A stretch of 64,000 bases of DNA from Lewinella sp. IMCC34183 (GTDB taxonomy: Bacteria > Bacteroidota > Bacteroidia > Chitinophagales > Saprospiraceae): NCBI RefSeq assembly GCF_003390915.1, contig NZ_QMEM01000002.1:372001-436000 (forward strand), written 5' to 3'. Below, piece by piece: positions 1-64,000 of the stretch (positions within the stretch are counted from its first letter, which is position 1; each line of letters begins with the position of its first letter). Made by a program: the position numbers and the translations under genes. Below the pieces are notes generated by a model that was given only the letters and a program-made list of their open reading frames with translations, did not search any database and was not told the DNA's origin.

Positions 1-1
1 C

Positions 2-838
2 CTCAAGCCCTACCCTACCGAGTCCTACGCCGGCCGGCTCCGGCAGGTAGCCGATCCGCCCCCGGTCGTTCGGCTGGAAGACATGGGGTTTGAGGCCACC
101 GACGTACCGCTTCCTCCGCCCGCCGCCCCGCTCCCCGTCCTGGAGCAGTACGACCGACAGCGCGATTATCCGGCCACGGAGGGCACCACCCGCTGGGGCG
201 TACACCTGCGCCACGGGACGGTAAGCGTGCGCGAAAAGGCCCGCCGGGCCCTGGCCACCAACGCTACCCTGCTCAACGAACTGATCTGGCGCGACTTCTA
301 CTCCAACATCCTGCAGTCGTTCCCCCACGTGGCGCACCGCAGCTACCGCCCGGCGTACGATACGATCCCCTGGATCAACGACGAGCAGCAGTTCGAACGA
401 TGGTGCGCGGGTGAGACGGGCGTGCCCATAGTCGACGCCGGCATGCGGCAGCTCAACGCCACCGGGTTCATGCACAACCGCGTGCGCATGATCGTAGCCA
501 GCTACCTGACCAAGCATCTGCTCATCGACTGGCGCTGGGGCGAAAGCTACTTCGCCGACAAGTTGCTCGACTACGAATTGGCCAGCAACAACGGCGGCTG
601 GCAGTGGGCCGCCGGTAGCGGGGTGGATGCTCAGCCCTATTTCCGTATATTTAATTTCGAGAGCCAGCAGCGGAAGTTCGATCCCGAGTACCGCTACGTC
701 CGTCGCTGGGTCCCCGAGTACGGCACATCCGGATACCCCGATAAGCCACTCGTCGAACACAAGTTCGGCCGCGATCGGGCGTTAGCTACCTATAAAACGG
801 CCCTGGTGGCGGCAAGAGCGGGCTCGGTGGCCCTCTAA
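2..838 (+). CDS. Deoxyribodipyrimidine photolyase, class I type (5' end outside window)
   Basis: The frame is open from base 2 to the TAA at 836-838, so this is the C-terminal 278 residues of a photolyase/cryptochrome; the ATG at 83 is internal. The visible part is the FAD-binding helical domain. It contains a NELIWRDFY motif, an RMIVASYLTKHLLIDW helix, and the D-x-x-LASN-x-GWQW-x-AG segment followed by a PYFRIFN flavin-pocket motif, all typical of light-driven CPD photolyases. The N-terminal antenna domain lies upstream of the window. A DASH or cryptochrome function cannot be excluded without the missing half. A second photolyase of a different class lies at 55675-57060. Confidence 0.9.
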   Translation, partial: LKPYPTESYAGRLRQVADPPPVVRLEDMGFEATDVPLPPPAAPLPVLEQYDRQRDYPATEGTTRWGVHLRHGTVSVREKARRALATNATLLNELIWRDFYSNILQSFPHVAHRSYRPAYDTIPWINDEQQFERWCAGETGVPIVDAGMRQLNATGFMHNRVRMIVASYLTKHLLIDWRWGESYFADKLLDYELASNNGGWQWAAGSGVDAQPYFRIFNFESQQRKFDPEYRYVRRWVPEYGTSGYPDKPLVEHKFGRDRALATYKTALVAARAGSVAL

Positions 839-855
839 ATGGGGTTATCATGGGG

Positions 856-885
856 TTGGGCAACTGCCACCTTAGTATATATTTT
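856..885 (+). promoter_or_regulatory. Candidate promoter for the outer-membrane protein gene at 908
   Basis: A TTG at 856-858 is followed after 19 nt by TATATTTT at 878-885, close to the Bacteroidota -33 TTG / -7 TAnnTTTG arrangement with one mismatch at the last base. The next start codon is 23 nt further on. Confidence 0.45.
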
Positions 886-907
886 CGCGTTTTTAACTAC
901 CCGGCTA

Positions 908-2149
908 ATGAGATTTCTCCTGACCTACGCCACGTTGGCGCTTGCAATGCTTTTAAGTACAGCAAGTTACGGTCAGAAACGGCTGAATCTTTTTACCGAG
1001 TGTGACTGCAACCGGACGCTGCTCAAACAGGAACTCGACTACGTCAACCACACGATCGACCCCGTCAGCGCCCAGGTCAACCTCTTCATCGTCACCAATT
1101 ACCTCAGCAATGGTGGCCGCGTCTACGACCTGCAGTTCAAGGGGCAGCAGGAACTGGCCGGCAACAGCCTGAACTTCAAGGTGTCCACCACCGCCGTCAT
1201 GACCGGCCTGGAGCGCGACGAGTACCTCAACAAGCGCATCGAACTCGGACTGGCCGGCTTCCTGGCCGGCACCGACTACGCCAACCTCGTGGACATTACC
1301 GCCCAGGCACCCCCCGAACCGGAACCGACGGATACCCCGGAAGACGAAGACTCCGGAGACAACTGGAACAACTGGATCTTCGAAACCAGCGCCAGCTTCA
1401 GCGCCAATACCGAAAGCCAGCGTAGCAAGAGCGAGTTTCGACTAGGCTTCGACGCCGACCGCACCACCCCCGACTGGCGACTGAGCTTCAGCCCGAATTT
1501 CTTCTACCGGGTAGAAAATATCACCCAGTCGGACGGCAAGGAAGTAACCTCCGTACGGCGCGACCAGTGGTTCAACGGCCGCGTGGTCAAGAGTATCGGC
1601 AACCACTGGTCGGTGGGCTTCTTCCCCGGCGCCAATTCCTCCACCTACAGCAACATCGATCTCGGCATCTCCATACTGCCGGCCATCGAATACAATATCT
1701 ACGACTACAACCAGGTCCCGTTCAAGGAATTTACCATCGCCTACCGGCTGGGCTGGGTATACAACCGATACACCGAACAGACGATCTTTTTGAAGACGGA
1801 GGAAAGCCTGGCCCGGCAGAGCCTCGACGTGAACCTGCGCCTCCGGCAACGGTGGGGGTCGGTCTTCGCGGGGATCTCGGCGGGCAACTACCTGAACGAC
1901 CTTTCGAAGAACCGCCTGTCGCTCGACGCCCGCGCCGACGTGCGCCTGATCAAGGGCCTGTCCTTTCGCGTCAGCGGCGGCTACAACATCATCAACGACC
2001 AGATCAGCCTGCCCGCCGGTGAGATCAGCGACACTGACCTGCTCCTAGGACAAGTCCAACTGGCAACCAACTATAGTGCCGACGTCAGCTTCGGGTTCAG
2101 TTACACCTTCGGCTCGCTCTACAACAACGTGATCAATACCCGCCTCTAG
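908..2149 (+). CDS. Predicted outer-membrane beta-barrel protein of unknown function
   Basis: The ATG at 908 is chosen because it opens a clear signal peptide (MRFLLTYATLALAMLLSTASYG) that the longer frame from 839 would bury. The protein has 413 residues. After the signal peptide come about 110 residues of mixed alpha/beta character with a CDC motif, then an acidic proline-rich linker (PEPEPTDTPEDED). About 240 residues of alternating aromatic/polar strands follow, as in an outer-membrane barrel. It ends six bases before the convergent gene at 2156. I do not recognise a specific family; an envelope assembly or transport role is only inference. Confidence 0.75.
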   Translation: MRFLLTYATLALAMLLSTASYGQKRLNLFTECDCNRTLLKQELDYVNHTIDPVSAQVNLFIVTNYLSNGGRVYDLQFKGQQELAGNSLNFKVSTTAVMTGLERDEYLNKRIELGLAGFLAGTDYANLVDITAQAPPEPEPTDTPEDEDSGDNWNNWIFETSASFSANTESQRSKSEFRLGFDADRTTPDWRLSFSPNFFYRVENITQSDGKEVTSVRRDQWFNGRVVKSIGNHWSVGFFPGANSSTYSNIDLGISILPAIEYNIYDYNQVPFKEFTIAYRLGWVYNRYTEQTIFLKTEESLARQSLDVNLRLRQRWGSVFAGISAGNYLNDLSKNRLSLDARADVRLIKGLSFRVSGGYNIINDQISLPAGEISDTDLLLGQVQLATNYSADVSFGFSYTFGSLYNNVINTRL

Positions 2150-2155
2150 CGCGGT

Positions 2156-2599
2156 TTACGAGAAGTTCACCGCACCCGCGAACTCCCGCCGGAACGTATC
2201 GAACTGCTTGCGGGACGTGAGGAAGCGCAGGTTGCGCCCGAAGGTACCGGGTCCGCGCAGGCGTACCGTAGCCAGCTTGAAGAAGAGAAAGCGATTCTCG
2301 GTGATTTCCTCCACGTCCTCCACGAGGTGGTAGCGGGCGGTGCGGAAGTAGTTGCTGACGTAGAGGTATTCTCCGTTGGTTTCCACCCGCTTCAGTGGCC
2401 ACAGGGCCAGCCAGAAGGTACCCACCCCCATCAGCAGGAGAAACACTACGCCGTACCGCAACGACTGCAGCGGTATGCCGCCGAAGTAGTGCTCCGGCGC
2501 GAACCAGGCTACCAGGGTGACCCCGACCATGATGGTGGTCCAGAACACCGGCAGGAACAACTTGAGAAACAGCGTGAGGTTGGAGGAAAGTCGGAGCAA
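2156..2599 (-). CDS. Small membrane protein with a PH-like C-terminal domain
   Basis: This 147-residue protein has two predicted transmembrane helices in its first 70 residues (around LFLPVFWTTIMVGVTLVAW and YGVVFLLLMGVGTFWLALW). A short beta-rich cytoplasmic domain follows (VETNGEYLYVSNYFRT onward), resembling bacterial PH-like domains. The start is a TTG at 2599: the first ATG is internal to the first membrane helix, and a perfect -7 element at 2619-2626 fits a short leader to the TTG. It lies downstream of lspA on the same strand. Function unknown. Confidence 0.65.
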   Translation of the reverse strand: MLRLSSNLTLFLKLFLPVFWTTIMVGVTLVAWFAPEHYFGGIPLQSLRYGVVFLLLMGVGTFWLALWPLKRVETNGEYLYVSNYFRTARYHLVEDVEEITENRFLFFKLATVRLRGPGTFGRNLRFLTSRKQFDTFRREFAGAVNFS

Positions 2600-2618
2600 G
2601 GGTAACGGTTTCGGGCCG

Positions 2619-2626
2619 CAAAGGTA
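2619..2626 (-). promoter_or_regulatory. Perfect -7 element TACCTTTG upstream of the TTG-start membrane gene
   Basis: On the minus strand these bases read TACCTTTG, an exact match to TAnnTTTG. The element ends 19 nt before the TTG start at 2599. No clear -33 TTG was found at the usual distance. Confidence 0.5.
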
Positions 2627-2658
2627 CGGGTAGGCACCGGTACGGGGGGCCGCTCAAC

Positions 2659-3264
2659 TCACTTACGTACGTAATAGTACAGTAATAGCAGTACGACGCC
2701 GGCCGTGATGGCCACGTCCGCCACGTTGAAGATGGGCCGGAAAAACAGAAAGGACTGCCCGCCCACCAGGGGGAAGCCGTCCGGGTACACCCCGTACACC
2801 AGGGGAAAGTAGAGCATATCTACCACCCGCCCGTAAAAGAGCGACTCGTAGCCGCCCTCGGCCGGCAGAAAGGTCGCGGCCCCACCGTGCGGGCTCGAGG
2901 CCGAAAAGAGTACGCCGTAGAATACGCTATCGATGATGTTGCCCAGGGCACCGGCCTCGATGCAGGCAAAGGCTGCCAACAGCAGCCGGGGGGCCTGCTG
3001 CCGGATCAGGCTGGCGAGGTAGTAGCCCAGCAGCAGGACGGCCAGGATGCGGAACACGGTAAGCCCCAGTTTTCCCAGGCGGCCGCCCAGGCTGAGGCCG
3101 AAGGCCATACCGTTGTTCTCTACGAAATGGATGAGGGCCCGGTCGCTGCCGAGGATTCCGAACTCCTCGCCGTAGGACATATTGGTCTTGACCCAGACTT
3201 TAAGGGCCTGGTCGAGCAGTAGCACCGCAAGGATGATGAGGAATACGAGGGCCTTACGGTTCAT
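2659..3264 (-). CDS. lspA: Lipoprotein signal peptidase (signal peptidase II)
   Basis: LspA is the inner-membrane aspartyl protease that cleaves lipoprotein signal peptides before the lipidated cysteine. The 201-residue sequence has the four-helix layout and the family motifs: DQALK near residue 18, ENNGMAFG at 49-56, GNIID near 112, GRVVDM with Asp149 and FNVADVAI with Asp183. The last two aspartates are the expected catalytic pair. The loop between them is longer than in proteobacterial enzymes (about residues 153-178). Its substrates would include the many lipobox proteins in this window (GH32, SusD, VCBS protein, small lipoproteins). It follows the dksA-like gene by 12 nt, so the two are probably cotranscribed. 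Confidence 0.95.
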   Translation of the reverse strand: MNRKALVFLIILAVLLLDQALKVWVKTNMSYGEEFGILGSDRALIHFVENNGMAFGLSLGGRLGKLGLTVFRILAVLLLGYYLASLIRQQAPRLLLAAFACIEAGALGNIIDSVFYGVLFSASSPHGGAATFLPAEGGYESLFYGRVVDMLYFPLVYGVYPDGFPLVGGQSFLFFRPIFNVADVAITAGVVLLLLYYYVRK

Positions 3265-3276
3265 GACCCCGTAAAG

Positions 3277-3645
3277 CTACCTATTTTGCTTGGCGTGGAT
3301 GCTGAGCGTGGTGTGGGGTACGATCCGCAGGCGGTCGGCGCTGATCAGCTCACCGGTCATGCGGCAGATGCCGTAAACCTTGTTCTGGATGCGCAGCAGG
3401 GCGTTCTCCAGGTGCTGGATGAGCTGCTGCTGCCGGTTGGCGAGGCGGTGAAGCTCTTCGTTGGCGCTGGTACTGGTGCCGTCGTCGAGTCCGCGGAGCT
3501 TGCTGTCATCGCTGTTGGCCTGCTCGGTGAGCTGGTCCAGGTAGAACTGCAGTTGCTTACGGGCGTCGGCCAGTTTAGCATCGATGATGAGCTTGAATTC
3601 AGCGAGCTCTTGGTCGCTGTAACGGGTTTGGATTTGTGCTTGCAT
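3277..3645 (-). CDS. TraR/DksA-family protein lacking the four-cysteine zinc finger
   Basis: The ATG at 3645 gives 122 residues; a longer frame to 3777 has no family support. Residues 10-92 form a long helical hairpin, and the last 30 residues (YGICRMTGELISADRLRIVPHTTLSIHA) align with the DksA zinc-finger module. Only one cysteine (Cys94) remains, so zinc should not be bound. This cysteine-poor form is common in Bacteroidota homologues. DksA proteins enter the RNA polymerase secondary channel and modulate stringent-response transcription; whether this member does so is inferred. It precedes lspA with a 12-nt gap. Confidence 0.85.
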   Translation of the reverse strand: MQAQIQTRYSDQELAEFKLIIDAKLADARKQLQFYLDQLTEQANSDDSKLRGLDDGTSTSANEELHRLANRQQQLIQHLENALLRIQNKVYGICRMTGELISADRLRIVPHTTLSIHAKQNR

Positions 3646-3893
3646 GAGTATCCGAGAGTAAGAGTGCGATGTGTGAATGATGTATCCGAGCAAAGGCAAA
3701 ACGCAATACGCCCACAAATATACCGCTAAATCGATATACCCCTCAATCTTCGCTGTTAAATTATCCGTAACGAACATAATGTGGGGGCACCGTTCGGGAG
3801 CTTATATTTCCTTCTGCTCGGCCGCGCAACCTTTCTTTCCCGCCCCGCTTTAGTGGATAGATTCTTCACCCGCTTACGCCCTAATTCCCTCCC

Positions 3894-4358
3894 GTGACCC
3901 CCCGCCGCCTCGAGTACACCACGGTCGTTCCCCGCCCCCTGCCGGAGGTGTGGGACTTCTTCAGCCGCCCCGAAAACTTGGAAAAGCTTACCCCGCCCGA
4001 CGTTCGTTTCGACATCCGCTCGCCCGTCTCCGGCGTGGAGATGTACGCGGGCATGATTGTCCAGTACCGCGTGACCCCCTTCCCGGGCTTCACCACGGAC
4101 TGGGTCACCGAGATCACTCACATCTCCCCCCATACCTACTTCATTGACGACCAACGCGTTGGCCCCTTCGCGCTCTGGCACCACCAGCACCACTTCCGCG
4201 CCCTCTCCGACCAGCGTACGGAAATGCACGACATTCTCCACTACCAGGCTCCCCTCGGCCCCCTCGGCAGCATCGCCCATCGCCTTTTTGTGAAGCGGCA
4301 GGTAGAGGGGATCTTCTTGGCTCGGGAGGAGGCTATTGCTCGGATTTTTGGTGTGTAG
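3894..4358 (+). CDS. SRPBCC (START-like) family protein
   Basis: This 154-residue protein starts with GTG at 3894; no ATG lies upstream in frame. The N-terminus (EYTTVVPRPLPEVWDFFSRPENLEKLTPP) is the typical beginning of a ligand-binding SRPBCC fold, and the last helix (GSIAHRLFVKRQVEGIF) matches the long C-terminal helix. Members bind hydrophobic ligands or act as cyclases; related proteins are often annotated as cell-division inhibitors. The sequence does not identify the ligand. It stands alone, convergent with the gene at 4444. Confidence 0.8.
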   Translation: MTPRRLEYTTVVPRPLPEVWDFFSRPENLEKLTPPDVRFDIRSPVSGVEMYAGMIVQYRVTPFPGFTTDWVTEITHISPHTYFIDDQRVGPFALWHHQHHFRALSDQRTEMHDILHYQAPLGPLGSIAHRLFVKRQVEGIFLAREEAIARIFGV

Positions 4359-4443
4359 TCTTGTAGTACTGTAGTCGGGTAGATAGCTTGTAGCATGTAG
4401 TTTGTAGGCTACCTACTCCTATCAGCGAGCGCAGCGAGCGGGA
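4359..4443. repeat. Intergenic short-word repeats (TGTAG-type) plus a GCGAGCG pair
   Basis: About six copies of (T/G)GTAG follow each other at 7-11 nt intervals between 4362 and 4410. They are followed by two GCGAGCG words separated by CA near 4426-4441. The stretch separates two convergent genes and has no coding potential I can support. Confidence 0.55.
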
Positions 4444-4803
4444 CTACTCCACGTATTCTTTCCGCTTGATCAGCAGCACCCACTCCCCTTCCTCGACCCG
4501 GTAGCCGTAGTCGTAGCAAAAATGGTAGAGGATGCCGCTCCGCGAGGTGTACTCATTGGTGAAATAGCGGAACTTGAAGCCCCGGTCGATCATGCGGTCG
4601 CGGCGCACGTTGGCCTTTCCGTCCGGGTTGAGCTCGGCCAGGACGTTGCGGTTGTGGCGCAGGATGTTGTTGATGGAGCGCTGAAAGGCTTGCTCTTCGG
4701 CCCGGGCGCGGTTGTGGTGGCCGGCCCGGCACGGCGCGGAACAGAATTTCTTATCGGACCGCCCGGTGAATTCTTCCCCGCACTCTGGACAGATACGCTT
4801 CAT
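4444..4803 (-). CDS. Zinc-ribbon protein, conserved in Bacteroidota, function unknown
   Basis: The 119 residues begin with a treble-clef/zinc-ribbon-like module: CPECGEEF at 4-11 and KKFCSAPCRAGHHNR near 18-32, giving four cysteines plus histidines for metal binding. The remainder is basic and mixed alpha/beta. The ATG at 4803 overlaps the TGA of the upstream spermidine-synthase-like gene in an ATGA, so the two are translationally coupled. A nucleic-acid-binding role is plausible but not shown. Confidence 0.7.
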   Translation of the reverse strand: MKRICPECGEEFTGRSDKKFCSAPCRAGHHNRARAEEQAFQRSINNILRHNRNVLAELNPDGKANVRRDRMIDRGFKFRYFTNEYTSRSGILYHFCYDYGYRVEEGEWVLLIKRKEYVE

Positions 4804-5501
4804 TCCGGCAAAGTAAGAAATTGCGCATCGTTGACCAGCAGGTAGTTGCCACCCGTGTCGTACAGTCGGGGGGCGGGGAACGCGGGTGCAAAGATCTCCT
4901 CGTAGTAGCGGCGGGCCGCGGTTCGGTCCGGAATGCTTGACGCCAGGCGGTTGTAGATCAGGGCGCCGCCCGGGAGCAGGCGTTCCTGTAGCAGCTCCAC
5001 GAATCCCCGCACGTCCAGGTGGCCCGGCACGACCGCATCCTGGAACACGTCCACGCAGATCAGGTCGTACTGCCGCGCATCGACTTCCAGGAAGGCCACG
5101 GCGTCGGCCTCCACTACTTCCACCGGGGAGGCCAGGGCGGGCAGGCTGTAGTCGCTAGCCAGCTCGATGATGACCGGGTCGATCTCCACGGTCACGTAGG
5201 AATAGCTCAGGCCCACGTGCTTCTCCAGCAGCTCCGGTATGCTGCCCAGGCCCAGCCCCAACACGAGCACGGAGGCCCGCTCCGGCAGCCGGTCGAAATC
5301 GAAGACCTCGAAAATTTTCCGGAAATTGAGGTAGTAGTCTCCGAAGCTGTAGATCGCATCTTCCGCCACCAGTTGCAGGCGGCCGTGCACCAGGCACACC
5401 TCCAGGTAAGCGTTGTAGTCGGAGGCCGTGACCTCGAGCGACTGCTCCCACAGGTAGCTGAGCCAGTACCGGTAACGGGGAATGGTAGAAGGACGCGACA
5501 T
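4800..5501 (-). CDS. Spermidine synthase-like methyltransferase-fold protein
   Basis: The ATG at 5501 gives 233 residues and lies five bases from a perfect promoter -7 element, so it is preferred over the frame reaching 5540. The core has a Rossmann-like motif I (VLVLGLGLGSIPELL), an acidic residue in VTVEIDPVIIELA, and YDLICVDVFQDAVVP, as in the spermine/spermidine synthase superfamily. It lacks an obvious N-terminal beta-hairpin domain and is shorter than true SpeE (about 280 residues). It could therefore be a fused-type or methyltransferase relative. Its stop overlaps the start of the zinc-ribbon gene. Confidence 0.75.
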   Translation of the reverse strand: MSRPSTIPRYRYWLSYLWEQSLEVTASDYNAYLEVCLVHGRLQLVAEDAIYSFGDYYLNFRKIFEVFDFDRLPERASVLVLGLGLGSIPELLEKHVGLSYSYVTVEIDPVIIELASDYSLPALASPVEVVEADAVAFLEVDARQYDLICVDVFQDAVVPGHLDVRGFVELLQERLLPGGALIYNRLASSIPDRTAARRYYEEIFAPAFPAPRLYDTGGNYLLVNDAQFLTLPE

Positions 5502-5506
5502 CGGGG

Positions 5507-5536
5507 CAAAAATACCAACACCGTCGCCGTTGACAA
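5507..5536 (-). promoter_or_regulatory. Promoter of the spermidine-synthase-like gene; predicted leaderless
   Basis: On the minus strand TTG (5536-5534) is followed after 19 nt by TATTTTTG (5514-5507), a full match to the Bacteroidota promoter. The ATG at 5501 begins only five bases later, so the transcript should start at or next to the start codon. Confidence 0.7.
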
Positions 5537-5564
5537 CCAAAACTTCCGCCGTGAACTACCTTTG
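5530..5564 (+). promoter_or_regulatory. Promoter of the E2 (sucB-like) gene
   Basis: TACCTTTG at 5557-5564 matches TAnnTTTG exactly. A TTG at 5530-5532 lies 24 nt upstream, slightly further than usual. It forms one half of the palindrome GTTGACAAC (5529-5537), whose other half is the -33 TTG of the divergent gene. Confidence 0.55.
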
Positions 5565-5617
5565 GGCGCTCAACCGCAGCCTATCCGCCGCGTTAATCCA
5601 CGAAAGTCCGCCTACGT

Positions 5618-6913
5618 ATGAGTATCGTCGAAATGAAAGTCCCGGTCATCGGGGAATCCGTCACCGAAGTCACCCTCTCCGAATGGCTGAAGGGAGACGG
5701 TGACTTCGTCGAGCTCGACGAACCCATCTGTGAGTTCGAGTCGGACAAGGCCACCCTGGAATTTCCCGCCGAGGCTTCCGGCAAGCTTATCTACGTGGCC
5801 AGCGAGGGCGATGACCTGAAGATCGGCGCCCTGGTCGCCAAGATCGACACCAGCGTCTCCGAGGAAGCGGACGACGCCCCGGCCGAGCCCAAAACGGAAG
5901 CCCCCGCAGCCGAAGCCCCGGCCGAAAAGCCCGCCGCGTCCGCGGCCCCCGCCGACGCGACCTACGCCACCGGCACCCCGAGCCCGGCCGCCGGCAAGAT
6001 CCTCCGCGAAAAGGACATCGACCCCTCCACCGTGAACGGTTCCGGCCGCGACGGACGCATCACGAAAGAGGATGCCCAGTCCGCTACCAAGTCCGCCCCG
6101 GCTAAAGAAACTTCCCCCGCACCCGCGGCCCCGCCCAGCGCGGCGACCAAGGTGACCGGCACCAGTGACAAAACGGCCGCCTCTTCGGCCGGACAGGCCA
6201 GCTTCTCCCGCGCGACCCGCAACGAGAAGATGAGCCGCATGCGCCGCACCATCGCCAGCCGGCTGGTGAGCGCCAAGAACGAAACGGCGATGCTCACGAC
6301 CTTCAACGAGGTCGACCTGAGCGCCGTAATGGACCTGCGCAAGCGCGTCCAGGAGAAGTTCGTCGAGAAATTCGGTGTCAAGCTCGGCTTCATGTCCCTC
6401 TTCGCCAAGGCCTGCGCCCAGGTGCTGATGGAGATGCCCGACGTGAACGCCCAAATCAGCGACGACGAAAAGGAGCTTACCTATCACGACTACGTAGACA
6501 TCAGCTTCGCCGTATCGACGCCCACCGGGCTCGTCGTTCCCCCCATCCATAATATCGAGTCGCTGTCGTTCGCCGACATCGAGAAGAAGCTCAAGGAACT
6601 GGCCGCCAAGGCCCGCGACAACAAGCTGAGCATCGAAGAGATGACCGGCGGCACCTTCACGATCACCAACGGGGGCGTCTTCGGCAGCATGATGAGTACG
6701 CCCATCATCAACAAGCCGCAGTCGGCCATCCTGGGTATGCACAACATCATCGAACGGCCCGTGGCGGTCAACGGTGAGGTGGTCGTGCGGCCCATGATGT
6801 ACATCGCCCTGAGCTACGATCACCGCGTCATCGACGGCAGCAGCTCCGTAACCTTCCTGGTGAAGGTCAAGGAGCTGCTGGAGAATCCGACGCTGCTGCT
6901 GATGGGTATCTAG
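5618..6913 (+). CDS. sucB: Dihydrolipoyl acyltransferase E2, 2-oxoglutarate dehydrogenase type
   Basis: E2 transfers the succinyl group from E1-bound thiamine diphosphate to CoA in the TCA cycle. The 431 residues show one lipoyl domain (1-75, lipoylated Lys44 in ESDKAT), an Ala/Pro/Glu-rich linker, a peripheral subunit-binding domain (about 123-160, [14 protein letters not shown]), a second linker and the catalytic domain (about 200-431). The catalytic motif YDHRVIDG gives His402 and Asp406. A single lipoyl domain and the [14 protein letters not shown] start favour the 2-oxoglutarate over the pyruvate complex. No E1 gene is adjacent; pdhA at 30568 belongs to the pyruvate complex. Its TAG overlaps the TAG of the convergent DUF4097 gene. 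Confidence 0.9.
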
Positions 6914-8043
6914 TAGATTTCGATATCGCCGTAGGAGGTAGCGATGGTAATCGTGCCGCTGCCACTACCCGCCCGTTTGCCCTTCACGAATTCCGTCATG
7001 CCGTCCTTGCCGGTATTCCGTGAGGTCATGCGGTCGGTGGGGATGTCGATGTCGCCGTAGCGGGCGCTCAGGTCTACGGTATAGCCGGCGTCCGCGTCGA
7101 CGCCGATCTGGACGTCGGAGTAGGATACCTCCACGTTCACCCGCTGGAAGCCGGCGGCCAGGCGGTCCACTTCCAGGTCGCCGTAATTGCCCCGGACTTC
7201 GAGGACGCGCAGTACGGTTCCCAGGTTAAAGTCCGTGTAGCTGCCCGAGAGGTAAGCCTCGCCGACTTCGCCGACGCTCAGGTCGTTGTAGTTTCCTTCC
7301 AGGCGGACCGAGGTGGCCTTTTCCACCTCCACCTCCTCGTAGCCCACGTCGAGGCGCAGGTCTCCGACGGCGCCAAACCGCACGTCGCTGTAGCGGCCGT
7401 CGTAGCTCATGTTGCCGGCGTTGCGCACCGTACCCTCGCTGTAGCGGAACTTCACCGTGCTCTCGTTGCCCAACCGCTCAATGCGGGCGGAGCCGTAGCT
7501 GATGTCTACTTCGCTGCGGGCGTCGAGGCGGCCGGCAACCAGGTCGCCGTAGCCTACGTCAAGCCGGGTGGTTCCCGACAGGTTGGGGAGCTCTACGTCG
7601 CAGTAGCGGGCATCGACCTGCAGCTTCACGGTAGCGGGCATATTGACGGTGTAGTAAACCTTGAAGTCATTGACGTCGTCGCTGGAGAGGATATAGGTCC
7701 ACCAGCTGCCGCGCTTGCGGGTCGATTCTATGGAGGTTACCCCCGAAACCCGGTCGCCGCCGCCGGTCAGCGATACGTTCACCCGCTTCAGCACGTCCTG
7801 GAACTCGGACTCGCTGCCGGCCTCAACGCGAATAAGCACGTCGATCCTTACCCGGGGCTGGTTCCAGGTGTTGACCTTGATCTCGCCGTAGCGATTGTCG
7901 AGCTGGACACTGCCGTTTGCGGAAATGGCGAAGGTCTCGGACAGTTTCTTCTCGTAGATACCGGTCGGATCCGCGTTGGCGGTAACGGTAGCGGAGAAAA
8001 GCAGGAAAAGGAGAGTAGAAAGATATATAGCGTTAGATTTCAT
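6910..8043 (-). CDS. DUF4097-type beta-solenoid protein of a sigma/anti-sigma operon
   Basis: The ATG at 8043 opens a signal peptide ([22 protein letters not shown]) and gives 377 residues. The mature protein carries about thirteen copies of an x-x-Y-x-(D/E)-hydrophobic motif spaced mostly 18-25 residues apart (for example RYCDV, GYGDL, RYSDV, NYNDL, SYTDF, NYGDL, RYGDI, SYGDI). This is the pattern of a right-handed beta-helix as in the DUF4097/adhesin-like family. Its start lies inside the 3' end of the anti-sigma gene (11-nt overlap), so it belongs to that operon. It is probably exported and acts in the envelope; the ligand is unknown. Confidence 0.8.
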
Positions 8044-8725
8044 TGTCGTCGGAATTGGCTGGGACCTGGCCGGTCCCGGTAGGGTTGGGGTTGGGGAAGT
8101 GCTGCTGGATCCTGAGCAGGATGTCGAGCTTGGTCCGGTAGGTCGAGATGAGCTGGTTGACCAGCACGTGGCGTTGGGAGGCCGGAACCTTGAGTAATTC
8201 GCTGCGGATTTCCCGGGTGGCATCGTCGATCTTTGCGAGATCCCTGCGCAGCTGGGGATCGTCGTTTACCTGGGTCACCTTGGTGAGCTCACTGGCGATC
8301 CGTTGCCGGTAGAACCGTTCGGCCTCGGCGAGTTCGGGGTTCATTCGTTCGAGCTGAGCGATGGCCTGCTCCTCCCGGCCGGCGCGGAATCCGGCGCGGT
8401 TGCCGGAGGTGTAGGCGACGAACAGGAGCAGGAAGGTGGCCGCCACGCCCATGAGGTAGCCGAGGATGCGCCGGCGGGAACGCCGCAGGGGCTTCACGGT
8501 GCCGCGAGCGGGCCCTAGGAGCTCGTGGGCCAGCCGCGGCGGCGGGGTGGCAGTGTCGAAGGCCTCGCGGTGCTTGACAATGAATTCGGCCAGGGGGTCG
8601 GCGTCGTCCGCCTCCGTGTCGGGCAGGGTGGATTCGATGCGATCCCAGAGGGCGTCGGGGGGGGTGTCCCCGTCAAATTCCTCGCGGTGATCGCGCAGGT
8701 ACTGTTCGAGCTTATCGGGGTTCAT
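8033..8725 (-). CDS. Putative anti-sigma factor, single-pass membrane protein
   Basis: The 230 residues comprise a cytoplasmic N-terminus (1-84), one transmembrane helix (about 87-107, GYLMGVAATFLLLFVAYTSG) and a periplasmic helical region. The gene overlaps the 3' end of the ECF sigma gene by four bases (ATGA), the usual arrangement for sigma/anti-sigma pairs. The cytoplasmic part is an internal duplication: residues 6-30 and 46-70 share L-x-x-(Y/F)-x-x-x-HRE-x-FD-x-x-TPP-x-x-L. I see no canonical zinc-binding HxxxCxxC motif, so the anti-sigma role rests on context and topology. Confidence 0.75.
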   Translation of the reverse strand: MNPDKLEQYLRDHREEFDGDTPPDALWDRIESTLPDTEADDADPLAEFIVKHREAFDTATPPPRLAHELLGPARGTVKPLRRSRRRILGYLMGVAATFLLLFVAYTSGNRAGFRAGREEQAIAQLERMNPELAEAERFYRQRIASELTKVTQVNDDPQLRRDLAKIDDATREIRSELLKVPASQRHVLVNQLISTYRTKLDILLRIQQHFPNPNPTGTGQVPANSDDNEI

Positions 8726-9288
8726 GACGGTTTATTTTCGGTTAAAATCTGGGCCAGGCGCTTGCGTGCCCGGCTGTACTGTGATTTGCTCGTGCCGCTG
8801 CTGATGCCCAGTATCTCCGCGATCTCCTCGTGGTCGTATCCCTCAAAGAGGTAGAGCGTGAGCACCACGCGATAGCCTTCGCTGAGCTGGTGGACGGCCT
8901 GCTTGATGCGGGCCACGGTGTAGGGCTGCTCGTCGGCGGGGGCGGCAGTATCCTCGTCCGCCGCCGCGTCGTGGCGGGCGGGGTCCAGGTCGGTGGTCAG
9001 CAGCCGCCGTTTCTTCAGGTGATCGATACAGCGGTTGACGACCACACGCTTGATCCAGGCGCTGATGGACGCTTCGAAATTGAAGGTATCGATCTTGGAA
9101 AAGATGTGGACGAACGCGACTTGCAAGACGTCTTCGGCGTCGTGACTGTGCCTGAGCATTCTCAGGCAAAGGTTATACATCGGCTTGGCGTAGTGGCCGT
9201 ACAGGGCGCGTTGCGCCGTACGGTCCTTACGCTGGCATCCGAGTACGATCTCGCGGTGAGTATCGCGGTAATCGGCAGCGGTGGTCAT
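8722..9288 (-). CDS. ECF-type RNA polymerase sigma factor
   Basis: The ATG at 9288 gives 188 residues; a GTG at 9315 would add nine without family support. Region 2 includes YNLCLRMLRHSHDAEDVLQ and an IFSKIDTFNF stretch. Region 4 is a helix-turn-helix reading HEEIAEILGISSGTSKSQ followed by SRARKRL. The acidic, low-complexity linker between them (about 115-130) is usual for ECF factors. It heads the operon sigma / anti-sigma / DUF4097 and is divergent from the large envelope protein at 9587, a natural candidate target. No promoter match to the housekeeping consensus was found upstream. Confidence 0.92.
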   Translation of the reverse strand: MTTAADYRDTHREIVLGCQRKDRTAQRALYGHYAKPMYNLCLRMLRHSHDAEDVLQVAFVHIFSKIDTFNFEASISAWIKRVVVNRCIDHLKKRRLLTTDLDPARHDAAADEDTAAPADEQPYTVARIKQAVHQLSEGYRVVLTLYLFEGYDHEEIAEILGISSGTSKSQYSRARKRLAQILTENKPS

Positions 9289-9386
9289 AGTCTTCAGGCT
9301 TGGGTGAGCTCCCACGGTTAGTGTTCATTTACTGATAAGGACGAGTCAACCTACTAAGGGTTGCACCCGTACCCGACAATAAACGG

Positions 9387-9403
9387 GGTCACCCAAAGTG
9401 ACC
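9387..9403. promoter_or_regulatory. Inverted repeat GGTCAC-N5-GTGACC in a divergent intergenic region
   Basis: A perfect 6-bp inverted repeat with a 5-nt spacer lies between the divergent sigma gene and the large envelope protein gene. Its geometry equals that of the repeat at 9534-9550, which suggests two operator-like sites. A regulator is not identified. Confidence 0.35.
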
Positions 9404-9533
9404 TTTCGACCCGGTCACCGTCAGGAACACACCCCGGTCCAGGGGGCGGGAACGTACACTAGAATTCGTTCATCGTCAATAACCGGGTGTTTACGTCCCA
9501 ATCGGTTACTCTGCCACGGAAAACGTGAACAAT

Positions 9534-9550
9534 TGTCAACGAAATTGACA
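9534..9550. promoter_or_regulatory. Inverted repeat TGTCAA-N5-TTGACA upstream of the envelope protein gene
   Basis: A perfect 6-bp inverted repeat with a 5-nt spacer lies 36 nt before the ATG at 9587. No TAnnTTTG element was found between it and the gene, so the gene may use a non-housekeeping promoter, possibly one read by the adjacent ECF sigma factor. Confidence 0.4.
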
Positions 9551-9586
9551 TAAGAAAGCAACCACAACGAATTAAATATTAAGAAT

Positions 9587-12391
9587 ATGCGCAACTCACT
9601 ACTTTTCCTAACCCTGCTCCTGATGGCAAGTGCCGCTCAGGCGCAAGTCAGGGGCGTAAGCTACACGATAGCTCCGTCAGCAAGTTACAACTGGTTCGGC
9701 AGCGACTCCGGACTGGACGACGCCTTTATGTTCGGCGGACGTCTCGGCTTTGGCTTCGGGGAGTTCGTGGAGCTCCGCGCCACGTACCTGCAGACGATCG
9801 ATCAGCAGACCAACTTTGCCGGCCTGGGTATCGACATTGATTCCACCTTTGCCAACCAGGGCGTCGACTTGCGTCGGTACGGTGCCGAACTGAAACTTAA
9901 CGTCGGTCGCGGTACCCTCCTCCCGTATTTGTTGCTGGGCGGTGGTATACAGGATACCCAGCGCGAAGGTCTCGAGCGGGCGGAAAACATCTTCGGTACG
10001 GTCGGTTTCGGCCTGACCCTCAGTGCCGCCGACCGCTACACTTTCGGCGTGGAAGGCAAGTACATCGCGTACTCCGGCAATACCGTCCGCAACCTCTTCG
10101 ACGAGGTGGAACGGCAGGCCAACAACCTCGACCTGGATAACTTCAGCGCCGACCAGATCGGTACCTACAGCGTAGCCGCTAACCTCCAGTTCTACCTTGG
10201 CGGACGGCGTCCCGGCCAGCTGAGCGACATCGACCAGAAGTACCTGGAAAACTTCCAGGGTGGCCTTACCGGTCTGTCCCTCCCCATCGAGGTAGGGCTG
10301 GCCCAGGTGGACTGGGATAACTCCCTTCCCTACCGCGACGCTTACTTCGCGGGCGGTACTGCCGGCTTCAGCTTTGGGCCCCTTATCAGCCTCCGTGGAT
10401 TCTACTACCAGGGCATGACCGACGACGAGATCAACTTCGATTTCGACGATATCGCCCTGTACGGAGGTGATTTCCGCTTTAACCTTAGCCAGGCCTCTTC
10501 CGGCATCGTTCCCTACCTCAGCGTGGGTGGTGGCTACATCGACCTGGCTTCCGGCTACAACGACGACCGGGAGGAAGGCGACCCCATCGCTTCCAGCCAG
10601 GGTTTCGCCTCGGGTGGAGGTGGAATCAACCTCAAGTTCGGCGAGCGCGTCAAGCTTAACGGCGGTGTTCGCTTCATGCTCACCAGTGGTTCCGATCTGG
10701 AAGACCTGAACAGCACCGAGCAGCTTACCACCAGTACCATGTACAACGCCGGCCTCGGCTTTACCCTGGGTGGCAACAACCGCAACAACCCCGACGTGGT
10801 CCGTCAGTCGACCCTGGAAGATCGCCTCAAGGATCAGCAGAACGAGTTCGACCGCCGCGCCGACAGCATCCGCACCGAGAACCAGCTCGAGCTAGCCGAA
10901 CTGCGTAACCGCTACCAGGACACCATCGCCCGCCTCGACCAGGAACTCATCGACGCGCTTGACGCCGGTGACGTGGAAACCGCGGCCGAGATCAAGGAGG
11001 AGCAGGCAGAAGCCCGCGCGATCGTTGACGAAGTGACCTCCCGCCAGAATGAACTGGCCGTACGCGGCACCCAGGAAGATTTCAACCGCAAGCAGGTAGA
11101 ACGTGCCGAGATCGACGCCGCCCTCGGCCGTCAGCCCCGGCAGGTAACCCCCATGCAGTCGGGTGTATCGCCCAGTGGTGACGAGAGCATGATCGTACTC
11201 CGCTCCGAGCAGATAGACCGCCTGATCGACGCCGTCGGCAATCGCAGTGGCAACACCGGATCCTCTCCCGACCTGCGCAGCGAGCAGATCTCCGAGATCA
11301 ACCGCCGCATCGAACGGATGGAAGACCGCCTCTACTACGGACAGTCCAACCCCAACATGCGCAGCAACGCGAGCAACATGTCGGAGGAAGACCGCCTGCG
11401 CCAACTCGAGCAGCGCATCGAATCCCTGCAGAACAATGGCTCCGCTAACCAGCGCACCGGCAACAATACCAACGACGATGCGCAACAGCGGATCAATGAA
11501 CTGGAACGCCAGCTTCGGCAGCGCGAGCAGAACGGATCGTACGACAACACCTCGGGTACCTCCGAGGAGCGGATCAACGAACTGGAGCGGCGCCTGATCG
11601 ACCGAATCGACAACGTTCGTGACAACAACACCAGCGAGAACCGCCAGGATATGCTCCGCGACATGACCGACTACCAGAGCGAGATGATGCGGGAAATCCG
11701 TGATCTCCAGAGCGAACTCGACGATGCCAACCGCGAAGTGGCCCGCCTGCGCCTGGCCGAAAGCGAGGCCAACAGCCGCCTGGACCTCGAACGCGACCGG
11801 CTGCGCGCCGAGCGCCGGGAGGCCCGCCGGGAAGCCAACGCCGAGACGGTAACGTACACGGACTCGATGGGTAACGTGATCAGCCGCCCCGGCACCGTGA
11901 GCCTGGAAGACATCAGCGTCAATACCGGCGGTGTCTACCTCGCCGACGATAACACCGAAGGCTTCTTCTCCAACTTCACGTACACCGGTATGTCGGGTAC
12001 CGCCGGCTTCAACTTCGGCGACGCCACAGGTCTCGGACTGGGCCTGCGCTGGCACTACAAACTCGGCCCCGACCAGCGCGCCGAGTTCATGCCCGAAGCC
12101 TACTTCGGCATCGGCAGCCCCACTACCTTCGGTATCTTCGGTAACCTGGTGTATCCCATCATTACCGAGCGTTCCGAGTCTACCGGCCTGATTCCCTACG
12201 CTGGTATCGGTATCGGTGCCCTGCAGATCAAGGACAGCGAAAACAGCGACCAGCTGAACTTCCGTCCCGCCATCAACCTGCTGATCGGTTCCTACCTGCC
12301 CGTCGGCAACGGCCGGGTCTTTGTAGACTTCTCGACCCGAAATTTCTTCAGCGTCAACCAGCTTACGGGCGGTTACCGCTTCAACTTCTAG
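9587..12391 (+). CDS. Large envelope protein with three beta-barrel segments and a long coiled coil
   Basis: This 934-residue protein has a signal peptide (MRNSLLFLTLLLMASAAQA). Residues 23-200 resemble an OmpA-like/porin barrel (glycine- and aromatic-rich strands). Residues 225-393 look like a second, related barrel segment (VEVGLAQVDW... changed to IEVGLAQVDW in this copy). Residues 410-505 and 560-770 are strongly charged heptad-like coiled coil with repeated RINELER(Q/R)L words, separated by a polar linker. Residues 785-934 form a third barrel-like segment ending in an aromatic residue (GGYRFNF), as outer-membrane barrels do. The coiled coil would hold the barrels apart or reach into the periplasm; this is inference. 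It is divergent from the ECF sigma operon. Confidence 0.75.
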   Translation: MRNSLLFLTLLLMASAAQAQVRGVSYTIAPSASYNWFGSDSGLDDAFMFGGRLGFGFGEFVELRATYLQTIDQQTNFAGLGIDIDSTFANQGVDLRRYGAELKLNVGRGTLLPYLLLGGGIQDTQREGLERAENIFGTVGFGLTLSAADRYTFGVEGKYIAYSGNTVRNLFDEVERQANNLDLDNFSADQIGTYSVAANLQFYLGGRRPGQLSDIDQKYLENFQGGLTGLSLPIEVGLAQVDWDNSLPYRDAYFAGGTAGFSFGPLISLRGFYYQGMTDDEINFDFDDIALYGGDFRFNLSQASSGIVPYLSVGGGYIDLASGYNDDREEGDPIASSQGFASGGGGINLKFGERVKLNGGVRFMLTSGSDLEDLNSTEQLTTSTMYNAGLGFTLGGNNRNNPDVVRQSTLEDRLKDQQNEFDRRADSIRTENQLELAELRNRYQDTIARLDQELIDALDAGDVETAAEIKEEQAEARAIVDEVTSRQNELAVRGTQEDFNRKQVERAEIDAALGRQPRQVTPMQSGVSPSGDESMIVLRSEQIDRLIDAVGNRSGNTGSSPDLRSEQISEINRRIERMEDRLYYGQSNPNMRSNASNMSEEDRLRQLEQRIESLQNNGSANQRTGNNTNDDAQQRINELERQLRQREQNGSYDNTSGTSEERINELERRLIDRIDNVRDNNTSENRQDMLRDMTDYQSEMMREIRDLQSELDDANREVARLRLAESEANSRLDLERDRLRAERREARREANAETVTYTDSMGNVISRPGTVSLEDISVNTGGVYLADDNTEGFFSNFTYTGMSGTAGFNFGDATGLGLGLRWHYKLGPDQRAEFMPEAYFGIGSPTTFGIFGNLVYPIITERSESTGLIPYAGIGIGALQIKDSENSDQLNFRPAINLLIGSYLPVGNGRVFVDFSTRNFFSVNQLTGGYRFNF

Positions 12392-12419
12392 TACGACTAT
12401 CTAACTACCGTAATTTGAG

Positions 12420-12455
12420 ATCCCCCGTAGGCCTGGTGCTTGCGGGGGATTTTCT
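12420..12455 (+). terminator. Rho-independent terminator of the large envelope protein gene
   Basis: ATCCCCCG (12420-12427) pairs with CGGGGGAT (12443-12450) in an 8-bp stem with a 15-nt loop, and a T-rich tail follows. It lies 28 nt after the stop codon at 12391. Confidence 0.8.
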
Positions 12456-12547
12456 TTGGGGGGGTGGTGTGGTTGCGGGTTTTGGGTTGCGGGTTACGGG
12501 ATTGGTGGGGGATGGTTGCGGGCACTGGATTTGGGTGCTGGGTGCTG

Positions 12548-12939
12548 GTTAGCGGAGGTCATCGGATGCGAGCCGAGCAAAGCAAGGCCTCATCCGATGC
12601 CCGAAGCGGCGTTACGGGTTGGGAGTTAGCGGAGGTCATCGGATGCGAGCCGAGCAAAGCAAGGCCTCATCCGATGCCCGAAGCGGCGTTACGGGTTGGG
12701 AGTTAGCGGAGGTCATCGGATGCGAGCCGAGCAAAGCGAGGCCTCATCCGATGACCGAAGTGGGGGTGAGGGTTGTCGGGTTGCGGGTTAGCGGAGGTCA
12801 TCGGATGCGAGCCGAGCGAAGTAAGGCCTCATCCGATGCTCGGAGCGGGGGTGAGGGTTGTCGGGTTGTCGGGTTACGGGTTAGCAAAGGTCACCGAAGG
12901 CGAGCCGAGCAAAGCAAGGCCTCATCCGATGCCCGGAGT
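12548..12939. repeat. Five-copy palindromic tandem repeat array (unit about 77-93 bp)
   Basis: Copies begin at 12548, 12625, 12702, 12787 and 12880, so the period is 77, 77, 85 and 93 bp. Each begins GTTAGC and carries an inverted repeat, GGTCATCGGATG on the left and CATCCGATG(C/A)CC on the right, enclosing a conserved CGAGCCGAGC(A/G)AAG core. Copy 3 has a perfect 12-bp stem. Copy 5 has lost its left arm (GGTCACCGAAGG). Reading frames across the array merely translate the repeat and are not credible genes. The remaining gene-free bases between 12456 and 12547 are G-rich with GGGTTGCGGGTT-like words; I see nothing else in them. Confidence 0.9.
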
Positions 12940-12941
12940 AA

Positions 12942-13106
12942 CTGGACGATCCCCTCGCCGCGGATCGACCGGCAGGCACTGCCAACAACCGTAATGGGCG
13001 AACGCGTAAGCAAGTCCGCACCGACTTGGGCCCGGTCCAGCTGACCGCTAGCCGGGAACTGGCCGAGACCTACGGCGCCCGCTGCACCGGTCACTGTACG
13101 ACGTAG
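12942..13106 (+). pseudogene. Remnant of an IS256-family transposase
   Basis: A single frame of 54 codons ends at the TAG at 13104-13106 and starts directly after an in-frame TAA. Its centre reads NNRNGRTRKQVRTDLGPVQL, which matches the N-terminal signature of IS256/Mutator-type transposases (N-RNG-x-x-x-K-x-V-x-T-x-LG-x-(V/I)-x-L, normally followed by PRDR). Here SRELAETY replaces the PRDR-x-G-x-(F/Y)EP stretch and the frame then stops. No catalytic DDE region or terminal inverted repeats were found. This looks like a decayed fragment left next to the repeat array. Confidence 0.6.
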
Positions 13107-13206
13107 TTACCCTCGGCATATTTTACAAAGAACGACTAACTAAAAACCCAGCCACCGTTCATTAACACTGCCCATTGCATAAGCCCTGGCCCGCCCGGCC
13201 TGATAA

Positions 13207-13255
13207 CCAGTCCAACCAGCAACCAGCAACCAGCAACCAGAGAACCAGCAACCAA
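13207..13255. repeat. ACCAGCA heptamer microrepeat
   Basis: Four to five imperfect copies of ACCAGCA end directly at the rodA stop codon. Between the transposase remnant (13106) and this array I see only AT-richer sequence without recognisable features. Confidence 0.6.
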
Positions 13256-14674
13256 TCAAACCTCCCCCCGGTGCTTATCGAGCTTAAGCAGCACGGCCAG
13301 CATCATGGTGAAACTGAGCAGGGAAGATCCGCCCTTCGAGATAAAGGGCAGCGGAATTCCGATAACGGGGATCAGCCCCATGGTCATGCCGATGTTTACC
13401 AGAAAGTGGACCAGCAGGATACCCACGACCCCGTAGGCGTAGGCGCGGGTGAAGGTGCGGCGCTGCCGCTCCGCGATCACGGTAACGCGCCAGAGCAGGG
13501 CAAAAAACAGAATGATGAGGGTGCCCGTACCCAGGAAGCCCTGCTCCTCCCCCACTGCGGAAAAGATGAAATCGGTCATCTGCTCCGGGACGTAGTCGAA
13601 GCGGGTCATGGTACCCTGCTGCAGGCCCCGCCCGGTGACGCCGCCCGCCGCGATGGCCAGCTTGGACTGTAGCAGGTTGTAGTACGATCCACGAGGATCG
13701 GCGTCCTCCGGGTGAAGCCAGACCATCACGCGCTCGTGCTGGTGGGCGGGAAGCAACTGGTTGGTATACATGTAGTTGCTCGCAAAGGTGAGCAGCAGCC
13801 CCCACAACATGAAGGCCAGGCTTACCCCCACCAGCCGGACGTTCCGCTGCATGAGGTGATACACGGTCATCGCCAGCAGAAGGGCAGCCAGGGCCCCCAC
13901 GGTCAGCGAACCATAGCCGTTTTGGATCCCGAAATAAGCCGCCGCACCCGCGGCCACCGCCCCCGCGCCCCACAGGGCCGTCCGCCGGGGCAGGGATACC
14001 GCGAACAGCAGGAGGCACAGCGCGATCAGGGTGACGAGCAGGGCCTGGAAGCTGAACATGATACCCAGTACCACCATCAGCGCCGTGAAACCGCCAAGGA
14101 TGAAGATCAGGGGGTTGAGCCCTTCCCGATACATGACCAACAGAAAGCCGGTGAACACGAGGGTGGACCCCATATCGGGCTGCCCAAGGATGACGATGGC
14201 GGGGACCAGCCAGATGATGCAGGCGTAGGCGACGGCCCGCAGGCTGTCAAGCTTGCCACTGTACTGACTCATGAACGCGGCCATGGCCAGACAGGTACCG
14301 AACTTGGCCGTTTCGCTGGGCTGAAAGGTGAGACCCGCGATGCTGAACCACGAACGCGCGCCGTTGATCTCCTTGCCCGCCACGAGCACGAGCAGTAGCG
14401 ACAGGACAGTGACGATATAGATGGGATAGGCCCCCATCACCCACACCTTGCGGTCGATCAGGTAGTTGGTGACGATCCACGCCAGGGCGGAAATACAAAC
14501 CCAGATGAACTGCTTGCCGACCGGAGAACCCAGACGGCCCAGCAGGCTGATGTCGTACCCATCCGGCGGGGCCCCCACGGAATTGATCATCAGCAGCCCC
14601 GTGAACACCAGAAAGATGTACAGGATAATGGTGGTGACGTCCGTCCGGGCCCGCTTCAGCGCGATTCTGGCCAT
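13256..14674 (-). CDS. rodA: Rod-shape peptidoglycan polymerase RodA (SEDS family)
   Basis: RodA is the SEDS glycosyltransferase that polymerises peptidoglycan for cell elongation with a class B PBP. The 472 residues show about ten membrane helices and the family signatures INGARSWFSIAGLTFQPSE near 105-123, a WLHPEDADPRGSYYN loop, QSKLAIAAGGVTGRGLQQGT and PEQMTDFIFSAVGEEQGFLG. The C-terminal PVIGIPLPFISKGGSSLLSF motif is also present. The protein is longer than E. coli RodA (370) because of extra hydrophobic segments between about residues 190 and 300. It lies 7 nt downstream of the SPOR protein gene and is probably cotranscribed with it. Confidence 0.93.
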   Translation of the reverse strand: MARIALKRARTDVTTIILYIFLVFTGLLMINSVGAPPDGYDISLLGRLGSPVGKQFIWVCISALAWIVTNYLIDRKVWVMGAYPIYIVTVLSLLLVLVAGKEINGARSWFSIAGLTFQPSETAKFGTCLAMAAFMSQYSGKLDSLRAVAYACIIWLVPAIVILGQPDMGSTLVFTGFLLVMYREGLNPLIFILGGFTALMVVLGIMFSFQALLVTLIALCLLLFAVSLPRRTALWGAGAVAAGAAAYFGIQNGYGSLTVGALAALLLAMTVYHLMQRNVRLVGVSLAFMLWGLLLTFASNYMYTNQLLPAHQHERVMVWLHPEDADPRGSYYNLLQSKLAIAAGGVTGRGLQQGTMTRFDYVPEQMTDFIFSAVGEEQGFLGTGTLIILFFALLWRVTVIAERQRRTFTRAYAYGVVGILLVHFLVNIGMTMGLIPVIGIPLPFISKGGSSLLSFTMMLAVLLKLDKHRGEV

Positions 14675-14681
14675 AAGCTAA

Positions 14682-15077
14682 TTAGTACATCTCGAGCAAT
14701 TCGCGCTCATCCACTTCGGCCTTGACCAGGTATACGCCCTCGTACTCGCGGCTCAGCCGCTGCTTCAGGCGCTCGGCCTCCTGCCGCGTGAAGAAGGCAC
14801 CCGCCCGCAGTTTGTAGTAGGGCTTGTTGTGTACCCAGTCCAGGGAAATACTGGGGTACTTCGCCTTGAACTCCCGCTCGGTAGTTTCCAGCATCTGCCG
14901 GTCGGTAGTGGCGAGCAACTGCACGCGCCACCCTTCGATCTTGTCCCGGGTCTCGTTGACGTCGGAGAAGATGTTCAGCACGCGGTCCACATCGGGATCG
15001 GCCGTGACGATGAAGTTGCGCTGCGCCGATACGGCAGTGGCCGTAAGCAGGGCGAGCAGGCTGAACAGGATGCGCAT
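14682..15077 (-). CDS. Exported SPOR-domain protein
   Basis: The 131 residues begin with a signal peptide (MRILFSLLALLTATAVSA). The C-terminal half forms a SPOR domain: GWRVQLLATTDRQMLE, then KPYYKLRAGAFFTRQEAERL and a final YLVKAEVD strand. SPOR domains bind denuded peptidoglycan glycans, usually at division sites. Placement directly upstream of rodA fits a cell-wall role. The gene is 12 nt downstream of deoC on the same strand, so all three could share a transcript. Confidence 0.85.
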   Translation of the reverse strand: MRILFSLLALLTATAVSAQRNFIVTADPDVDRVLNIFSDVNETRDKIEGWRVQLLATTDRQMLETTEREFKAKYPSISLDWVHNKPYYKLRAGAFFTRQEAERLKQRLSREYEGVYLVKAEVDERELLEMY

Positions 15078-15089
15078 GGCGGAGGGTAT

Positions 15090-15725
15090 TTATTCAATAA
15101 TAGCGAGACCGGAGGAGGTACCGAGCCGGTCGGCACCGGCGGCCACCAGGGCCTCGGCCTCGGCGTTAGTACGGATACCCCCGCTGGCCTTGATCTTGAT
15201 TTCCGGATGTAAGTTAGCGCGGAGGAAGCGAACCTGCTCCGGCGTCGCACCGCCCTGTACGCCCGAGCTGGTCTTCACGAAGTCCGGCCGCACGCCATTG
15301 CAGATCTCGACGAGGCGCCGGGCCTCCTCATCGGTTAGAACGCCCACTTCGAGGATCATCTTGCACACTTTGCCCTTTAACCGGACGGTAGTGGCCATTT
15401 GCTCGATTTCGGTCTTGACGTAGTTCCAGTCCCCGGACTTGACGGCTGCCAGGTTAATGACGATGTCCAGCTCGTCGGCCCCTTCCTCAATGCAGCGGCG
15501 TGCTTCGGCTACCTTGATGGCGGTTTCGGAGTAGCCGTAGGGAAAGCCCACTACGGTAGCGAGTCGGACCGTCGTCTCGTGCAGCTCCGTACGGGCCCGC
15601 GATACGAAGTAGGGCGGAATGCAGACCGCGCGAAACTGGTGGGTGACCGCTTCCGCGCAGAGCCGCTTGATGTCGCTGGTGGTGGCCTGGGGGCTCAGGA
15701 AGGTGTGGTCGATAATCGTGTTCAA
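15090..15725 (-). CDS. deoC: Deoxyribose-phosphate aldolase
   Basis: DeoC cleaves 2-deoxyribose-5-phosphate to glyceraldehyde-3-phosphate and acetaldehyde in nucleoside catabolism. The 211 residues carry the class I aldolase residues: Asp87 in ELDIVIN, the Schiff-base Lys151 in FVKTSSG, and Lys179 in KIKASGGIR. The start is a TTG at 15725, placing IDHT at residues 5-8 as usual for the family; no ATG lies upstream in frame. It heads the run deoC / SPOR protein / rodA. Confidence 0.95.
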   Translation of the reverse strand: MNTIIDHTFLSPQATTSDIKRLCAEAVTHQFRAVCIPPYFVSRARTELHETTVRLATVVGFPYGYSETAIKVAEARRCIEEGADELDIVINLAAVKSGDWNYVKTEIEQMATTVRLKGKVCKMILEVGVLTDEEARRLVEICNGVRPDFVKTSSGVQGGATPEQVRFLRANLHPEIKIKASGGIRTNAEAEALVAAGADRLGTSSGLAIIE

Positions 15726-15815
15726 TCCGGTGGGGTCTGGTGTAGAAAGCCGTCTGATAGCGGGCCACGAATATACGGCTCCCGGTGCGCATCTAGGCGC
15801 CCGGGAGCCGACAGC

Positions 15816-18800
15816 TTACCGTCCGTGACAGTGTTTGAACTTCTTACCGCTGCCACAGGGGCAGGGATCGTTGCGTCCGATCTTGGCCGAATCGCGTTGG
15901 AACGTTTCCACTTTTTCGGGCTGACTGGCTGCCTCGGCGGCCTGCCGCGCGGCAGCGGCGGCAGGTTCCGGCTCGGAGCTCCGGTTGACCTGGGTCGGCG
16001 CGGTCACTACGCGACGCGGGGCGCGGGCCTCCTGAATGTCGGTAGGCTGCGCGATCACCAGGTCGCCCTTGGCCAGGTAGCTCGTGGTCTTTTCGTTGAT
16101 GCGGCTGATGAGTTCCTCGAAAAGCTTGTAGGACTCCATCTTGTACACCACCAGCGGATCCTTTTGCTCGAAGGACGCCATGTTGGTCGAGGTCTTCAGC
16201 TCGTCCATCGTCCGCAGGTGCTCCTTCCAGTTCTCGTCGATGATGGCCAGGGTGACGGCTTTCTCGATGTCCGACTTGATACTCCTGCCGTCGGTATCGA
16301 GGGCCCGCACGATGTCGGCCGTGATCTGCAGCGGATGGGTACTGCCGTCCGTGAACGGAATGATGATACGGCGGTAGCGGCCCGGCTGCTCTTCGTTCAC
16401 CTTGCGGATGTGGGGCATCACGCGCTCGACGAGGAGGTCCATCTTGCTCTCGTAAAAATTGCGGAATTCGATCAGCAGGCGATCCGCCAGGTCGTTGACG
16501 TCGCCCTTCTTCCATTCCATCTCCTGGATCTCGGATTCGAAGCCCAGCAGCCGCTGGGTAGCCAGGCGGAAGGTTTCGTAGGTGCCGCCCTGCTTGTGGG
16601 CGTAAACGATATCGTCGATGAGTCCCTCGAAGGAGTTGTTGAGGTCCAGGCTCAAACGCTGTCCGCTCAGGGCGTTGTCGCGCTTGCGGTAGATCGCCTC
16701 CCGCTGGATGTTCATTACGTCATCGTACTCGAGCAGGCGCTTGCGGATACCGAAGTTGTTCTCCTCTACCTTCTTCTGGGCGTTCTCGATCGACTTGGTC
16801 ACGATGCCCGCCTGGATGACGTCGCCTTCCTTGTGGCCGGCGCGGTCCATCCACTTGGCGATCCGCTCGCTCTGGAAGTAGCGCATCAGCTTGTCTTCGA
16901 GGCTGACGTAGAAGAGGCTCGAACCGGGGTCGCCCTGGCGTCCGGCACGACCGCGGAGCTGCCGGTCTACGCGGCGGCTGTCGTGGCGCTCGGTACCGAC
17001 GATGGCGAGGCCGCCCGCCTGCTTCACCTGATCGTTGATTTTGATGTCCGTACCCCGGCCGGCCATGTTGGTGGCGATGGTCACCTTGCCGGGCCGTCCG
17101 GCTTCGGCGACGATGTCGGCCTCCCGCTGGTGCTGCTTGGCGTTCAGTACGTTGTGGTCGATGCCGCGCAGTTGCAACATCCGGCTCAGTTTCTCGCTGA
17201 TGTCCACGGCGGTGGTACCCACCAGCACGGGGCGCCCGGCGTTGCTCAGCTCGACGATGTCGTCGATCACGGCGTTGAATTTCTCGCGGTCTGTCTTGTA
17301 TATCTTGTCGTTGCGGTCGTCGCGCTGGATCGGCCGGTTGGTCGGGATGACCACGACGTCCAGCTTGTAGATCTCCCAGAACTCGCCGGCCTCGGTCTCG
17401 GCCGTACCCGTCATGCCGCACAGCTTGTGGTACATCCGGAAGTAGTTCTGCAGGGTCACGGTGGCGTAGGTCTGGGTCAGCTCGCCCACCTTTACGTTCT
17501 CCTTGGCTTCCAGCGCCTGGTGCAGTCCGTCGGAGTAGCGGCGGCCTTCCATCATACGGCCGGTCTGCTCGTCCACGATCTTGACCTGTCCGTCCATGAC
17601 CACGTATTCGCTGTCGCGCTCGAAGAGCGCGTAGGCCTTCAGCAGCTGGCTGATGGCGTGGAGGCGCTTGGACTTCACGCCGAAGTCCTGGGCCAGCTTG
17701 TTCTTGGCCAGCGCCTTCTCTTCCTTATCCAGGTCGGAGCGGTTGTCCACCTCGGCCATACTGGTGGCCAGGTCGTTGAGAATGAAGAAGTTGGGATCCT
17801 CGTTGTACTTGCTCAGGTACTCGGTACCGAAGTCGGTAAGGTCCACCTGCCGGTTCTTCTCGTCGATGGTGAAGTACAACTCCCGGTCTACCTCCGGCAT
17901 CCGTTTGTTGTTCTCGGACATGTAGGTGTTCTCGGCCTTCTGCAGCATGACGCGTACGCCCTCCTGGCTGAGGAACTTGATGAGCGGGCGGCTCTTGGGG
18001 AAGGCCCGGTAGGCCCGGTAGAGGGCCAGTCCCGCTTCGCCCTCTTCGGGGCCCACGTAACCTTCCTTGAACAGTCGCTTGGCTTCGGTGAGAAACTTGT
18101 TGGCCGTCTTGTGCTGCTGGGCGATGAGGCGCTCGATGGCCGGCTTCAGTTCGAGGTAGTCCTGGTCATCGGCGTTGTTGGTCACCGGACCGGAGATGAT
18201 GAGGGGCGTCCGCGCATCGTCGATCAGCACGGAGTCCACCTCGTCGATCATGGCGAAGTGGTGGTGCTTCTGCACCTTGTCGGCGGTGGCCCGCACCATG
18301 TTGTCGCGCAGGTAGTCGAAGCCGAATTCGTTGTTGGTCCCGTAGGTGATGTCGGCGGCGTAGGCCTTCACCCGCTCCGGGCTGTGGGGACGGTACAGGT
18401 CGATGCAGTCGATACTCAGCTGGAGAAACTGCATGACGGGTCCGATCCACTCGGCGTCCCGCTGGGCGAGGTAGTTGTTTACGGTCACCACGTGTACCCC
18501 GCGACCGCTGAGGCCGTTCAGGTAGGCCGGCAGGGTAGCGACGAGCGTTTTACCCTCACCGGTCTGCATCTCCGCGATCTTGCCGTCGTGGAGCACCTGC
18601 CCGCCGATCAGCTGCACGTCGTAGTGGATCATGTTCCACTCGATCTCGCCGCCGGCGGCCATCCAGGTGTTGCTGTAGGTTGCCTGCCCGGATTCGTCGA
18701 TCGTGATGTAGTCCTTCACGGCCGCGAGTTCTCGGTCGGCGTCGGTAGCCGTAACGGTCAGCGGGCCCTCGGTAAAGCGGCGGGCCGCTTCCTTGACCGT

Positions 18801-19133
18801 GGCGAAGGCGGCCGGAAGGATCTCCTTCAGGACTACTTCCAGCTCCTCGTTCCGCTGGTCGCTGAGGCGGTCCACCTCCTGGTAAATATCGTCCTTGCGG
18901 CGAAAGTCGGCCTCGGCCTCGGCTTCCGTGCGGAGGCGCTTGATCTCGGCATCGATATCGGAGAGGTACTCGCTGATGCGCGTACGGAACGCATCGGTAC
19001 GCTGCCGCAGTTCGTCGTTCGATAGCGCCGCCAGGCCCCCGTAAATCTCATTAATCTCATCGACGACGGGCTGGTAGGCCGCCACGTCTCGGTCCTGCTT
19101 GGAACCGAACAATTTTTTTAGGGCCTCGAACAT
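15816..19133 (-). CDS. secA: Preprotein translocase ATPase SecA
   Basis: SecA drives export of unfolded proteins through SecYEG. The 1105-residue protein has Walker A TGEGKT at 191-196, the DEVD box at 297-300 ([22 protein letters not shown]), a MAGRGTDIK helicase motif, and a C-terminal zinc/SecB-binding module [14 protein letters not shown] in the last 15 residues. Compared with E. coli (901 residues), it carries insertions, as is usual in Bacteroidota. It is monocistronic, with a perfect -7 element about 60 nt upstream. Confidence 0.98.
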
Positions 19134-19194
19134 AAGTGTAGCTTTTTTCTGGTTGGTTGGGCGGGTACGCGGGTGCAGGGTGGGTCACGCCACG

Positions 19195-19202
19195 CAAAGA
19201 TA
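19195..19202 (-). promoter_or_regulatory. Perfect -7 element TATCTTTG for secA
   Basis: The minus strand reads TATCTTTG, an exact TAnnTTTG, 61 nt upstream of the secA ATG. No TTG lies at the standard -33 distance. Confidence 0.5.
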
Positions 19203-19303
19203 CCCCGGCAGCGCCCCGTGATGCCGCGAAATCCGCGCCAAAGGGACACATGCGACATTCTGTCACGGACTTTACTAACGGCCTGACAGTGAAGCCGGTT
19301 GAA

Positions 19304-20323
19304 TCAGATCAGGGCCGACCGCGCCCGTTCCAGCAATTGTCGCCGTTCGTCCAGGGTCAGCGACACCTGCAACTGCGCGATGCCGATCAGACGGCGAATG
19401 ATCTCCACGTAGGAGAACCGGCGGGCGAGCTCCGTATCGTAGCCCGGCGGCTTGGCGTAGTCGGTTTCCAGCTGCCGGATCCGCTTCGGCGGTGTCCGGC
19501 TGAGGAGTAGGTGCGCCATCAGTACGCCAATATCATACTCGGCCCGCCCCAGGTGAGCGAACTCCGTGTCGATCACGTAGATACGCTCCTCCGCGTTCAG
19601 GAAGCTCCCGGGGTAAAAGTCGCCGTGCAACAGGGTGGGCCCGTCCGCCAGGTAGATCTCACCGAGTTTCCCGGCGGCTTCCCGCAGGCGGGCGTCGTGC
19701 TGCAGGGGACGGGCCACTTCGGCCAATCCGGGATAGATGGCGTCCAGCGGGAATCCATTATCCGGCCGGAAGGGCAGATCGAAGATATGCGCGTGGTTGA
19801 GCGTCTTCAGCGGCCGGTTGTCCACGAAGTCGTCGACCTTCAAGGCGTGCAGCCGGCCGGCGAACCGCAGCAGGGTGGCCAGTTGCCGGCGGGTGAAGCC
19901 CTCGCCCTCCTGGTAGACCGTCGACAGGTCGTTGGCCAGGCCGAGGTCCTCCAGCACCAGTACGTAGTGGTCCGGGTCGGCCCGTAGCAGTTCCGGCATG
20001 TGGCCGGCCAGGAAATGGTCGCCGCGGGTCGCGTGGTAAAAGCCACGTTCTACCATGATGCGCTCGATGGGTGCGTCCAGAACGGGAAAACGGGCCACCC
20101 AGGGCCGGCTCTGTTTTACGATGAACTGCCGCCGGTTGGTGGTCACGCGCAGGGTCACGTTCATATTTCCCTCCCCCGCCACTTCGGTCGATAGTACCCG
20201 CTCCTCCGGAATCAAAAAGCTGCTTGCCGCGAGATACTCCTGCAGCTGACGGGGATCCTCGGCGGTCAGGTACCGCGCACCGGCCGTCTCGCGCCTCCAC
20301 CGTTGCTGTAGATCATCCGCCAT
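19304..20323 (-). CDS. Methylthioribose-kinase-like small-molecule phosphotransferase
   Basis: The 339 residues have the bilobal APH/choline-kinase fold. The G-rich loop GEGNMN (51-56) and Lys70 match the nucleotide loop of methylthioribose kinase (GDGNLN). The catalytic loop is HGDFYPGS (233-240), where the usual Asn is replaced by GS as in MtnK (HGDLHTGS). The metal site is IDTEFA (Asp252), followed by a YDIG...LLLS helix, also MtnK-like. MtnK phosphorylates 5-methylthioribose in methionine salvage, but no other salvage gene is nearby and the protein is about 60 residues shorter. The substrate is therefore open. A structured RNA with its own terminator lies directly upstream. Confidence 0.75.
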   Translation of the reverse strand: MADDLQQRWRRETAGARYLTAEDPRQLQEYLAASSFLIPEERVLSTEVAGEGNMNVTLRVTTNRRQFIVKQSRPWVARFPVLDAPIERIMVERGFYHATRGDHFLAGHMPELLRADPDHYVLVLEDLGLANDLSTVYQEGEGFTRRQLATLLRFAGRLHALKVDDFVDNRPLKTLNHAHIFDLPFRPDNGFPLDAIYPGLAEVARPLQHDARLREAAGKLGEIYLADGPTLLHGDFYPGSFLNAEERIYVIDTEFAHLGRAEYDIGVLMAHLLLSRTPPKRIRQLETDYAKPPGYDTELARRFSYVEIIRRLIGIAQLQVSLTLDERRQLLERARSALI

Positions 20324-20373
20324 TCCGCAATGATAAGGCGCGACGCCGAACTTGTTTCACCACCGACCCCCCC

Positions 20374-20406
20374 AAAAAAAGAGCCCCGGTGAAAACACCG
20401 GGACTC
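20374..20406 (-). terminator. Intrinsic terminator of the putative small RNA
   Basis: CCCGGTG (20385-20391) pairs with CACCGGG (20396-20402) around an AAAA loop. A mismatch and a GAG/CTC extension follow. Seven A residues at 20374-20380 give the U-tract on the minus strand. Confidence 0.85.
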
Positions 20407-20541
20407 CCGAAACAGGTTGCAAAAAAGGAAAGGAGGACGCCAATGCCCTCCTCCCGTAAATACTCACTCAAAACATGTTAGTTCGTGGCCTCCCGTACCG
20501 CAGCGAGCGGTCGGAAGGCATCTATCACTGCTGCTTTACGT
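20374..20541 (-). ncRNA. Putative structured small RNA or transcription attenuator
   Basis: A full Bacteroidota promoter (20547-20577) and an intrinsic terminator (20374-20406) bracket about 168 nt on the minus strand with no credible open frame. Between them lie two hairpins. One is at 20488-20519, with an 8-bp stem including one G-U, one bulged base and five more pairs. The other is at 20432-20454, with a 6-bp GGAGGA/TCCTCC stem. The product could be a stand-alone sRNA such as a 6S-type RNA, or a leader controlling the kinase gene that starts 50 nt beyond the terminator. No known riboswitch consensus was recognised. The start site is approximate. Confidence 0.55.
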
Positions 20542-20546
20542 CCCGA

Positions 20547-20577
20547 CAAAAATACGTCTTTTCGCGCTTTTTAACAA
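20547..20577 (-). promoter_or_regulatory. Promoter of the putative small RNA
   Basis: On the minus strand TTG (20577-20575) is followed after 20 nt by TATTTTTG (20554-20547), a full match to the -33/-7 consensus. Confidence 0.7.
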
Positions 20578-20672
20578 GCAAAAAGATTAAATTATTCATC
20601 AATTTGCCTTAATGTAACCAATATGATTACGTATCATCTATATCTGTCTCCTCTTCTACAATTCTGTACGGT

Positions 20673-21467
20673 TTGAGTGCTTCCCGGCTTCCGCCCACTG
20701 TCGCAATCCTGGGTACGGGGTGGCTGGGCCTCCCCCTCCTGACGGACCTGGCCGGTGACCACGCCATCCGGGGGTCCTGCCGCTCCCCGTCCGGGGCAGA
20801 GGCCATCCGGGCGGCGGGCGGGCAACCGTACGACATCGACCTCCCCGCGGCCGCAGGTGAGCTGCCGGCCTTCCTGGACGGTGCCGATACCCTCGTGATC
20901 ACCCTCCCTCCGGGCGGGCGCACGCATGGGGAACGCACAACGGAGTACTACCTTTCCGCGCTGGCCCCGCTGGCTCCTTTCCTTCGGAACGGCCTGCACG
21001 TCCTGTACACGAGCAGCACGGGGGTATACGGTAACGCGGTAACGGGTACGGTGACCGAGACTACACCCGTCGCTCCGGATACCGCATCCTCGCGGGCCAC
21101 GGTGGCGGCGGAACGGTGGCTCCGGGAGCACGCACCCTCCCTGGCGATCCTGCGGTTGGGGGGCTTGTTCGGTCCCGGCCGCGACCCGATCGACTTTTTT
21201 CGGCGGCGGGAAGCCATCCCGGAGGCCGATGCACCCGTTAACCTAATTGGGCAGCAGCGGGCCGTTGCGGCCCTGCGTTTCGTTATTACCCGCCGCGTAA
21301 CGGGTATCTTTAACCTTTGCGCGGCCGACCATCCCAGCAAGCGGGAGTTCTACGGCGACCGCTACCGGGCCGCCGGCCGGCCTCCCAAGCCCTTTCTTCC
21401 CGGCGGCGGCGCCGGTAAGCGTATTGACTCCACCAAATTCCGCCTTCTCGGCGGACCAGAATTATGA
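20673..21467 (+). CDS. NAD(P)-binding epimerase/dehydratase-like protein (short SDR type)
   Basis: The 264 residues begin with a Rossmann motif VAILGTGWLGLPLL. They include a VLYTSSTGVYG segment characteristic of extended short-chain dehydrogenases and a LRLGGLFGPGRDP loop, and resemble YeeZ-type sugar-nucleotide epimerase relatives. The catalytic Tyr-x3-Lys motif is not evident; VYGN is followed by no lysine at +4, so activity is uncertain. The start is a TTG at 20673, since no ATG or GTG in frame precedes the Rossmann strand. Its TGA overlaps the ATG of the thioredoxin gene (ATGA). Confidence 0.7.
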   Translation: MSASRLPPTVAILGTGWLGLPLLTDLAGDHAIRGSCRSPSGAEAIRAAGGQPYDIDLPAAAGELPAFLDGADTLVITLPPGGRTHGERTTEYYLSALAPLAPFLRNGLHVLYTSSTGVYGNAVTGTVTETTPVAPDTASSRATVAAERWLREHAPSLAILRLGGLFGPGRDPIDFFRRREAIPEADAPVNLIGQQRAVAALRFVITRRVTGIFNLCAADHPSKREFYGDRYRAAGRPPKPFLPGGGAGKRIDSTKFRLLGGPEL

Positions 21468-22612
21468 AGCACCTCTTCTTCCTATTCCTCCTGCCCGCCT
21501 TCGTGGCCGCTCAGGACGGCGGTATATCCTTCACCGAACAGCCCTTCGATGCCCTGCTTGCCCAGGCGAAGGCGGAGGACAAACTGATCTTCATCGACGC
21601 CTACACCACCTGGTGCGGCCCCTGCAAGATGATGACCGCGAAGGTATTTCCCGACTCCGCCGTCGGTGCGGTCTACAACGAGCGCTTCATCAACGCCAAG
21701 TTCGACATGGAGAAGGGGGAAGGCCCCGGCTTGGCCGCCCGCTACGACGTAGCCGCCTATCCCACCTACCTCTTCGTTAACGGCGACGGCAACCTCGTCC
21801 ACAAGGGTCTCGGTTATATCCCCAAGCCCGCCCTGCTCGAACTCGCCGACGTGGCCGTCTCCGACCGCAGCCTGGGCGCTCTCGAAGCCCGCTTCGACGC
21901 CGGCGAGCGCGACCCGGAGTTCCTGCAAAACTTTGCCATGGCCCTCACGAACGCCATGGACGAGTCGCGCGCCGACCGCGTCGTTTCCGAATACCTCACG
22001 GGGCAGGAAGACTGGTCCACCCCCGCCAACCTCCAGCTGCTCCTGGCCAGTCCGGGCGGCATCGGAGACCCACGGATGGACTACCTGATCGAGCACGCCG
22101 CGGAGATCGAAGCGGCCCTGGGTGCCGGCTCCGCCACCTCCACCATCCAGCGCGCCCTGGTAAATACCTACCACCGCGAGCACCGCAAGCGTAGCCTGGT
22201 GGCCCCCGACAATATCCGCGAATACTACGAAACCGAAGCCGGTCCCCTCTGGCAGCAGCTGCACTCCTCCTATGCTCTCATGTACTACGAGCGCAAGGGT
22301 GACATGAAGCACTACCTGCCGCTGGCCATGGACCACTACTCCCGCTACCCTTCGGAGGACTATACCGAGCTCAACGGCGTAGCCTGGGCCTTCTTCGAGA
22401 ACAGCGACGACCCCGCCCAGCTGGCGAAGGCTGTCGAGTGGGCGGAAAGATCGGTGGAACTCCACCCCTACTACCCCAACCTGGATACCCTGGCCTGGCT
22501 CTACCACAAGACGGGCCAGCAGGAAAAAGCCGAAGCCGCCGCCCACCGGGCCATCGAGTACGCCAAGGCCGACGACCTCGATTACAGCGATACCCAGAAG
22601 ATTTTCCAATAG
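21464..22612 (+). CDS. Exported thioredoxin-fold protein with C-terminal TPR-like helices
   Basis: The 382 residues start with a signal peptide (MKHLFFLFLLPAFVAA). They have a thioredoxin domain (about 22-125) with active-site WCGPC at 50-54 and a cis-Pro in VAAYPTYLF. The C-terminal 250 residues are helical with a TPR-like end (AVEWAERSVELHPYYPNLD...). It should act in the periplasm as a thiol reductase or oxidoreductase. It is translationally coupled to the upstream SDR-like gene and lies 17 nt from the metalloprotease gene. Confidence 0.85.
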   Translation: MKHLFFLFLLPAFVAAQDGGISFTEQPFDALLAQAKAEDKLIFIDAYTTWCGPCKMMTAKVFPDSAVGAVYNERFINAKFDMEKGEGPGLAARYDVAAYPTYLFVNGDGNLVHKGLGYIPKPALLELADVAVSDRSLGALEARFDAGERDPEFLQNFAMALTNAMDESRADRVVSEYLTGQEDWSTPANLQLLLASPGGIGDPRMDYLIEHAAEIEAALGAGSATSTIQRALVNTYHREHRKRSLVAPDNIREYYETEAGPLWQQLHSSYALMYYERKGDMKHYLPLAMDHYSRYPSEDYTELNGVAWAFFENSDDPAQLAKAVEWAERSVELHPYYPNLDTLAWLYHKTGQQEKAEAAAHRAIEYAKADDLDYSDTQKIFQ

Positions 22613-22629
22613 CCCGCCAACCCCTCCCT

Positions 22630-23859
22630 ATGCGTTTCACCCTCCTACTGTTACTGCTCGGCGCCGTAGCCCGGGCCCAGGTACCGCTCGACACCGCGGG
22701 AAGAATCATTACCTGCGAAACCCGCGACACCGCCTTCGGTGCCTTCATGCCCCCCCGGGCCAGCATCGTTGACGGCAGCGCCGATATCACCACTACGTTC
22801 GACCTCATCTTCGCGGAAAGCGTGCCGGAAGAGGCCCGTAACAGCATGCAATTCGCGGCGGACATCTGGGGCAGCTACCTGCAGTCGAACGTGCCCGTCC
22901 GGGTGGAAGTCGACTGGCGCGACGAGGACGATGACCGCCTGCTGGCCAGCGCGGGTCCCGCTACCTTCTACCGCGGCTTCGTCGGCGGCGTCAACCGCAG
23001 CACCTGGTACCCGGTAGCGCTGGCGGAAGCCATACAGGGCGATACGCTGAACAGCCCGGACGATGCCGATATCTTCGTCGTCGTCAACAGCACCGCCAAC
23101 TGGAACTACAGCACCGACGGGCGGGTACCGCGTAACCGCATCGACCTGGCCACTGTCTTCCTGCACGAACTGGGCCACGGTCTGGGCTTCCTCAGCAGCA
23201 TCGACAGCACCACCGACACCACCGTCACGATCGGACTCGACGGGCTCTTCGTCATTTACGACCTCTTCCTGGAAACTCCCCCCGGCCGCTCCCTGGTCGA
23301 CGCCGCGGAGTTCGAGAATCCCTCTCCCGAATTACTGGCCGCCGTCATCGACCGGCTGGACTTCGCCGGAGAAAGTGCCATGGCCAAGAACGGCGGGGAA
23401 TTGGTCCCCCTGTTCGCGCCGGAAACCTTCGACGTGGGCAGCAGCGTTAGTCACCTCGACGAGCAAGCATACCGGACCGGCACGCAGAACGCCCTCATGA
23501 CACCCTCCCTGGCGGCGGGCGAGGCCATCCACGACCCCGGCCCCGTGACCCTGGGTATCCTCTACGATCTGGGGTGGCCCCTGCGCTTTGACCTCACTTC
23601 TACCTCCGAAGTTTACGCCGGACAGCTGGGCATCTACCCCAACCCGGCGGCGGGCAGCTTCCGGCTCTCCCTGGCGGAAGTGCATACCCCCACCGTGGCC
23701 ATCCTCTACGGCCCGGATGGCCGCGAAGCCTTCCGTCAGGACATTAGCGGGCAGTACGGCGAGGCCCGGGTATCGGTGGACAAACTGCCCCCCGGGCTGT
23801 ACACGCTCTTCGTCCCGGACGGTGACCGGGCGTTCAGTGGCCGTGTTGTCGTCAGATAA
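22630..23859 (+). CDS. Secreted zinc metalloprotease-like protein with T9SS sorting domain
   Basis: The ATG at 22630 opens a signal peptide (MRFTLLLLLLGAVARA) and gives 409 residues; the longer frame from 22438 would overlap the thioredoxin gene by 175 nt. The zinc site is HELGHGLGF (His179-Glu180-x-x-His183, metzincin-like HExxHxxGF). The last 75 residues (IYPNPAAGSFRLSL to the final VVVR strand) are a type A T9SS C-terminal sorting domain, which directs secretion across the outer membrane. The third zinc ligand is not assigned. It could be an active protease or a surface protein with a protease-like fold. Confidence 0.8.
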   Translation: MRFTLLLLLLGAVARAQVPLDTAGRIITCETRDTAFGAFMPPRASIVDGSADITTTFDLIFAESVPEEARNSMQFAADIWGSYLQSNVPVRVEVDWRDEDDDRLLASAGPATFYRGFVGGVNRSTWYPVALAEAIQGDTLNSPDDADIFVVVNSTANWNYSTDGRVPRNRIDLATVFLHELGHGLGFLSSIDSTTDTTVTIGLDGLFVIYDLFLETPPGRSLVDAAEFENPSPELLAAVIDRLDFAGESAMAKNGGELVPLFAPETFDVGSSVSHLDEQAYRTGTQNALMTPSLAAGEAIHDPGPVTLGILYDLGWPLRFDLTSTSEVYAGQLGIYPNPAAGSFRLSLAEVHTPTVAILYGPDGREAFRQDISGQYGEARVSVDKLPPGLYTLFVPDGDRAFSGRVVVR

Positions 23860-23892
23860 ACACAGCAAACGGGCGGGCGATTGCGGCCCTCT

Positions 23893-23941
23893 ACGAAGCA
23901 AGAAGGCCACCCGATCGTATCGGGTGGCCTTCTTGCTTCGT
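23893..23941. terminator. Bidirectional terminator with a 23-bp perfect stem
   Basis: Bases 23893-23915 are perfectly complementary to 23919-23941 with a 3-nt loop. The stem contains AAGAAGG on the left and CCTTCTT on the right, so a T-rich 3' arm is present in either direction. It separates the convergent metalloprotease and rny genes. Confidence 0.8.
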
Positions 23942-23979
23942 GGCTGGTTGTTCAGGATTTGTGGTCCCGGCGGATCGTC

Positions 23980-25650
23980 CTAGCGGGCGAAAGCCACGGC
24001 GCGGGTCTCCCGGATCACCATCACCTTGATCTGGCCGGGGTACTGCATCGTTTCCTGAATTTCCTGACTGATCTTGAAGCTCAGCTCGTTGGCGTGCTGG
24101 TCGCTCACCTTCTCGGCTTCCACCATTACCCGAAGCTCGCGGCCGGCCTGCATGGCAAAGGCCGAGCTTACGCCCTCGTTCTTCTTGGCGATCTCCTCCA
24201 GTTCCTTGATACGGTTGATGTAGCCTTCCAGGATCTCCCGCCGCGCACCGGGCCGGGCGCCACTGATGGCGTCACAGGCCTGCACGATGGGCGAGATGAT
24301 GTTATTCATTTCGATCTCGTCGTGGTGGGCGCCGATGGCGTTGACCACAATGGGGTTCTCGTTCAGCTTCTCCGCCATTTGCATGCCGTAGAGCGCGTGG
24401 CTCAGTTCGCTGTCCTCGTCGGCGACCTTGCCGATATCGTGGAGCAGGCCGGCGCGCTTGGCCAGTTTCACCTGCTTTTTATTGAGTCCCATTTCGGCGG
24501 CCATGACGGCGCAGAGGTGGGCGGTCTCGACGCTGTGCTTGAGCAGGTTCTGTCCGTAGCTGCTGCGGTAGCGCATGCGGCCAACCATGCGGATCAGGTC
24601 GGCGGGCAGGCCGTGAATGTCGAGTTCAATGACGGTCTTCTGGCCGATCTCCTTGATCCCGGCCTCGAGTTCCTTGCGGGTCTTGTTGACGACTTCCTCG
24701 ATGCGGGCGGGGTGGATGCGGCCGTCGCTTACGAGCCGCTTGAGCGACAGGCGGGCGACTTCGCGGCGGATGGGGTCGAAACTGGAGATCACGATCGTTT
24801 CCGGGGTATCGTCCACGACCAGTTCAGCACCGGTGGCGGCCTCGATGGCACGAATGTTACGACCCTCGCGGCCAATGATCTGGCCCTTGACGTTATCGTT
24901 GTCGAGACTGAAGACCGACACGGTGTTTTCGATCGTCATTTCAGCACACATGCGCTGGATGGTGTTGATGACCACCTTACGGGCGTCCTTGGCGGCGTCC
25001 TCCCGGGCTTCCTCCAGCAGCTCGCGGCGCAGGCTGAGGGCGTCGTTCTCTGACTTGGCCCGCACGTCCTCCAGCAGGCGTTGCTTGGCGTCGGCCTGGC
25101 TCAGGCCGGCGATACGTTCGAGCTCGGCGGAGAAGCGTTCGTGCTGGTGGTCGAGTTCTTCCTGCTTCTCGCGGGTGCGGTCGATCTCCTCGGACAGGAG
25201 CTGCTTGCGCGCTTCGATCTCTTCTTCCCGCTTTTTGAGTCCTTCCTTGGCGGTGAGTACCTCGTCGAGCTCGGCCTTGAAGCCGGCGCGCTCCTCCTTC
25301 ATGCTGGCCTGCTCCTCCTTGAGTGCTTCGCGCTTTTCGCGCAGTTCGACGAGCTCCTCGGCTTTCTCTTGCTTGAACTCCTCCTTGTAGCGGGCGAATT
25401 TTTCGCGGCTCTCGGCGATCTTTTCCTTTTTGAAGGCTTCCTGCTTTTCCTTGTACTCGGCAAAGGTTTTCTCGGCCCGGAGTTCGGCGTCGGCCTGGAC
25501 CTTTTCGGCCTTCAGGCGGGCTTCGGCCAGCAGTTTTTCTGCCTCCTGCTGGTGGGACTGGTCCTGCTCCTTGGCCTTGCCGCCAAAGATGAAGTAGGCG
25601 ATGGTGCCGCCTACGATGAGCCCGATAACGAGCCCGATGATGATATCCAT
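23980..25650 (-). CDS. rny: Ribonuclease Y
   Basis: RNase Y is a membrane-anchored endoribonuclease that starts mRNA decay. The 556 residues show an N-terminal membrane helix ([20 protein letters not shown]), a long charged coiled coil (about 25-240), a KH domain ([15 protein letters not shown]) and an HD domain with LLHDIGKV and GAHHDEIE. Length and domain order match the family. It is the last gene of the apparent pheT / coiled-coil / zapA / rny operon, 30 nt after zapA. Confidence 0.97.
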
Positions 25651-25680
25651 GATCTGTATATGTTGAAGTTGTGAAGCTCG

Positions 25681-25983
25681 CTAGAGCATCCCCTCAACCA
25701 AGTCATTCAGTTTGGCCAGGCGTTCGCTCAGGGCGGCATCGCTGCCGCTGTCGGCCTGGTCCCGCGCGCTACGCAATTCGCTGGCGTAGGTAAGCAGGGT
25801 CATTACGAGACAGTCCTGCTTGTCGCGGTCGCGGTAGCGGATCTGGAAGTCGTTGAAGCGGTCGTTGATCTCCTTGACCAGCGCCCGCAGGCCCTCCTCC
25901 TCGGCCTCCCCGACGCGGATGGGATAGGGGCGGCCCGCAATGACCACGCTGATCGGCTTATTATCCTGGGCGTTATCTGCCAT
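25681..25983 (-). CDS. zapA: Cell division protein ZapA
   Basis: ZapA binds and cross-links FtsZ filaments. The 100 residues show the family's N-terminal strand pair (ISVVIAGRPYPIRVGEAEEE) and C-terminal helix (VMTLLTYASELRSARD). It sits between a small coiled-coil gene (3-nt gap) and rny, an order commonly seen in Bacteroidota. Confidence 0.88.
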   Translation of the reverse strand: MADNAQDNKPISVVIAGRPYPIRVGEAEEEGLRALVKEINDRFNDFQIRYRDRDKQDCLVMTLLTYASELRSARDQADSGSDAALSERLAKLNDLVEGML

Positions 25984-25986
25984 GAC

Positions 25987-26280
25987 TTAGTTACGGTGAA
26001 GCCAGTCCAGGCAACGGTCGATCTCCTGGAGGCAAAATTCGATGGCCTCCCGTTGCTCGGCGTTGTCGGCCGGCGGGCTCCCGGCGGCCGGTGCGGGTCG
26101 CTGGGTCTGCGCTAGCTTGTCCTTCAGCGTGCTCACGACCCCGAGTTGGTGGTCGAGTTCGCGCTTCAGGGTTTCGTTTTCGGCAAGTACCGCCTCGTGC
26201 TGCGCCCGCTGGCGCTCCACTTTGGCGGCAAGTTGCCGAAGTTTTATTTCTAGTCCGTCAATTTGGGTTGCCGGGTTCAT
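25987..26280 (-). CDS. Small coiled-coil protein, possible division-associated partner of ZapA
   Basis: The 97 residues are almost entirely coiled coil (about 8-65: LEIKLRQLAAKVERQRAQHE...LVVSTLKDKL-type heptads) with a Pro/Ala-rich link and a short C-terminal helix ending CLDWLHRN. It is 3 nt upstream of zapA and 28 nt downstream of pheT. The form and location are similar to ZapB-like proteins, but homology cannot be claimed from the sequence alone. Confidence 0.7.
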   Translation of the reverse strand: MNPATQIDGLEIKLRQLAAKVERQRAQHEAVLAENETLKRELDHQLGVVSTLKDKLAQTQRPAPAAGSPPADNAEQREAIEFCLQEIDRCLDWLHRN

Positions 26281-26308
26281 AGTGAATTAGTTGGGGTAAA
26301 GGTAACCA

Positions 26309-28738
26309 TTACCGTCGAACCTCCGCGCCCAACTGCTTGGCGAGCACGGCCTCCACGGCGCGCATCGCCTTGTCCACCTCCTGATCCTTCAGGGTGCGTT
26401 CGCCGCTCTCCAGCAGGAAGCTTACCGCGTAGCTCTTCTTGTCCGCCCCCAGCTGCTCGGCGTTCTGGTACACGTCGAACAGGTTGATCTCCGTGATGAG
26501 CTGCTTGCCCGCCTTGCCCGCCAACCGCTCGATGTCGGCGAAGGCCACGGTGCGGTCCACCACCAGTGCCAGGTCGCGCCGGACGGTAGGGTATTTCCCC
26601 GGGGTAACGACCGCCGTGGCCTTGCGGGGCAACACGCGCAGCAAATTGTCCCAGTTGAAGTCGGCGTAGAATACCCCGGCCTTTACCGCCGCCGTCTCCA
26701 GCTTTGCACCCGCGACCGCGCCGAAGTCCACGAGCTCCAGCGGGCCCTTGTGGTACCGCAGGCCGTAGGCGTAGTCGTCCGCCGGGGCGGCCTCCGCCGT
26801 ACGGTAGTTATCGATTCCCAGGCGTTGCAACACGAGCTCCACCGCCGCCTTGAGCGTGTAGAATCCCGCCCGGCTCCCCTCGCCTTCGGTGTGCCACGAT
26901 TCGGGCTCCCGACGGCCGGTGAGGGTCAGGGTGAGGTGGTTGACCTCCCGATAGCGGCCGCCGCCGAGGTGGTAACTGCGGCCAAACTCGAAGAGGCGCA
27001 GGTCGCGCTGGCTGAAATTCAGGTTGTGGCGCACGGCGTCCAGCGCGCTGAAGAGCAGGTCGGGCCGCAGGATGTCCAGGTGTACGTTGCTCGTATTGTT
27101 GATGCCCACCAGGTCCTCCCGTTCGGGGTAGTAGCGGCGCTCGGTCAGGCTTACCGCCATCATCTCGTAAAAGCCGTTGGCCGCCAGCAGGTCGCCGATG
27201 CGTTCGCGCAGGGCGTTGGGGTCCGGATCGGGCGCTACGACCATGGCCGTCGTGATGGTCTCCGGCTCGGGTACGTTGTTGAAGCCGTATACCCGCAGGA
27301 TCTCCTCGATGACGTCCACTTCCCGGGTTACGTCCACCTTGTTGGTGGGTACGGCTACGGTGAAGGCCGTGTCGGTTTCGCCGGTGACCTCCATGGCCAT
27401 GCTCTGCAGGATATTGTGGATGGTGTCGCGGCCCAGGGCCACGCCGATGAGGTCGTCGACCCGCTGGTAGCGTACCTCCACCTCCCGCGGCTGCACGGGT
27501 TCGGGGTAGAGGTCCAGCAACTGGCTGGTGACGGTGCCGCCGGCCAGTTCCTGCAGCAGCAGGGCGGCCCGCTGCAGGGCGTAGACGACGATGTTGGGGT
27601 CGCTGCCCTTCTCGAAGATGCGCGCCGCGTCGGTCCGCAGGTTGTAGCGCATGCTGCTGCGGCGCACGGTACCGGGGTCGAAGTGGGCCGATTCCAGGAA
27701 GACGCGGGTGGTCGTCTCGGTCACGCCGCTGCCGGCGCCACCGAACACTCCGGCAATGCAGAGGGGCCGGTCGTTGGCGTCGCAGATCATCAGGTCGTCG
27801 GACGAAAGCTTGCGCTCCACCCCGTCGAGGGTGGTGAACGGGCTGCCCCCCGGCAGTTTTTTGACCACGATCGCGCCGCCGTCAATCTTGTCCAAGTCGA
27901 AGGCATGCAGGGGCTGCCCCAGTTCGTGCAGGACGTAGTTGGTGACGTCCACGACGTTATTGATGGGCCGTACCCCCACGGCATTGAGCCGGGCGCGTAG
28001 CCAGTCGGGGCTGGGGGCCACCGTCAGGTTATCGATCACCAGGCCGGCGTAGCGCGGGGCCTGGGTGGGATCGGGCACGCGGGCGGAGAACGCGGGTGCG
28101 GTGCCGGCGGAAAAGGCGGTCACGTCGGGCTGGCGTACGCTTACCTCCTTTCCTTCCCCTACGCTAAGCGCGGCGGCCAGGTCAAAAGCTACCCCGAGGT
28201 GGTTGGTCGCGTCGGAGCGGTTGGGCGTCAGGCCGATCTCGTAGACGTGGTCCGATTCCAGGTTGAACACCTCTGCGGCGGGGGTGCCGGGGGTATAGGC
28301 CTGGTCAAGAACGAGAATGCCGGCGTGGCTGGCGCCGAGTCCGAGCTCGTCCTCGGCGCAGATCATGCCCTCGCTGACTTCTCCGCGAATCTTGCCCTTC
28401 TTGATGGTGAGCGGCTCGCCACCGGTGGGGTACAGGGTCGTGCCCACCGTAGCGACCGGCACGTACTGCCCCTCCGCCACGTTCGGGGCGCCGCAGACAA
28501 TGGAAACCGGCGCGTCACGACCGATGTCGACGCTGGTGAGCGAGAGCCGGTCGGCGCCCGGGTGCTTGCCGCAGGTGAGTACGTGGCCCACCACTACGCC
28601 TTCCAGGCCTCCCGGGACGGACTCTACCTTTTCCATGCCCTCTACTTCCAGGCCGGTGCCCGTCAGCACCTCACCGATGCGGGCCGGGGGCAGGTCAATG
28701 TCGAGGTATTCCTTGAGCCAGTTGAGCGATACTTTCAT
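26309..28738 (-). CDS. pheT: Phenylalanine--tRNA ligase beta subunit
   Basis: PheT pairs with PheS to charge tRNA-Phe. The ATG at 28738 gives 809 residues beginning MKVSLNWLKEYLDIDLP, the usual family start; the TTG at 28747 is rejected. Domains in order are a tRNA-binding OB fold (about 40-150, CGKHPGADRLSLTSVDIG), B3/B4 (about 210-390), B5 (about 400-475), the catalytic-like core (LRPDLLFSALDAVRHNLN) and the C-terminal anticodon-binding domain (KYPTVRRDLALVVD to the end). A perfect -7 element ends six bases before the ATG, so the mRNA is probably leaderless. It heads the operon ending in rny. Confidence 0.97.
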   Translation of the reverse strand: MKVSLNWLKEYLDIDLPPARIGEVLTGTGLEVEGMEKVESVPGGLEGVVVGHVLTCGKHPGADRLSLTSVDIGRDAPVSIVCGAPNVAEGQYVPVATVGTTLYPTGGEPLTIKKGKIRGEVSEGMICAEDELGLGASHAGILVLDQAYTPGTPAAEVFNLESDHVYEIGLTPNRSDATNHLGVAFDLAAALSVGEGKEVSVRQPDVTAFSAGTAPAFSARVPDPTQAPRYAGLVIDNLTVAPSPDWLRARLNAVGVRPINNVVDVTNYVLHELGQPLHAFDLDKIDGGAIVVKKLPGGSPFTTLDGVERKLSSDDLMICDANDRPLCIAGVFGGAGSGVTETTTRVFLESAHFDPGTVRRSSMRYNLRTDAARIFEKGSDPNIVVYALQRAALLLQELAGGTVTSQLLDLYPEPVQPREVEVRYQRVDDLIGVALGRDTIHNILQSMAMEVTGETDTAFTVAVPTNKVDVTREVDVIEEILRVYGFNNVPEPETITTAMVVAPDPDPNALRERIGDLLAANGFYEMMAVSLTERRYYPEREDLVGINNTSNVHLDILRPDLLFSALDAVRHNLNFSQRDLRLFEFGRSYHLGGGRYREVNHLTLTLTGRREPESWHTEGEGSRAGFYTLKAAVELVLQRLGIDNYRTAEAAPADDYAYGLRYHKGPLELVDFGAVAGAKLETAAVKAGVFYADFNWDNLLRVLPRKATAVVTPGKYPTVRRDLALVVDRTVAFADIERLAGKAGKQLITEINLFDVYQNAEQLGADKKSYAVSFLLESGERTLKDQEVDKAMRAVEAVLAKQLGAEVRR

Positions 28739-28744
28739 AGGCTG

Positions 28745-28752
28745 CAAAGGTA
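28745..28752 (-). promoter_or_regulatory. Perfect -7 element TACCTTTG immediately before pheT
   Basis: The minus strand reads TACCTTTG, and only six bases separate it from the ATG at 28738. The -33 region has TTTAAC rather than TTG. The spacing implies transcription starting at or beside the start codon. Confidence 0.55.
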
Positions 28753-28884
28753 GCGAAGTAATTAAATGTTAAACTGTTGGGGCGGGGTGACAAAAGCTGC
28801 GGTGCCTCATTAATATTGTCAGTACACCTAACCTTGCGCACGTAACTCCGTTCATGCCTCTAGACCGGTCTACCCCACCCCCGA

Positions 28885-29646
28885 ATGAAAGCACTCTTAC
28901 TCGTCCTCACCTGCCTGGCCTGTTTCTCGCCGCTTCCGGCGCAGGGCAGCGGCGTGTTGCGGGTGGAACCGGCGCAGGTGACCAAGGAAATTCTGGTCGA
29001 CAATCTTGAAGAGGAATTCGAAGACGTCACTTCCCTGGTCGTCACTAATAATTCCGGACGTACCGTTCAGCTGGCCCGCGAGACCGTATCCCGCCGGCAG
29101 CCCCGTGCGTGGACGTACCGTTCCCTCGACCAGAGCAGCCGCGCTACTCCCTACGTGCTTACCGCCGACGAGCAACAGAACGGCCGGCGCGTGACGCTGG
29201 GCCCCGGACAGTCCGCCACCTTTTACGTCGCGGTGCGGCCGGACGGCGTGGCCGGTACGGGAGTGCTCGATATACGGTTTACCGACGTCACCTTCCCGGG
29301 TACCGTCCTCGGTAGCGCCACCATAGAAACCCGGGTGGCCCAGCAGACGGATCCCTCGGTCGCCCCGCCCGCAACCGAGGTCAGGTCTTTCCCGACGGCG
29401 GTGCGGCTCTACCCCAATCCGGCGGCCGAAAAATTTTTCGTGGAAGCGCCGCGCGGTACGCGTATCGGGCGGGTGGAAGTCACCAACACCCTGGGCCGGC
29501 AATTGCGCAGCTTCAAAGGGGAGGCCGGAGCCGAGGGTTACGACATCGAGAACTTGCCCGACGGACTCTACCTCATTTCGATCTACGACGACAGCGGTAA
29601 GAAGGTTAAGACCCTGCGATTGCTCCACCGGGAGTTCGGGGCCTGA
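28885..29646 (+). CDS. Secreted protein with T9SS sorting domain, function unknown
   Basis: The 253 residues have a signal peptide (MKALLLVLTCLACFSPLPA). An immunoglobulin-like beta domain (about 25-150, LRVEPAQVTKEILVDN...) follows, and then a type A T9SS C-terminal domain from VRLYPNPAAEKFFVEA to the end. The N-terminal domain resembles the beta-sandwich modules that precede sorting domains in many Bacteroidota surface proteins. It is divergent from pheT and convergent with the TPR gene. Confidence 0.8.
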   Translation: MKALLLVLTCLACFSPLPAQGSGVLRVEPAQVTKEILVDNLEEEFEDVTSLVVTNNSGRTVQLARETVSRRQPRAWTYRSLDQSSRATPYVLTADEQQNGRRVTLGPGQSATFYVAVRPDGVAGTGVLDIRFTDVTFPGTVLGSATIETRVAQQTDPSVAPPATEVRSFPTAVRLYPNPAAEKFFVEAPRGTRIGRVEVTNTLGRQLRSFKGEAGAEGYDIENLPDGLYLISIYDDSGKKVKTLRLLHREFGA

Positions 29647-29658
29647 CCCTCATCAAAC

Positions 29659-29675
29659 GATAATCAACGATTATC
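29659..29675. terminator. Weak hairpin between convergent genes
   Basis: GATAATC (29659-29665) pairs with GATTATC (29669-29675) around AAC. It overlaps the stop codon of the TPR gene and lacks a T-run, so a terminator role is tentative. Confidence 0.35.
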
Positions 29676-30429
29676 CCTGGCTTTCCAGCGCGGCGATATA
29701 CTTATCGGCCTGGGCGGCTTCGGTGCTATTGGCGTAGTCGGACTTCAGCCGGCGGAACGCCTCGAGGGCTTCCTGGTCACGGCCCTGCTGACGCAGCAGC
29801 AGACCGAGCTTATTCAGGTAGTACCCGCCGGTCACGAAGTTCTTTCCGGAAGCATCGACTGCCTCGCGGTAGGAATCGACGGCATCGTCGAGGTTACCGA
29901 GCTCGCTCTGCAGGTCACCCATTACGCCCATTTTCATGGCGGGCAACAGTTCGCCTTCGGCATCGAAATCTTGCAAGTAATCCAGGGCGGCCTCGTACTG
30001 TCCGAGGTTGAGGTAGCTCACGGCGGCGTAGTAGTTGGCCAGGTTACCGGCAGCGGTATTCGAGTACTCGTCTGCGATGTCGAGGAATCCGGGGTACCCC
30101 TGTCCGGGATTGGTGAGGGCGAGGCTGAAACTGTCCTGCTCGAACTGGTACTGGGCCTGCTGCATCTGCTCGGCGGCGGTGCGCTCGGCGGGCCGCTGGA
30201 TGAAGGTCTGGTAGAGCAGGGCACCTGCCACGATTGCGATCAGGGCGACAACGCCGATAATCAGGGGTTTGCGGTTGCGTTCGAAGAAGTCACGCCCCTG
30301 ATCGCCGACCTCGACGACGTTTACCAGGGTGTCATCCTCCTCGATCCGGATCTGTTCTTCATCGCCGGTGCGGCGACCGCCACGGGGCGTGCCGGTCGGG
30401 CGGCGTCCAATGTTATTCTTTCTTGCCAT
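29671..30429 (-). CDS. Membrane-anchored TPR protein (YfgM-like)
   Basis: The 252 residues have a basic, disordered N-terminus (RRPTGTPRGGRRTG) and one membrane helix (about 54-74, PLIIGVVALIAIVAGALLYQ). Four or so tetratricopeptide-like repeats follow (for example GQYEAALDYLQDF and GNLDDAVDSYREAV). The topology matches YfgM-type proteins that cooperate with periplasmic chaperones near the Sec translocon. It is monocistronic with a perfect -7 element 49 nt upstream. Confidence 0.8.
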   Translation of the reverse strand: MARKNNIGRRPTGTPRGGRRTGDEEQIRIEEDDTLVNVVEVGDQGRDFFERNRKPLIIGVVALIAIVAGALLYQTFIQRPAERTAAEQMQQAQYQFEQDSFSLALTNPGQGYPGFLDIADEYSNTAAGNLANYYAAVSYLNLGQYEAALDYLQDFDAEGELLPAMKMGVMGDLQSELGNLDDAVDSYREAVDASGKNFVTGGYYLNKLGLLLRQQGRDQEALEAFRRLKSDYANSTEAAQADKYIAALESQG

Positions 30430-30478
30430 AATAGTCTAAGTACTGCCCGCGACGCCGTACGCCGCTGAAAAAGTGGCG

Positions 30479-30486
30479 CAAAGATA
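30479..30486 (-). promoter_or_regulatory. Perfect -7 element TATCTTTG for the TPR gene
   Basis: The minus strand reads TATCTTTG, the same octamer as upstream of secA, 49 nt before the ATG at 30429. No TTG lies at the usual -33 distance. Confidence 0.5.
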
Positions 30487-30567
30487 CGGTACTCCGGAGG
30501 AATACCACGGGGTAGTCAGCCGACAAGTTGTCGGGCCGTCAACGGGTACGATCGCAACGGACCGCGG

Positions 30568-31626
30568 TTAGGTGAGGAAGGGGTAAGGCTGGGAGTAGTT
30601 ATCGGCGTACAGATCCGCTCCGTCGGGGTACGGGCTGTCGGCGGCAAACTGCGCGGCCTCGGCGATCTCCTTCTTGATGCTGTCCTTGATCTCCTTGATC
30701 TCCGCTTCGGTGGCGATGCCGTTATCCACGATCATCTTCTCGGTCACCTTGACGGGGTCGCGATCCTGGTAGGTCTTCACCTCGTCCTTCTCGCGGTAGC
30801 GGGCGGGGTCCGATACGGAGTGGCCCTTGTAGCGGTAGGTCTTGATCTCGAGGTAATAGGGTCCTTTACCGGAGCGGATATGCTCCGCGGCGCGGGAAAC
30901 GGCCTCGTGTACGGCCTCCGGGCTCATGCCGTCGACGCTTTCACTGGGCATGTCGAAGCTCTCGCCCAGCTTGCTGAGGTCGGTGACGTTGCTTGTCCGC
31001 GCGACGCTGGTACCCATGGCGTAGCCATTGTTCTCGCAGATGTAGAGCGCGGGCACCTTCCACGTCATGGCCATGTTCCAGCTTTCCCAGAGCGCACCCT
31101 GGCGGGCGGCACCGTCGCCGAACATAACGACGCACAGGTTATTGGTCTTTTTGTACTTCTCCGCGAAGGCGATACCGGTACCGATGGGGATCTGGGCACC
31201 AACGATGCCGTTGCCCCCGAAGTATTTGTTCTCGCGGCTGAAGAAGTGCATGGATCCACCTTTCCCCTTCACCACGCCGGTCGCTTTGCCGTAGAGTTCG
31301 GCCATAGCGGCCTTGGGCTCTACGCCGCGACCGATGGCCGTACCGTGCTGCCGGTAGGCGGTCACGATGCCATCCTCTTTGGTGATAGCGCTTTCGATAC
31401 CGGCGGCTACGGCCTCCTGGCCGATGTAGACGTGGCAGAACCCACGGACGTCCTGCTGCCCGTAGGCCATCAGGGCCCGCTCCTCGAAGCGGCGAATCCG
31501 CAGCATGAGGGTGTACCAGTCGAGGTACTGCTCCTTGCTGTACTTCTGTTCTTTAGCTACACCATTCTTCTTAGCGGTCGTAGTTGGGGCCGTTGTATCG
31601 GCAGTCTTTTTTTGCGCTGTATCCAT
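30568..31626 (-). CDS. pdhA: Pyruvate dehydrogenase E1 component, alpha subunit
   Basis: PdhA with PdhB decarboxylates pyruvate using thiamine diphosphate. The 352 residues start with a low-complexity Thr/Ala/Lys tail (1-27). The core shows RFEERALMAYGQQDVRGFCH, GKGGSMHFFS, the ThDP/Mg motif GDGAARQGALWESWNMA ending in ENN, and the regulatory-loop motif YRYKGHSVSDPARYR. The beta subunit is not adjacent, so the complex is encoded in dispersed genes. Upstream lies a near-match -7 element TATATTTA at 31669-31676. Confidence 0.94.
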   Translation of the reverse strand: MDTAQKKTADTTAPTTTAKKNGVAKEQKYSKEQYLDWYTLMLRIRRFEERALMAYGQQDVRGFCHVYIGQEAVAAGIESAITKEDGIVTAYRQHGTAIGRGVEPKAAMAELYGKATGVVKGKGGSMHFFSRENKYFGGNGIVGAQIPIGTGIAFAEKYKKTNNLCVVMFGDGAARQGALWESWNMAMTWKVPALYICENNGYAMGTSVARTSNVTDLSKLGESFDMPSESVDGMSPEAVHEAVSRAAEHIRSGKGPYYLEIKTYRYKGHSVSDPARYREKDEVKTYQDRDPVKVTEKMIVDNGIATEAEIKEIKDSIKKEIAEAAQFAADSPYPDGADLYADNYSQPYPFLT

Positions 31627-31691
31627 ACTCAGTTAGCGAATTTTCGCTTGTTGCGGGAGGTTTACCTTCTAAATATAGCTCACGCCGGGTT

Positions 31692-31725
31692 ATCCCGGGG
31701 GGCTCTAAGGTTAACCCCCCGGGAT
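31692..31725 (-). terminator. Strong stem-loop after the large propeller gene
   Basis: ATCCCGGGGGG (31692-31702) pairs perfectly with CCCCCCGGGAT (31715-31725), an 11-bp stem with a 12-nt loop. It lies 25 nt past the stop of the propeller gene and upstream of pdhA. No T-run follows. Confidence 0.6.
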
Positions 31726-31750
31726 GGCCATAGTTTAGCGGTCGTATTTG

Positions 31751-34700
31751 TTAGCGTGTTCCCGTGCCGAGGATGTACGGGGCTCCGGCTTCCCGTAGTT
31801 CCTGCCGCAGTGCGGGCAGGGTTTCGTCACGCAGCCGCTCGATTTCGGGCATAAGGTCGGCTAACTGACCGGCGGCGATATCCAGGCTCCTCCGGTGGTT
31901 GGGGGTGGGACCGTAGGTGGTCGTTAAGCCCCGGTACCCCGTAGAGAAGAAGTCGCCGATGGTGGGAGCATTGCGCTCGCCGATTTCGTTACGGCTCGGG
32001 CTGCCTTCCAGCTCGACCTGCAGGCGGTTAAGTTCCTGCTTTACCTCATACAGCTTGCCGTTCAGGGCACCGGGGGCTACCGCGGACCGCTCGAGAGCCG
32101 TTTCCATGGCGGCGACCTGATCGCCGGCCTCCGACATGAACTCCTGTACGCGGGCGATCTGCTGCTGTACTTCGCGCATCTTTTCGTGATACGCCTGGTA
32201 TTCGGCGGGGTCGGGCTGCTCTAGGGTAGGTTCATGGAGGGGTTTTACCTCGAAGCTTACCGGTCCACCCAGCTCGCTCACCTCTCCGTTTTCTTCCCGC
32301 GACAGGGTAACACTATAGGTACCTGGTGCCGCCAGCGGCCCGGACGACCAGCGGCCTCCACCGCCGCTCTGTCCCGGACGTACGGGAAAAAAGGAAGGAT
32401 AACGGAGATCCCAGGTAGTGCGGTGCAGCCCCGCCCCGGTATCACCAGCAACCTTGCGCACTACGTTCCCGTCGGCGTCGTATACGGTCAGCCACACCTT
32501 TGGGGCCCGTTCGTTCTTCTCCTCGTCGAGGGCCGCGTAGCCGGGGAAGGGAATGTTCTCTCCCTGCTCGGTCAGTTCCTTTTCCATCTTCTGCCGGGCC
32601 TTTTCCTTGCTGGTGTACCCATCGCGGAGGTGATAGGTGAAGGTGGCACCGAATTCGGGGTTCTCCGCCGCGTAGACGTTGGCACCCACGCCGGGGTCGT
32701 TGTCACGGGGCACGTACCACCAGGCATCGCGGGGGGTAAACAGGTGGGCTTCCGCCTCCAGGTTTGCGTCGGTCATTTCGCGGAGAGGGCTGTAGTCGTC
32801 CAGTATCCAGAAGCCGCGGCCGAAGCTGGCACCGACCAGATCGTTCTCCCGCTCCTGGATGGCCAAGTCGCGGAAGGGGATAGTGGGCGTACCGGCCAGC
32901 TTCTTCCATCCCCCGCCCCCGTCGAGGGAGGTGTAGATACCGTTCTCGGTACCGATGAACAGCAGTTCCGGTTGCTCAAAATCCTGCACCAGCCGCCAGA
33001 CCAGGGTGCGGTCGGGGAGGCTGCTGCCCAGGTCGGTCCAGGTTTCACCGAGGTCGGTGCTTTTGTACAGGTAGGGACTGAAGTCGCCTTCCTTGTGGTT
33101 GTCGAGGCTGACGTATACCGTATTGGCATCGTAGCGGTCGGCCTTGATGTCATTGACGAAGGCACGCTCCGGTACGCCGGGCAGCTCGCTCACCATGATC
33201 TTCTTCCAGCGTTCGCCACCGTCCTGGGTGACCTGTAGGATGCCGTCGTCGGTACCGGCCCATACCAGTCCCGGGCGCACGGGCGACTCCGAGAGGGAGG
33301 TGATGGTATTGTAGTTGGACATGGCGCCTACGTCCCAGGCGTTATCCCAGCTTTGGGTGCCGCCCATAATGGGCCGGGCGAGGCGTTCCTCGTTGCGGGT
33401 CAGGTCGCCGCTGATGGGCGTCCAGTCATCGCCGCGGCTATCGCTGCGCCACACGCGGTAGCTGGCAACGTAGAGGCGGGAGGGGTCGTGGGGCGACACC
33501 ACGATGGGCGCGTCCCAGTTGAACCGCTCATGAGGGTCGCCGGCGCGCGGCTGGGGCTGTACCATTACGCGTTCGCCGGTCTTCAGGTCGACGCGGTGCA
33601 GGCCGCCCTGCTGGGTTTCGGCGTAGATGATGTCGGGGTTGCCGGGTTCGGTGGCCGACTGGTGGCCGTCGGCGCCGAGGGTCTTGTACCAGTTGCCATT
33701 CAGGATGCCGGCTTCGCTGTCGGTGCGGCTCGGGCCACCGGTACTGCCGTTGTCCTGGGTACCGCCGAAGATGTGGTAGAACGGCTTGCGGTCGTCGACC
33801 GCCACCTTATAGTACTGGGTGATGGGCATATTGTCGATGAAGCGCCAGTTTTCAGCCAGGTCGTAGCTCTCGTAGAGGCCGGCGTCGGTGCCGATCAGCA
33901 GGTAGTCGGGGTCGTCGGCGCGGAAGGCGAGGGCGTGGTTGTCGGAGTGCTTGCGCTCTTCCTTCAGCTGTCGGAAGTTGGCACCGCCGTCGTCGCTGAC
34001 CAGCGTGCGTACGTTCATCAGGTAGAGCCGGTCGAAGGCGTGGGGGCTGGCGTAGAGCTCCTGGTAATAGTGGGGGCCGGTACCGCCGCTGACGGTATTG
34101 CTCATCTTCTTCCAGTTGGCTCCCTGATTATCGGAGCGCCACACGCCACCGGTGGTCCGGGCCAGGGTGATGGCCGCGTACACTACGTCGGGCTGCTGCG
34201 GGCTGATGGCCAGGCCGATCTTGCCCATATTCTCACCGGGGAGGCCGGTGGTGAGTTTCTCCCACGTCTTCCCCCCATCACGGCTGCGGTGGATGCCCGA
34301 GCCGGGGCCGCTGCCGAGGTAGGCGGCTACGGTGCGGTGGCGCTGCCAGGTGGCGGCGTAGAGTACGTCGGGGTCGCGGGGGTCGATGAGGATGTCGGTC
34401 ACGCCGGTCCATTCCGCGTCGCCGAGGGTCTTGGTCCAGCTTTCGCCGCCGTCGGTGGTCATGTACAGGCCGCGTTCGCCGCCCTTCGACCACAGGGGCC
34501 CCTGGGCGGCTACCCATACGGTGTTGGAGTCGTCGGGGTGGACGACAATTTTGGAAATGTGCTCCGAGTCCTTCAGGCCGACGTTCTTCCAGGATTTCCC
34601 GGCGTCGTCGCTGCGGTACACGCCGTCGCCGTAGCCGACGTGGCGGCCGCCGACGTTCTCACCAGTCCCCAGCCAAATGCGGGCCGGGTTGGAGGGGTCG

Positions 34701-34975
34701 ATGGTCACTGCTCCGGTAGAGTAGCTGGAATAATCGTCGAAGATGGGATCCCACGTTACGCCGGAGTTTTCGGTTTTCCACAGGCCGCCGGAGCCCACCG
34801 CCACGTACCAGGTATGGTCGTCGGTGGGGTCGAGGGCGATATCGGCGATGCGGCCGGACACGAAGGCGGGGCCCACGTTGCGGAGTGGCAGGCCGGTTAT
34901 GGTCTCGGGCTTGTCCTGCGCCAGCAGGCACAGGGAGCTTAGCAGCAGAAAAGGAAAGAGTAGCGCTTTGGTCAT
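31751..34975 (-). CDS. Large secreted sortilin/VPS10-like beta-propeller protein
   Basis: The ATG at 34975 opens a signal peptide (MTKALLFPFLLLSSLCLLA), giving 1074 residues; a longer frame to 35068 runs through the palindromic repeat. Asp-box/BNR repeats are frequent through residues 30-720 (SDDAGKSWKN, TTDGGESWTK, SRDGGKTWEK, SDNQGANWKK, TQDGGERWKK, STDLGETWTD), as in VPS10/sortilin-like ten-blade propellers. A beta-sandwich region and a C-terminal helical segment (about 930-1050, MREVQQQIARVQEFMSEAG) follow. Homologues are often annotated as glycosyl hydrolases, but no catalytic residues are evident. Function unknown. Confidence 0.8.
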   Translation of the reverse strand: MTKALLFPFLLLSSLCLLAQDKPETITGLPLRNVGPAFVSGRIADIALDPTDDHTWYVAVGSGGLWKTENSGVTWDPIFDDYSSYSTGAVTIDPSNPARIWLGTGENVGGRHVGYGDGVYRSDDAGKSWKNVGLKDSEHISKIVVHPDDSNTVWVAAQGPLWSKGGERGLYMTTDGGESWTKTLGDAEWTGVTDILIDPRDPDVLYAATWQRHRTVAAYLGSGPGSGIHRSRDGGKTWEKLTTGLPGENMGKIGLAISPQQPDVVYAAITLARTTGGVWRSDNQGANWKKMSNTVSGGTGPHYYQELYASPHAFDRLYLMNVRTLVSDDGGANFRQLKEERKHSDNHALAFRADDPDYLLIGTDAGLYESYDLAENWRFIDNMPITQYYKVAVDDRKPFYHIFGGTQDNGSTGGPSRTDSEAGILNGNWYKTLGADGHQSATEPGNPDIIYAETQQGGLHRVDLKTGERVMVQPQPRAGDPHERFNWDAPIVVSPHDPSRLYVASYRVWRSDSRGDDWTPISGDLTRNEERLARPIMGGTQSWDNAWDVGAMSNYNTITSLSESPVRPGLVWAGTDDGILQVTQDGGERWKKIMVSELPGVPERAFVNDIKADRYDANTVYVSLDNHKEGDFSPYLYKSTDLGETWTDLGSSLPDRTLVWRLVQDFEQPELLFIGTENGIYTSLDGGGGWKKLAGTPTIPFRDLAIQERENDLVGASFGRGFWILDDYSPLREMTDANLEAEAHLFTPRDAWWYVPRDNDPGVGANVYAAENPEFGATFTYHLRDGYTSKEKARQKMEKELTEQGENIPFPGYAALDEEKNERAPKVWLTVYDADGNVVRKVAGDTGAGLHRTTWDLRYPSFFPVRPGQSGGGGRWSSGPLAAPGTYSVTLSREENGEVSELGGPVSFEVKPLHEPTLEQPDPAEYQAYHEKMREVQQQIARVQEFMSEAGDQVAAMETALERSAVAPGALNGKLYEVKQELNRLQVELEGSPSRNEIGERNAPTIGDFFSTGYRGLTTTYGPTPNHRRSLDIAAGQLADLMPEIERLRDETLPALRQELREAGAPYILGTGTR

Positions 34976-35046
34976 AGGTACGGATTGAAGCTCTGAATAT
35001 AGGAAAAGCTTTAACCCGAAAAAAGGACGCGGCGGACCGGCCGCCT

Positions 35047-35081
35047 CCCCACATCGGATGTGGACCACATCCGATGTGGGG
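35047..35081. repeat. 35-bp perfect palindrome containing CATCCGATG
   Basis: Bases 35047-35063 are the exact reverse complement of 35065-35081, with one base (35064) between: 17-bp arms. Each arm itself contains the near-palindrome CCACATC-C-GATGTGG. It lies between the outer-membrane gene at 35231 and the propeller gene, and a CCCTTTT run follows on the plus strand. Confidence 0.85.
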
Positions 35082-35164
35082 CCCTTTTGCGCACCCTCAG
35101 CCGGTCACCGCGAGCAGACAATGGAGTAAACCGCTGAATGCCTGATCTTTAGACAAAAGATGAT

Positions 35165-35217
35165 TGTCCCCCACATCCGATGTGGGGGACATCCGATGTG
35201 GGGGACATCCGATGCCG
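35165..35217. repeat. Three tandem 16-bp ACATCCGATGTGGGGG units with a 13-bp-arm palindrome
   Basis: ACATCCGATG begins at 35173, 35189 and 35205 (period 16), each followed by TGGGGG or, in the last copy, CCGGGGG. The first unit is part of a palindrome with 13-bp arms (35165-35177 / 35179-35191). A short ATCTTT / AAAGAT hairpin lies just upstream (35145-35161). The rest of 35082-35144 shows nothing I recognise. Confidence 0.85.
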
Positions 35218-35230
35218 GGGGAAGACCGAA

Positions 35231-36403
35231 CTACTGCCGCACCGGATAGCCCAGCTGATCAAGAATCAGCTGCCGCTGCGGATTATTGACGGAGCCGTAG
35301 GCCACCGTAAGGCTCAGCGGCACGCCGTTGAAGTCGACGATCCCGTTCAGGCGGTAATCCACAAAGTGGGCCTTCAGGCTCAGGCCCAGGTAACTGGTGG
35401 GGGTGAGGTATTTGCGGTAGCCCAGACCGGTGACTCCTGCGTAGGAGATGACACTTGCGGCGTCCAGGTCGTCGGTTTCGTTGAGGGCATCGAAGCCGTC
35501 ACCGCCCAACCCGCCAATCACCTGCACTTCGTGGGTGCGGTGGCGCCATATGTCGTACCCGACCGTCACTCCAAGGTGGCCGCCGAAGAATTTGTCCGTT
35601 TCCTCGGTGGCTCCGTCCCGACCCCGCCGGGCCAGGTAGGTGTCGGCCGACTTGAGAAACCGGAACAGGATCTGCATGTCGTAGTTGAGCCGCCCCTTTT
35701 TCCAGCCTACGGCAAAGCCGATCTCCGGATGGTTGCCCAGCAAGGCGGCGTCTCCCAGAGGGATCCACAGGCCGACCATCCCAGCCAGGTGCGCTTCCGG
35801 CAGCGAAAGCGCCCGGTCGCGGTAGTTCAGAAACGTTTCCTGCAGCGCCGTCCCGGCAAATTCCTCGCCGCCGAGCTCGGCTATGCCGGGTGCTTCCTCC
35901 GTACCGTACGCACGCGCCAGAAAATCGAACTGGGCGTTACCCGTCCGGCCAAGGCCGTCGAAGGCCGTCCGCGTAAAACGGTCGTACGCCCCGCCGATGG
36001 GCAGGAATCCGTAGCCGGGGCGGTTGTAGTCGTAGGCATAGGTGGTACCGTTCTCCGCCAGCTGCCACCGTTGCCGGTACTCGAACAGAAAGGTGAGCTG
36101 CTGCGCGAGATAATCGATGTCGAACACGTCGTTACTCCGCAGGCCCATCAGCAGCGACGCCCGGTTAGTAACTTCCCGCAACCCGCACAGCTCTCCCCAC
36201 CGCTGCAGGACGACCCGTGCGGAATCCAGGTCACCGGAAACGTAGGCTTCCCGAAAAGCTTCCGAAAGCACATAGGCTCCCGTAGTGCAGTCGTACGCCG
36301 GTACCGCTGCCGGCGCCGGTGCCGAGGGAGCGGGTTCCTGGGCGCGCAAGGCCGGAGCGGCAAATAGTAACCAGAAGAACAGGGACGACAGGGAGCGCAG
36401 CAT
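35231..36403 (-). CDS. Predicted outer-membrane protein of unknown function
   Basis: The ATG at 36403 opens a signal peptide (MLRSLSSLFFWLLFAAPALRA), giving 390 residues; the longer frame to 36478 is unsupported. A Pro/Ala-rich link and a short helical domain (about 45-110) are followed by beta-strand-rich sequence ending near LSLTVAYGSV, consistent with a barrel. No motif allows a function call. It follows two hairpins that end the 2-hydroxyacid dehydrogenase transcript. Confidence 0.7.
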   Translation of the reverse strand: MLRSLSSLFFWLLFAAPALRAQEPAPSAPAPAAVPAYDCTTGAYVLSEAFREAYVSGDLDSARVVLQRWGELCGLREVTNRASLLMGLRSNDVFDIDYLAQQLTFLFEYRQRWQLAENGTTYAYDYNRPGYGFLPIGGAYDRFTRTAFDGLGRTGNAQFDFLARAYGTEEAPGIAELGGEEFAGTALQETFLNYRDRALSLPEAHLAGMVGLWIPLGDAALLGNHPEIGFAVGWKKGRLNYDMQILFRFLKSADTYLARRGRDGATEETDKFFGGHLGVTVGYDIWRHRTHEVQVIGGLGGDGFDALNETDDLDAASVISYAGVTGLGYRKYLTPTSYLGLSLKAHFVDYRLNGIVDFNGVPLSLTVAYGSVNNPQRQLILDQLGYPVRQ

Positions 36404-36455
36404 CAAAGAAAAGTACTTGGTGAGTAATCGGAGTAGGTTATAACGCCGGGGCCAC

Positions 36456-36500
36456 GGGGGAAGGAAACCCCCATCCACCCCATGCCCGCCGTCAGGCGGG
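36456..36500 (-). terminator. Two consecutive hairpins at the end of the 2-hydroxyacid dehydrogenase gene
   Basis: CCCGCC (36485-36490) pairs with GGCGGG (36495-36500); the 4-nt loop contains the gene's TGA stop. A second stem, GGGGG (36456-36460) with CCCCC (36468-36472), follows. T-runs are absent. Confidence 0.5.
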
Positions 36501-37433
36501 GTCCGCCACCCGGTTCACGCGGTAGCGGTCGGCCGCGATCTTCCCGCCAAGAACGTCGGCGACGTGCTGCAGCCCCCGTTCCGAGAGCTCGAAGAATGTC
36601 AGTTCCGTAAGACTGGCCGCGTGGGGGGTGATCAGCACGTCGGGGCGGGCCAGCAGTCGGTCCGTTGTAGCAGCGTCGCCGGCCACCATCAGGTCACTGG
36701 CGTACCCGGCCAGGTGGCCGGATTCCAGGGCAGCCAGGAGGGCCGGACCATCCACCAGCTCCCCCCGGGCCGTATTGATCAGGTAGCTGCCGGTCCGCAT
36801 CCTCCCCAGGGCGGCCGCGTCCATACAGCCCCGGGTTTCGGGGGTCAGGGGAATGTGCAGGCTGACCACTTCGCTTTCGGCCAGGAGATCGGGCAGGCTC
36901 CGGTACCCACGCGCCGGATCGCCCGCTACCCGCGAGCTGTAAACGGTTCTCATACCCATGGCACCCGCGATTTCCGCCACCCGCTTACCGATATCTCCCC
37001 GGCCCACAACGCCCAGTTGCAGGCCGCGCAGTTCGCGGCCGCTGTACTGCAGGCGGTAGTCCCAGTTTCCGCCCTTCACCTCGGTGATCAGGCGGTGCAT
37101 ATCGCGGACGAGCAGCAACATCAGGCCCACGGTATGCTCGGCCACGGTAGCGGCGTTGAGCCCCGGGACGTTCAGCACCTGGATGCCGCGCTCCGTAGCG
37201 TGTTCTACATCGATGTTATTGACGCCCACGCCATTGCGGACGATCACCCGCAGGCCCGGACACCGGTCGATCAGCCCGCGGTCCACGACCTCCTTACCAC
37301 GGGTGACGATGGCACGTACCGCCGCATAGTCAGCGGGCGCGGTACCCGGCCGGACCACCGCAAAGCGGTCGGAGGGCAGCAGTGCGTAGGCCCGCTCGTC
37401 GACGGGTTCCAGGATGAGTACGACGGGCTTCAT
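36492..37433 (-). CDS. D-isomer-specific 2-hydroxyacid dehydrogenase
   Basis: The 313 residues show the family's NAD-binding motif GVVGRGDIG (141-149), RNGVGVNNIDV near 66-76, NTARGELVD with the substrate-binding Arg223, and LITPHAAS with His271. The acidic residue usually found in the DVFE-x-EP stretch is not obvious here (YASDLMVAGDAATT), so the catalytic relay may differ. It should reduce a 2-keto acid or oxidise a D-2-hydroxyacid. Its start overlaps the VOC gene stop by four bases, linking it to the sugar-acid gene run. Confidence 0.88.
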   Translation of the reverse strand: MKPVVLILEPVDERAYALLPSDRFAVVRPGTAPADYAAVRAIVTRGKEVVDRGLIDRCPGLRVIVRNGVGVNNIDVEHATERGIQVLNVPGLNAATVAEHTVGLMLLLVRDMHRLITEVKGGNWDYRLQYSGRELRGLQLGVVGRGDIGKRVAEIAGAMGMRTVYSSRVAGDPARGYRSLPDLLAESEVVSLHIPLTPETRGCMDAAALGRMRTGSYLINTARGELVDGPALLAALESGHLAGYASDLMVAGDAATTDRLLARPDVLITPHAASLTELTFFELSERGLQHVADVLGGKIAADRYRVNRVADPA

Positions 37434-37930
37434 GCTTTCTCCTTTGGCGGGTGGTAAAGGGTGGCATCTTCGGCCTTATAACCGCGGAAGTCGTTGCGGC
37501 CGCTGACGTATAATCCTTCCTCGTAAAGCTCATCCTCGAAGATAGCCGGATCGATCTCCTCCCCCGGAAAGGAGGTGAGCTCCACCAGGTTGCCCGCCGG
37601 GTCACGGATAAAGGCCTGCATGGCCCCGTCGGGCAGGCGGCGCACCTTCCCCCACGGAGCCGTATCGATCCGCCCCTGCCGCTTCATCCGGTGGAACAGC
37701 TCACTGAAGTCGTCGACCCGCACGCACAGGTGGCCGCGGAAAGACCGGCTGTCCTCCCACTCGCTCAGGTGCAGTTGGGTCGTGTCGGTGATGCGGAAGA
37801 AGGCCGTCGGGTAGTCGAAAACGAAGGCGGGAACGGGCTCCAGTCCCATTTCCTCCTCGTAGAAGGTGGCGGCCTTTTCCAGGTCGTCGACGATTAGGGT
37901 TACGTGGTTGATCTCTGCTATTTTTCCCAT
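37430..37930 (-). CDS. VOC-superfamily (glyoxalase-like) protein
   Basis: The 166 residues contain two beta-alpha-beta-beta-beta modules typical of vicinal-oxygen-chelate enzymes. The first opens with INHVTLIVDDLEKAATFYEEE (first ligand His8), and GHLCVRVDDFSELF and NLVELTSF provide the other likely metal ligands. Members include glyoxalases, dioxygenases and epimerases. Coupling to a 2-hydroxyacid dehydrogenase suggests work on a keto- or hydroxyacid, but the substrate is unknown. Confidence 0.8.
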   Translation of the reverse strand: MGKIAEINHVTLIVDDLEKAATFYEEEMGLEPVPAFVFDYPTAFFRITDTTQLHLSEWEDSRSFRGHLCVRVDDFSELFHRMKRQGRIDTAPWGKVRRLPDGAMQAFIRDPAGNLVELTSFPGEEIDPAIFEDELYEEGLYVSGRNDFRGYKAEDATLYHPPKEKA

Positions 37931-38026
37931 AGGTTGGTGGGTTGCTGCGTTGGTGCATTGATGCGTTGCGCTCGGGGCCGGGCGTGGTAACGCAGTAATG
38001 CAATAACGTGGTAATTCACCAATCCC
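37931..38026. repeat. Intergenic short-word repeats between the dehydratase and VOC genes
   Basis: On the minus strand the sequence is built from permuted words such as CACCAACGCA, CATCAATGCA and ATTACCACG at 9-12 nt steps. It resembles the intergenic short-word tracts at 4359-4443 and 13207-13255. Confidence 0.4.
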
Positions 38027-39199
38027 TCATTCCTTAAACCCAACCCGGTAACGTTTGACAAAGTCCGGCTCCACCTCCACCCCCAAACCGGGCCGGTCGG
38101 GAACGCGGATGCGGCCATCCGTTACGGTGGGAGCCTCCTTTACCAGGTCGTAGAGCAGGGGATTGCCGCCCAAAGAGTGCTCAATGTATACCGCTGACGG
38201 ACTGCTGAAGGCCAGGTGGACTCCCGCCATGAAGCTGAAGGCCGAACCCCAGCAGTGGGGGGCCAGCTCGAGTTGCCAAGTTTCGGCGAGGGCAGCTACC
38301 CGGCGGGCCTCGGTGATGCCGCCGACGATGGCGCAGTCGGGCTGCAGCACGTCCACCGCCCGCCGCTCCACCAGCTCGCGGAAGTCGAAGCGGGTAAACT
38401 CGCTCTCCCCCGCCGCGATGGGCGTGGTGGTGTCCCGCCGCAATTCCGCGGTACCGGACTTGTTATCTGAAGTGATGGGCTCCTCGAACCAGTACAGGTT
38501 CAGGTCCTCGGTCTGCCGGGCGAAGCGGCGCGCCTCCGCCACGCTGAAAGTGCCGTGGGCGTCGGCCATGATATCGATATCGGGGCCAAGGGCGCGGCGG
38601 GCCTCCCCTACCCGATCGACGGTACGGGCGAGGGTATCGTCCATCGCCCCTACGCGCATCTTGACGCCGCCGTAGCCGTGGTCGACGTAGCTCTTCAGCT
38701 GGTCGCCAAGGGCATCCTTGTCCGCCCAGCCCCCGCTGGCGTAGCAGGGCATACTTTCACGGCAGGATCCGCCGAGCAGCTCAACCACGGGGACGCCCAG
38801 CCGCTTGCCCTTCAAATCCCACAGGGCGGTGTCGATGCCGCTCAGGGCGGCGATGGTGGTGCCGCGGTTGGCCAGAATGGGGAATACCCGACCCCGGTCG
38901 CGGGCGTAGTGATCGCGGTCACCGCTGTACACGGACTCCCATACGGCGGTGATGCGATCGGCCTCCATCCCTTCCAACTGGGGGGCCAATTCTTGCTCGA
39001 TACAGGTAACGATGGAAGCGCAGGCCCCGGTGGCGCCCACCGCCGCCTTGGCCTCTCCGTAGCCTTTGTTACCGTCGGCGTCTTCCACTTCCACCAGCGT
39101 CATGTCGAAGTGGGTGAGTTGTCCGTAGTCGCTGCGCCACTGCCGGCCCGGGGGGATGGGGCAACGGAGCCAGTGGGCATGAATGGCCTTGATCTTCAT
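38027..39199 (-). CDS. Enolase-superfamily dehydratase/racemase (mandelate racemase subgroup)
   Basis: The 390 residues have the capping domain (1-130) and barrel of the MR/MLE family. Active-site residues are visible: Lys180 in GGVKMRVG, metal ligands Asp213 (MADAHG), Glu239 (WFEEP) and Glu265 (AAGES), and the His-Asp dyad Asp288 (LQPD) and His315 (APHCWGS). The dyad places it in the mandelate racemase subgroup, which mostly dehydrates sugar acids. Translational overlap with the sugar isomerase/epimerase gene supports a sugar-acid pathway; the exact acid is unknown. Confidence 0.88.
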   Translation of the reverse strand: MKIKAIHAHWLRCPIPPGRQWRSDYGQLTHFDMTLVEVEDADGNKGYGEAKAAVGATGACASIVTCIEQELAPQLEGMEADRITAVWESVYSGDRDHYARDRGRVFPILANRGTTIAALSGIDTALWDLKGKRLGVPVVELLGGSCRESMPCYASGGWADKDALGDQLKSYVDHGYGGVKMRVGAMDDTLARTVDRVGEARRALGPDIDIMADAHGTFSVAEARRFARQTEDLNLYWFEEPITSDNKSGTAELRRDTTTPIAAGESEFTRFDFRELVERRAVDVLQPDCAIVGGITEARRVAALAETWQLELAPHCWGSAFSFMAGVHLAFSSPSAVYIEHSLGGNPLLYDLVKEAPTVTDGRIRVPDRPGLGVEVEPDFVKRYRVGFKE

Positions 39200-40080
39200 A
39201 GGAGGGGAAGCAGGGTTTCGGCGGACTTCCGCGTGAGCATGGTATAGAACTCCTCGGTGAGGGCGGAGCTGCCGTGGTCTTCCAGAAACTTACGGGCCTC
39301 CTCGCTCAGCCCCTGTGGATCGGTATCGATGTTCCCCGGGTAGGGATTGGCGGGCGTACGATCTACCGGCGCGGCAAATTCGACCGAAAGCGGACCGTCG
39401 AAGCCTACTTCCTGCAGCGTACGGACCACGGCGGGCCAGTCGATGTGCCCCATGCCGGGTGCCATGCGGTTGTTGTCGGCCACGTGGAATCCCACCAGCC
39501 GGTCGGCACAGTGCCGGATGGTAGTATAGTAGTCCGGTTCCTCCAGGTTCATGTGAAAGATATCTAGGCATACCCCGCAGTCTGGGCCGGTCGCCTCGGC
39601 CAGGGCGTAGGCCTGTTCGCCGCGGTTGATGAAGTAGGTCTCGAAGCGGTTGATGGGCTCGATACCCAGCTTGATGCCGCTCGCCTGCGCGAATTCGTAG
39701 CACTCCTGCAGGGAGGCCACGGCCCAGCCCCATTCCTCTTCCGGACGGGCGCCGGGCATGATCTTACCTACGGTACCGGGTACCACCGAGACCATGGTAC
39801 CGTCCAGTTCCTTTACCATGGTGATGATGTCCTTCACGTATTGGACGGAGCGGGCCCGGGCCCCGGGGTCGTCGGCCAGCAGGTTACGCTCGCCCAGCAT
39901 GAGGGTGACGGAGCCCCAGCACCTGACGTCGTACTTTTTGAGGAGCTGACGGACCTCCTTCGTATCGTAGTCAGCGGGGGTACCCTGGATCTCCAGGTAG
40001 TCGTAACCGAGGGGTTTGATGCGGGCGAGCGTGGCTTCGAGCGGCTCGGCGCGCATCCAGTTGTGTATTGCTAAGGGCAT
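39196..40080 (-). CDS. Sugar phosphate isomerase/epimerase (TIM barrel, tagatose-3-epimerase-like)
   Basis: The 294 residues form a xylose-isomerase-like TIM barrel. Motifs IEPINRFET (Glu141), CLDIFHMNLEE (Asp173, His176), GFHVADNNR (His199) and LSVEFA (Glu234) match the metal and catalytic residues of the ketose 3-epimerase group. It heads a run with the enolase-superfamily gene (4-nt ATGA overlap) and, after about 100 nt, the VOC and dehydrogenase genes. Its promoter region contains a palindrome shared with the divergent GH32 gene. Confidence 0.87.
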   Translation of the reverse strand: MPLAIHNWMRAEPLEATLARIKPLGYDYLEIQGTPADYDTKEVRQLLKKYDVRCWGSVTLMLGERNLLADDPGARARSVQYVKDIITMVKELDGTMVSVVPGTVGKIMPGARPEEEWGWAVASLQECYEFAQASGIKLGIEPINRFETYFINRGEQAYALAEATGPDCGVCLDIFHMNLEEPDYYTTIRHCADRLVGFHVADNNRMAPGMGHIDWPAVVRTLQEVGFDGPLSVEFAAPVDRTPANPYPGNIDTDPQGLSEEARKFLEDHGSSALTEEFYTMLTRKSAETLLPLL

Positions 40081-40089
40081 GATCGGTAG

Positions 40090-40146
40090 TTAGCGGATGC
40101 CGCTAAATATAGGGCAGCCCGGGCGCCGATGGCCTACCTTTAGCGG
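40090..40146. promoter_or_regulatory. Divergent promoter/operator region between isomerase and GH32 genes
   Basis: The minus strand reads TATATTTAGCGG (40111-40100) and the plus strand TACCTTTAGCGG (40135-40146): two TAnnTTTA-GCGG elements facing outward. TTAGCGGATGCCGCTAA (40090-40106) is a 7-bp-arm palindrome overlapping the minus-strand copy. A repressor bound here could control both genes; no regulator gene is next to it. Confidence 0.5.
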
Positions 40147-40160
40147 ACAACTACGATCCG

Positions 40161-41768
40161 ATGCTGTATCGCTACGGTACCTTCCTGAGCCTGACCCTCT
40201 GCTTTTTACTGTCCTGCGGCAGCGAGCGCCCGACCGCGGGTTCCACTCCTGCCCAAGCGGGCGATACCACCGCCACCGGGTATGCCGAGGCCCACCGCCC
40301 CCAGTTTCATTTCTCGCCGCCCGCCCACTGGATGAACGATCCCAACGGCATGGTGTACCACGACGGCGAGTACCACCTCTTCTACCAGTACTACCCCGAC
40401 AGCACGGTCTGGGGTCCGATGCACTGGGGCCACGCCGTGAGCGAGGATCTGATGCACTGGGAAAACCTGCCCATTGCGCTGTACCCCGACTCCCTCGGCT
40501 ACATATTTTCCGGCAGCGCCGTGGTGGACCGCACCAACAGCAGCGGGCTCGGCACGGACGGGCGGCCGCCCCTGGTTGCTATCTTCACCTACCACGACCC
40601 GGAGGGAGAGCGCGCCGGCCGGAACGACTACCAGTCGCAGGCCATCGCCTACAGTAACGACAACGGCCGCAGCTGGACGAAGTACGCCGGCAACCCCGTC
40701 ATTCCCAACACGGAGTCGATCCGCGACTTCCGGGACCCGAAAGTGATGTGGGACGGCGAACGCGAACAGTGGCTTATGGTCTTTGCGGCCCAGGACCGCA
40801 TCATGTTCTGGCGCAGCGACAACCTGATCGACTGGCGTTACCTGAGCGACTTCGGTCGCGACCTGGGCGGCCACGGGGGCGTCTGGGAATGCCCTGACCT
40901 CTTCCCCCTCACCGTAGCCGGGGAAGCCGAGGAAAAATGGGTGCTGCTCGTCAGCATCAACCCCGGCGGGCCAAACGGCGGCTCGGCCACCCAGTATTTC
41001 GTGGGGGACTTCGACGGAACCACGTTTACGCCCGACCCAACCTTCCTGCCGGACGTGCGCGACGGCGAAGGCGTGTGGATCGACTACGGCCGCGACAACT
41101 ACGCCGGCGTCACCTTCTCCGACATCCCGCAGGCGGACGGCCGGCGCATCTTCATCGGCTGGATGAGCAACTGGCTGTACGCCCAGGAAGTACCCACCGA
41201 AGCATGGCGCAGCGCCATGACCGTGCCCCGCACGTTGGAGCTCCATCACCCGCCCGCCGGATACCGCCTCTTTTCCACCCCGGTACGCGAACTGGAAACG
41301 CTACGCGGCCCCGCCGTCGAAATCTCGTCCGCCCCGTCTCCCGTGACGGCCGGCGCCGACGGCACCTACGAAATAGACATCTCCTTCCTCACCTCTCCGG
41401 ACAGCAGCGAGCCCTTCGGCCTCCTGCTGGAAAACGAAGCCGGGGAAAGCTACCGGATTGGCTTCGACCCCGCCACCAAAGCGTTCGTGAGCGACCGCCG
41501 GCAGGCCGGGGACCACGCCTTCTCCGAAACCTTCACCGACCGGGTGGCCCGGGCCCCGCGCCTGGCGACTTCCGATACCGTAGGTATGCACCTACTGCTG
41601 GACGTGGCCTCCGCCGAGCTCTTCGCCGACGGGGGCGCTACGGTGATGACGGAGATCTTTTTCCCCTCCACGCCCTTCGACCGGATCAGTGTCTACCACG
41701 GCACGAGCACCCGGGTGCTCGGGGGCACCGGCTACCCGCTGCAGCGCATCTGGCCGGCAATGCGGTAG
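40161..41768 (+). CDS. Glycoside hydrolase family 32 lipoprotein (fructan/sucrose-type beta-fructosidase)
   Basis: GH32 enzymes hydrolyse beta-fructosides such as levan, inulin or sucrose. The 535 residues begin with a lipoprotein signal (lipobox LLSC, Cys19), so the enzyme is membrane-anchored, probably on the cell surface. The five-blade propeller carries WMNDPNG with nucleophile Asp60, FRDPK with Asp192 as transition-state stabiliser and WECPD with acid/base Glu243. A C-terminal beta-sandwich follows (about 390-535). The gene is convergent with the susC-susD operon and divergent from the isomerase operon. Confidence 0.95.
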   Translation: MLYRYGTFLSLTLCFLLSCGSERPTAGSTPAQAGDTTATGYAEAHRPQFHFSPPAHWMNDPNGMVYHDGEYHLFYQYYPDSTVWGPMHWGHAVSEDLMHWENLPIALYPDSLGYIFSGSAVVDRTNSSGLGTDGRPPLVAIFTYHDPEGERAGRNDYQSQAIAYSNDNGRSWTKYAGNPVIPNTESIRDFRDPKVMWDGEREQWLMVFAAQDRIMFWRSDNLIDWRYLSDFGRDLGGHGGVWECPDLFPLTVAGEAEEKWVLLVSINPGGPNGGSATQYFVGDFDGTTFTPDPTFLPDVRDGEGVWIDYGRDNYAGVTFSDIPQADGRRIFIGWMSNWLYAQEVPTEAWRSAMTVPRTLELHHPPAGYRLFSTPVRELETLRGPAVEISSAPSPVTAGADGTYEIDISFLTSPDSSEPFGLLLENEAGESYRIGFDPATKAFVSDRRQAGDHAFSETFTDRVARAPRLATSDTVGMHLLLDVASAELFADGGATVMTEIFFPSTPFDRISVYHGTSTRVLGGTGYPLQRIWPAMR

Positions 41769-41776
41769 GGTGTTTC

Positions 41777-41800
41777 TGCGCTGCCGGAGGCAGCGTTGTA
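41777..41800. repeat. GGA-loop hairpin (GCTGCC-GGA-GGCAGC) between convergent genes
   Basis: A 6-bp stem with a GGA loop, followed by GTTGTA, lies between the stops of the GH32 and VCBS genes. A near-identical hairpin is found at 55618, and a second one with a different stem but the same loop and tail is next to it. Confidence 0.65.
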
Positions 41801-44800
41801 CTAGCGGGGGCGGTAGGCGCGCACCGGGCCGTCGTTGACCCCGACCAGCAGTAGGGAGTCCAGCCGGACGACCGATCGGGCATCGCCGCGTACCGACCAG
41901 AATTCAGGGAGTACCTCCGGCCGGCCCGCCGCATCGACGGTGAGCGCAAAGCCGTTACCCGCATCCAGCATGCCGCCGAGGATCTCGGTAGCGTAGTCGT
42001 TCTGTACGGCCAGCAGCGCGGGTCGCCCGTCGGGGAGCGTCCAGGATACCGCCGCACGTACCGGGGCGGTCTGGGCCGTCCATGGCAGGAAGTGAGGCGT
42101 AAAGTGGCCCGCCCCGTCGTTCTCGAACCAGGTCGTCCGGAATTCCCGCGCTTCCAGCGTGATTCCGTCGGGGCCGGGCAGGGGCATATTGTCCGCCGTC
42201 CAGCTGCCGTAGGTCGCGTAGTCGGGGATTTGCTGCTTCAGGCCCGGCAACTGGCGGCCGAGGGTGTTGCGCGGATGCACGGGGTAGTAGGCCGTGCCGT
42301 CCCAGGCGGTGATGATGGGGTCTACGGCCCCGTTGCCGTCGTAATCGTCGGCGGTGACCGTCAGGGGATGGTCGGCCGTGGCCCGGTACATTCCGTTCCC
42401 CCCGTAATTTCCGGCCAGCAGGTCGGTGTCGCCGTCGCCGTCGAGGTCGTTGGCGACGAGGCAGTACCACCAGCCCGTCAGCGCTTCGTCCACGGGTTGT
42501 GGTACCAGGCGCCCCGCCTCATTCAGGAATACACGCAGGGCGCTGTATTCCCCCACCGTTGCCAGGTCGGCCCGGCCGTCACCGTTCAGGTCCTGCCATA
42601 CCGCCCCGGTCACCATACCGGCCTCCACTTCGTCGCGGACCACGTAGCGGCCCCCGACATTGTCCAGTACGTACGACAGGGGGGGATAGGGGTAGCTTCC
42701 TGACTTGGCCCGGGCCCCGATAAAGAGGTCCTGGTCGCCGTCGCCGTCGATGTCCGCGGCGGCCGTCGCCCCGGTTATTACGCTCAGGGACGGCAATGCA
42801 CCGGCGACCGGCACGAGGGTTCCGGCGTCGTTGCGGTAGAGGAAGTCGGTGAGCAGGCTATCCTGCCGGACAAATTCACTGCTGCCGTTGCCCACATAGA
42901 GGTCGTCGTCGCCGTCGCCGTCGTAGTCCACTAGCAACAGCGCGGTAGCCTCGGAGGCCCGGGTTTCCGGCAGCCCCTGCACCTGCGTCCCCGCCGCGAC
43001 GTCCCACACGCTGACTTCCTGTCCGGCCGCTCCGCCGAAGTACAGCCGGCCCGACCTGTCCGTCGCCAGTGCCGGCGTGTCGTGGCTCCGGTCGCGCAGG
43101 GCCAGGGCATAGCGGTCGAAATCCGAAAAGACCGATTCCCGGTGGTGTGGCAGGCCGGCGGTGGCCGCAACTACCAGTCCGGGTGCAGCCGCGGAAAAGT
43201 AGGCAGGAGGCGCGGCCGCGGGTGCAGTGGCCGCCGCGTAGGTACACGTGATCGGTTGGTCGGCGGCGATCTCCGTTCGTACGGTCCGGCGACCGTCGGG
43301 CCAGATGATCAGCAGGGAATCGATCGTTGTCCGCGCACCGAGCCCGAAGTGCAGCCGCGGATCGACGGTGGAGAGGTACCCGCGCTGCCGCTGCTGCTCC
43401 GCGTACAGGCGCAGGTCACCGGCCGCGAGGTAGACGCGGGCACCCAGGGCATCGGGGTTACCGGTGGGCCCTTCGAGGATCAGGCTGAGGTAGTGGGTGG
43501 AGTCGGGGCGTTGTTCCCGGCTCCGGTTGTAGTAGATGCGGGCGGGTTGGTTGATGTTGTTGGTGACCAGGTCCAGGTCCCCGTCGTTGTCAAGATCGAC
43601 GATGGCCGCCCCGTTGGCGTAGGTGGGATCGTCGGGCAGCCAGTCGGTCGGGCGGAAGTGCATACCGCCCCGGTTCTGGAAGATAAAGTCCTGCTGGTAA
43701 ACGCCGTCCAGCTCCAGCAACGCCGCGGCGACCGCCTGGTAACGGGCCTCTTCCGATCCGAACCGGCTGATCTCCTGCGTATAGTCCATGAAGTCGCGAT
43801 CGGTGATGTCGCGGGGGTAGCCATTTGAGATGAATACGTCGCGCAGGCCGTCGTTGTCGAAGTCGGCCAGCAGGGGCGCCCAGCTCCAGTCGGTGGCCGC
43901 CACCCCGGCCAGGAAGGCGACGTCGCTGAAGGTGCCGTCGCCGTTGTTGTACTGCAGGGCGTTGCGCACGTATTGCCGGTTGTAGCCGGCGCGGGCCTCC
44001 TGCGCGAAGGGGCTGAAGGGGATGTCGGCGAACATGGTCTTGCGCCGCAGGTTGTCGTCGGGCAGCATGTCCACCGTGAGGATCTCGGGGCGGCCGTCGT
44101 TGTCGAGGTCGGCGACGTCCACGCCCATCGTATTCTTGGACTGATGTGGCATGGAGGCGGTGATCCGGTCGCGGAGGTCGCCGCCTTCGTTCAGCAGCAG
44201 GAAGTCGTTGGACATGAAATCATTGCCCACGTACAGGTCGGAGTAGCCGTTGCCGTCAAAGTCTTGTACGGCCAGCCCCAGTCCCCAACCTTCGGTCTTA
44301 CGGGCGTCCAGTAGCTCGAACCGCAGATCCCCACCCGGCGGGGTGACGTTGCGGTAAACGCGGTCCACGCTGCTTCCCCGCCCGAGCGTATCGGTACCCT
44401 TAGCGATGGTGCGGGCGTAGTTTTCGAGGGAGTTGTTGAGTACGTAGAGGTCGAGGCGACCGTCGCGGTCCAGGTCAAACAGGGCCGCCTGCGTCCCGTA
44501 GCCGGGGTCGGCCACCCCGGCGGCCGCGGCTACCTCGCGGAAGCGGGGGATACTGTCTGGCCCCTGCGGCCCGTCGTTGAGGAACAGCAGGTTGGGGCTC
44601 GGCCGCTCATCGGCCGGGTGCAGGATGGAGACGTACAGGTCTTCGTATCCGTTACCGTCGATATCGCCCACCAGTACGCCGGCGCACCACTGTTCGGTGG
44701 TCAGCCCGGCCGGTCCGGTGACCTTGCGGAAGGTGCCGTCGGCCTGTTGCAGGTAGAGCTCGCTGGACACGAGGTTGCCGGTGAAGAAGAGGTCGTAGCG

Positions 44801-45007
44801 GCCGTCCCGGTTGAAGTCGCCCACCCCTACGCCGCCGCCGTTGTAGAGGTATTCGTACTGCAGGATATTGACCGTATCGTTCTCGCGTACTTCGTTGACG
44901 AAATCGACGCCGGTTGCTTCCGCCGGTTGGAGGTCGAAGCGGGGTACGGGCCGGTCGGTACAGGCCAGCAGGCCGGTCAGCAGCAGGATGAGGGGGAGGG
45001 CGCGCAA
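41801..45007 (-). CDS. VCBS/FG-GAP repeat lipoprotein with ASPIC/UnbV domain
   Basis: The 1068 residues start with TTG at 45007 and a lipoprotein signal (LLAC, Cys16). About twelve calcium-binding-type repeats are seen, for example DFNRDGRYDLFFTG, DIDGNGYEDLYV, DLDRDGRLDLYV, DYDGDGDDDLYVG and DLDGDGDTDLLAG, forming one or two beta-propellers. An ASPIC/UnbV segment lies near 510-585 (RQRGYLSTVDPRLHFGLG). Such CRTAC1-like proteins frequently accompany SusC/SusD pairs and are thought to be surface glycan- or protein-binding components. It is the third gene of the susC operon, after a stem-loop. Confidence 0.87.
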   Translation of the reverse strand: MRALPLILLLTGLLACTDRPVPRFDLQPAEATGVDFVNEVRENDTVNILQYEYLYNGGGVGVGDFNRDGRYDLFFTGNLVSSELYLQQADGTFRKVTGPAGLTTEQWCAGVLVGDIDGNGYEDLYVSILHPADERPSPNLLFLNDGPQGPDSIPRFREVAAAAGVADPGYGTQAALFDLDRDGRLDLYVLNNSLENYARTIAKGTDTLGRGSSVDRVYRNVTPPGGDLRFELLDARKTEGWGLGLAVQDFDGNGYSDLYVGNDFMSNDFLLLNEGGDLRDRITASMPHQSKNTMGVDVADLDNDGRPEILTVDMLPDDNLRRKTMFADIPFSPFAQEARAGYNRQYVRNALQYNNGDGTFSDVAFLAGVAATDWSWAPLLADFDNDGLRDVFISNGYPRDITDRDFMDYTQEISRFGSEEARYQAVAAALLELDGVYQQDFIFQNRGGMHFRPTDWLPDDPTYANGAAIVDLDNDGDLDLVTNNINQPARIYYNRSREQRPDSTHYLSLILEGPTGNPDALGARVYLAAGDLRLYAEQQRQRGYLSTVDPRLHFGLGARTTIDSLLIIWPDGRRTVRTEIAADQPITCTYAAATAPAAAPPAYFSAAAPGLVVAATAGLPHHRESVFSDFDRYALALRDRSHDTPALATDRSGRLYFGGAAGQEVSVWDVAAGTQVQGLPETRASEATALLLVDYDGDGDDDLYVGNGSSEFVRQDSLLTDFLYRNDAGTLVPVAGALPSLSVITGATAAADIDGDGDQDLFIGARAKSGSYPYPPLSYVLDNVGGRYVVRDEVEAGMVTGAVWQDLNGDGRADLATVGEYSALRVFLNEAGRLVPQPVDEALTGWWYCLVANDLDGDGDTDLLAGNYGGNGMYRATADHPLTVTADDYDGNGAVDPIITAWDGTAYYPVHPRNTLGRQLPGLKQQIPDYATYGSWTADNMPLPGPDGITLEAREFRTTWFENDGAGHFTPHFLPWTAQTAPVRAAVSWTLPDGRPALLAVQNDYATEILGGMLDAGNGFALTVDAAGRPEVLPEFWSVRGDARSVVRLDSLLLVGVNDGPVRAYRPR

Positions 45008-45032
45008 GGGGGGATCGTTTCGGGGTAAACGT

Positions 45033-45068
45033 CAGAGGGACCGCTTCCGGTTGGAAGCAGTCCCTCTG
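45033..45068 (-). terminator. Intercistronic stem-loop between susD and the VCBS gene
   Basis: CAGAGGGAC (45033-45041) and GCTTCC (45043-45048) pair with GGAAGC (45053-45058) and GTCCCTCTG (45060-45068), giving 15 bp with one C-A mismatch and a GGTT loop. It could partially terminate or protect the susC-susD message. Confidence 0.6.
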
Positions 45069-45087
45069 CGCAGCATATGGTTTTCGG

Positions 45088-46614
45088 CTAGTTATAACCG
45101 GGGTTCTGATCGGCCTGGCTGATCTCGGTGTTGGTCGTGATCTCCTGCAGCGGGATAGGCAGCAGCAGTTCGCGATCGGTCCAGTAGTCGAGGTAGTCGG
45201 AGGCGTCGATGACGCCGTAGCGGTCCCACCGGCGAAGGTCACGGGCCCGGATGGCTTCCGAGGCGAGTTCCTTACCCCGCTCGTCTACGATGGCCTTGAT
45301 CAGCTCGTCCTGGGTAGCGTTGGGTACGCAGCTGTCTTCCAGATCGGGCACACCGGCACGCTCCCGCACCTGGTTAGCGTAGTCGCGGGCGGCATCGAGG
45401 TTACCCTGACGGGCTTCGATCTCGGCCAGCAGCAGCAGCACGTCGGCGTAGCGCATCAGCAGGTAGTTGGTGGTGGAGGTGTAGAAGTCTCCGGGGTTCA
45501 GTTTATAGTAGACGCCGTACTTGTACCAGCTCACGTTTACATCCGTACCGTGGTAGTCGAGCTCGGGGCTGTTGGGGCGTGCGTCGTCGAAGACCTCGGT
45601 ACCGTTGGCGTAGGTATCGCCTTCGAAGATGACCGTCTCGCGGAGACGGGGGTCGGTGTAGTCGCAGCCGGCCAGCTCGTTCTCGTAGAGGTTGATGAGG
45701 TCGGAGGTGGGCGCCACGTTGCGCCACGCCTTGCCGTATTCCTGGGCACGTACCGACTTGGAGTCGGCACCGTCGCCGGTGACGAAGTTGTTCCAGTTGT
45801 AGTCGCCGATGGGTGCGTACACGACCTCGAACAGGCTCTCGGAGGTAAAGCCGTTCTCCTCGGTAAAGAGGTCACCGAAGTTACTTACGAGAGAGTAGTT
45901 GCCGGATTCGACCACGGCTTCCAGGGCTTCCTTGGCCTCATCGAGGTTGTTGGTTTCCATGTAGCTGCGTCCGAGGTAGCCAAGGGCCGATCCGCGGGTG
46001 GCGCGGCCGAGGGTGTTGTCGTTACGCGATTCGGGCAGGTTTTCGGCGGCAAAGGCGAAGTCGGCCTGGGCCTGGGCGAATACCTCCTCGCGGCTACTGC
46101 GGGGCTGGAAGCCGTCAAGCGATACCAGGCGGCTGGTGTAAATGGGAGCGCCGCCCCACAGGGTGGCGATCTCGTTGTAGGCCCAGCCGCGGAGGAAGCG
46201 GGCTTCGGCGATGAGGGGGGCCTTGTCCTCGTCGGATACGGAGGTGTTCGAGGCGATACCGTCCAGGGCGGTGTTGGCCCGGTGGATCATCAGGTACAGG
46301 GCGGTCCAGTGCTCCCGCATCTCGTTATCGGTCGGCGACGCGTTGCCGCCGGGGATCGACAGCAGGATGGTGAGCGACGAGGTGGGCATGTGCTGGTCAT
46401 CGCGCATGTCGTTGATGAAGAAGTACCAGCGGCTCACGATGGGCCCCGAGCGCAGGGTGGAGTAGGCGCTCAGCACGGCAGCTTCCATCTGCTGGGTGTT
46501 CTGGAAATAGTTTTCCGGCGTAACCCGGTTCGGGTCGAGGCGGGTAAGGTCATCCTCGCTACAGCCGAAGCCGATTGCGAGCAGACCCATGAGTAAAATA
46601 GCTTTCAATTTCAT
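45088..46614 (-). CDS. SusD/RagB-family nutrient-binding outer-membrane lipoprotein
   Basis: SusD proteins cap the SusC transporter and bind the oligosaccharide outside the cell. The 508 residues have a lipoprotein signal (lipobox FGC, Cys18), the family start LDPNRVTPENYFQNTQQMEAA, TPR-like helices (about 80-230) and the conserved C-terminal region ERGKELASEAIRARDLRRWD. Position directly after susC (95-nt gap) is canonical. The binding-site residues cannot be assigned by eye, so the ligand is unknown; proximity to GH32 suggests a fructan. Confidence 0.95.
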   Translation of the reverse strand: MKLKAILLMGLLAIGFGCSEDDLTRLDPNRVTPENYFQNTQQMEAAVLSAYSTLRSGPIVSRWYFFINDMRDDQHMPTSSLTILLSIPGGNASPTDNEMREHWTALYLMIHRANTALDGIASNTSVSDEDKAPLIAEARFLRGWAYNEIATLWGGAPIYTSRLVSLDGFQPRSSREEVFAQAQADFAFAAENLPESRNDNTLGRATRGSALGYLGRSYMETNNLDEAKEALEAVVESGNYSLVSNFGDLFTEENGFTSESLFEVVYAPIGDYNWNNFVTGDGADSKSVRAQEYGKAWRNVAPTSDLINLYENELAGCDYTDPRLRETVIFEGDTYANGTEVFDDARPNSPELDYHGTDVNVSWYKYGVYYKLNPGDFYTSTTNYLLMRYADVLLLLAEIEARQGNLDAARDYANQVRERAGVPDLEDSCVPNATQDELIKAIVDERGKELASEAIRARDLRRWDRYGVIDASDYLDYWTDRELLLPIPLQEITTNTEISQADQNPGYN

Positions 46615-46655
46615 GATCGCGGAGAGTTGTACTAGTTGAAGGATGGCCGCGGGGC

Positions 46656-46687
46656 CCCTCCCCGGTTCCGTTGTGAAACGGGGAGGG
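46656..46687 (-). promoter_or_regulatory. Intercistronic stem-loop between susC and susD
   Basis: CCCTCCCCG (46656-46664) pairs with CGGGGAGGG (46679-46687), a 9-bp GC-rich stem with a 14-nt loop, 22 nt after the susC stop. Such hairpins can set the ratio of SusC to SusD by processing or attenuation. Confidence 0.55.
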
Positions 46688-46709
46688 AGCCGCGGCGGAT
46701 AGTGGGGGT

Positions 46710-49700
46710 TTAGAATCCGACCTGTGCGCCGAAGATGAAGCCGCGGGCGTTGGGGTAGTCGCCGTTGTCAAATCCGGTCTCGCTCAGGGCGCCGCCGATT
46801 TCGGGATCCAGGCCGCTGTAGCCCGTCAGGGTCAGCAGGTTCTGGCCCGTCAGGTAGAGGCGGAGGTTTGACAGTACGCCATCTCCGCTGAGGGGGAGCG
46901 TGTAGCCGACCGTCAGTGCCTTGAGGCGCATGTAGGAACCGTCCTCTACGAAACGGTCGGATACCCGGCGGTTGTTGTTGGGGTCGTCACGAATAATCCG
47001 GGGTACGTCGGTATTGGTATTCTGTGGCGTCCAGGCGTCCAGTACGCTGGTACCTACGTTGAACAGGCGCTGGGTCTGCGAGAGCAGCGAGCCTACGCCG
47101 TTGTATACGTCGTTGCCCTGCGATCCCTGGAAAAAGACGTTGAGGTCGAAGTTAGAGTAGCGTCCGTTGAAGCTGAAGCCGTAGGTAAAGTCGGGCAGGT
47201 ATTTGCCGATGATCACCCGGTCGGCCGCGTCAATCACTCCGTCACTGTTCTGGTCCACGAAGCGGATGTCGCCCGGGGCGGTCAGTTCGTCCTGGGTGGC
47301 TGCCTCGTCGACTTCAGCCTGGGTCTGGAAGATGCCGTCGGTCTGGAAACCGAAGAAGCTGTAGACCGGGTCGCCGACGCGGGTCACGGTGGAGTTGTAG
47401 CTACCCGTGAACTCGATGTCGTTGTTGCCTTCGATCACGTCGCCTTCGTTCACCAGGCGGACCACCTCGTTGGAGTTGGTGCTCAGGTTGGCGGAGACGC
47501 TCCACTGGAAGTCACTGCGGGGATTGCCGTAGTACTGTCCCTGGAATTCGAAACCGTTGTTCTTCAGGGCTCCGATGTTCTGGGACGTGGTAGCCACGCC
47601 CGCCGACGGAGGCAGGGGTACGTTCAGGATGAGGTTATCCACTTTCCGGTCGTAGTACTCCATGCTGAAGTTCAGGCGGTTGTTGAAGAAGCCCATGTCC
47701 AGGCCGATATTCAGCATGTCGGTGAGCTCCCAGCGCAGTTCCGGGTTAGCCAGCGAGTTGATGAAGCTGATCGACGGCTGGTTGCTGCCTCCGAAGACCG
47801 GGCCGACGGTCGAGATGATGGGATCCTGGAACGCGTAGGGGCCGAGGCCGATCGAGCCGGTGCGGCCGTAGCTGGCCCGTGCCTTCAGCAGGCTGAAGGG
47901 GGTGTTGTCCATAAAGGATTCCTCGCTGATGTTCCAGCCGATAGCACCCGCCGGGAAGTTTTCGGTCTGGTAGCCGGGGGCAAAGATGGACGATCCGTCG
48001 CGCCGGAAGCTGAAGGTCGCGTAGTACTTGCCCTGGTAGCCGTAGGTTACCCGGGTCACGAAGGAGCGCAGCGTGGACTCGTTTTTGGCCAGGGCATTCT
48101 GGTTGACCCGCAGATCCGCGCCGCCTTCCAGTACTTCGAGGTCGGGGTTGGGCTGGGTGACCGTAAGGGCCAGCGGGTTAAAGTAGCTGTTCTGGATCTC
48201 ACCGACCAGGACCGCGTTGATGCTGTGGTCACCGAGCAGCCGGTCGAAGTTCAACAGACCGCGGTAGATCGGGCTGAAGCTGGTGTTGCGGTTCTCGGCG
48301 ATCGTGTTGTTAGTATTGGGGGAGGTCGACTGGTACACCGGCGTCCGGTTGAAGTTCCGGAAGTTCTGGTAGTTGCCCCCGACGAAGGCCTGGGCCTCCA
48401 GTCCGTCCAGGATCTCGTAGGACAGGTACGCCGTACCCAGCATTTTGAACACCTGGTCGGTGTTCTCCAGGAGGTTGACCGCCAGGACCGGGTTGCCGGG
48501 GTCGGCGATGTCGAGGCCCGATGCCGCACCGGAGTAGCCACCGATGTTGTTGGGGTTCTCGATGGGCTGGTAGGGAAGCGATTGGATGGCTTGGAGGAAC
48601 AGTTGCCGTCCCCCGAGTTCGGGCTGTATGCCCCGCTTGTCGTTTACCAGGAGCAGGGTCTGGCCGAACTTGAAGCGGCCGTCCTGGCTGATATCGTGCT
48701 CGCTGTTGATGCGGAAGTTAAACCGCTCGTAGGGCGAACCCTTCACTACTCCTTCTTGCTTTAGGTAACCGAAGGAGCTGAAGAACGTCGAGCGTTCGCC
48801 GCCGCCGGTGAGGTGCAGGGAGTTCTGGGTGATGAACCCGTCCTGGAAGATGGCGTCCTGCCAGTCGGTGTTGGTCTCGCGGAAGGTCTGTCCGGAACCG
48901 GGGTAGGTCTCGGAGTCCAGTCCGTCTCCCTCCACGGCGCGGGGGATCGGTCCGCCGTTGAATATCTCGGCGTAGCGGATGTACTGCTCGGTATTGAGCA
49001 CGTCGTAGCGGCGGGACTGCGTCTGCACGCCGACCGTGGATTCCAGACTGAGGCGGAGGCCGTCGGAATTGTTGCCCTTCTTGGTTTCGATGATGATGAC
49101 GCCGTTCGAGGCCCGCGATCCGTAGACGGCGGTGGCCGAGGCGTCCTTCAGTACGTTGATGCTTTCGATGTCGCGGGAGTCAAACTGGTTGAGTCCGCCG
49201 GCACCGGGCACCCCGTCCACTACGTACAGGGGGCCGGAGCCGAAGCTGATCGAGCCGATACCGCGTACCTGAATGATCGGCGGGGCGCCGGGAGCGCCTC
49301 CGCTGGTCACCTGTACGCCGGCGAGGCGGCCCTGGATGGCTTCCCCGAGGTTGCTGGTGGTCAGGGCGGTGACCTCATCGGAACCGATCGAGGACACGGC
49401 ACCGGTCACGGCCTCGCGGGCCTGGCTGCCGTAGCCGACGACCACGACCTCGTCCAGGGCGTTGGCATCGGCACCGAGGGTGACGTCGATCTGGCTTTGC
49501 CCCTCCACCGCGATCTCGCGGGCCTCGTAGCCGATGTAGGAGAAGCGGAGTACGGAACCGTCCGGCGTAGTGATGCTGTAGGCACCGTCGAGATCCGTCA
49601 CCGTACCGGTGCTGGATCCCACGACCAGCACGTTGACGCCGATCAGCGGAACGCCGTCGCTATCTGTTACCGTACCGGTAACCCTTTGTTGCGCCCAGGC

Positions 49701-49763
49701 GGCGCTGGTACATAGGAACAGAAGCAGTAGAGCCCCTATCGTCCTGCGTAAAATTGTTGACAT
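46710..49763 (-). CDS. SusC/RagA-family TonB-linked outer-membrane transporter
   Basis: The 1017 residues have a signal peptide (MSTILRRTIGALLLLFLCTSAAWA). They contain a CarboxypepD_reg-like domain (about 27-105, VTGTVTDSDGVPLIGVNV), a TonB-box-like stretch DEVVVVGYG and a plug domain (about 115-235, with LYVVDGVPG and YGSRASNGVIIIETKKG). The barrel is about 780 residues and ends in an aromatic residue (FGAQVGF). It imports oligosaccharides across the outer membrane with energy from TonB-ExbBD. First gene of susC / susD / VCBS. Confidence 0.97.
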   Translation of the reverse strand: MSTILRRTIGALLLLFLCTSAAWAQQRVTGTVTDSDGVPLIGVNVLVVGSSTGTVTDLDGAYSITTPDGSVLRFSYIGYEAREIAVEGQSQIDVTLGADANALDEVVVVGYGSQAREAVTGAVSSIGSDEVTALTTSNLGEAIQGRLAGVQVTSGGAPGAPPIIQVRGIGSISFGSGPLYVVDGVPGAGGLNQFDSRDIESINVLKDASATAVYGSRASNGVIIIETKKGNNSDGLRLSLESTVGVQTQSRRYDVLNTEQYIRYAEIFNGGPIPRAVEGDGLDSETYPGSGQTFRETNTDWQDAIFQDGFITQNSLHLTGGGERSTFFSSFGYLKQEGVVKGSPYERFNFRINSEHDISQDGRFKFGQTLLLVNDKRGIQPELGGRQLFLQAIQSLPYQPIENPNNIGGYSGAASGLDIADPGNPVLAVNLLENTDQVFKMLGTAYLSYEILDGLEAQAFVGGNYQNFRNFNRTPVYQSTSPNTNNTIAENRNTSFSPIYRGLLNFDRLLGDHSINAVLVGEIQNSYFNPLALTVTQPNPDLEVLEGGADLRVNQNALAKNESTLRSFVTRVTYGYQGKYYATFSFRRDGSSIFAPGYQTENFPAGAIGWNISEESFMDNTPFSLLKARASYGRTGSIGLGPYAFQDPIISTVGPVFGGSNQPSISFINSLANPELRWELTDMLNIGLDMGFFNNRLNFSMEYYDRKVDNLILNVPLPPSAGVATTSQNIGALKNNGFEFQGQYYGNPRSDFQWSVSANLSTNSNEVVRLVNEGDVIEGNNDIEFTGSYNSTVTRVGDPVYSFFGFQTDGIFQTQAEVDEAATQDELTAPGDIRFVDQNSDGVIDAADRVIIGKYLPDFTYGFSFNGRYSNFDLNVFFQGSQGNDVYNGVGSLLSQTQRLFNVGTSVLDAWTPQNTNTDVPRIIRDDPNNNRRVSDRFVEDGSYMRLKALTVGYTLPLSGDGVLSNLRLYLTGQNLLTLTGYSGLDPEIGGALSETGFDNGDYPNARGFIFGAQVGF

Positions 49764-49829
49764 AGTATACGTTGATTTTAGTTACACAATCGATTTCGTA
49801 ACGGGGGTAAAAAAACCCCTGCGAACGCG

Positions 49830-49861
49830 CAAGGTAACCACTTTCAGAATTAATTGTCAAA
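49830..49861 (-). promoter_or_regulatory. Candidate promoter of the susC operon
   Basis: On the minus strand TTTG (49861-49858) is followed after 21 nt by TACCTTG (49836-49830), one T short of TAnnTTTG. A GGGGT/ACCCC hairpin with a T-rich loop lies in the predicted 5' leader (about 49803-49818). Confidence 0.5.
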
Positions 49862-49980
49862 TTAACCTGATAATATGTATTGTTTTAGCCGCTTGCGACG
49901 GCTCTACGGCATTATTGCCGGTTTTTGGCATCTTTTTTCACAACGTGCTGTTTTAGGCGGCCAGCGGGTATCTTGCGGGT

Positions 49981-51015
49981 ATGTACCGCTTCCTGCTGCT
50001 CCTCCCCCTCCTGCTCTGCACCTGCGCACCGTCGCCCGAAACCGCGACGCCGACCGACGCGGCGGCCTACTTTGATAATTCCGGCCGTGAGGACGTCCTG
50101 ACCGGCGGCGTCCGTATGATCCCCATCAGTACCCCGGCGGGTGAGTTCCGTGTCTGGACCAAGCGGGTCGGCAACAGTCCCCGCAAGAAGGTACTGCTGC
50201 TCCACGGCGGCCCCGGGGCTACGCACGAATACTTCGAGGCGGCCGACAGCTACTTTCCGGGCGCCGGCATCGAATACTACTATTACGACCAGCTGGAGAG
50301 CGGTCGCAGCGATCATCCCGCGGACTCCACGCTCTGGACCATCGACCGCTTCGTCAGTGAGGTGGAGCAGGTACGGACCGCGCTGGGCCTGGACCGGGAC
50401 AACTTCTTCCTGCTCGGCCACAGCTGGGGCGGCATCCTGGCGCTGGAGTACGCCTTCGCCCACCAGGAGAACCTGAAGGGCCTCATCATCTCCAACATGG
50501 TTTCCTCCGTGCCCCAGTACAACAAGTACGCCGAGGAAGTGCTCGGCCCGCAACTCGATCCCGAAGTGCTGCGCGAGATCAAGGAACTGGAAGCCGCCGA
50601 AGACTACCAGAATCCCCGCTACGAGGAACTGCTAACCAACAACTACTACAATCAGCACGTCATCCACATGGACCCGGCCGACTGGCCCGAACCGGCCGTG
50701 CGCGGGCTCAATAATATCAACTACGACGTCTACCTGGCCATGCAGGGTCCGAGTGAGTTCGGTATACTCGAGAGCGCCAGCCTCGCCGACTGGGACCGCA
50801 GCGAAGACCTGGAACAGATCACCGTACCCACCCTCACCATCGGGGCGGAGCACGACACCATGGACCCCGAGTACATGGAGTGGATGGCGGAGCAATTCCC
50901 CAATGGCCACTACCTCTACTGCCCGAACGGCAGCCACATGGCGATGTACGACGATCAGGAGACGTACTTCGAGGGCGTTATCAACTTTATTAACAAGGTC
51001 GACGAGGGGGAGTAA
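49981..51015 (+). CDS. Proline iminopeptidase-like alpha/beta hydrolase lipoprotein
   Basis: The 344 residues have a lipoprotein-type signal (LLCTC, probable Cys15). The fold and motifs fit the proline iminopeptidase family (S33): HGGPGATHEYF near 75-85, nucleophile elbow GHSWGG with Ser148, and a C-terminal IGAEHDTMDPEY (Asp) and NGSHMAMYDD (His). These enzymes remove N-terminal proline or act on small peptides; related members act on other amides or esters. A TATCTTG variant -7 element lies close to the ATG. It is divergent from susC. Confidence 0.87.
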   Translation: MYRFLLLLPLLLCTCAPSPETATPTDAAAYFDNSGREDVLTGGVRMIPISTPAGEFRVWTKRVGNSPRKKVLLLHGGPGATHEYFEAADSYFPGAGIEYYYYDQLESGRSDHPADSTLWTIDRFVSEVEQVRTALGLDRDNFFLLGHSWGGILALEYAFAHQENLKGLIISNMVSSVPQYNKYAEEVLGPQLDPEVLREIKELEAAEDYQNPRYEELLTNNYYNQHVIHMDPADWPEPAVRGLNNINYDVYLAMQGPSEFGILESASLADWDRSEDLEQITVPTLTIGAEHDTMDPEYMEWMAEQFPNGHYLYCPNGSHMAMYDDQETYFEGVINFINKVDEGE

Positions 51016-51026
51016 TCGGAGCATCA

Positions 51027-51045
51027 CGGACCGCAAACTGGTCCG
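51027..51045. terminator. Short hairpin between convergent genes
   Basis: CGGACC (51027-51032) pairs with GGTCCG (51040-51045) around a 7-nt loop, 12 nt after the hydrolase stop. No T-run is present, so the call is tentative. Confidence 0.35.
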
Positions 51046-51103
51046 GCAGCGCTCCCGGGCAAGCCGTACAGATCGGTTTTTGACGGGAACGCAGGTGCCG
51101 GGT

Positions 51104-53326
51104 TCAGATCGCGGTCAGGCGCATATAGTCCAGCAGGGCCCGGTTCACCTCCCCGTCCATGTTGTGATTCCACTCCTCGAAGTGGAGCCGCACCGTGTTG
51201 GCTCCGGCCGCGAGCGTGACGCGGTGGGCGTTGGTGTGCCCCCAGCTCGACCAGTCGTCGGCCCCGCGCTGGGGGAAGACCACGGCACCCGCGTACCCAC
51301 CGTTGACCGTCAGGCTGCGAATGGCGCACTTGTTGTCGGTATTTATGGGTCCGCTTCCGTTGGCAAAGCGGAAGTCCAGCAGGTAGGGGCCGGCCCGTTC
51401 CACCTCGACGTCAAAAGCGAGCTCCCGGTTCTCGGTGAGGCTCAGCAGCACGAAGCCCTTTCCCGTATAGTTCTCCGCGTCGAAGGAGGAGGGCGGCGCG
51501 TACCCCTCGGCCTGGTAGCGCTGGACGTGCGGCGTCACCTCCACCGGTTCGCTGGCGAAGGCCTCGTTGCCGTGCTCATCCACCCCGGCTACCTGGTAGG
51601 AGGCGTAGGCGTGGGGATCGACCGAACAGTGGTTAGTAGTGACCGCCTGGAGGAGTTCATCGTTGCGGTAGACATGGTAGCGTTGCGCGCCCACCACGCG
51701 GCTCCACCGGAGGGTGTCCCCTACCCTTCCTGCCCAGAGCGTCGGCAGGGAAGAAAGGTTGTCGACGCGGTTGACGCTGCGGTAGGGCAGGTCGTGGCCA
51801 TCGAGCTCGATGGCGATGGTACGGTGCCCGGTGGCGGCGGCGTCCACGAAGGCCACCTGGGCCGCCTTGCCGTCGATGGTGACCGACCGGATGCGCGATC
51901 CGTGGCCCGCGACGGTGATGTCAAGGGTCACGTTGCGGTAGCGGAAGTTCGACAGCCGCCGCTGGCCCGCATAGGAGCGCGGCACGACGGGAGCCAGGTA
52001 GAGTCCGTCGGCCCGAAACTCCATGCCCATAAACACGCGGTACACCATGGCCAGGTTGGCGGCGATGCTCCAGAGCATGTGGTGGGAGTTGATCTCGGTG
52101 CCCATTACGCCACCGTCTTCGGCGACCATATTCTCGTAGTTGCTCAGGTAGAGTCCGGCCGAGCGGTAGATCGCCGCCAGGCCATGCTCCAGCGCCGCGC
52201 CGTTGCCTACCCGGGCGGCCGCCAGGTTCCAGAATCCCTGGACGAAGGGCCAGATACCGTTGTTGTGGTAGGGCGGCATGTCCGGGATCTGCGGATAGAT
52301 GCAGGACACGCCGAAGGGGGTGAGCGGCGACCGCTCCACCACGGAAGCGGACTGCTCCGCATCCGCGATCCCGAACAGAACGCACAGCGCCTCGCCCAGC
52401 GCCTCGAAGCGGGGGGAGACCAGCATATGGTCACGGCCGTAGAGGTACTGTCCGTAGTATCCCTTGTCGAATAGCCAGAGGCGGTCGTTGATGGCCTGTT
52501 TAAGGGTGGCGGCGGTGGTGGCGTAGTCGCCGGCGGGCTCGTCCAGTAGCCCGGCGATCTCCCCCAGTATCTCGTGGGCGCGGCAGTGGACGGCGTTCGT
52601 GCCCAGACAGAGGGAGGCGTAGATGTCGGCGTTGTCCATCCAGCGGGGATAGGTCTGTTCGCGCCAGTCCAGGAAGGAGGATTCACCGCGGTACAGCCCG
52701 GTCTGCGGATCCACGAGCGTCCTGCGGTCGTCGTCGAGGGTAGCTTTGATGACCGGGTAGATCTCCTCCAGCCACGCCCGCTCGCCGGTGACCCGGTAGA
52801 TCTCCCAGGCGGCGAGCACCCAGGTGGTACGATCGGAGCTCACGGGCCACGCGCCGCCCGAACCGGTGTCTTGGACGATACGTCCGCGCTTCACCTTAGC
52901 GCGCAGGCTGGTCTTTACCGCTTCGGGATTGTGAATGGCGAAGGCAAGCAGCGCACTGTAGCTTACGTCGCGGGTCCACACGCCCGACCATTTAGCGCCG
53001 GTGCGCAGGGTGCCGTCTTCCTCGACGTTGCGGTGGGCTTCCTCCTTGGCCAGGTTGAAGAGGGCGTCCACGATCGGCTGGTCGGAGGTGTACTCCGGTC
53101 CCGCGGGCAGATCGCTGGCCAGCTTCCACTCCAGGCGGGGGTCGCGGTCGCCGTGGATGCTTTGGCCGTAGTTGGAGCGGAGGTGGGTGGTGGACAGGAC
53201 TTCGGCCCGCATGCTCCCCTGTTCGATGCGGTCGGGGTGGAGGGTGTATTCGGGGCTGGCGTAGAGGGGGGTGGGCATGTTGGGTTTATGGAAGTTGGCG
53301 GGGGTTTGTTCGCTGGTGGGTGACAT
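51104..53326 (-). CDS. (Alpha/alpha)6-barrel glycosidase-like protein with C-terminal carbohydrate-binding module
   Basis: The 740 residues (or 724 from the ATG at 53278) contain a six-hairpin toroid-like catalytic region (about 70-480; WTRDVSYSALLAFAIHNPEAV, SFLDWREQTYPRWMDNADIYAS, YHNNGIWPFVQGFWNLAAARVGN). This pattern is seen in trehalase, GH63 and debranching-type enzymes. Residues about 540-615 look like a fibronectin III-like module, and the last 120 like a CBM6/35 beta-sandwich (YQAEGYAPPSSFDAENYTGKG). No signal peptide is visible at either start, unusual for a protein with a CBM. Substrate unknown. Confidence 0.75.
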   Translation of the reverse strand: MSPTSEQTPANFHKPNMPTPLYASPEYTLHPDRIEQGSMRAEVLSTTHLRSNYGQSIHGDRDPRLEWKLASDLPAGPEYTSDQPIVDALFNLAKEEAHRNVEEDGTLRTGAKWSGVWTRDVSYSALLAFAIHNPEAVKTSLRAKVKRGRIVQDTGSGGAWPVSSDRTTWVLAAWEIYRVTGERAWLEEIYPVIKATLDDDRRTLVDPQTGLYRGESSFLDWREQTYPRWMDNADIYASLCLGTNAVHCRAHEILGEIAGLLDEPAGDYATTAATLKQAINDRLWLFDKGYYGQYLYGRDHMLVSPRFEALGEALCVLFGIADAEQSASVVERSPLTPFGVSCIYPQIPDMPPYHNNGIWPFVQGFWNLAAARVGNGAALEHGLAAIYRSAGLYLSNYENMVAEDGGVMGTEINSHHMLWSIAANLAMVYRVFMGMEFRADGLYLAPVVPRSYAGQRRLSNFRYRNVTLDITVAGHGSRIRSVTIDGKAAQVAFVDAAATGHRTIAIELDGHDLPYRSVNRVDNLSSLPTLWAGRVGDTLRWSRVVGAQRYHVYRNDELLQAVTTNHCSVDPHAYASYQVAGVDEHGNEAFASEPVEVTPHVQRYQAEGYAPPSSFDAENYTGKGFVLLSLTENRELAFDVEVERAGPYLLDFRFANGSGPINTDNKCAIRSLTVNGGYAGAVVFPQRGADDWSSWGHTNAHRVTLAAGANTVRLHFEEWNHNMDGEVNRALLDYMRLTAI

Positions 53327-53494
53327 AGGTGGGTAATACCCGTCGATTGGGGTCGGGGCGGCGCGGCCGGAGACGGCACCGTGCTTACGTTACCGGAGGC
53401 AGCAGCTTGCTTCCTGGTTGGGACTATACCAAACGGAGCCCAAAACATCACCAGAACTGGTGCTTGTGGCGGCGAACGATACCCCCGTAACTTA

Positions 53495-54280
53495 ATGGCC
53501 CACACGGTGTCGCTTTTTCCCGCCCGGCACCAAATTTTGCTCACCATGATCGATCCCCACCAGAATGGGCAGGTGAAGGCATATACGCTGGATATCCTGC
53601 TCGACCGGTCTACCGACTACTCCCGGGCCAGCCTGGAGAACCTTGGCTTTGACGCCACTTCCATTGAAAAACTACAGCATATCCGGCTTCAACTGGCGAA
53701 GTACGAAGCGGCTCAGCAGGAGGAGGCGAAGCGCCAGCAACAGCGGATGGAAGCATCGGCCGACCACACCTTCCGGGTCATCCAGTCGCTGAAGGATTCC
53801 CTGGAAACCACACTGGCGGAAAGCCAGAATGCCCAGATCATCGCCAAATCCATGTACGTGGCTACCTACCTGCTGGGCTTCGCCATGGTGTGCGTGGCTA
53901 TTTACTTCGGTACCCGGGGGCGGGAATTCCTATCCCTGGCCTTCGGCACCTTCGGCATGGCCAGCATCGTGGGCCTGCTGCTCTCGGATCCACCCCTCAA
54001 ACTGCAGGACAGCCGGTCGAACTATTCGCAGTTGACCATCGGCGTGCTCGCGTGGTTCAGCGACATGATCGACAAATCAAGCATGCAGCAGACGGTCCTT
54101 AGTACGTATCAGCTTATGTTGCGGCACGCGCCGGACTTGGGCACCCAGGTGCAATTGCAGCAGACCGCCCTGCAGAATCACCTGCAGCTCAGCGATGCCC
54201 AGCTTGCCAATACGGTACGGCTGATCCGCCTGCTCGAGGAGGTCGCCGAGCCCAGCTACCGGAATGGGGTGGAAAGTTGA
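53495..54280 (+). CDS. Coiled-coil membrane protein with two transmembrane helices
   Basis: The ATG at 53495 gives 261 residues; ATG 53546 would give 244. A coiled coil (about 60-112, rich in Gln/Glu/Lys) is followed by two adjacent membrane helices (about 120-139 and 145-164). A helical cytoplasmic tail then begins DPPLKLQDSRSNYSQLTIGVLAWFSD. The layout recalls TRADD-N-associated or SLATT-like membrane proteins of predicted conflict systems, but no partner gene is adjacent and the resemblance is my inference. It is convergent with the gene at 54300. Confidence 0.6.
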   Translation: MAHTVSLFPARHQILLTMIDPHQNGQVKAYTLDILLDRSTDYSRASLENLGFDATSIEKLQHIRLQLAKYEAAQQEEAKRQQQRMEASADHTFRVIQSLKDSLETTLAESQNAQIIAKSMYVATYLLGFAMVCVAIYFGTRGREFLSLAFGTFGMASIVGLLLSDPPLKLQDSRSNYSQLTIGVLAWFSDMIDKSSMQQTVLSTYQLMLRHAPDLGTQVQLQQTALQNHLQLSDAQLANTVRLIRLLEEVAEPSYRNGVES

Positions 54281-54299
54281 ACCCCCAAGGGGCGCTTAG

Positions 54300-55556
54300 C
54301 TAAACCAGGCTTCGGGTGGGCGCGTAGCTGTCCCACCGCAGTTCCCTGCGGCGGCGTTTCGTCAGGTGGGCGGCGGCGCGCTGGTGCAGGAGAAATTCCC
54401 GGCGGCATACGCCGCAGCGGCCGTTGGCGTACAGGTACCCGATCGTCCGGTGCATGCGCTGGTCCGGGTGCCGTTTCAGGATGCCCTGCACGGCATCACC
54501 GATCGCATGCAGCTCGCCCTGGTCCGTAACGTCGCGGATGGTGCGGTAGATCAGGGCGTCGTCGCTCTCGGAATAGCAGGCGGTCAGCATCCGCACGGAA
54601 GCGGCCACGGTCCGGTGCTGTTTCAGCCGGGAGCGGGCGAAGCGCCGGATCGCCACCGAAGCGACCCGGCCGAGGATAATACTGACGGTCCGCAGCAGAC
54701 GCCGGTCGTCCAGGTCCAGGCGGTCGATGAGCCGGAGCGGATCGCCCGGGTAGTCCCGCTGCTCGAACACGCGCAGGTAGCGCCATTTTTTGGCGGGGTC
54801 CTTGGCGCGGAGTTCCCGCTCGGCCAGCTGCCGCAGTTCATCCGGGGTCAGGCGCTGGTACAGGTTATTCAACCGCCCGCCGGGGCGGCCGGCTTCGATG
54901 TGGTCGATAAGCTCGTCGAAGTTTTCGGGCCGGGCGATGGAAATCTCCTCCACCGGGGGTGCCTTCCGGTCGAGGACCTTGCGGCGGTACCGCCGTACGT
55001 GTTTATTCTCGCGGCTGGTCGGCGGCAATTTGCCACCCCACTTCTTCAGCGCCTTGCGGACGGCCTTCTTTCGGAATATCTCCGGGCTGTGAGCCGTGAC
55101 CTTCTCGCCCTTGAGCTGCTTCCCGGTGACCTCCATGTAGGCGTACATCCCCTTGCGGCCCAGTCGGATGACGTAGGCCCAGCCGTATTCGTAGGGATTG
55201 GGTTCGGCGTTGAGTTCCCGGTACTTGTCGATGATGGGCCCCTTCTTCAGGTCGCCGGCCCGGTAGAGGTGATAGGCTACAGCAAAGGCCTGGTCGGGAT
55301 TGACCCGGTGATCGCCTGTTTTCATCCGAAGAAACCGGCGGCGGAACTCCCTGGCCAGGGCCGGGTAGTGCTTACTCCGCCGCAACAACTGGAAGGAATA
55401 CCAGCCCCGATTCCCCTCGGACTGCGGGTCGTAGGCGTAGTTGCGGAAGCAGCCCTTCAGCAGGAACTCGTCGTAGGCTTTCCCGAACGGTTTCTTGCGG
55501 AGGAAGGGGGCGCCGATGCCGGTTTTGATCTGCTGCTTGGTTTGCTGTTTGCCCAT
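54300..55556 (-). CDS. Large basic protein of unknown function
   Basis: The 418 residues are strongly basic (tracts such as KKAVRKALKKW, RRYRRKVLDRK and TKRRRRELRWD). They are mostly predicted helical between about 200 and 380 with repeats that could be HEAT-like. The C-terminus holds CGVCRREFLLHQRAAAH, a possible small zinc site. No signal peptide or membrane helix is visible. The basic charge and Cys pair suggest nucleic-acid or ribosome contact, but this is only inference. Confidence 0.65.
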   Translation of the reverse strand: MGKQQTKQQIKTGIGAPFLRKKPFGKAYDEFLLKGCFRNYAYDPQSEGNRGWYSFQLLRRSKHYPALAREFRRRFLRMKTGDHRVNPDQAFAVAYHLYRAGDLKKGPIIDKYRELNAEPNPYEYGWAYVIRLGRKGMYAYMEVTGKQLKGEKVTAHSPEIFRKKAVRKALKKWGGKLPPTSRENKHVRRYRRKVLDRKAPPVEEISIARPENFDELIDHIEAGRPGGRLNNLYQRLTPDELRQLAERELRAKDPAKKWRYLRVFEQRDYPGDPLRLIDRLDLDDRRLLRTVSIILGRVASVAIRRFARSRLKQHRTVAASVRMLTACYSESDDALIYRTIRDVTDQGELHAIGDAVQGILKRHPDQRMHRTIGYLYANGRCGVCRREFLLHQRAAAHLTKRRRRELRWDSYAPTRSLV

Positions 55557-55615
55557 CCGGGGAAGATACGGGGTATGGGTGGGGGGAGCTTGGCGCGGGT
55601 TTTCCGCAGGGGTGT

Positions 55616-55659
55616 TGCGCTGCCGGAGGCAGCATTGTCCTGGCGCGGTCGGAGACCGC
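55616..55659. repeat. Two adjacent GGA-loop hairpins with different stems
   Basis: GCTGCC-GGA-GGCAGC (55619-55633) is followed by GCGGTC-GGA-GACCGC, each trailed by (A/G)TTGT. The loop and tail are kept while the stem sequence changes on both sides, which points to selection for the hairpin. They lie 3' of the class II photolyase gene on its strand and may act as terminators. Confidence 0.7.
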
Positions 55660-55674
55660 GTTGTACTTCGCGTT

Positions 55675-57060
55675 TTACTGGTTGACGCGCTCGATGTATC
55701 CTTCCACGTCGTACTTGCGGTCGAGGCCGCCGCGGGTCATGGTGCGGAGCTTGCCGAAGACGTCGCGCTCCGTCCAGCCGCGGTCGTGCAGGCCGAAGAG
55801 CCACAGTACGTTGGTGTAGCTGTTGGGGTCACGGCCGTCCATGAAGTACTTGTTGTTGAGGTACAGCGTGGTCTCGTAGGCGTACTGGTAGGTGTTGGTG
55901 TAGGTAATGATCTGCTTGCCCCAGTACATCCGCATGTAGTTGGGCAGGAAGGCGCGTTCCCGCATCTCCTTCATGGCGGCGTTCCAGGCGTCGTCGTCGG
56001 TTTCCCCGTTCTCGAGTTGCTCGCGGGTGTAGTGGTGGGGCCGCTTGTCGCTCTCGTGCTTTTCCATGGTTTCCTGCGCCCAGTCGGGCACGGCCTCCAG
56101 GCTGTCGTAGGTATCGGGGGCGTACCAAACGAAGTTGTGGGCCAGCTCGCGGCGCACGACCAGCTCCTCGATGTAGCCCTCGCGGTCGCTCTTGGGGGCG
56201 CTGGAGTCCTTCACTTTGCGGTAGACCTCACTGGGACTGATGTGGCCGAAGTGCAGGTAAGGGCTGAGGTGGCTGGTCGCGTCCTCGGAGGGTTCGAGCC
56301 GGCCGTCGGAATAGCCCTTTAGGTCGGAGCGCAGGAAGTTGGTCAGGTGATCGCGGGCCGCGGTGGTGCCGCCCACAAATTCGTCGACCGGCTTTACGTC
56401 GCGGTCTACCTTCAGCTGGTCGAGTACGCCGTCCACGCTGTCGAGTTCCATGTCGCCGCTCAGGTGGACCCGCTTGCTGGGCTTATCCGGCTCGGTCTCG
56501 GTGGTTTCCGTAGCGAATTTTTCCACCTGGCCCATGATCTTCTTGCGGATGGTGCGGGCGGCGTACTCCCGTTTTTCACTGGCTGTCTCCACGGGTACGA
56601 CCACGTTACCCTCCACCTGCACCAGCGGTACCTCCAGCTTGTCGGCGGCGTCGGAGCGCCACTTGCGTTCGTGACGGGTATAGGCCCGGTCGGTGACCAC
56701 GGCGCAGACGTCATGTCCGTCCACAAATTTGGCGATACGTTCGGCGCGCGGGCCATGCAGCAGCAGGAACTTGAGGCCACGCTCGGTGATACGGTCGGCG
56801 GCCTCCTTCAGTCCCTCGATCAGGAATTTGTAGTGGCGCAAGTTGGCCTCCGGAAAGTCGTCGATCAGGGTGAAGACCACGATGCAGTATTTGTCGAGGT
56901 CGTTGGCCCAGCGGATGGCGTATTCCAGAGCGGGATTCTCGTAGGCACGCATGCTCTCCTGCATCCAGTAGACGACGTATTTGCCGTCTTCGCGGAGCTC
57001 ACGGTCGTTGAGTTGTTTGAGGCGTTCTTCGGCGATCGAGTAGGTGTTCAGACTTTCCAT
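55675..57060 (-). CDS. Class II-type CPD photolyase
   Basis: The 461 residues have an N-terminal antenna domain opening VVYWMQESMRAYENPALEYA. The FAD domain shows HLSPYLHFGHISPSEVY, ELVVRRELAHNFVWY, FLPNYMRMYWGKQII and MDGRDPNSYTNVLW plus GLHDRGWTERDVFGKLRTM, which are class II signatures. The enzyme repairs cyclobutane pyrimidine dimers with blue light. Where class II enzymes usually read LDGRDPNGY, this one has MDGRDPNSY. It is a different class from the photolyase at the window start. Confidence 0.92.
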   Translation of the reverse strand: MESLNTYSIAEERLKQLNDRELREDGKYVVYWMQESMRAYENPALEYAIRWANDLDKYCIVVFTLIDDFPEANLRHYKFLIEGLKEAADRITERGLKFLLLHGPRAERIAKFVDGHDVCAVVTDRAYTRHERKWRSDAADKLEVPLVQVEGNVVVPVETASEKREYAARTIRKKIMGQVEKFATETTETEPDKPSKRVHLSGDMELDSVDGVLDQLKVDRDVKPVDEFVGGTTAARDHLTNFLRSDLKGYSDGRLEPSEDATSHLSPYLHFGHISPSEVYRKVKDSSAPKSDREGYIEELVVRRELAHNFVWYAPDTYDSLEAVPDWAQETMEKHESDKRPHHYTREQLENGETDDDAWNAAMKEMRERAFLPNYMRMYWGKQIITYTNTYQYAYETTLYLNNKYFMDGRDPNSYTNVLWLFGLHDRGWTERDVFGKLRTMTRGGLDRKYDVEGYIERVNQ

Positions 57061-57129
57061 GCCCCCGTAACGGAATTTTTGCGCGCTGGTTTTTTGCGGC
57101 GGGGCGCGGGTGCGGTGCTACTGCGGCCG

Positions 57130-57975
57130 TCAGAAACAGGTGTACGGCCTCCCCCAGGTGTAGTAGCCCTCCGGGATTATGTATTCCGGGGTGAAGACAT
57201 AATTCGTTTCACTCCTGCTTTTTCGGTTGCCTCCTGGATCGGTCACCACCGACGTTTCCCGCTCGTGGAGGAAGGGTGAGATGGCATACGTATGGTGGTC
57301 CCGCAGGGGCGATCCGTAGAGCAGGCTACGGTGGGGCGTGAAGCCGGTGCGTTCGGTCACCCTCCGGTTCGCTTCGCGGCCTACGTATTGATCGCTGTAG
57401 TATTCGAGAGCGACCACCCGGGGGATATTGCCGTCGGCATCGTACTCGTAGGTTCGCTCCACCAGGGGTACGTAGCCCGTGAACAGGTGATCGTCGACCT
57501 CCGCCCAGGTGGACATGCCCGTCCGGCGGCCGTCGGTATCGTAGAAAAAGCTGTCCACCTCCAGTCGGTGCTCGCCCCGTCGGGGCGAGGTGTACCAGTC
57601 CGGATAGCGCACCTCCCGCAGCTGCCCCGCCCCGTCGTAGGAATAGGTTCCGACGAACCGCAGGTCGTACTCGGGGACGGTGTAAACGGCTTCGGTGATC
57701 CGGTCCCCGTCGTAGGAGAAGGTCACCCGTTGCCCGCCATAAAGATCGGCGGTCAGGAGTCGGCCGTCGTCGGCGTAGCTATAGCGCAGCGTATCGTACT
57801 CCACGTCGGCGGAGTCCGTAGTCCAGGGGGAGATGGAGTACGGCATCTCGGTGATCCGGCACACCGTTGACGCTGCCCCGGGAGGAGGCATGGCGGGGCT
57901 AACGTCTTCCTTGTCACAGGCAACCAGAAAGGCCAGCAAAAGAAACGGAAGCAGACGCGTGCGGAAGAAAGTCAT
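57130..57975 (-). CDS. Lipoprotein with YD-like beta repeats
   Basis: The ATG at 57975 opens a lipoprotein signal (FLVAC, Cys20), giving 281 residues; the frame to 58005 is unsupported. The mature part has several Y-x-Y-D/DG-x-(I/L) motifs (LRYSYADDGRLL, FSYDGDRITEAVY, GTYSYDGAGQLREV, RTYEYDADGNIP), like short RHS/YD repeats. It is probably a cell-envelope protein; the role is unknown. Confidence 0.72.
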   Translation of the reverse strand: MTFFRTRLLPFLLLAFLVACDKEDVSPAMPPPGAASTVCRITEMPYSISPWTTDSADVEYDTLRYSYADDGRLLTADLYGGQRVTFSYDGDRITEAVYTVPEYDLRFVGTYSYDGAGQLREVRYPDWYTSPRRGEHRLEVDSFFYDTDGRRTGMSTWAEVDDHLFTGYVPLVERTYEYDADGNIPRVVALEYYSDQYVGREANRRVTERTGFTPHRSLLYGSPLRDHHTYAISPFLHERETSVVTDPGGNRKSRSETNYVFTPEYIIPEGYYTWGRPYTCF

Positions 57976-58025
57976 TGGAGGGAAAACGTGAACTGGCAGG
58001 GTCACCGGATAGTATTCCCGGAAAT

Positions 58026-58469
58026 TTAACGGTCTCCGTCCAAAGGGGTCCCGTCTCCAGCTTTCTCGCGGACGTACCGGAGAGTATTCCCACGGCCGAC
58101 GAGGCTCATCTCCAGGCGCTTTTCCGTTAGTTTGGTGATGAAGTAGCAGTTGCCGAGATCGGGGACCGTGAGGTAGCGGCCCTTACCGGTCGGGGCTACC
58201 GCGTCGGATACGTCCGGACAGGTCTGTCCGACCACGTAGTTGTCACTGCTTTTCTCATCCATCCCGTCGTAGCCCATGATCATCAGGTTGCCCTCGAAAC
58301 GGAGGGTAGCCAGGCTGTCGTCCTCACTCCGCCAACGGCCCTGCAACTCCCCGGTGGTACCGGAAGAGGTGTTGGTGACCGCGGCGGCATCGCGGACGGT
58401 TTCGGAAACTTCCCCGCAGGCGAGACCCGCCAGCAGGCACGTAAGCAACAGCAATCGGTACATACACAT
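58026..58469 (-). CDS. Small lipoprotein of unknown function
   Basis: The 147 residues (or 145 from the ATG at 58463) have a lipoprotein signal (LAGLAC, Cys18). A small beta-rich domain (LQGRWRSEDDSLATLRFEGNLMIMGYDG) with a possible disulphide pair (CPDVSD... and NCYFITKL) follows, reminiscent of lipocalin-like copper/stress lipoproteins but unassigned. The downstream gene on this strand is the YD-repeat lipoprotein, 50 nt away. Confidence 0.65.
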   Translation of the reverse strand: MCMYRLLLLTCLLAGLACGEVSETVRDAAAVTNTSSGTTGELQGRWRSEDDSLATLRFEGNLMIMGYDGMDEKSSDNYVVGQTCPDVSDAVAPTGKGRYLTVPDLGNCYFITKLTEKRLEMSLVGRGNTLRYVREKAGDGTPLDGDR

Positions 58470-58537
58470 TCGACTTTACCCTAATAACCCGTAGCGCGGC
58501 GGTTTGTGAACGCGCGCCGCACCCGCGCGCCGCCGCC

Positions 58538-60622
58538 CTAGTCAACCAGGGCCCAGCGGAAACAGGCACCGCCTTTACGGTCCGGCCAGGCATCCCGGGC
58601 GTCGGCGGAGCAGAGGCTGCCCTGCCCCGGGTCGGCGAACAGGTAGCGGTGGTTGGTTAGCGACATCAGCATGAGGTCGTCCTGCAACATATCCTCCCAC
58701 TGGAAGGTGGAAGCGTCGCCGGACTCCCCGGTTTCCAGGCGGACCTCGGCCAGTCCGCCGTTATTATGGACCGTCACGTAGCGGCCGGTGGTGACCGACT
58801 GCAGGGCGATACGGCCCGGCCCCCGCTCCAGCACGCGGAAGAGAGAAGAACTGTCGGAGGCCGGCCGGCTGTCCGCCGCGAAGGGGCGCAGGAAGTTGCG
58901 CCAGCTGGCGAGCACCGAACTGTCGGCCAGGCTCGTAAGACGGATGTTCTTTCCGTGCGGGATGGGCCGGGTCAGTCCCTTGCAGCGGCGCTCGTCGACG
59001 GTGAAGTCGTCGAAGTCCGCGTAGCCGCCCTCCCCGCCCGACGTGCTGTAGTTGAACAGGGCGTAGCGGACCCCCTGAAAGGTGCGCAGCTGGTAGGGCA
59101 TGTGCACCGGCGCGCCGAGGTCGGTAAAGATCTTTCCGTCGAGGCTGTAGCTCAGCACGGCGGTGTCGGTGTCGAAATTGGCGTGGGCGCGCAGCCAGAT
59201 CCGGTCGCCGGCGATGGAGGCGTCGTGGGTAGCGCCCGTCTGCTCGTTGAAGTACCGTAGCCTCCGGCCGTCCGCCTCCTGCAGCACCCCGATCCAGGCG
59301 TAGGGCAGGTTGAGGAGGGCGAGGCCCGCCACGTCGCCGGAATGCAGCCCGCCGAGCTCCAGTTTGGCGTTTGCTACCGATTCGGGTCCGATGCCGCGCT
59401 GGGTGAGGGAGTTGCGGGCGCGCCAGAAGCTTTCGGCGGGCAGGCTGTGCAGCCGCAGGTAGCCGGGGCGCTCGTCCAGCGACCACTTCTCCTCTACCGG
59501 TGCGTGGTTCCACTGCCATACTTCCCCGAGCTCGGGGCCGTTGAAGGCGTCGTCGCGTACGAAGGGGGCCGAAGGCTCGGAGGTGAAGCCGGTATTGGGC
59601 TTGACCCAACTGCGGGGGGTGCGGGTGAGGTTACCGGGGAGACCGAAGTAGGGCCAGCCGTCCTGCCAGGTGACGGGTGAAAGGCCGGTGACGCGGCCGA
59701 CGCTGTTATAGTCGAGCATCGACCAGCCCCACCATTCCCCGGTCTGCGTCTGTACGATGCCGCCCTGGTGCATGGGGATGCAGCCGACGTAGTTCTCGTC
59801 GTAGCGGACCACGTTGTAGGGCGGTCCGTTGCGGGTATCGAATACGCGGGCGCGCTGCCCTACGCCCATATTGCTTTCGGCGCTGATCACGTTCACCTCG
59901 TAGGGGCCGTAGGGTGCGTCGGCGCGCAGGCACACCTGGTAGCACATGGGCTCGTAGTTGGTATTGGTAATGATGTACTTGCCGTCGATCTTGTAGATGT
60001 GGCTGCCCTCCCCGGCGCCGCTGCCCGCGGGTACGATGACGCGTTCGGTGCCGGGCACGACATCGAGCAGGTCATCGGTGAGTTGTACCATTTTCACTTC
60101 GTTATAGCCCCAGACGGCGTACTTCTTGCCGTCGTCGTCGAAGAGTACGGTGAGGTCGTGCAGGTCGGCGCGCATCTGCTGCTGCTTCCACGGACCTGCC
60201 GGGTCGGTGGCGGTGAAGACCTGGGTACCCTGCCCGTTGACGTTGCTGAAGATGTAAAAGGTGCCGTTGTCGTAACGCAGGCAGGGGGCCCAGAAGCCCT
60301 GCCCGTAGATGTCCTGTCCGTCCTCCAGCCGGAAGGCGGGGCCCTTGTCCAGGCGCGGGGCGGCGTAGGTCAGCAGTTCCCAGTTGACCAGGTCGCGGGA
60401 GTGCAGCACCGGCAGGCCGGGCATGGCGTGCATGGTGGTCCCGGTGAGGTAGTAGTCGTCGCCCACCCGGATAAGGTCCGGGTCGGAGAACTCGTCGTGG
60501 AACAGCGGATTAGTGTACGTACCGTTGCCGTTGTCGGCGGTCCAGGTACAATCGGTTTGTGCAGTGGCGGCCAGGGAAAAGCCCAGCAGCAGGATCGACA
60601 GGTAAAGTTTTATAATTGTCAT
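58538..60622 (-). CDS. Glycoside hydrolase family 43 enzyme (xylosidase/arabinofuranosidase-like)
   Basis: The 694 residues have a signal peptide (MTIIKLYLSILLLGFSLAATA). The GH43 propeller shows base Asp47 (FSDPDLI), the pKa-modulating Asp156 (LHDLTVLFDDDG) and acid Glu205 (GAGEGSHIYK). A C-terminal GH43_C2-like beta-sandwich (about 350-545) follows. The last 140 residues show a beta-trefoil-like pattern (RIALQSVTTGRYVTVHNN, LMSLTNHRYLFADPG). It is likely to release arabinose or xylose from plant polysaccharides outside or in the periplasm. A -7 element five bases before the ATG implies a leaderless mRNA. Confidence 0.9.
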   Translation of the reverse strand: MTIIKLYLSILLLGFSLAATAQTDCTWTADNGNGTYTNPLFHDEFSDPDLIRVGDDYYLTGTTMHAMPGLPVLHSRDLVNWELLTYAAPRLDKGPAFRLEDGQDIYGQGFWAPCLRYDNGTFYIFSNVNGQGTQVFTATDPAGPWKQQQMRADLHDLTVLFDDDGKKYAVWGYNEVKMVQLTDDLLDVVPGTERVIVPAGSGAGEGSHIYKIDGKYIITNTNYEPMCYQVCLRADAPYGPYEVNVISAESNMGVGQRARVFDTRNGPPYNVVRYDENYVGCIPMHQGGIVQTQTGEWWGWSMLDYNSVGRVTGLSPVTWQDGWPYFGLPGNLTRTPRSWVKPNTGFTSEPSAPFVRDDAFNGPELGEVWQWNHAPVEEKWSLDERPGYLRLHSLPAESFWRARNSLTQRGIGPESVANAKLELGGLHSGDVAGLALLNLPYAWIGVLQEADGRRLRYFNEQTGATHDASIAGDRIWLRAHANFDTDTAVLSYSLDGKIFTDLGAPVHMPYQLRTFQGVRYALFNYSTSGGEGGYADFDDFTVDERRCKGLTRPIPHGKNIRLTSLADSSVLASWRNFLRPFAADSRPASDSSSLFRVLERGPGRIALQSVTTGRYVTVHNNGGLAEVRLETGESGDASTFQWEDMLQDDLMLMSLTNHRYLFADPGQGSLCSADARDAWPDRKGGACFRWALVD

Positions 60623-60627
60623 AAAGA

Positions 60628-60635
60628 CAAATATA
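60628..60635 (-). promoter_or_regulatory. Perfect -7 element TATATTTG immediately before the GH43 gene
   Basis: The minus strand reads TATATTTG, five bases from the ATG at 60622. A -33 TTG is not seen at 19-21 nt. Confidence 0.5.
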
Positions 60636-60725
60636 TAGTTTATCGCGCATTTGCTGCCTGCCGAACGATCAGTGTAGCAAATCTGCCAAGCGATCGTGCC
60701 CGCTGACCGGACGTCAACGGGTTGC

Positions 60726-61124
60726 CTACGCCGTCCGCTCCCGGAAGAAGCAGGCGGGCCGCGGAAGGAAGCCGACCTTTTCGTAGTAGTCGACCGCGCT
60801 GGGCGCGGCGATCAGGTGGATCATCACGCGGCCCCCGAGCCGCTCGGCCGTACGCTCGATAAGGGCGCGGCCGATGCCCCGGTGCTGGTAGTCGGGATGC
60901 ACCGCAAGGTCCGCCAGGTAACAATTCCAATGCCAGTCGGTCAGCGAGCGGCTGATACCTACCAGTCGCCCCGCTTCCCAGGCGGACACCACCAGGTCCG
61001 ACCCGGCGTACATCGCCCGGATGCGGTCGGGGTCGTCTACCGGACGGTTGAGCCCGGCGCTGCGGAACAGGTCGATGATCTCCCCGGCGGACGGCGTGCG
61101 GTCGTGGTGGTACGCGATGGTCAT
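60726..61124 (-). CDS. GNAT-family N-acetyltransferase
   Basis: The 132 residues have the GNAT fold with acetyl-CoA motif DLAVHPDYQHRGIGRALIE (Q/R-x-x-G-x-G/A pattern) near 72-90 and a C-terminal PSAVDYYEKVGFLPRP. Such small enzymes acetylate amines of antibiotics, metabolites or proteins; the substrate cannot be read off. It is monocistronic. Between this gene and 61414 (289 nt) I see only a small UUCG-type hairpin (61298-61311). Confidence 0.82.
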   Translation of the reverse strand: MTIAYHHDRTPSAGEIIDLFRSAGLNRPVDDPDRIRAMYAGSDLVVSAWEAGRLVGISRSLTDWHWNCYLADLAVHPDYQHRGIGRALIERTAERLGGRVMIHLIAAPSAVDYYEKVGFLPRPACFFRERTA

Positions 61125-61413
61125 TAGCGCTTGCTAAGGTAGGGAGTCGGCGCGGGTAGTGCACCTGCACCCGCCGTTGTGCTGCGCTGACCGGGGAGAA
61201 ATACGCCGGGACCTGTCGGCAGATGAGACCGCCCGGGCATGCGACCCCCTGCCGGGCACGATTCACACGATGAACATAATTTATTCTACTATATCAGAAT
61301 ACTTCGGTATTACCTATCTTCCAGTTGCGTTGTCCACCGGTACCGCTGGACAGGAGTGAGTCTCGGCTCTGCGACACACAACGGACATCTCCTAACCTGC
61401 CGACCCCCACGCA

Positions 61414-61884
61414 ATGGACGATACTATTCCCTGGCAACACCGCCGGGCTCTCCGGAACGCAATTGAGGAGCTCGAAAGTCACGGTATCCGGGTCACCCAT
61501 GCCTACCAGGAGAGAGACAAGCTCCTCTCCGTGATCATCCAGGAGGTGGACAACCAGGGCGCCCCCTGCCTGAGCGAGAGCCAGCTTTGGAACCTGGCCA
61601 TCCGCGTTTCCCGATCGCTGCCCATGCTCAAGGAAGTACGGGCCATCCCGCGGTGGCCGCACGTCGTGGAACGGCAAACGGACGGGCTCGTCTTCCGGCG
61701 TCTCGTCAATCCGGAATTTTCCGCCGTCATCCGTCCCGGTACGGGAGATCATACCTTCGAGGTGAACGGGAAGCAGTACCACCTCATACCCCCGGAAGAC
61801 TATCAGCACGACCACCTGGATTACTACGCCCGGCAGGCCGGAAAAACGATCGTTGCCCACGACCTGACCGATCTCCTGCCGTGA
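61414..61884 (+). CDS. Hypothetical protein
   Basis: The 156 residues start at ATG 61414 and have no signal peptide, membrane helix or motif I recognise. The N-terminal 40 residues are helical (WQHRRALRNAIEELESHGIRV), and the C-terminal half holds a beta-rich stretch (HTFEVNGKQYHLIPPEDY). It lies 60 nt upstream of the propeller sensor gene on the same strand, but separate promoters are possible (TAACTTTC at 61918-61925). Confidence 0.55.
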   Translation: MDDTIPWQHRRALRNAIEELESHGIRVTHAYQERDKLLSVIIQEVDNQGAPCLSESQLWNLAIRVSRSLPMLKEVRAIPRWPHVVERQTDGLVFRRLVNPEFSAVIRPGTGDHTFEVNGKQYHLIPPEDYQHDHLDYYARQAGKTIVAHDLTDLLP

Positions 61885-61944
61885 CCCCCGGCGCCAGGTG
61901 CCCCGCGTATCGCTGACGTAACTTTCGTCGTTTGCTTTAGAGAC

Positions 61945-64000
61945 ATGCGTTACCAATTGTTTTTCCTTTTGCTGTTTGCCCTGCACCTGCGCGCCGCCGC
62001 CCAGGAGTTGCCCCCCGTGACCCCCTTCCCCCCCGAAGTGTACGACGCCGGCAATCAGAACTGGATGGTAAGCCAGGATGAAGCGGGCTTCATCTACGTC
62101 GCCAACAACGAAGGACTGCTCGAGTACAACGGAGCCCAGTGGAGCCGCTACCGCTCCCCCAACGAATCCATTCTCCGCTCGGTACGCGCCGTCGACGGAC
62201 GAATTTACACCGGCAGCTATATGGACTTCGGCTACTGGGACCGCCAGAAGGACGGACGCCTGGCCTATCACTCCCTGACCGGCGACCTGGGCGGCCGCGT
62301 GCTGCCCGACGAGCAATTTTGGGACATCATCCCCTACGCCGGGGCCGTCCTGTTTCAGTCGCTGCAGCAATTTTTTCTTTACCAGCCGGAGACTGGCGAA
62401 ACGACTCTGCTCCGTCCTCCCGGAGGGATCACGAAAACCTTCGCGGTGGATGGCGGCCTTTACTTCACCGATGCCGCCCACGGGCTATACACCGTCGAGG
62501 GCGGCAACATCCGGACCCTCCTGCCCCCCGGCGCCGTACCCGGCGCCATCGTCCACCTGTGGGCCGCCGCGGACCGCCTGCTGCTGCAAACCGACTCCAA
62601 CGGCACCCTGGCCGCAGTGGACGGACGGGCGGAACCCGTATCCGGGCCCGACTTCCTGGCGGGCAAACGCATTTACAGCGCTGTAACGCTGCAGCGCGGG
62701 GGCCACGCCTTCGGCACCATTTCGAACGGAGTGTACCTGACCGATGCCGGGGGCCGGCTGGTCTACCACCTCGACCAGGTCAACGGCCTGACCAATAATA
62801 CCGTGCTCTCGCTGTTCCAGGACGCGCAGAGCAACATCTGGGCAGGATCCGACAACGGCCTCAACTGCATCAACCTGGCGTCCCCCATCCGGAAGTACAC
62901 CGACCGCACCGGCCAGCTCGGTACCGTCTACGCCGCCGCCCGCCACGACGGCCGGCTGTACCTAGGCAGCAACCAGGGCCTGTTCGTGCGCCGGGACGAC
63001 GGCTCCCTTACGCTCCTGCCGGAAACGCGGGGGCAGGTGTGGTCGCTCTTCACCTACGCCGGGGAGCTTTTTTGCGGGCACGACTCGGGCACTTTCCGCG
63101 TCGCGGGGGAGCGGGCCGAACGGATCGCGTCGGTGCCGGGCACCTGGACCTTCCAGGAGGTACCGGGTCGGCCCGAACTGTTGCTGCAGGGCAATTACCG
63201 GGGCCTTTCGGTACTCGAGCGGACCACCGACGGGTGGCAGCTGCGAAACATCGTCGAGGGCTTCGACCTGTCGGCCCGGTACCTGGTCCTGCGGGCGGGC
63301 CGCGAGGCCTACGTCAGCCACGAGTACCGGGGCGTGTACGGCCTGCGGCTGGATGCGGACTACCGCCGCACGATCAAGCAGGTAGCCTACGACAACCCGG
63401 CAAAGGGGAAAAATGCCGGGCTGGTGGCTTTTCGCGACAGCGTCTATTACTACTCCCGCGAGGGGCTGTTCGTCCTGCGTGACTTCCAGACGGGCTTCGT
63501 GCGCGACGACGCGCTGAGTGCGGACCTGCCCGCGGGCGACTACCGGTCCGGCCGCCTCACGGCTACCGAGGACCGGCTCTGGTTCTTTACCCGGGACGGG
63601 ATCGGATACCTTCACCAGGGTGCGTTGCGGGAGGGCCTGACACGAACCGCGGTGCCGGTAGCGGCGGGCAACATCAATGCCCCCTCCGGTTTTGAGAACC
63701 TCACGGTGGTGGGCCAGGACACCCTGCTCATCGGTACGGCCGACGGCTACCTGACCCTGGCCCGGACGGCCATACCCCTGCAGCTGCACGAGCTCTACCT
63801 GACGGGGGCAACGGCCCGTGGAGGACAGGATACCGTCCGTACCCTGCCGCTGACCGCGGGCGGAGACATCCCCTATGCCTACCACAACCTGACGTTCACG
63901 GTCGCCGTACCCGACTACAGCCAGTTCTTCCGGCCGCGGTATCAGTACCGTATGCTGGGGTTGTCGGAGAGCTGGAGCGACTGGACCACCGAGACCACCT
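61945..64000 (+). CDS. Ligand-binding propeller / Y_Y_Y sensor protein (3' end outside window)
   Basis: The ATG at 61945 opens a signal peptide (MRYQLFFLLLFALHLRAAA), and the frame stays open for 685 codons to the window end. The extracellular part shows two-component-regulator propeller repeats (GLTNNTVLSLFQDAQSNIWAGSDNGL, DEAGFIYVANNEGLLEYNG). Near the window end a Y_Y_Y-type domain begins (YHNLTFTVAVPDY, YRMLGLSESWSDW). In Bacteroidota such proteins continue into a membrane helix and a histidine kinase or a HTH output domain, and often regulate polysaccharide use; the output lies beyond the window. Confidence 0.8.
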   Translation, partial: MRYQLFFLLLFALHLRAAAQELPPVTPFPPEVYDAGNQNWMVSQDEAGFIYVANNEGLLEYNGAQWSRYRSPNESILRSVRAVDGRIYTGSYMDFGYWDRQKDGRLAYHSLTGDLGGRVLPDEQFWDIIPYAGAVLFQSLQQFFLYQPETGETTLLRPPGGITKTFAVDGGLYFTDAAHGLYTVEGGNIRTLLPPGAVPGAIVHLWAAADRLLLQTDSNGTLAAVDGRAEPVSGPDFLAGKRIYSAVTLQRGGHAFGTISNGVYLTDAGGRLVYHLDQVNGLTNNTVLSLFQDAQSNIWAGSDNGLNCINLASPIRKYTDRTGQLGTVYAAARHDGRLYLGSNQGLFVRRDDGSLTLLPETRGQVWSLFTYAGELFCGHDSGTFRVAGERAERIASVPGTWTFQEVPGRPELLLQGNYRGLSVLERTTDGWQLRNIVEGFDLSARYLVLRAGREAYVSHEYRGVYGLRLDADYRRTIKQVAYDNPAKGKNAGLVAFRDSVYYYSREGLFVLRDFQTGFVRDDALSADLPAGDYRSGRLTATEDRLWFFTRDGIGYLHQGALREGLTRTAVPVAAGNINAPSGFENLTVVGQDTLLIGTADGYLTLARTAIPLQLHELYLTGATARGGQDTVRTLPLTAGGDIPYAYHNLTFTVAVPDYSQFFRPRYQYRMLGLSESWSDWTTETT

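Follow-up and report, generated by a model that had tools for sequence, protein, structure and literature searches.

The intergenic DNA described here separates a kinase-like gene from a divergent epimerase-like gene, within the 64 kb stretch that was analysed as a whole (hereafter the window). A preliminary description had proposed that a complete transcription unit—a promoter, two hairpins and a terminator—lies here, with no credible open reading frame. We confirmed that the unit is real and that it occupies the minus strand: folding and a terminator scan recover the proposed parts, and the layout is a Bacteroidetes-type promoter, an RNA of about 170 nt and two terminator hairpins. The kinase-like gene scores 105.9 bits against the methylthioribose kinase model TIGR01767 (cut-off 275), and secA lies 3′ of it. 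The features of the locus are as follows.

19304–20323, minus strand: APH/methylthioribose-kinase-like gene (PF01636, 38.1 bits), outside the RNA
20328–20335, minus strand: TATCATTG, probable −7 box of the kinase-like gene, outside the RNA
20374–20408, minus strand: the second terminator, formed by hairpin B with its U tract (terminator scan, folding)
20414–20426, minus strand: element B, UUUUUUGCAACCU, predicted seed for a glucosaminidase leader (complementarity)
20428–20455, minus strand: hairpin A, followed by a U tract (20426–20421), of intrinsic-terminator type
20462–20475, minus strand: motif A, UGUUUUGAGUGAGU, the conserved core, before hairpin A
20488–20519, minus strand: 5′ hairpin, not kept in relatives
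20547–20554, minus strand: −7 box TATTTTTG, of the TAnnTTTG (sigma-ABfr) type
20574–20590, minus strand: second, weaker dyad of GTAATCnnnnnGATTAC type, overlapping the −33 region
20578–20582, minus strand: TTTGC, −33-like element, 28 nt 5′ of the −7 box
20614–20630, minus strand: GTAATCATATTGGTTAC, the upstream one of two dyads of GTAATCnnnnnGATTAC type, 76 nt ahead of the −7 box
20673–21467, plus strand: divergent NAD-epimerase-like gene (PF01370, 19.4 bits, cut-off 20.9), outside the RNA

Architecture of the unit

The promoter is conserved. TAnnTTTG lies 5′ of motif A in all 16 orthologs, 38–81 nt away except in a single ortholog with a distance of 149 nt, and nine of the 16 have TTTGC or TTTGA 27–28 nt before the −7 box. 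The upstream dyad, at offset −76, has a mean mismatch of 4.31 in 12 over the 16 orthologs, compared with an average of 8.76 (s.d. 0.82) for 160 offsets, and 11 orthologs have at most four mismatches at exactly this position. The runner-up among the offsets is −36, the place of the second dyad (mean mismatch 5.19 over the same 16). That the dyad keeps a fixed distance from this promoter is suggestive of a regulator for the RNA, one that probably acts through the two sites to turn the RNA on or off.

For the predicted 176 nt RNA the folding energy is −77.3 kcal/mol (z −5.2), a stability reached by none of 200 shuffles. Its three hairpins are each stable: the 5′ hairpin (20520–20486) at −24.4 kcal/mol (z −4.9), hairpin A (20456–20428) at −16.9 kcal/mol (z −4.1) and hairpin B (20409–20381) at −21.1 kcal/mol (z −5.1). 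The two hairpins originally singled out as good do both fold stably, but one of them, 20488–20519, sits in a 5′ part of the RNA that varies in length and sequence across species (nine sequences). The whole segment between promoter and motif A measures 30–141 nt and is unconserved across the 16 orthologs. Hairpin A is a different matter. It has 11–13 pairs and follows motif A by 4–12 nt in 16 of 16 orthologs, and compensatory double changes at four of its nine alignable pairs supply the covariation that the preliminary description had proposed to look for. Scanning 20200–20720 for terminators gave three sites where 0.6 were expected (20408–20379, 20455–20428 and a minor one overlapping 20408–20379), which points to two tandem terminators.

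Two stretches outside the hairpin stems are also conserved. All 16 orthologs share the same final 12 bases in motif A. Element B (UUUGCAACC, then a hairpin) is present in 12 of them, as is UUUUUUGCAACC before hairpin B; it is absent from L008, L009 and L010, and a match in L030 (GCAGCC) was left out of the count as promoter-like. Element B lies 50–54 nt after the start of motif A in L001–L007 and 80–187 nt after it in L012, L013, L018, L051 and L073, where it may be a separate unit. The conserved parts are the promoter with its two dyads, motif A, hairpin A and, in those 12 loci, element B.

Could this simply be a promoter with tandem terminators behind it, the motif acting in DNA or in termination rather than as part of a regulatory RNA? 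Hairpins A and B both resemble intrinsic terminators and the 5′ part of the RNA is unconserved, as such a reading would have it. However, a conserved promoter drives the unit, no shared frame follows it, and 12 invariant bases outside a hairpin stem are beyond a terminator's needs; we judge this explanation improbable. Translation of a short leader peptide or micro-ORF, either NUG UUU UGA or a frame with the ending CFE*, fares worse still. The 16 orthologs do have a frame ending GAG UGA that stays open upstream for some codons, but eight of them lack any start codon in it and there is no common peptide. No reading frame is conserved or shared among the 16 orthologs, which bears out the original view of the unit as non-coding, and we give the peptide almost no credence.

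Distribution in Neolewinella and independence from the kinase gene

The relatives of the source genome belong to the genus Neolewinella, and when 40 relatives were searched at the DNA level, strong matches came from that genus only. Of the 21 genus genomes, 16 match a covariance model of the RNA (model R1) with E-values no higher than 2.8e-8; the next best match has an E-value of 0.017, and the source genome itself has one match at E≤1. The exact 14-mer of motif A is present in 15 of the 21; in G020 the motif has one extra U and an identical final 12 bases. Among the genus genomes that lack the RNA, the epimerase gene and secA adjoin in G003 and G008 with no motif A between them, there is no epimerase gene in the 1.5 kb examined of G011, G010 (55% complete) has no secA match and the contig of G019 ends at the locus. 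G013 and G016 each have one additional exact motif A elsewhere. The second copy in G016 (L066, G016:C26:16340–16353) is accompanied by a terminator-like hairpin and lies between what appear by eye to be tRNA 3′ ends, though ARAGORN called no tRNA in L023, which is the same place.

Outside the genus the motif is no commoner than chance. In 199 genomes the 14-mer has seven carriers, as does its reversed control. Scanning 84,980 species genomes, a set that possibly left out records near the source genome, returned six unrelated records among 19, about the chance number by our arithmetic. Model R1 gave five weak matches outside the genus at E≤0.01 among 199 family genomes; among 298 genomes of the order it gave two at E≤0.001, both apparently coding (dnaA-like and accC-like by eye). 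One weak match in another genus (L130 1501–1566, minus strand, G085) is intergenic, reads GTTTTGAGTTAGT followed by a terminator and has a similar upstream AATCAAAAATTTGCAAC; it is a possible distant ortholog.

Gene order around the RNA is well kept. At least two of the epimerase, kinase and secA genes stand beside it in all 16 orthologous loci; at L010 the epimerase neighbour was not found. The kinase gene is next after the RNA in 13 of the 16, whereas in L013, L030 and L073 it is missing and secA comes next. The RNA is therefore independent of the kinase gene and not its leader.

This result decides largely between the two possibilities raised in the preliminary description, a stand-alone RNA and a cis-acting attenuator or riboswitch of the kinase gene. 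The gene does lie on the same strand, 50 nt past the terminator, and is the usual neighbour. But it is absent from three loci that keep the RNA, and elsewhere the kinase match starts anywhere from 137 to 493 nt past motif A. Nor does the proposed switch hold up as a conserved device: the letters at 20540–20545 and 20399–20404 (CGGGAC and GTCCCG) are complementary as stated, but the pairing is not kept in six relatives and the helix is found in this strain only. No riboswitch family matches at gathering score, or in the stretch under study at E≤10. Contrary to the initial impression that the kinase gene has no clear promoter, the promoter-like box TATCATTG lies ahead of it (20335–20328), with a counterpart at the matching place in five of 16 loci. 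We consider the cis-acting explanation largely refuted and correspondingly improbable. The stand-alone RNA, by contrast, is supported by its conserved promoter, motif and terminators, by the lack of a shared frame and by its persistence in the three loci without the kinase gene. As a separate observation, the TATCATTG box lies 4 nt ahead of the kinase start, so the kinase mRNA may be nearly leaderless.

Complementarity to a glucosaminidase mRNA

The 12-mer TTTTTGCAACCT occurs twice in the source genome, once in the RNA and once, on the opposite strand, directly before a distant start codon. The gene with this complementary leader lies 23 kb from the RNA, 2.8 kb beyond the window, and encodes a 245-residue protein with a Glucosaminidase domain (PF01832, 56.9 bits). 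We found it in the matching stretch of six genomes, 57–100% identical. All six leaders carry AAAGGTTGCA three or four bases ahead of the ATG, and the remaining leader diverges. Element B forms 13, 10, 8, 13, 13 and 13 contiguous pairs with these leaders (mean 11.7), the 8 bp pairing being that of G017.

The pairing is far better than controls. These were 73 genes, drawn from 448 frames of which 168 had homologues in three or more genomes and 73 an agreed start; they represent about 118 kb of the source genome plus syntenic DNA of five others, and some of the frames are possibly spurious. The runner-up among the 73 averages 6.2 pairs with element B. None of 200 shuffled element B seeds reaches 11.7 with any of the 73 genes, a comparison to be read knowing that the match was spotted ahead of the shuffle tests and that the gene set covers about 118 kb and not the whole genome. 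The duplex has an energy of −18.9, against a shuffle mean of −6.7, with none of 1,000 shuffles as low. Moreover, the leader motif is almost confined to this gene: in 2.02 Mb of genus DNA, counted with its overlaps, GGTTGCA stands at most 12 nt before the ATG of a frame of at least 80 codons in nine places, and in seven of the nine the gene is this glucosaminidase.

Motif A also matches the target, just downstream. Its pairing with codons 2–11 of the glucosaminidase mRNA is equalled by seven of 1,000 shuffles, and the order of the two pairings, motif A and element B, fits an antiparallel duplex. The register of the motif A–codon pairing is the same in G000 (the source genome), G018 and G012 and differs in the other three. 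On its own, motif A has no above-chance target in the set of 73, since 86 of 200 shuffles do as well. Perfect targets near a start codon, of the pattern CTCACTCAAAAN{0,20}ATG, are present in 17 of 21 genomes, mostly as the other strand of the RNA locus itself, and the remaining matches are no commoner than those of a control pattern. In the predicted folds of six genomes the mean unpaired fraction is 0.26–0.49 for motif A, which is partly paired, and 0.25–0.62 for element B.

The pairing was assessed in six of the 12 genomes with element B; G004 and G016 were outside the comparison, and the glucosaminidase gene was not found in the stretches examined of G002, G005, G007, G014, G015 and G020. 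One genome is an exception: G001 keeps the glucosaminidase leader AAAGGTTGCAAAATG, yet its RNA (L008) has no element B. The leader may therefore owe its conservation to something else, or be a relic.

Taking these results together, we propose that the unit is a stand-alone, trans-encoded, base-pairing small RNA (sRNA) of Neolewinella that acts on the glucosaminidase mRNA, and we put the probability of this reading at roughly 0.6. By its sequence features the RNA has the marks of that class—its own promoter and terminator, no coding frame and, in six genomes with G001 as the exception, conserved complementarity to the start region of a distant mRNA. Transcription would run on the minus strand, starting near 20542 and stopping near 20374, and a shorter form may end at hairpin A. 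The RNA would present two conserved segments, motif A and element B, with hairpin A between them. Element B would pair with the leader directly ahead of the glucosaminidase AUG and part of motif A (GAGUGAGU) with the first codons. Bound upstream and downstream in this way, the two segments would span the start codon, leaving hairpin A as a loop between them, and so block translation. Motif A may well have further partners, since it is kept in genomes without element B.

That last point underlies a different account, in which the sRNA is real but works mainly by motif A, through other partners—several mRNAs bound by short pairing, or an RRM-type protein—and the element B match is a side effect or chance. 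Motif A is indeed the most conserved part and persists without element B in L008, L009 and L010, the G001 leader is retained where element B is absent, and the source genome encodes one RRM_1 protein. However, the match between element B and the glucosaminidase leader is better than all shuffles, and the leader motif is nearly exclusive to that gene in the DNA examined. We regard this account as rather unlikely. The RRM_1 protein, the sole match to that domain in the genome (L207 1495–2160, plus strand, G000:C53), has 221 residues and a glycine-rich tail; it could be a partner of the sRNA, as RbpB is for FopS.

We also tentatively suggest an elaboration of the glucosaminidase-targeting sRNA, which we hold to be possible but on balance doubtful: a bipartite antisense sRNA whose targets depend on where transcription ends. 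Termination at hairpin A would yield a short RNA with motif A only, and read-through to hairpin B would add a second seed, which draws on the U tract of the first terminator. If so, transcription termination would decide which mRNAs are silenced, that of a cell-wall glucosaminidase among them.

To our knowledge, few trans-acting sRNAs with targets have been described in Bacteroidota outside Bacteroides. If the proposed targeting is correct, it would be a rare testable case in this phylum of sRNA control of an enzyme that cuts the cell wall, and would link the remodelling of the cell wall in these bacteria to regulation after transcription. The proposal is directly testable because the structure is conserved in most genomes of the genus, the promoter has probable regulator sites and the predicted target is named and conserved.

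Comparison with known RNAs

The window contains nothing that reaches an Rfam gathering score, and the stretch under study has seven sub-threshold matches at E≤10. The preliminary description had put forward a 6S-type RNA as one candidate. Our RNA is like 6S RNA and 6S-Flavo (RF00013, RF01685) in its length and in being single-copy (one covariance match in the source genome). But no 6S family is among the matches at E≤10, and the pairing of the 5′ end with the region of hairpin B, which would form the closing stem, is not conserved in six relatives; an identity with 6S RNA is extremely unlikely. The 6S-Flavo model also had no match in the source genome as a whole, nor did it have any in the control genomes. 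The best of the sub-threshold matches is Spot 42 (RF00021), whose covariance model aligns weakly with the hairpins (28 bits, E 0.0019 in a 421-base search; gathering score 80). Spot 42 is a gammaproteobacterial RNA.

A multicopy, sRNA-like family in the Saprospiraceae (L157–L206) came to light alongside this work. Its 16-mer TGGGTTTTAGGTGTTT is present in 39 of 199 family genomes, compared with two for the reversed control, and the source genome has one exact copy (G000:C3:38552; L187 1553–1568, plus strand). A terminator-like hairpin follows in 64 of 73 places by a crude test that includes copies with one or two mismatches, and tandem arrays reach six copies about 147 nt apart (G089). In 40 of the 73 places (L189–L191, L193, L165 and others) the 16-mer comes after TTTTCATGATAT or a variant of it, a sequence similar to the 5′ terminus of the FopS consensus in Rfam, GUGUUUUUCAUgGUAUUAG; the score is 15.3 bits against a cut-off of 56. 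The Saprospiraceae may have their counterpart of FopS in this family, whose seed would then be antisense to start codons. A phage search with the multicopy motif gave nothing better than E 7.

We considered kinship between this family and the Neolewinella RNA. Model R1 does list 51 of 59 family copies at E≤10. However, shuffling motif A leaves it just as similar to the family motif in 14,058 of 20,000 cases, the family copies score no better in an HMM with the motif than with the motif shuffled, and the reverse search with model R2 did not find motif A. On these three outcomes the family is not upheld as a relative.

FopS of Bacteroides (RF04319) is itself among the closest known comparisons. 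In the available text of its description (PMC11697453), FopS shares with the Neolewinella RNA a TAnnTTTG (sigma-ABfr) promoter and a conserved segment directly followed by an intrinsic terminator, and it pairs at the translation initiation region, as we predict here. The same text gives FopS 12–15 copies, against the one covariance match of the Neolewinella RNA, and a SusC transporter as target, against a predicted cell-wall hydrolase. The two also differ in seed letters, the Neolewinella RNA having two predicted seeds with a hairpin between, and RF04319 is not among the seven matches at E≤10. Thus the conserved segment and terminator of the FopS plan are present, and the multiple copies and the Rfam match are not.

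GibS of Bacteroides thetaiotaomicron offers a second parallel. As far as its published account goes in the available text (PMC7366714), it is trans-encoded and has seed regions R1 and R2 around the start codon, similar to the Neolewinella RNA; the likeness is one of description, and the promoter motif of GibS is PM2, unlike ours (PMC11697453, available text). Among the sources we searched, the letters of the two motifs tried do not appear, those of GGGTTTTAGGTGTT from the multicopy family being likewise absent, and we found no sRNA of Lewinella or Neolewinella. Judged by its sequence, the Neolewinella RNA would be a new family within a known kind, the trans-acting base-pairing sRNAs. According to the same two sources (PMC7366714; PMC11697453), the start codon region is where both GibS and FopS bind their mRNAs, so that the mode of action we propose has precedent in the phylum.
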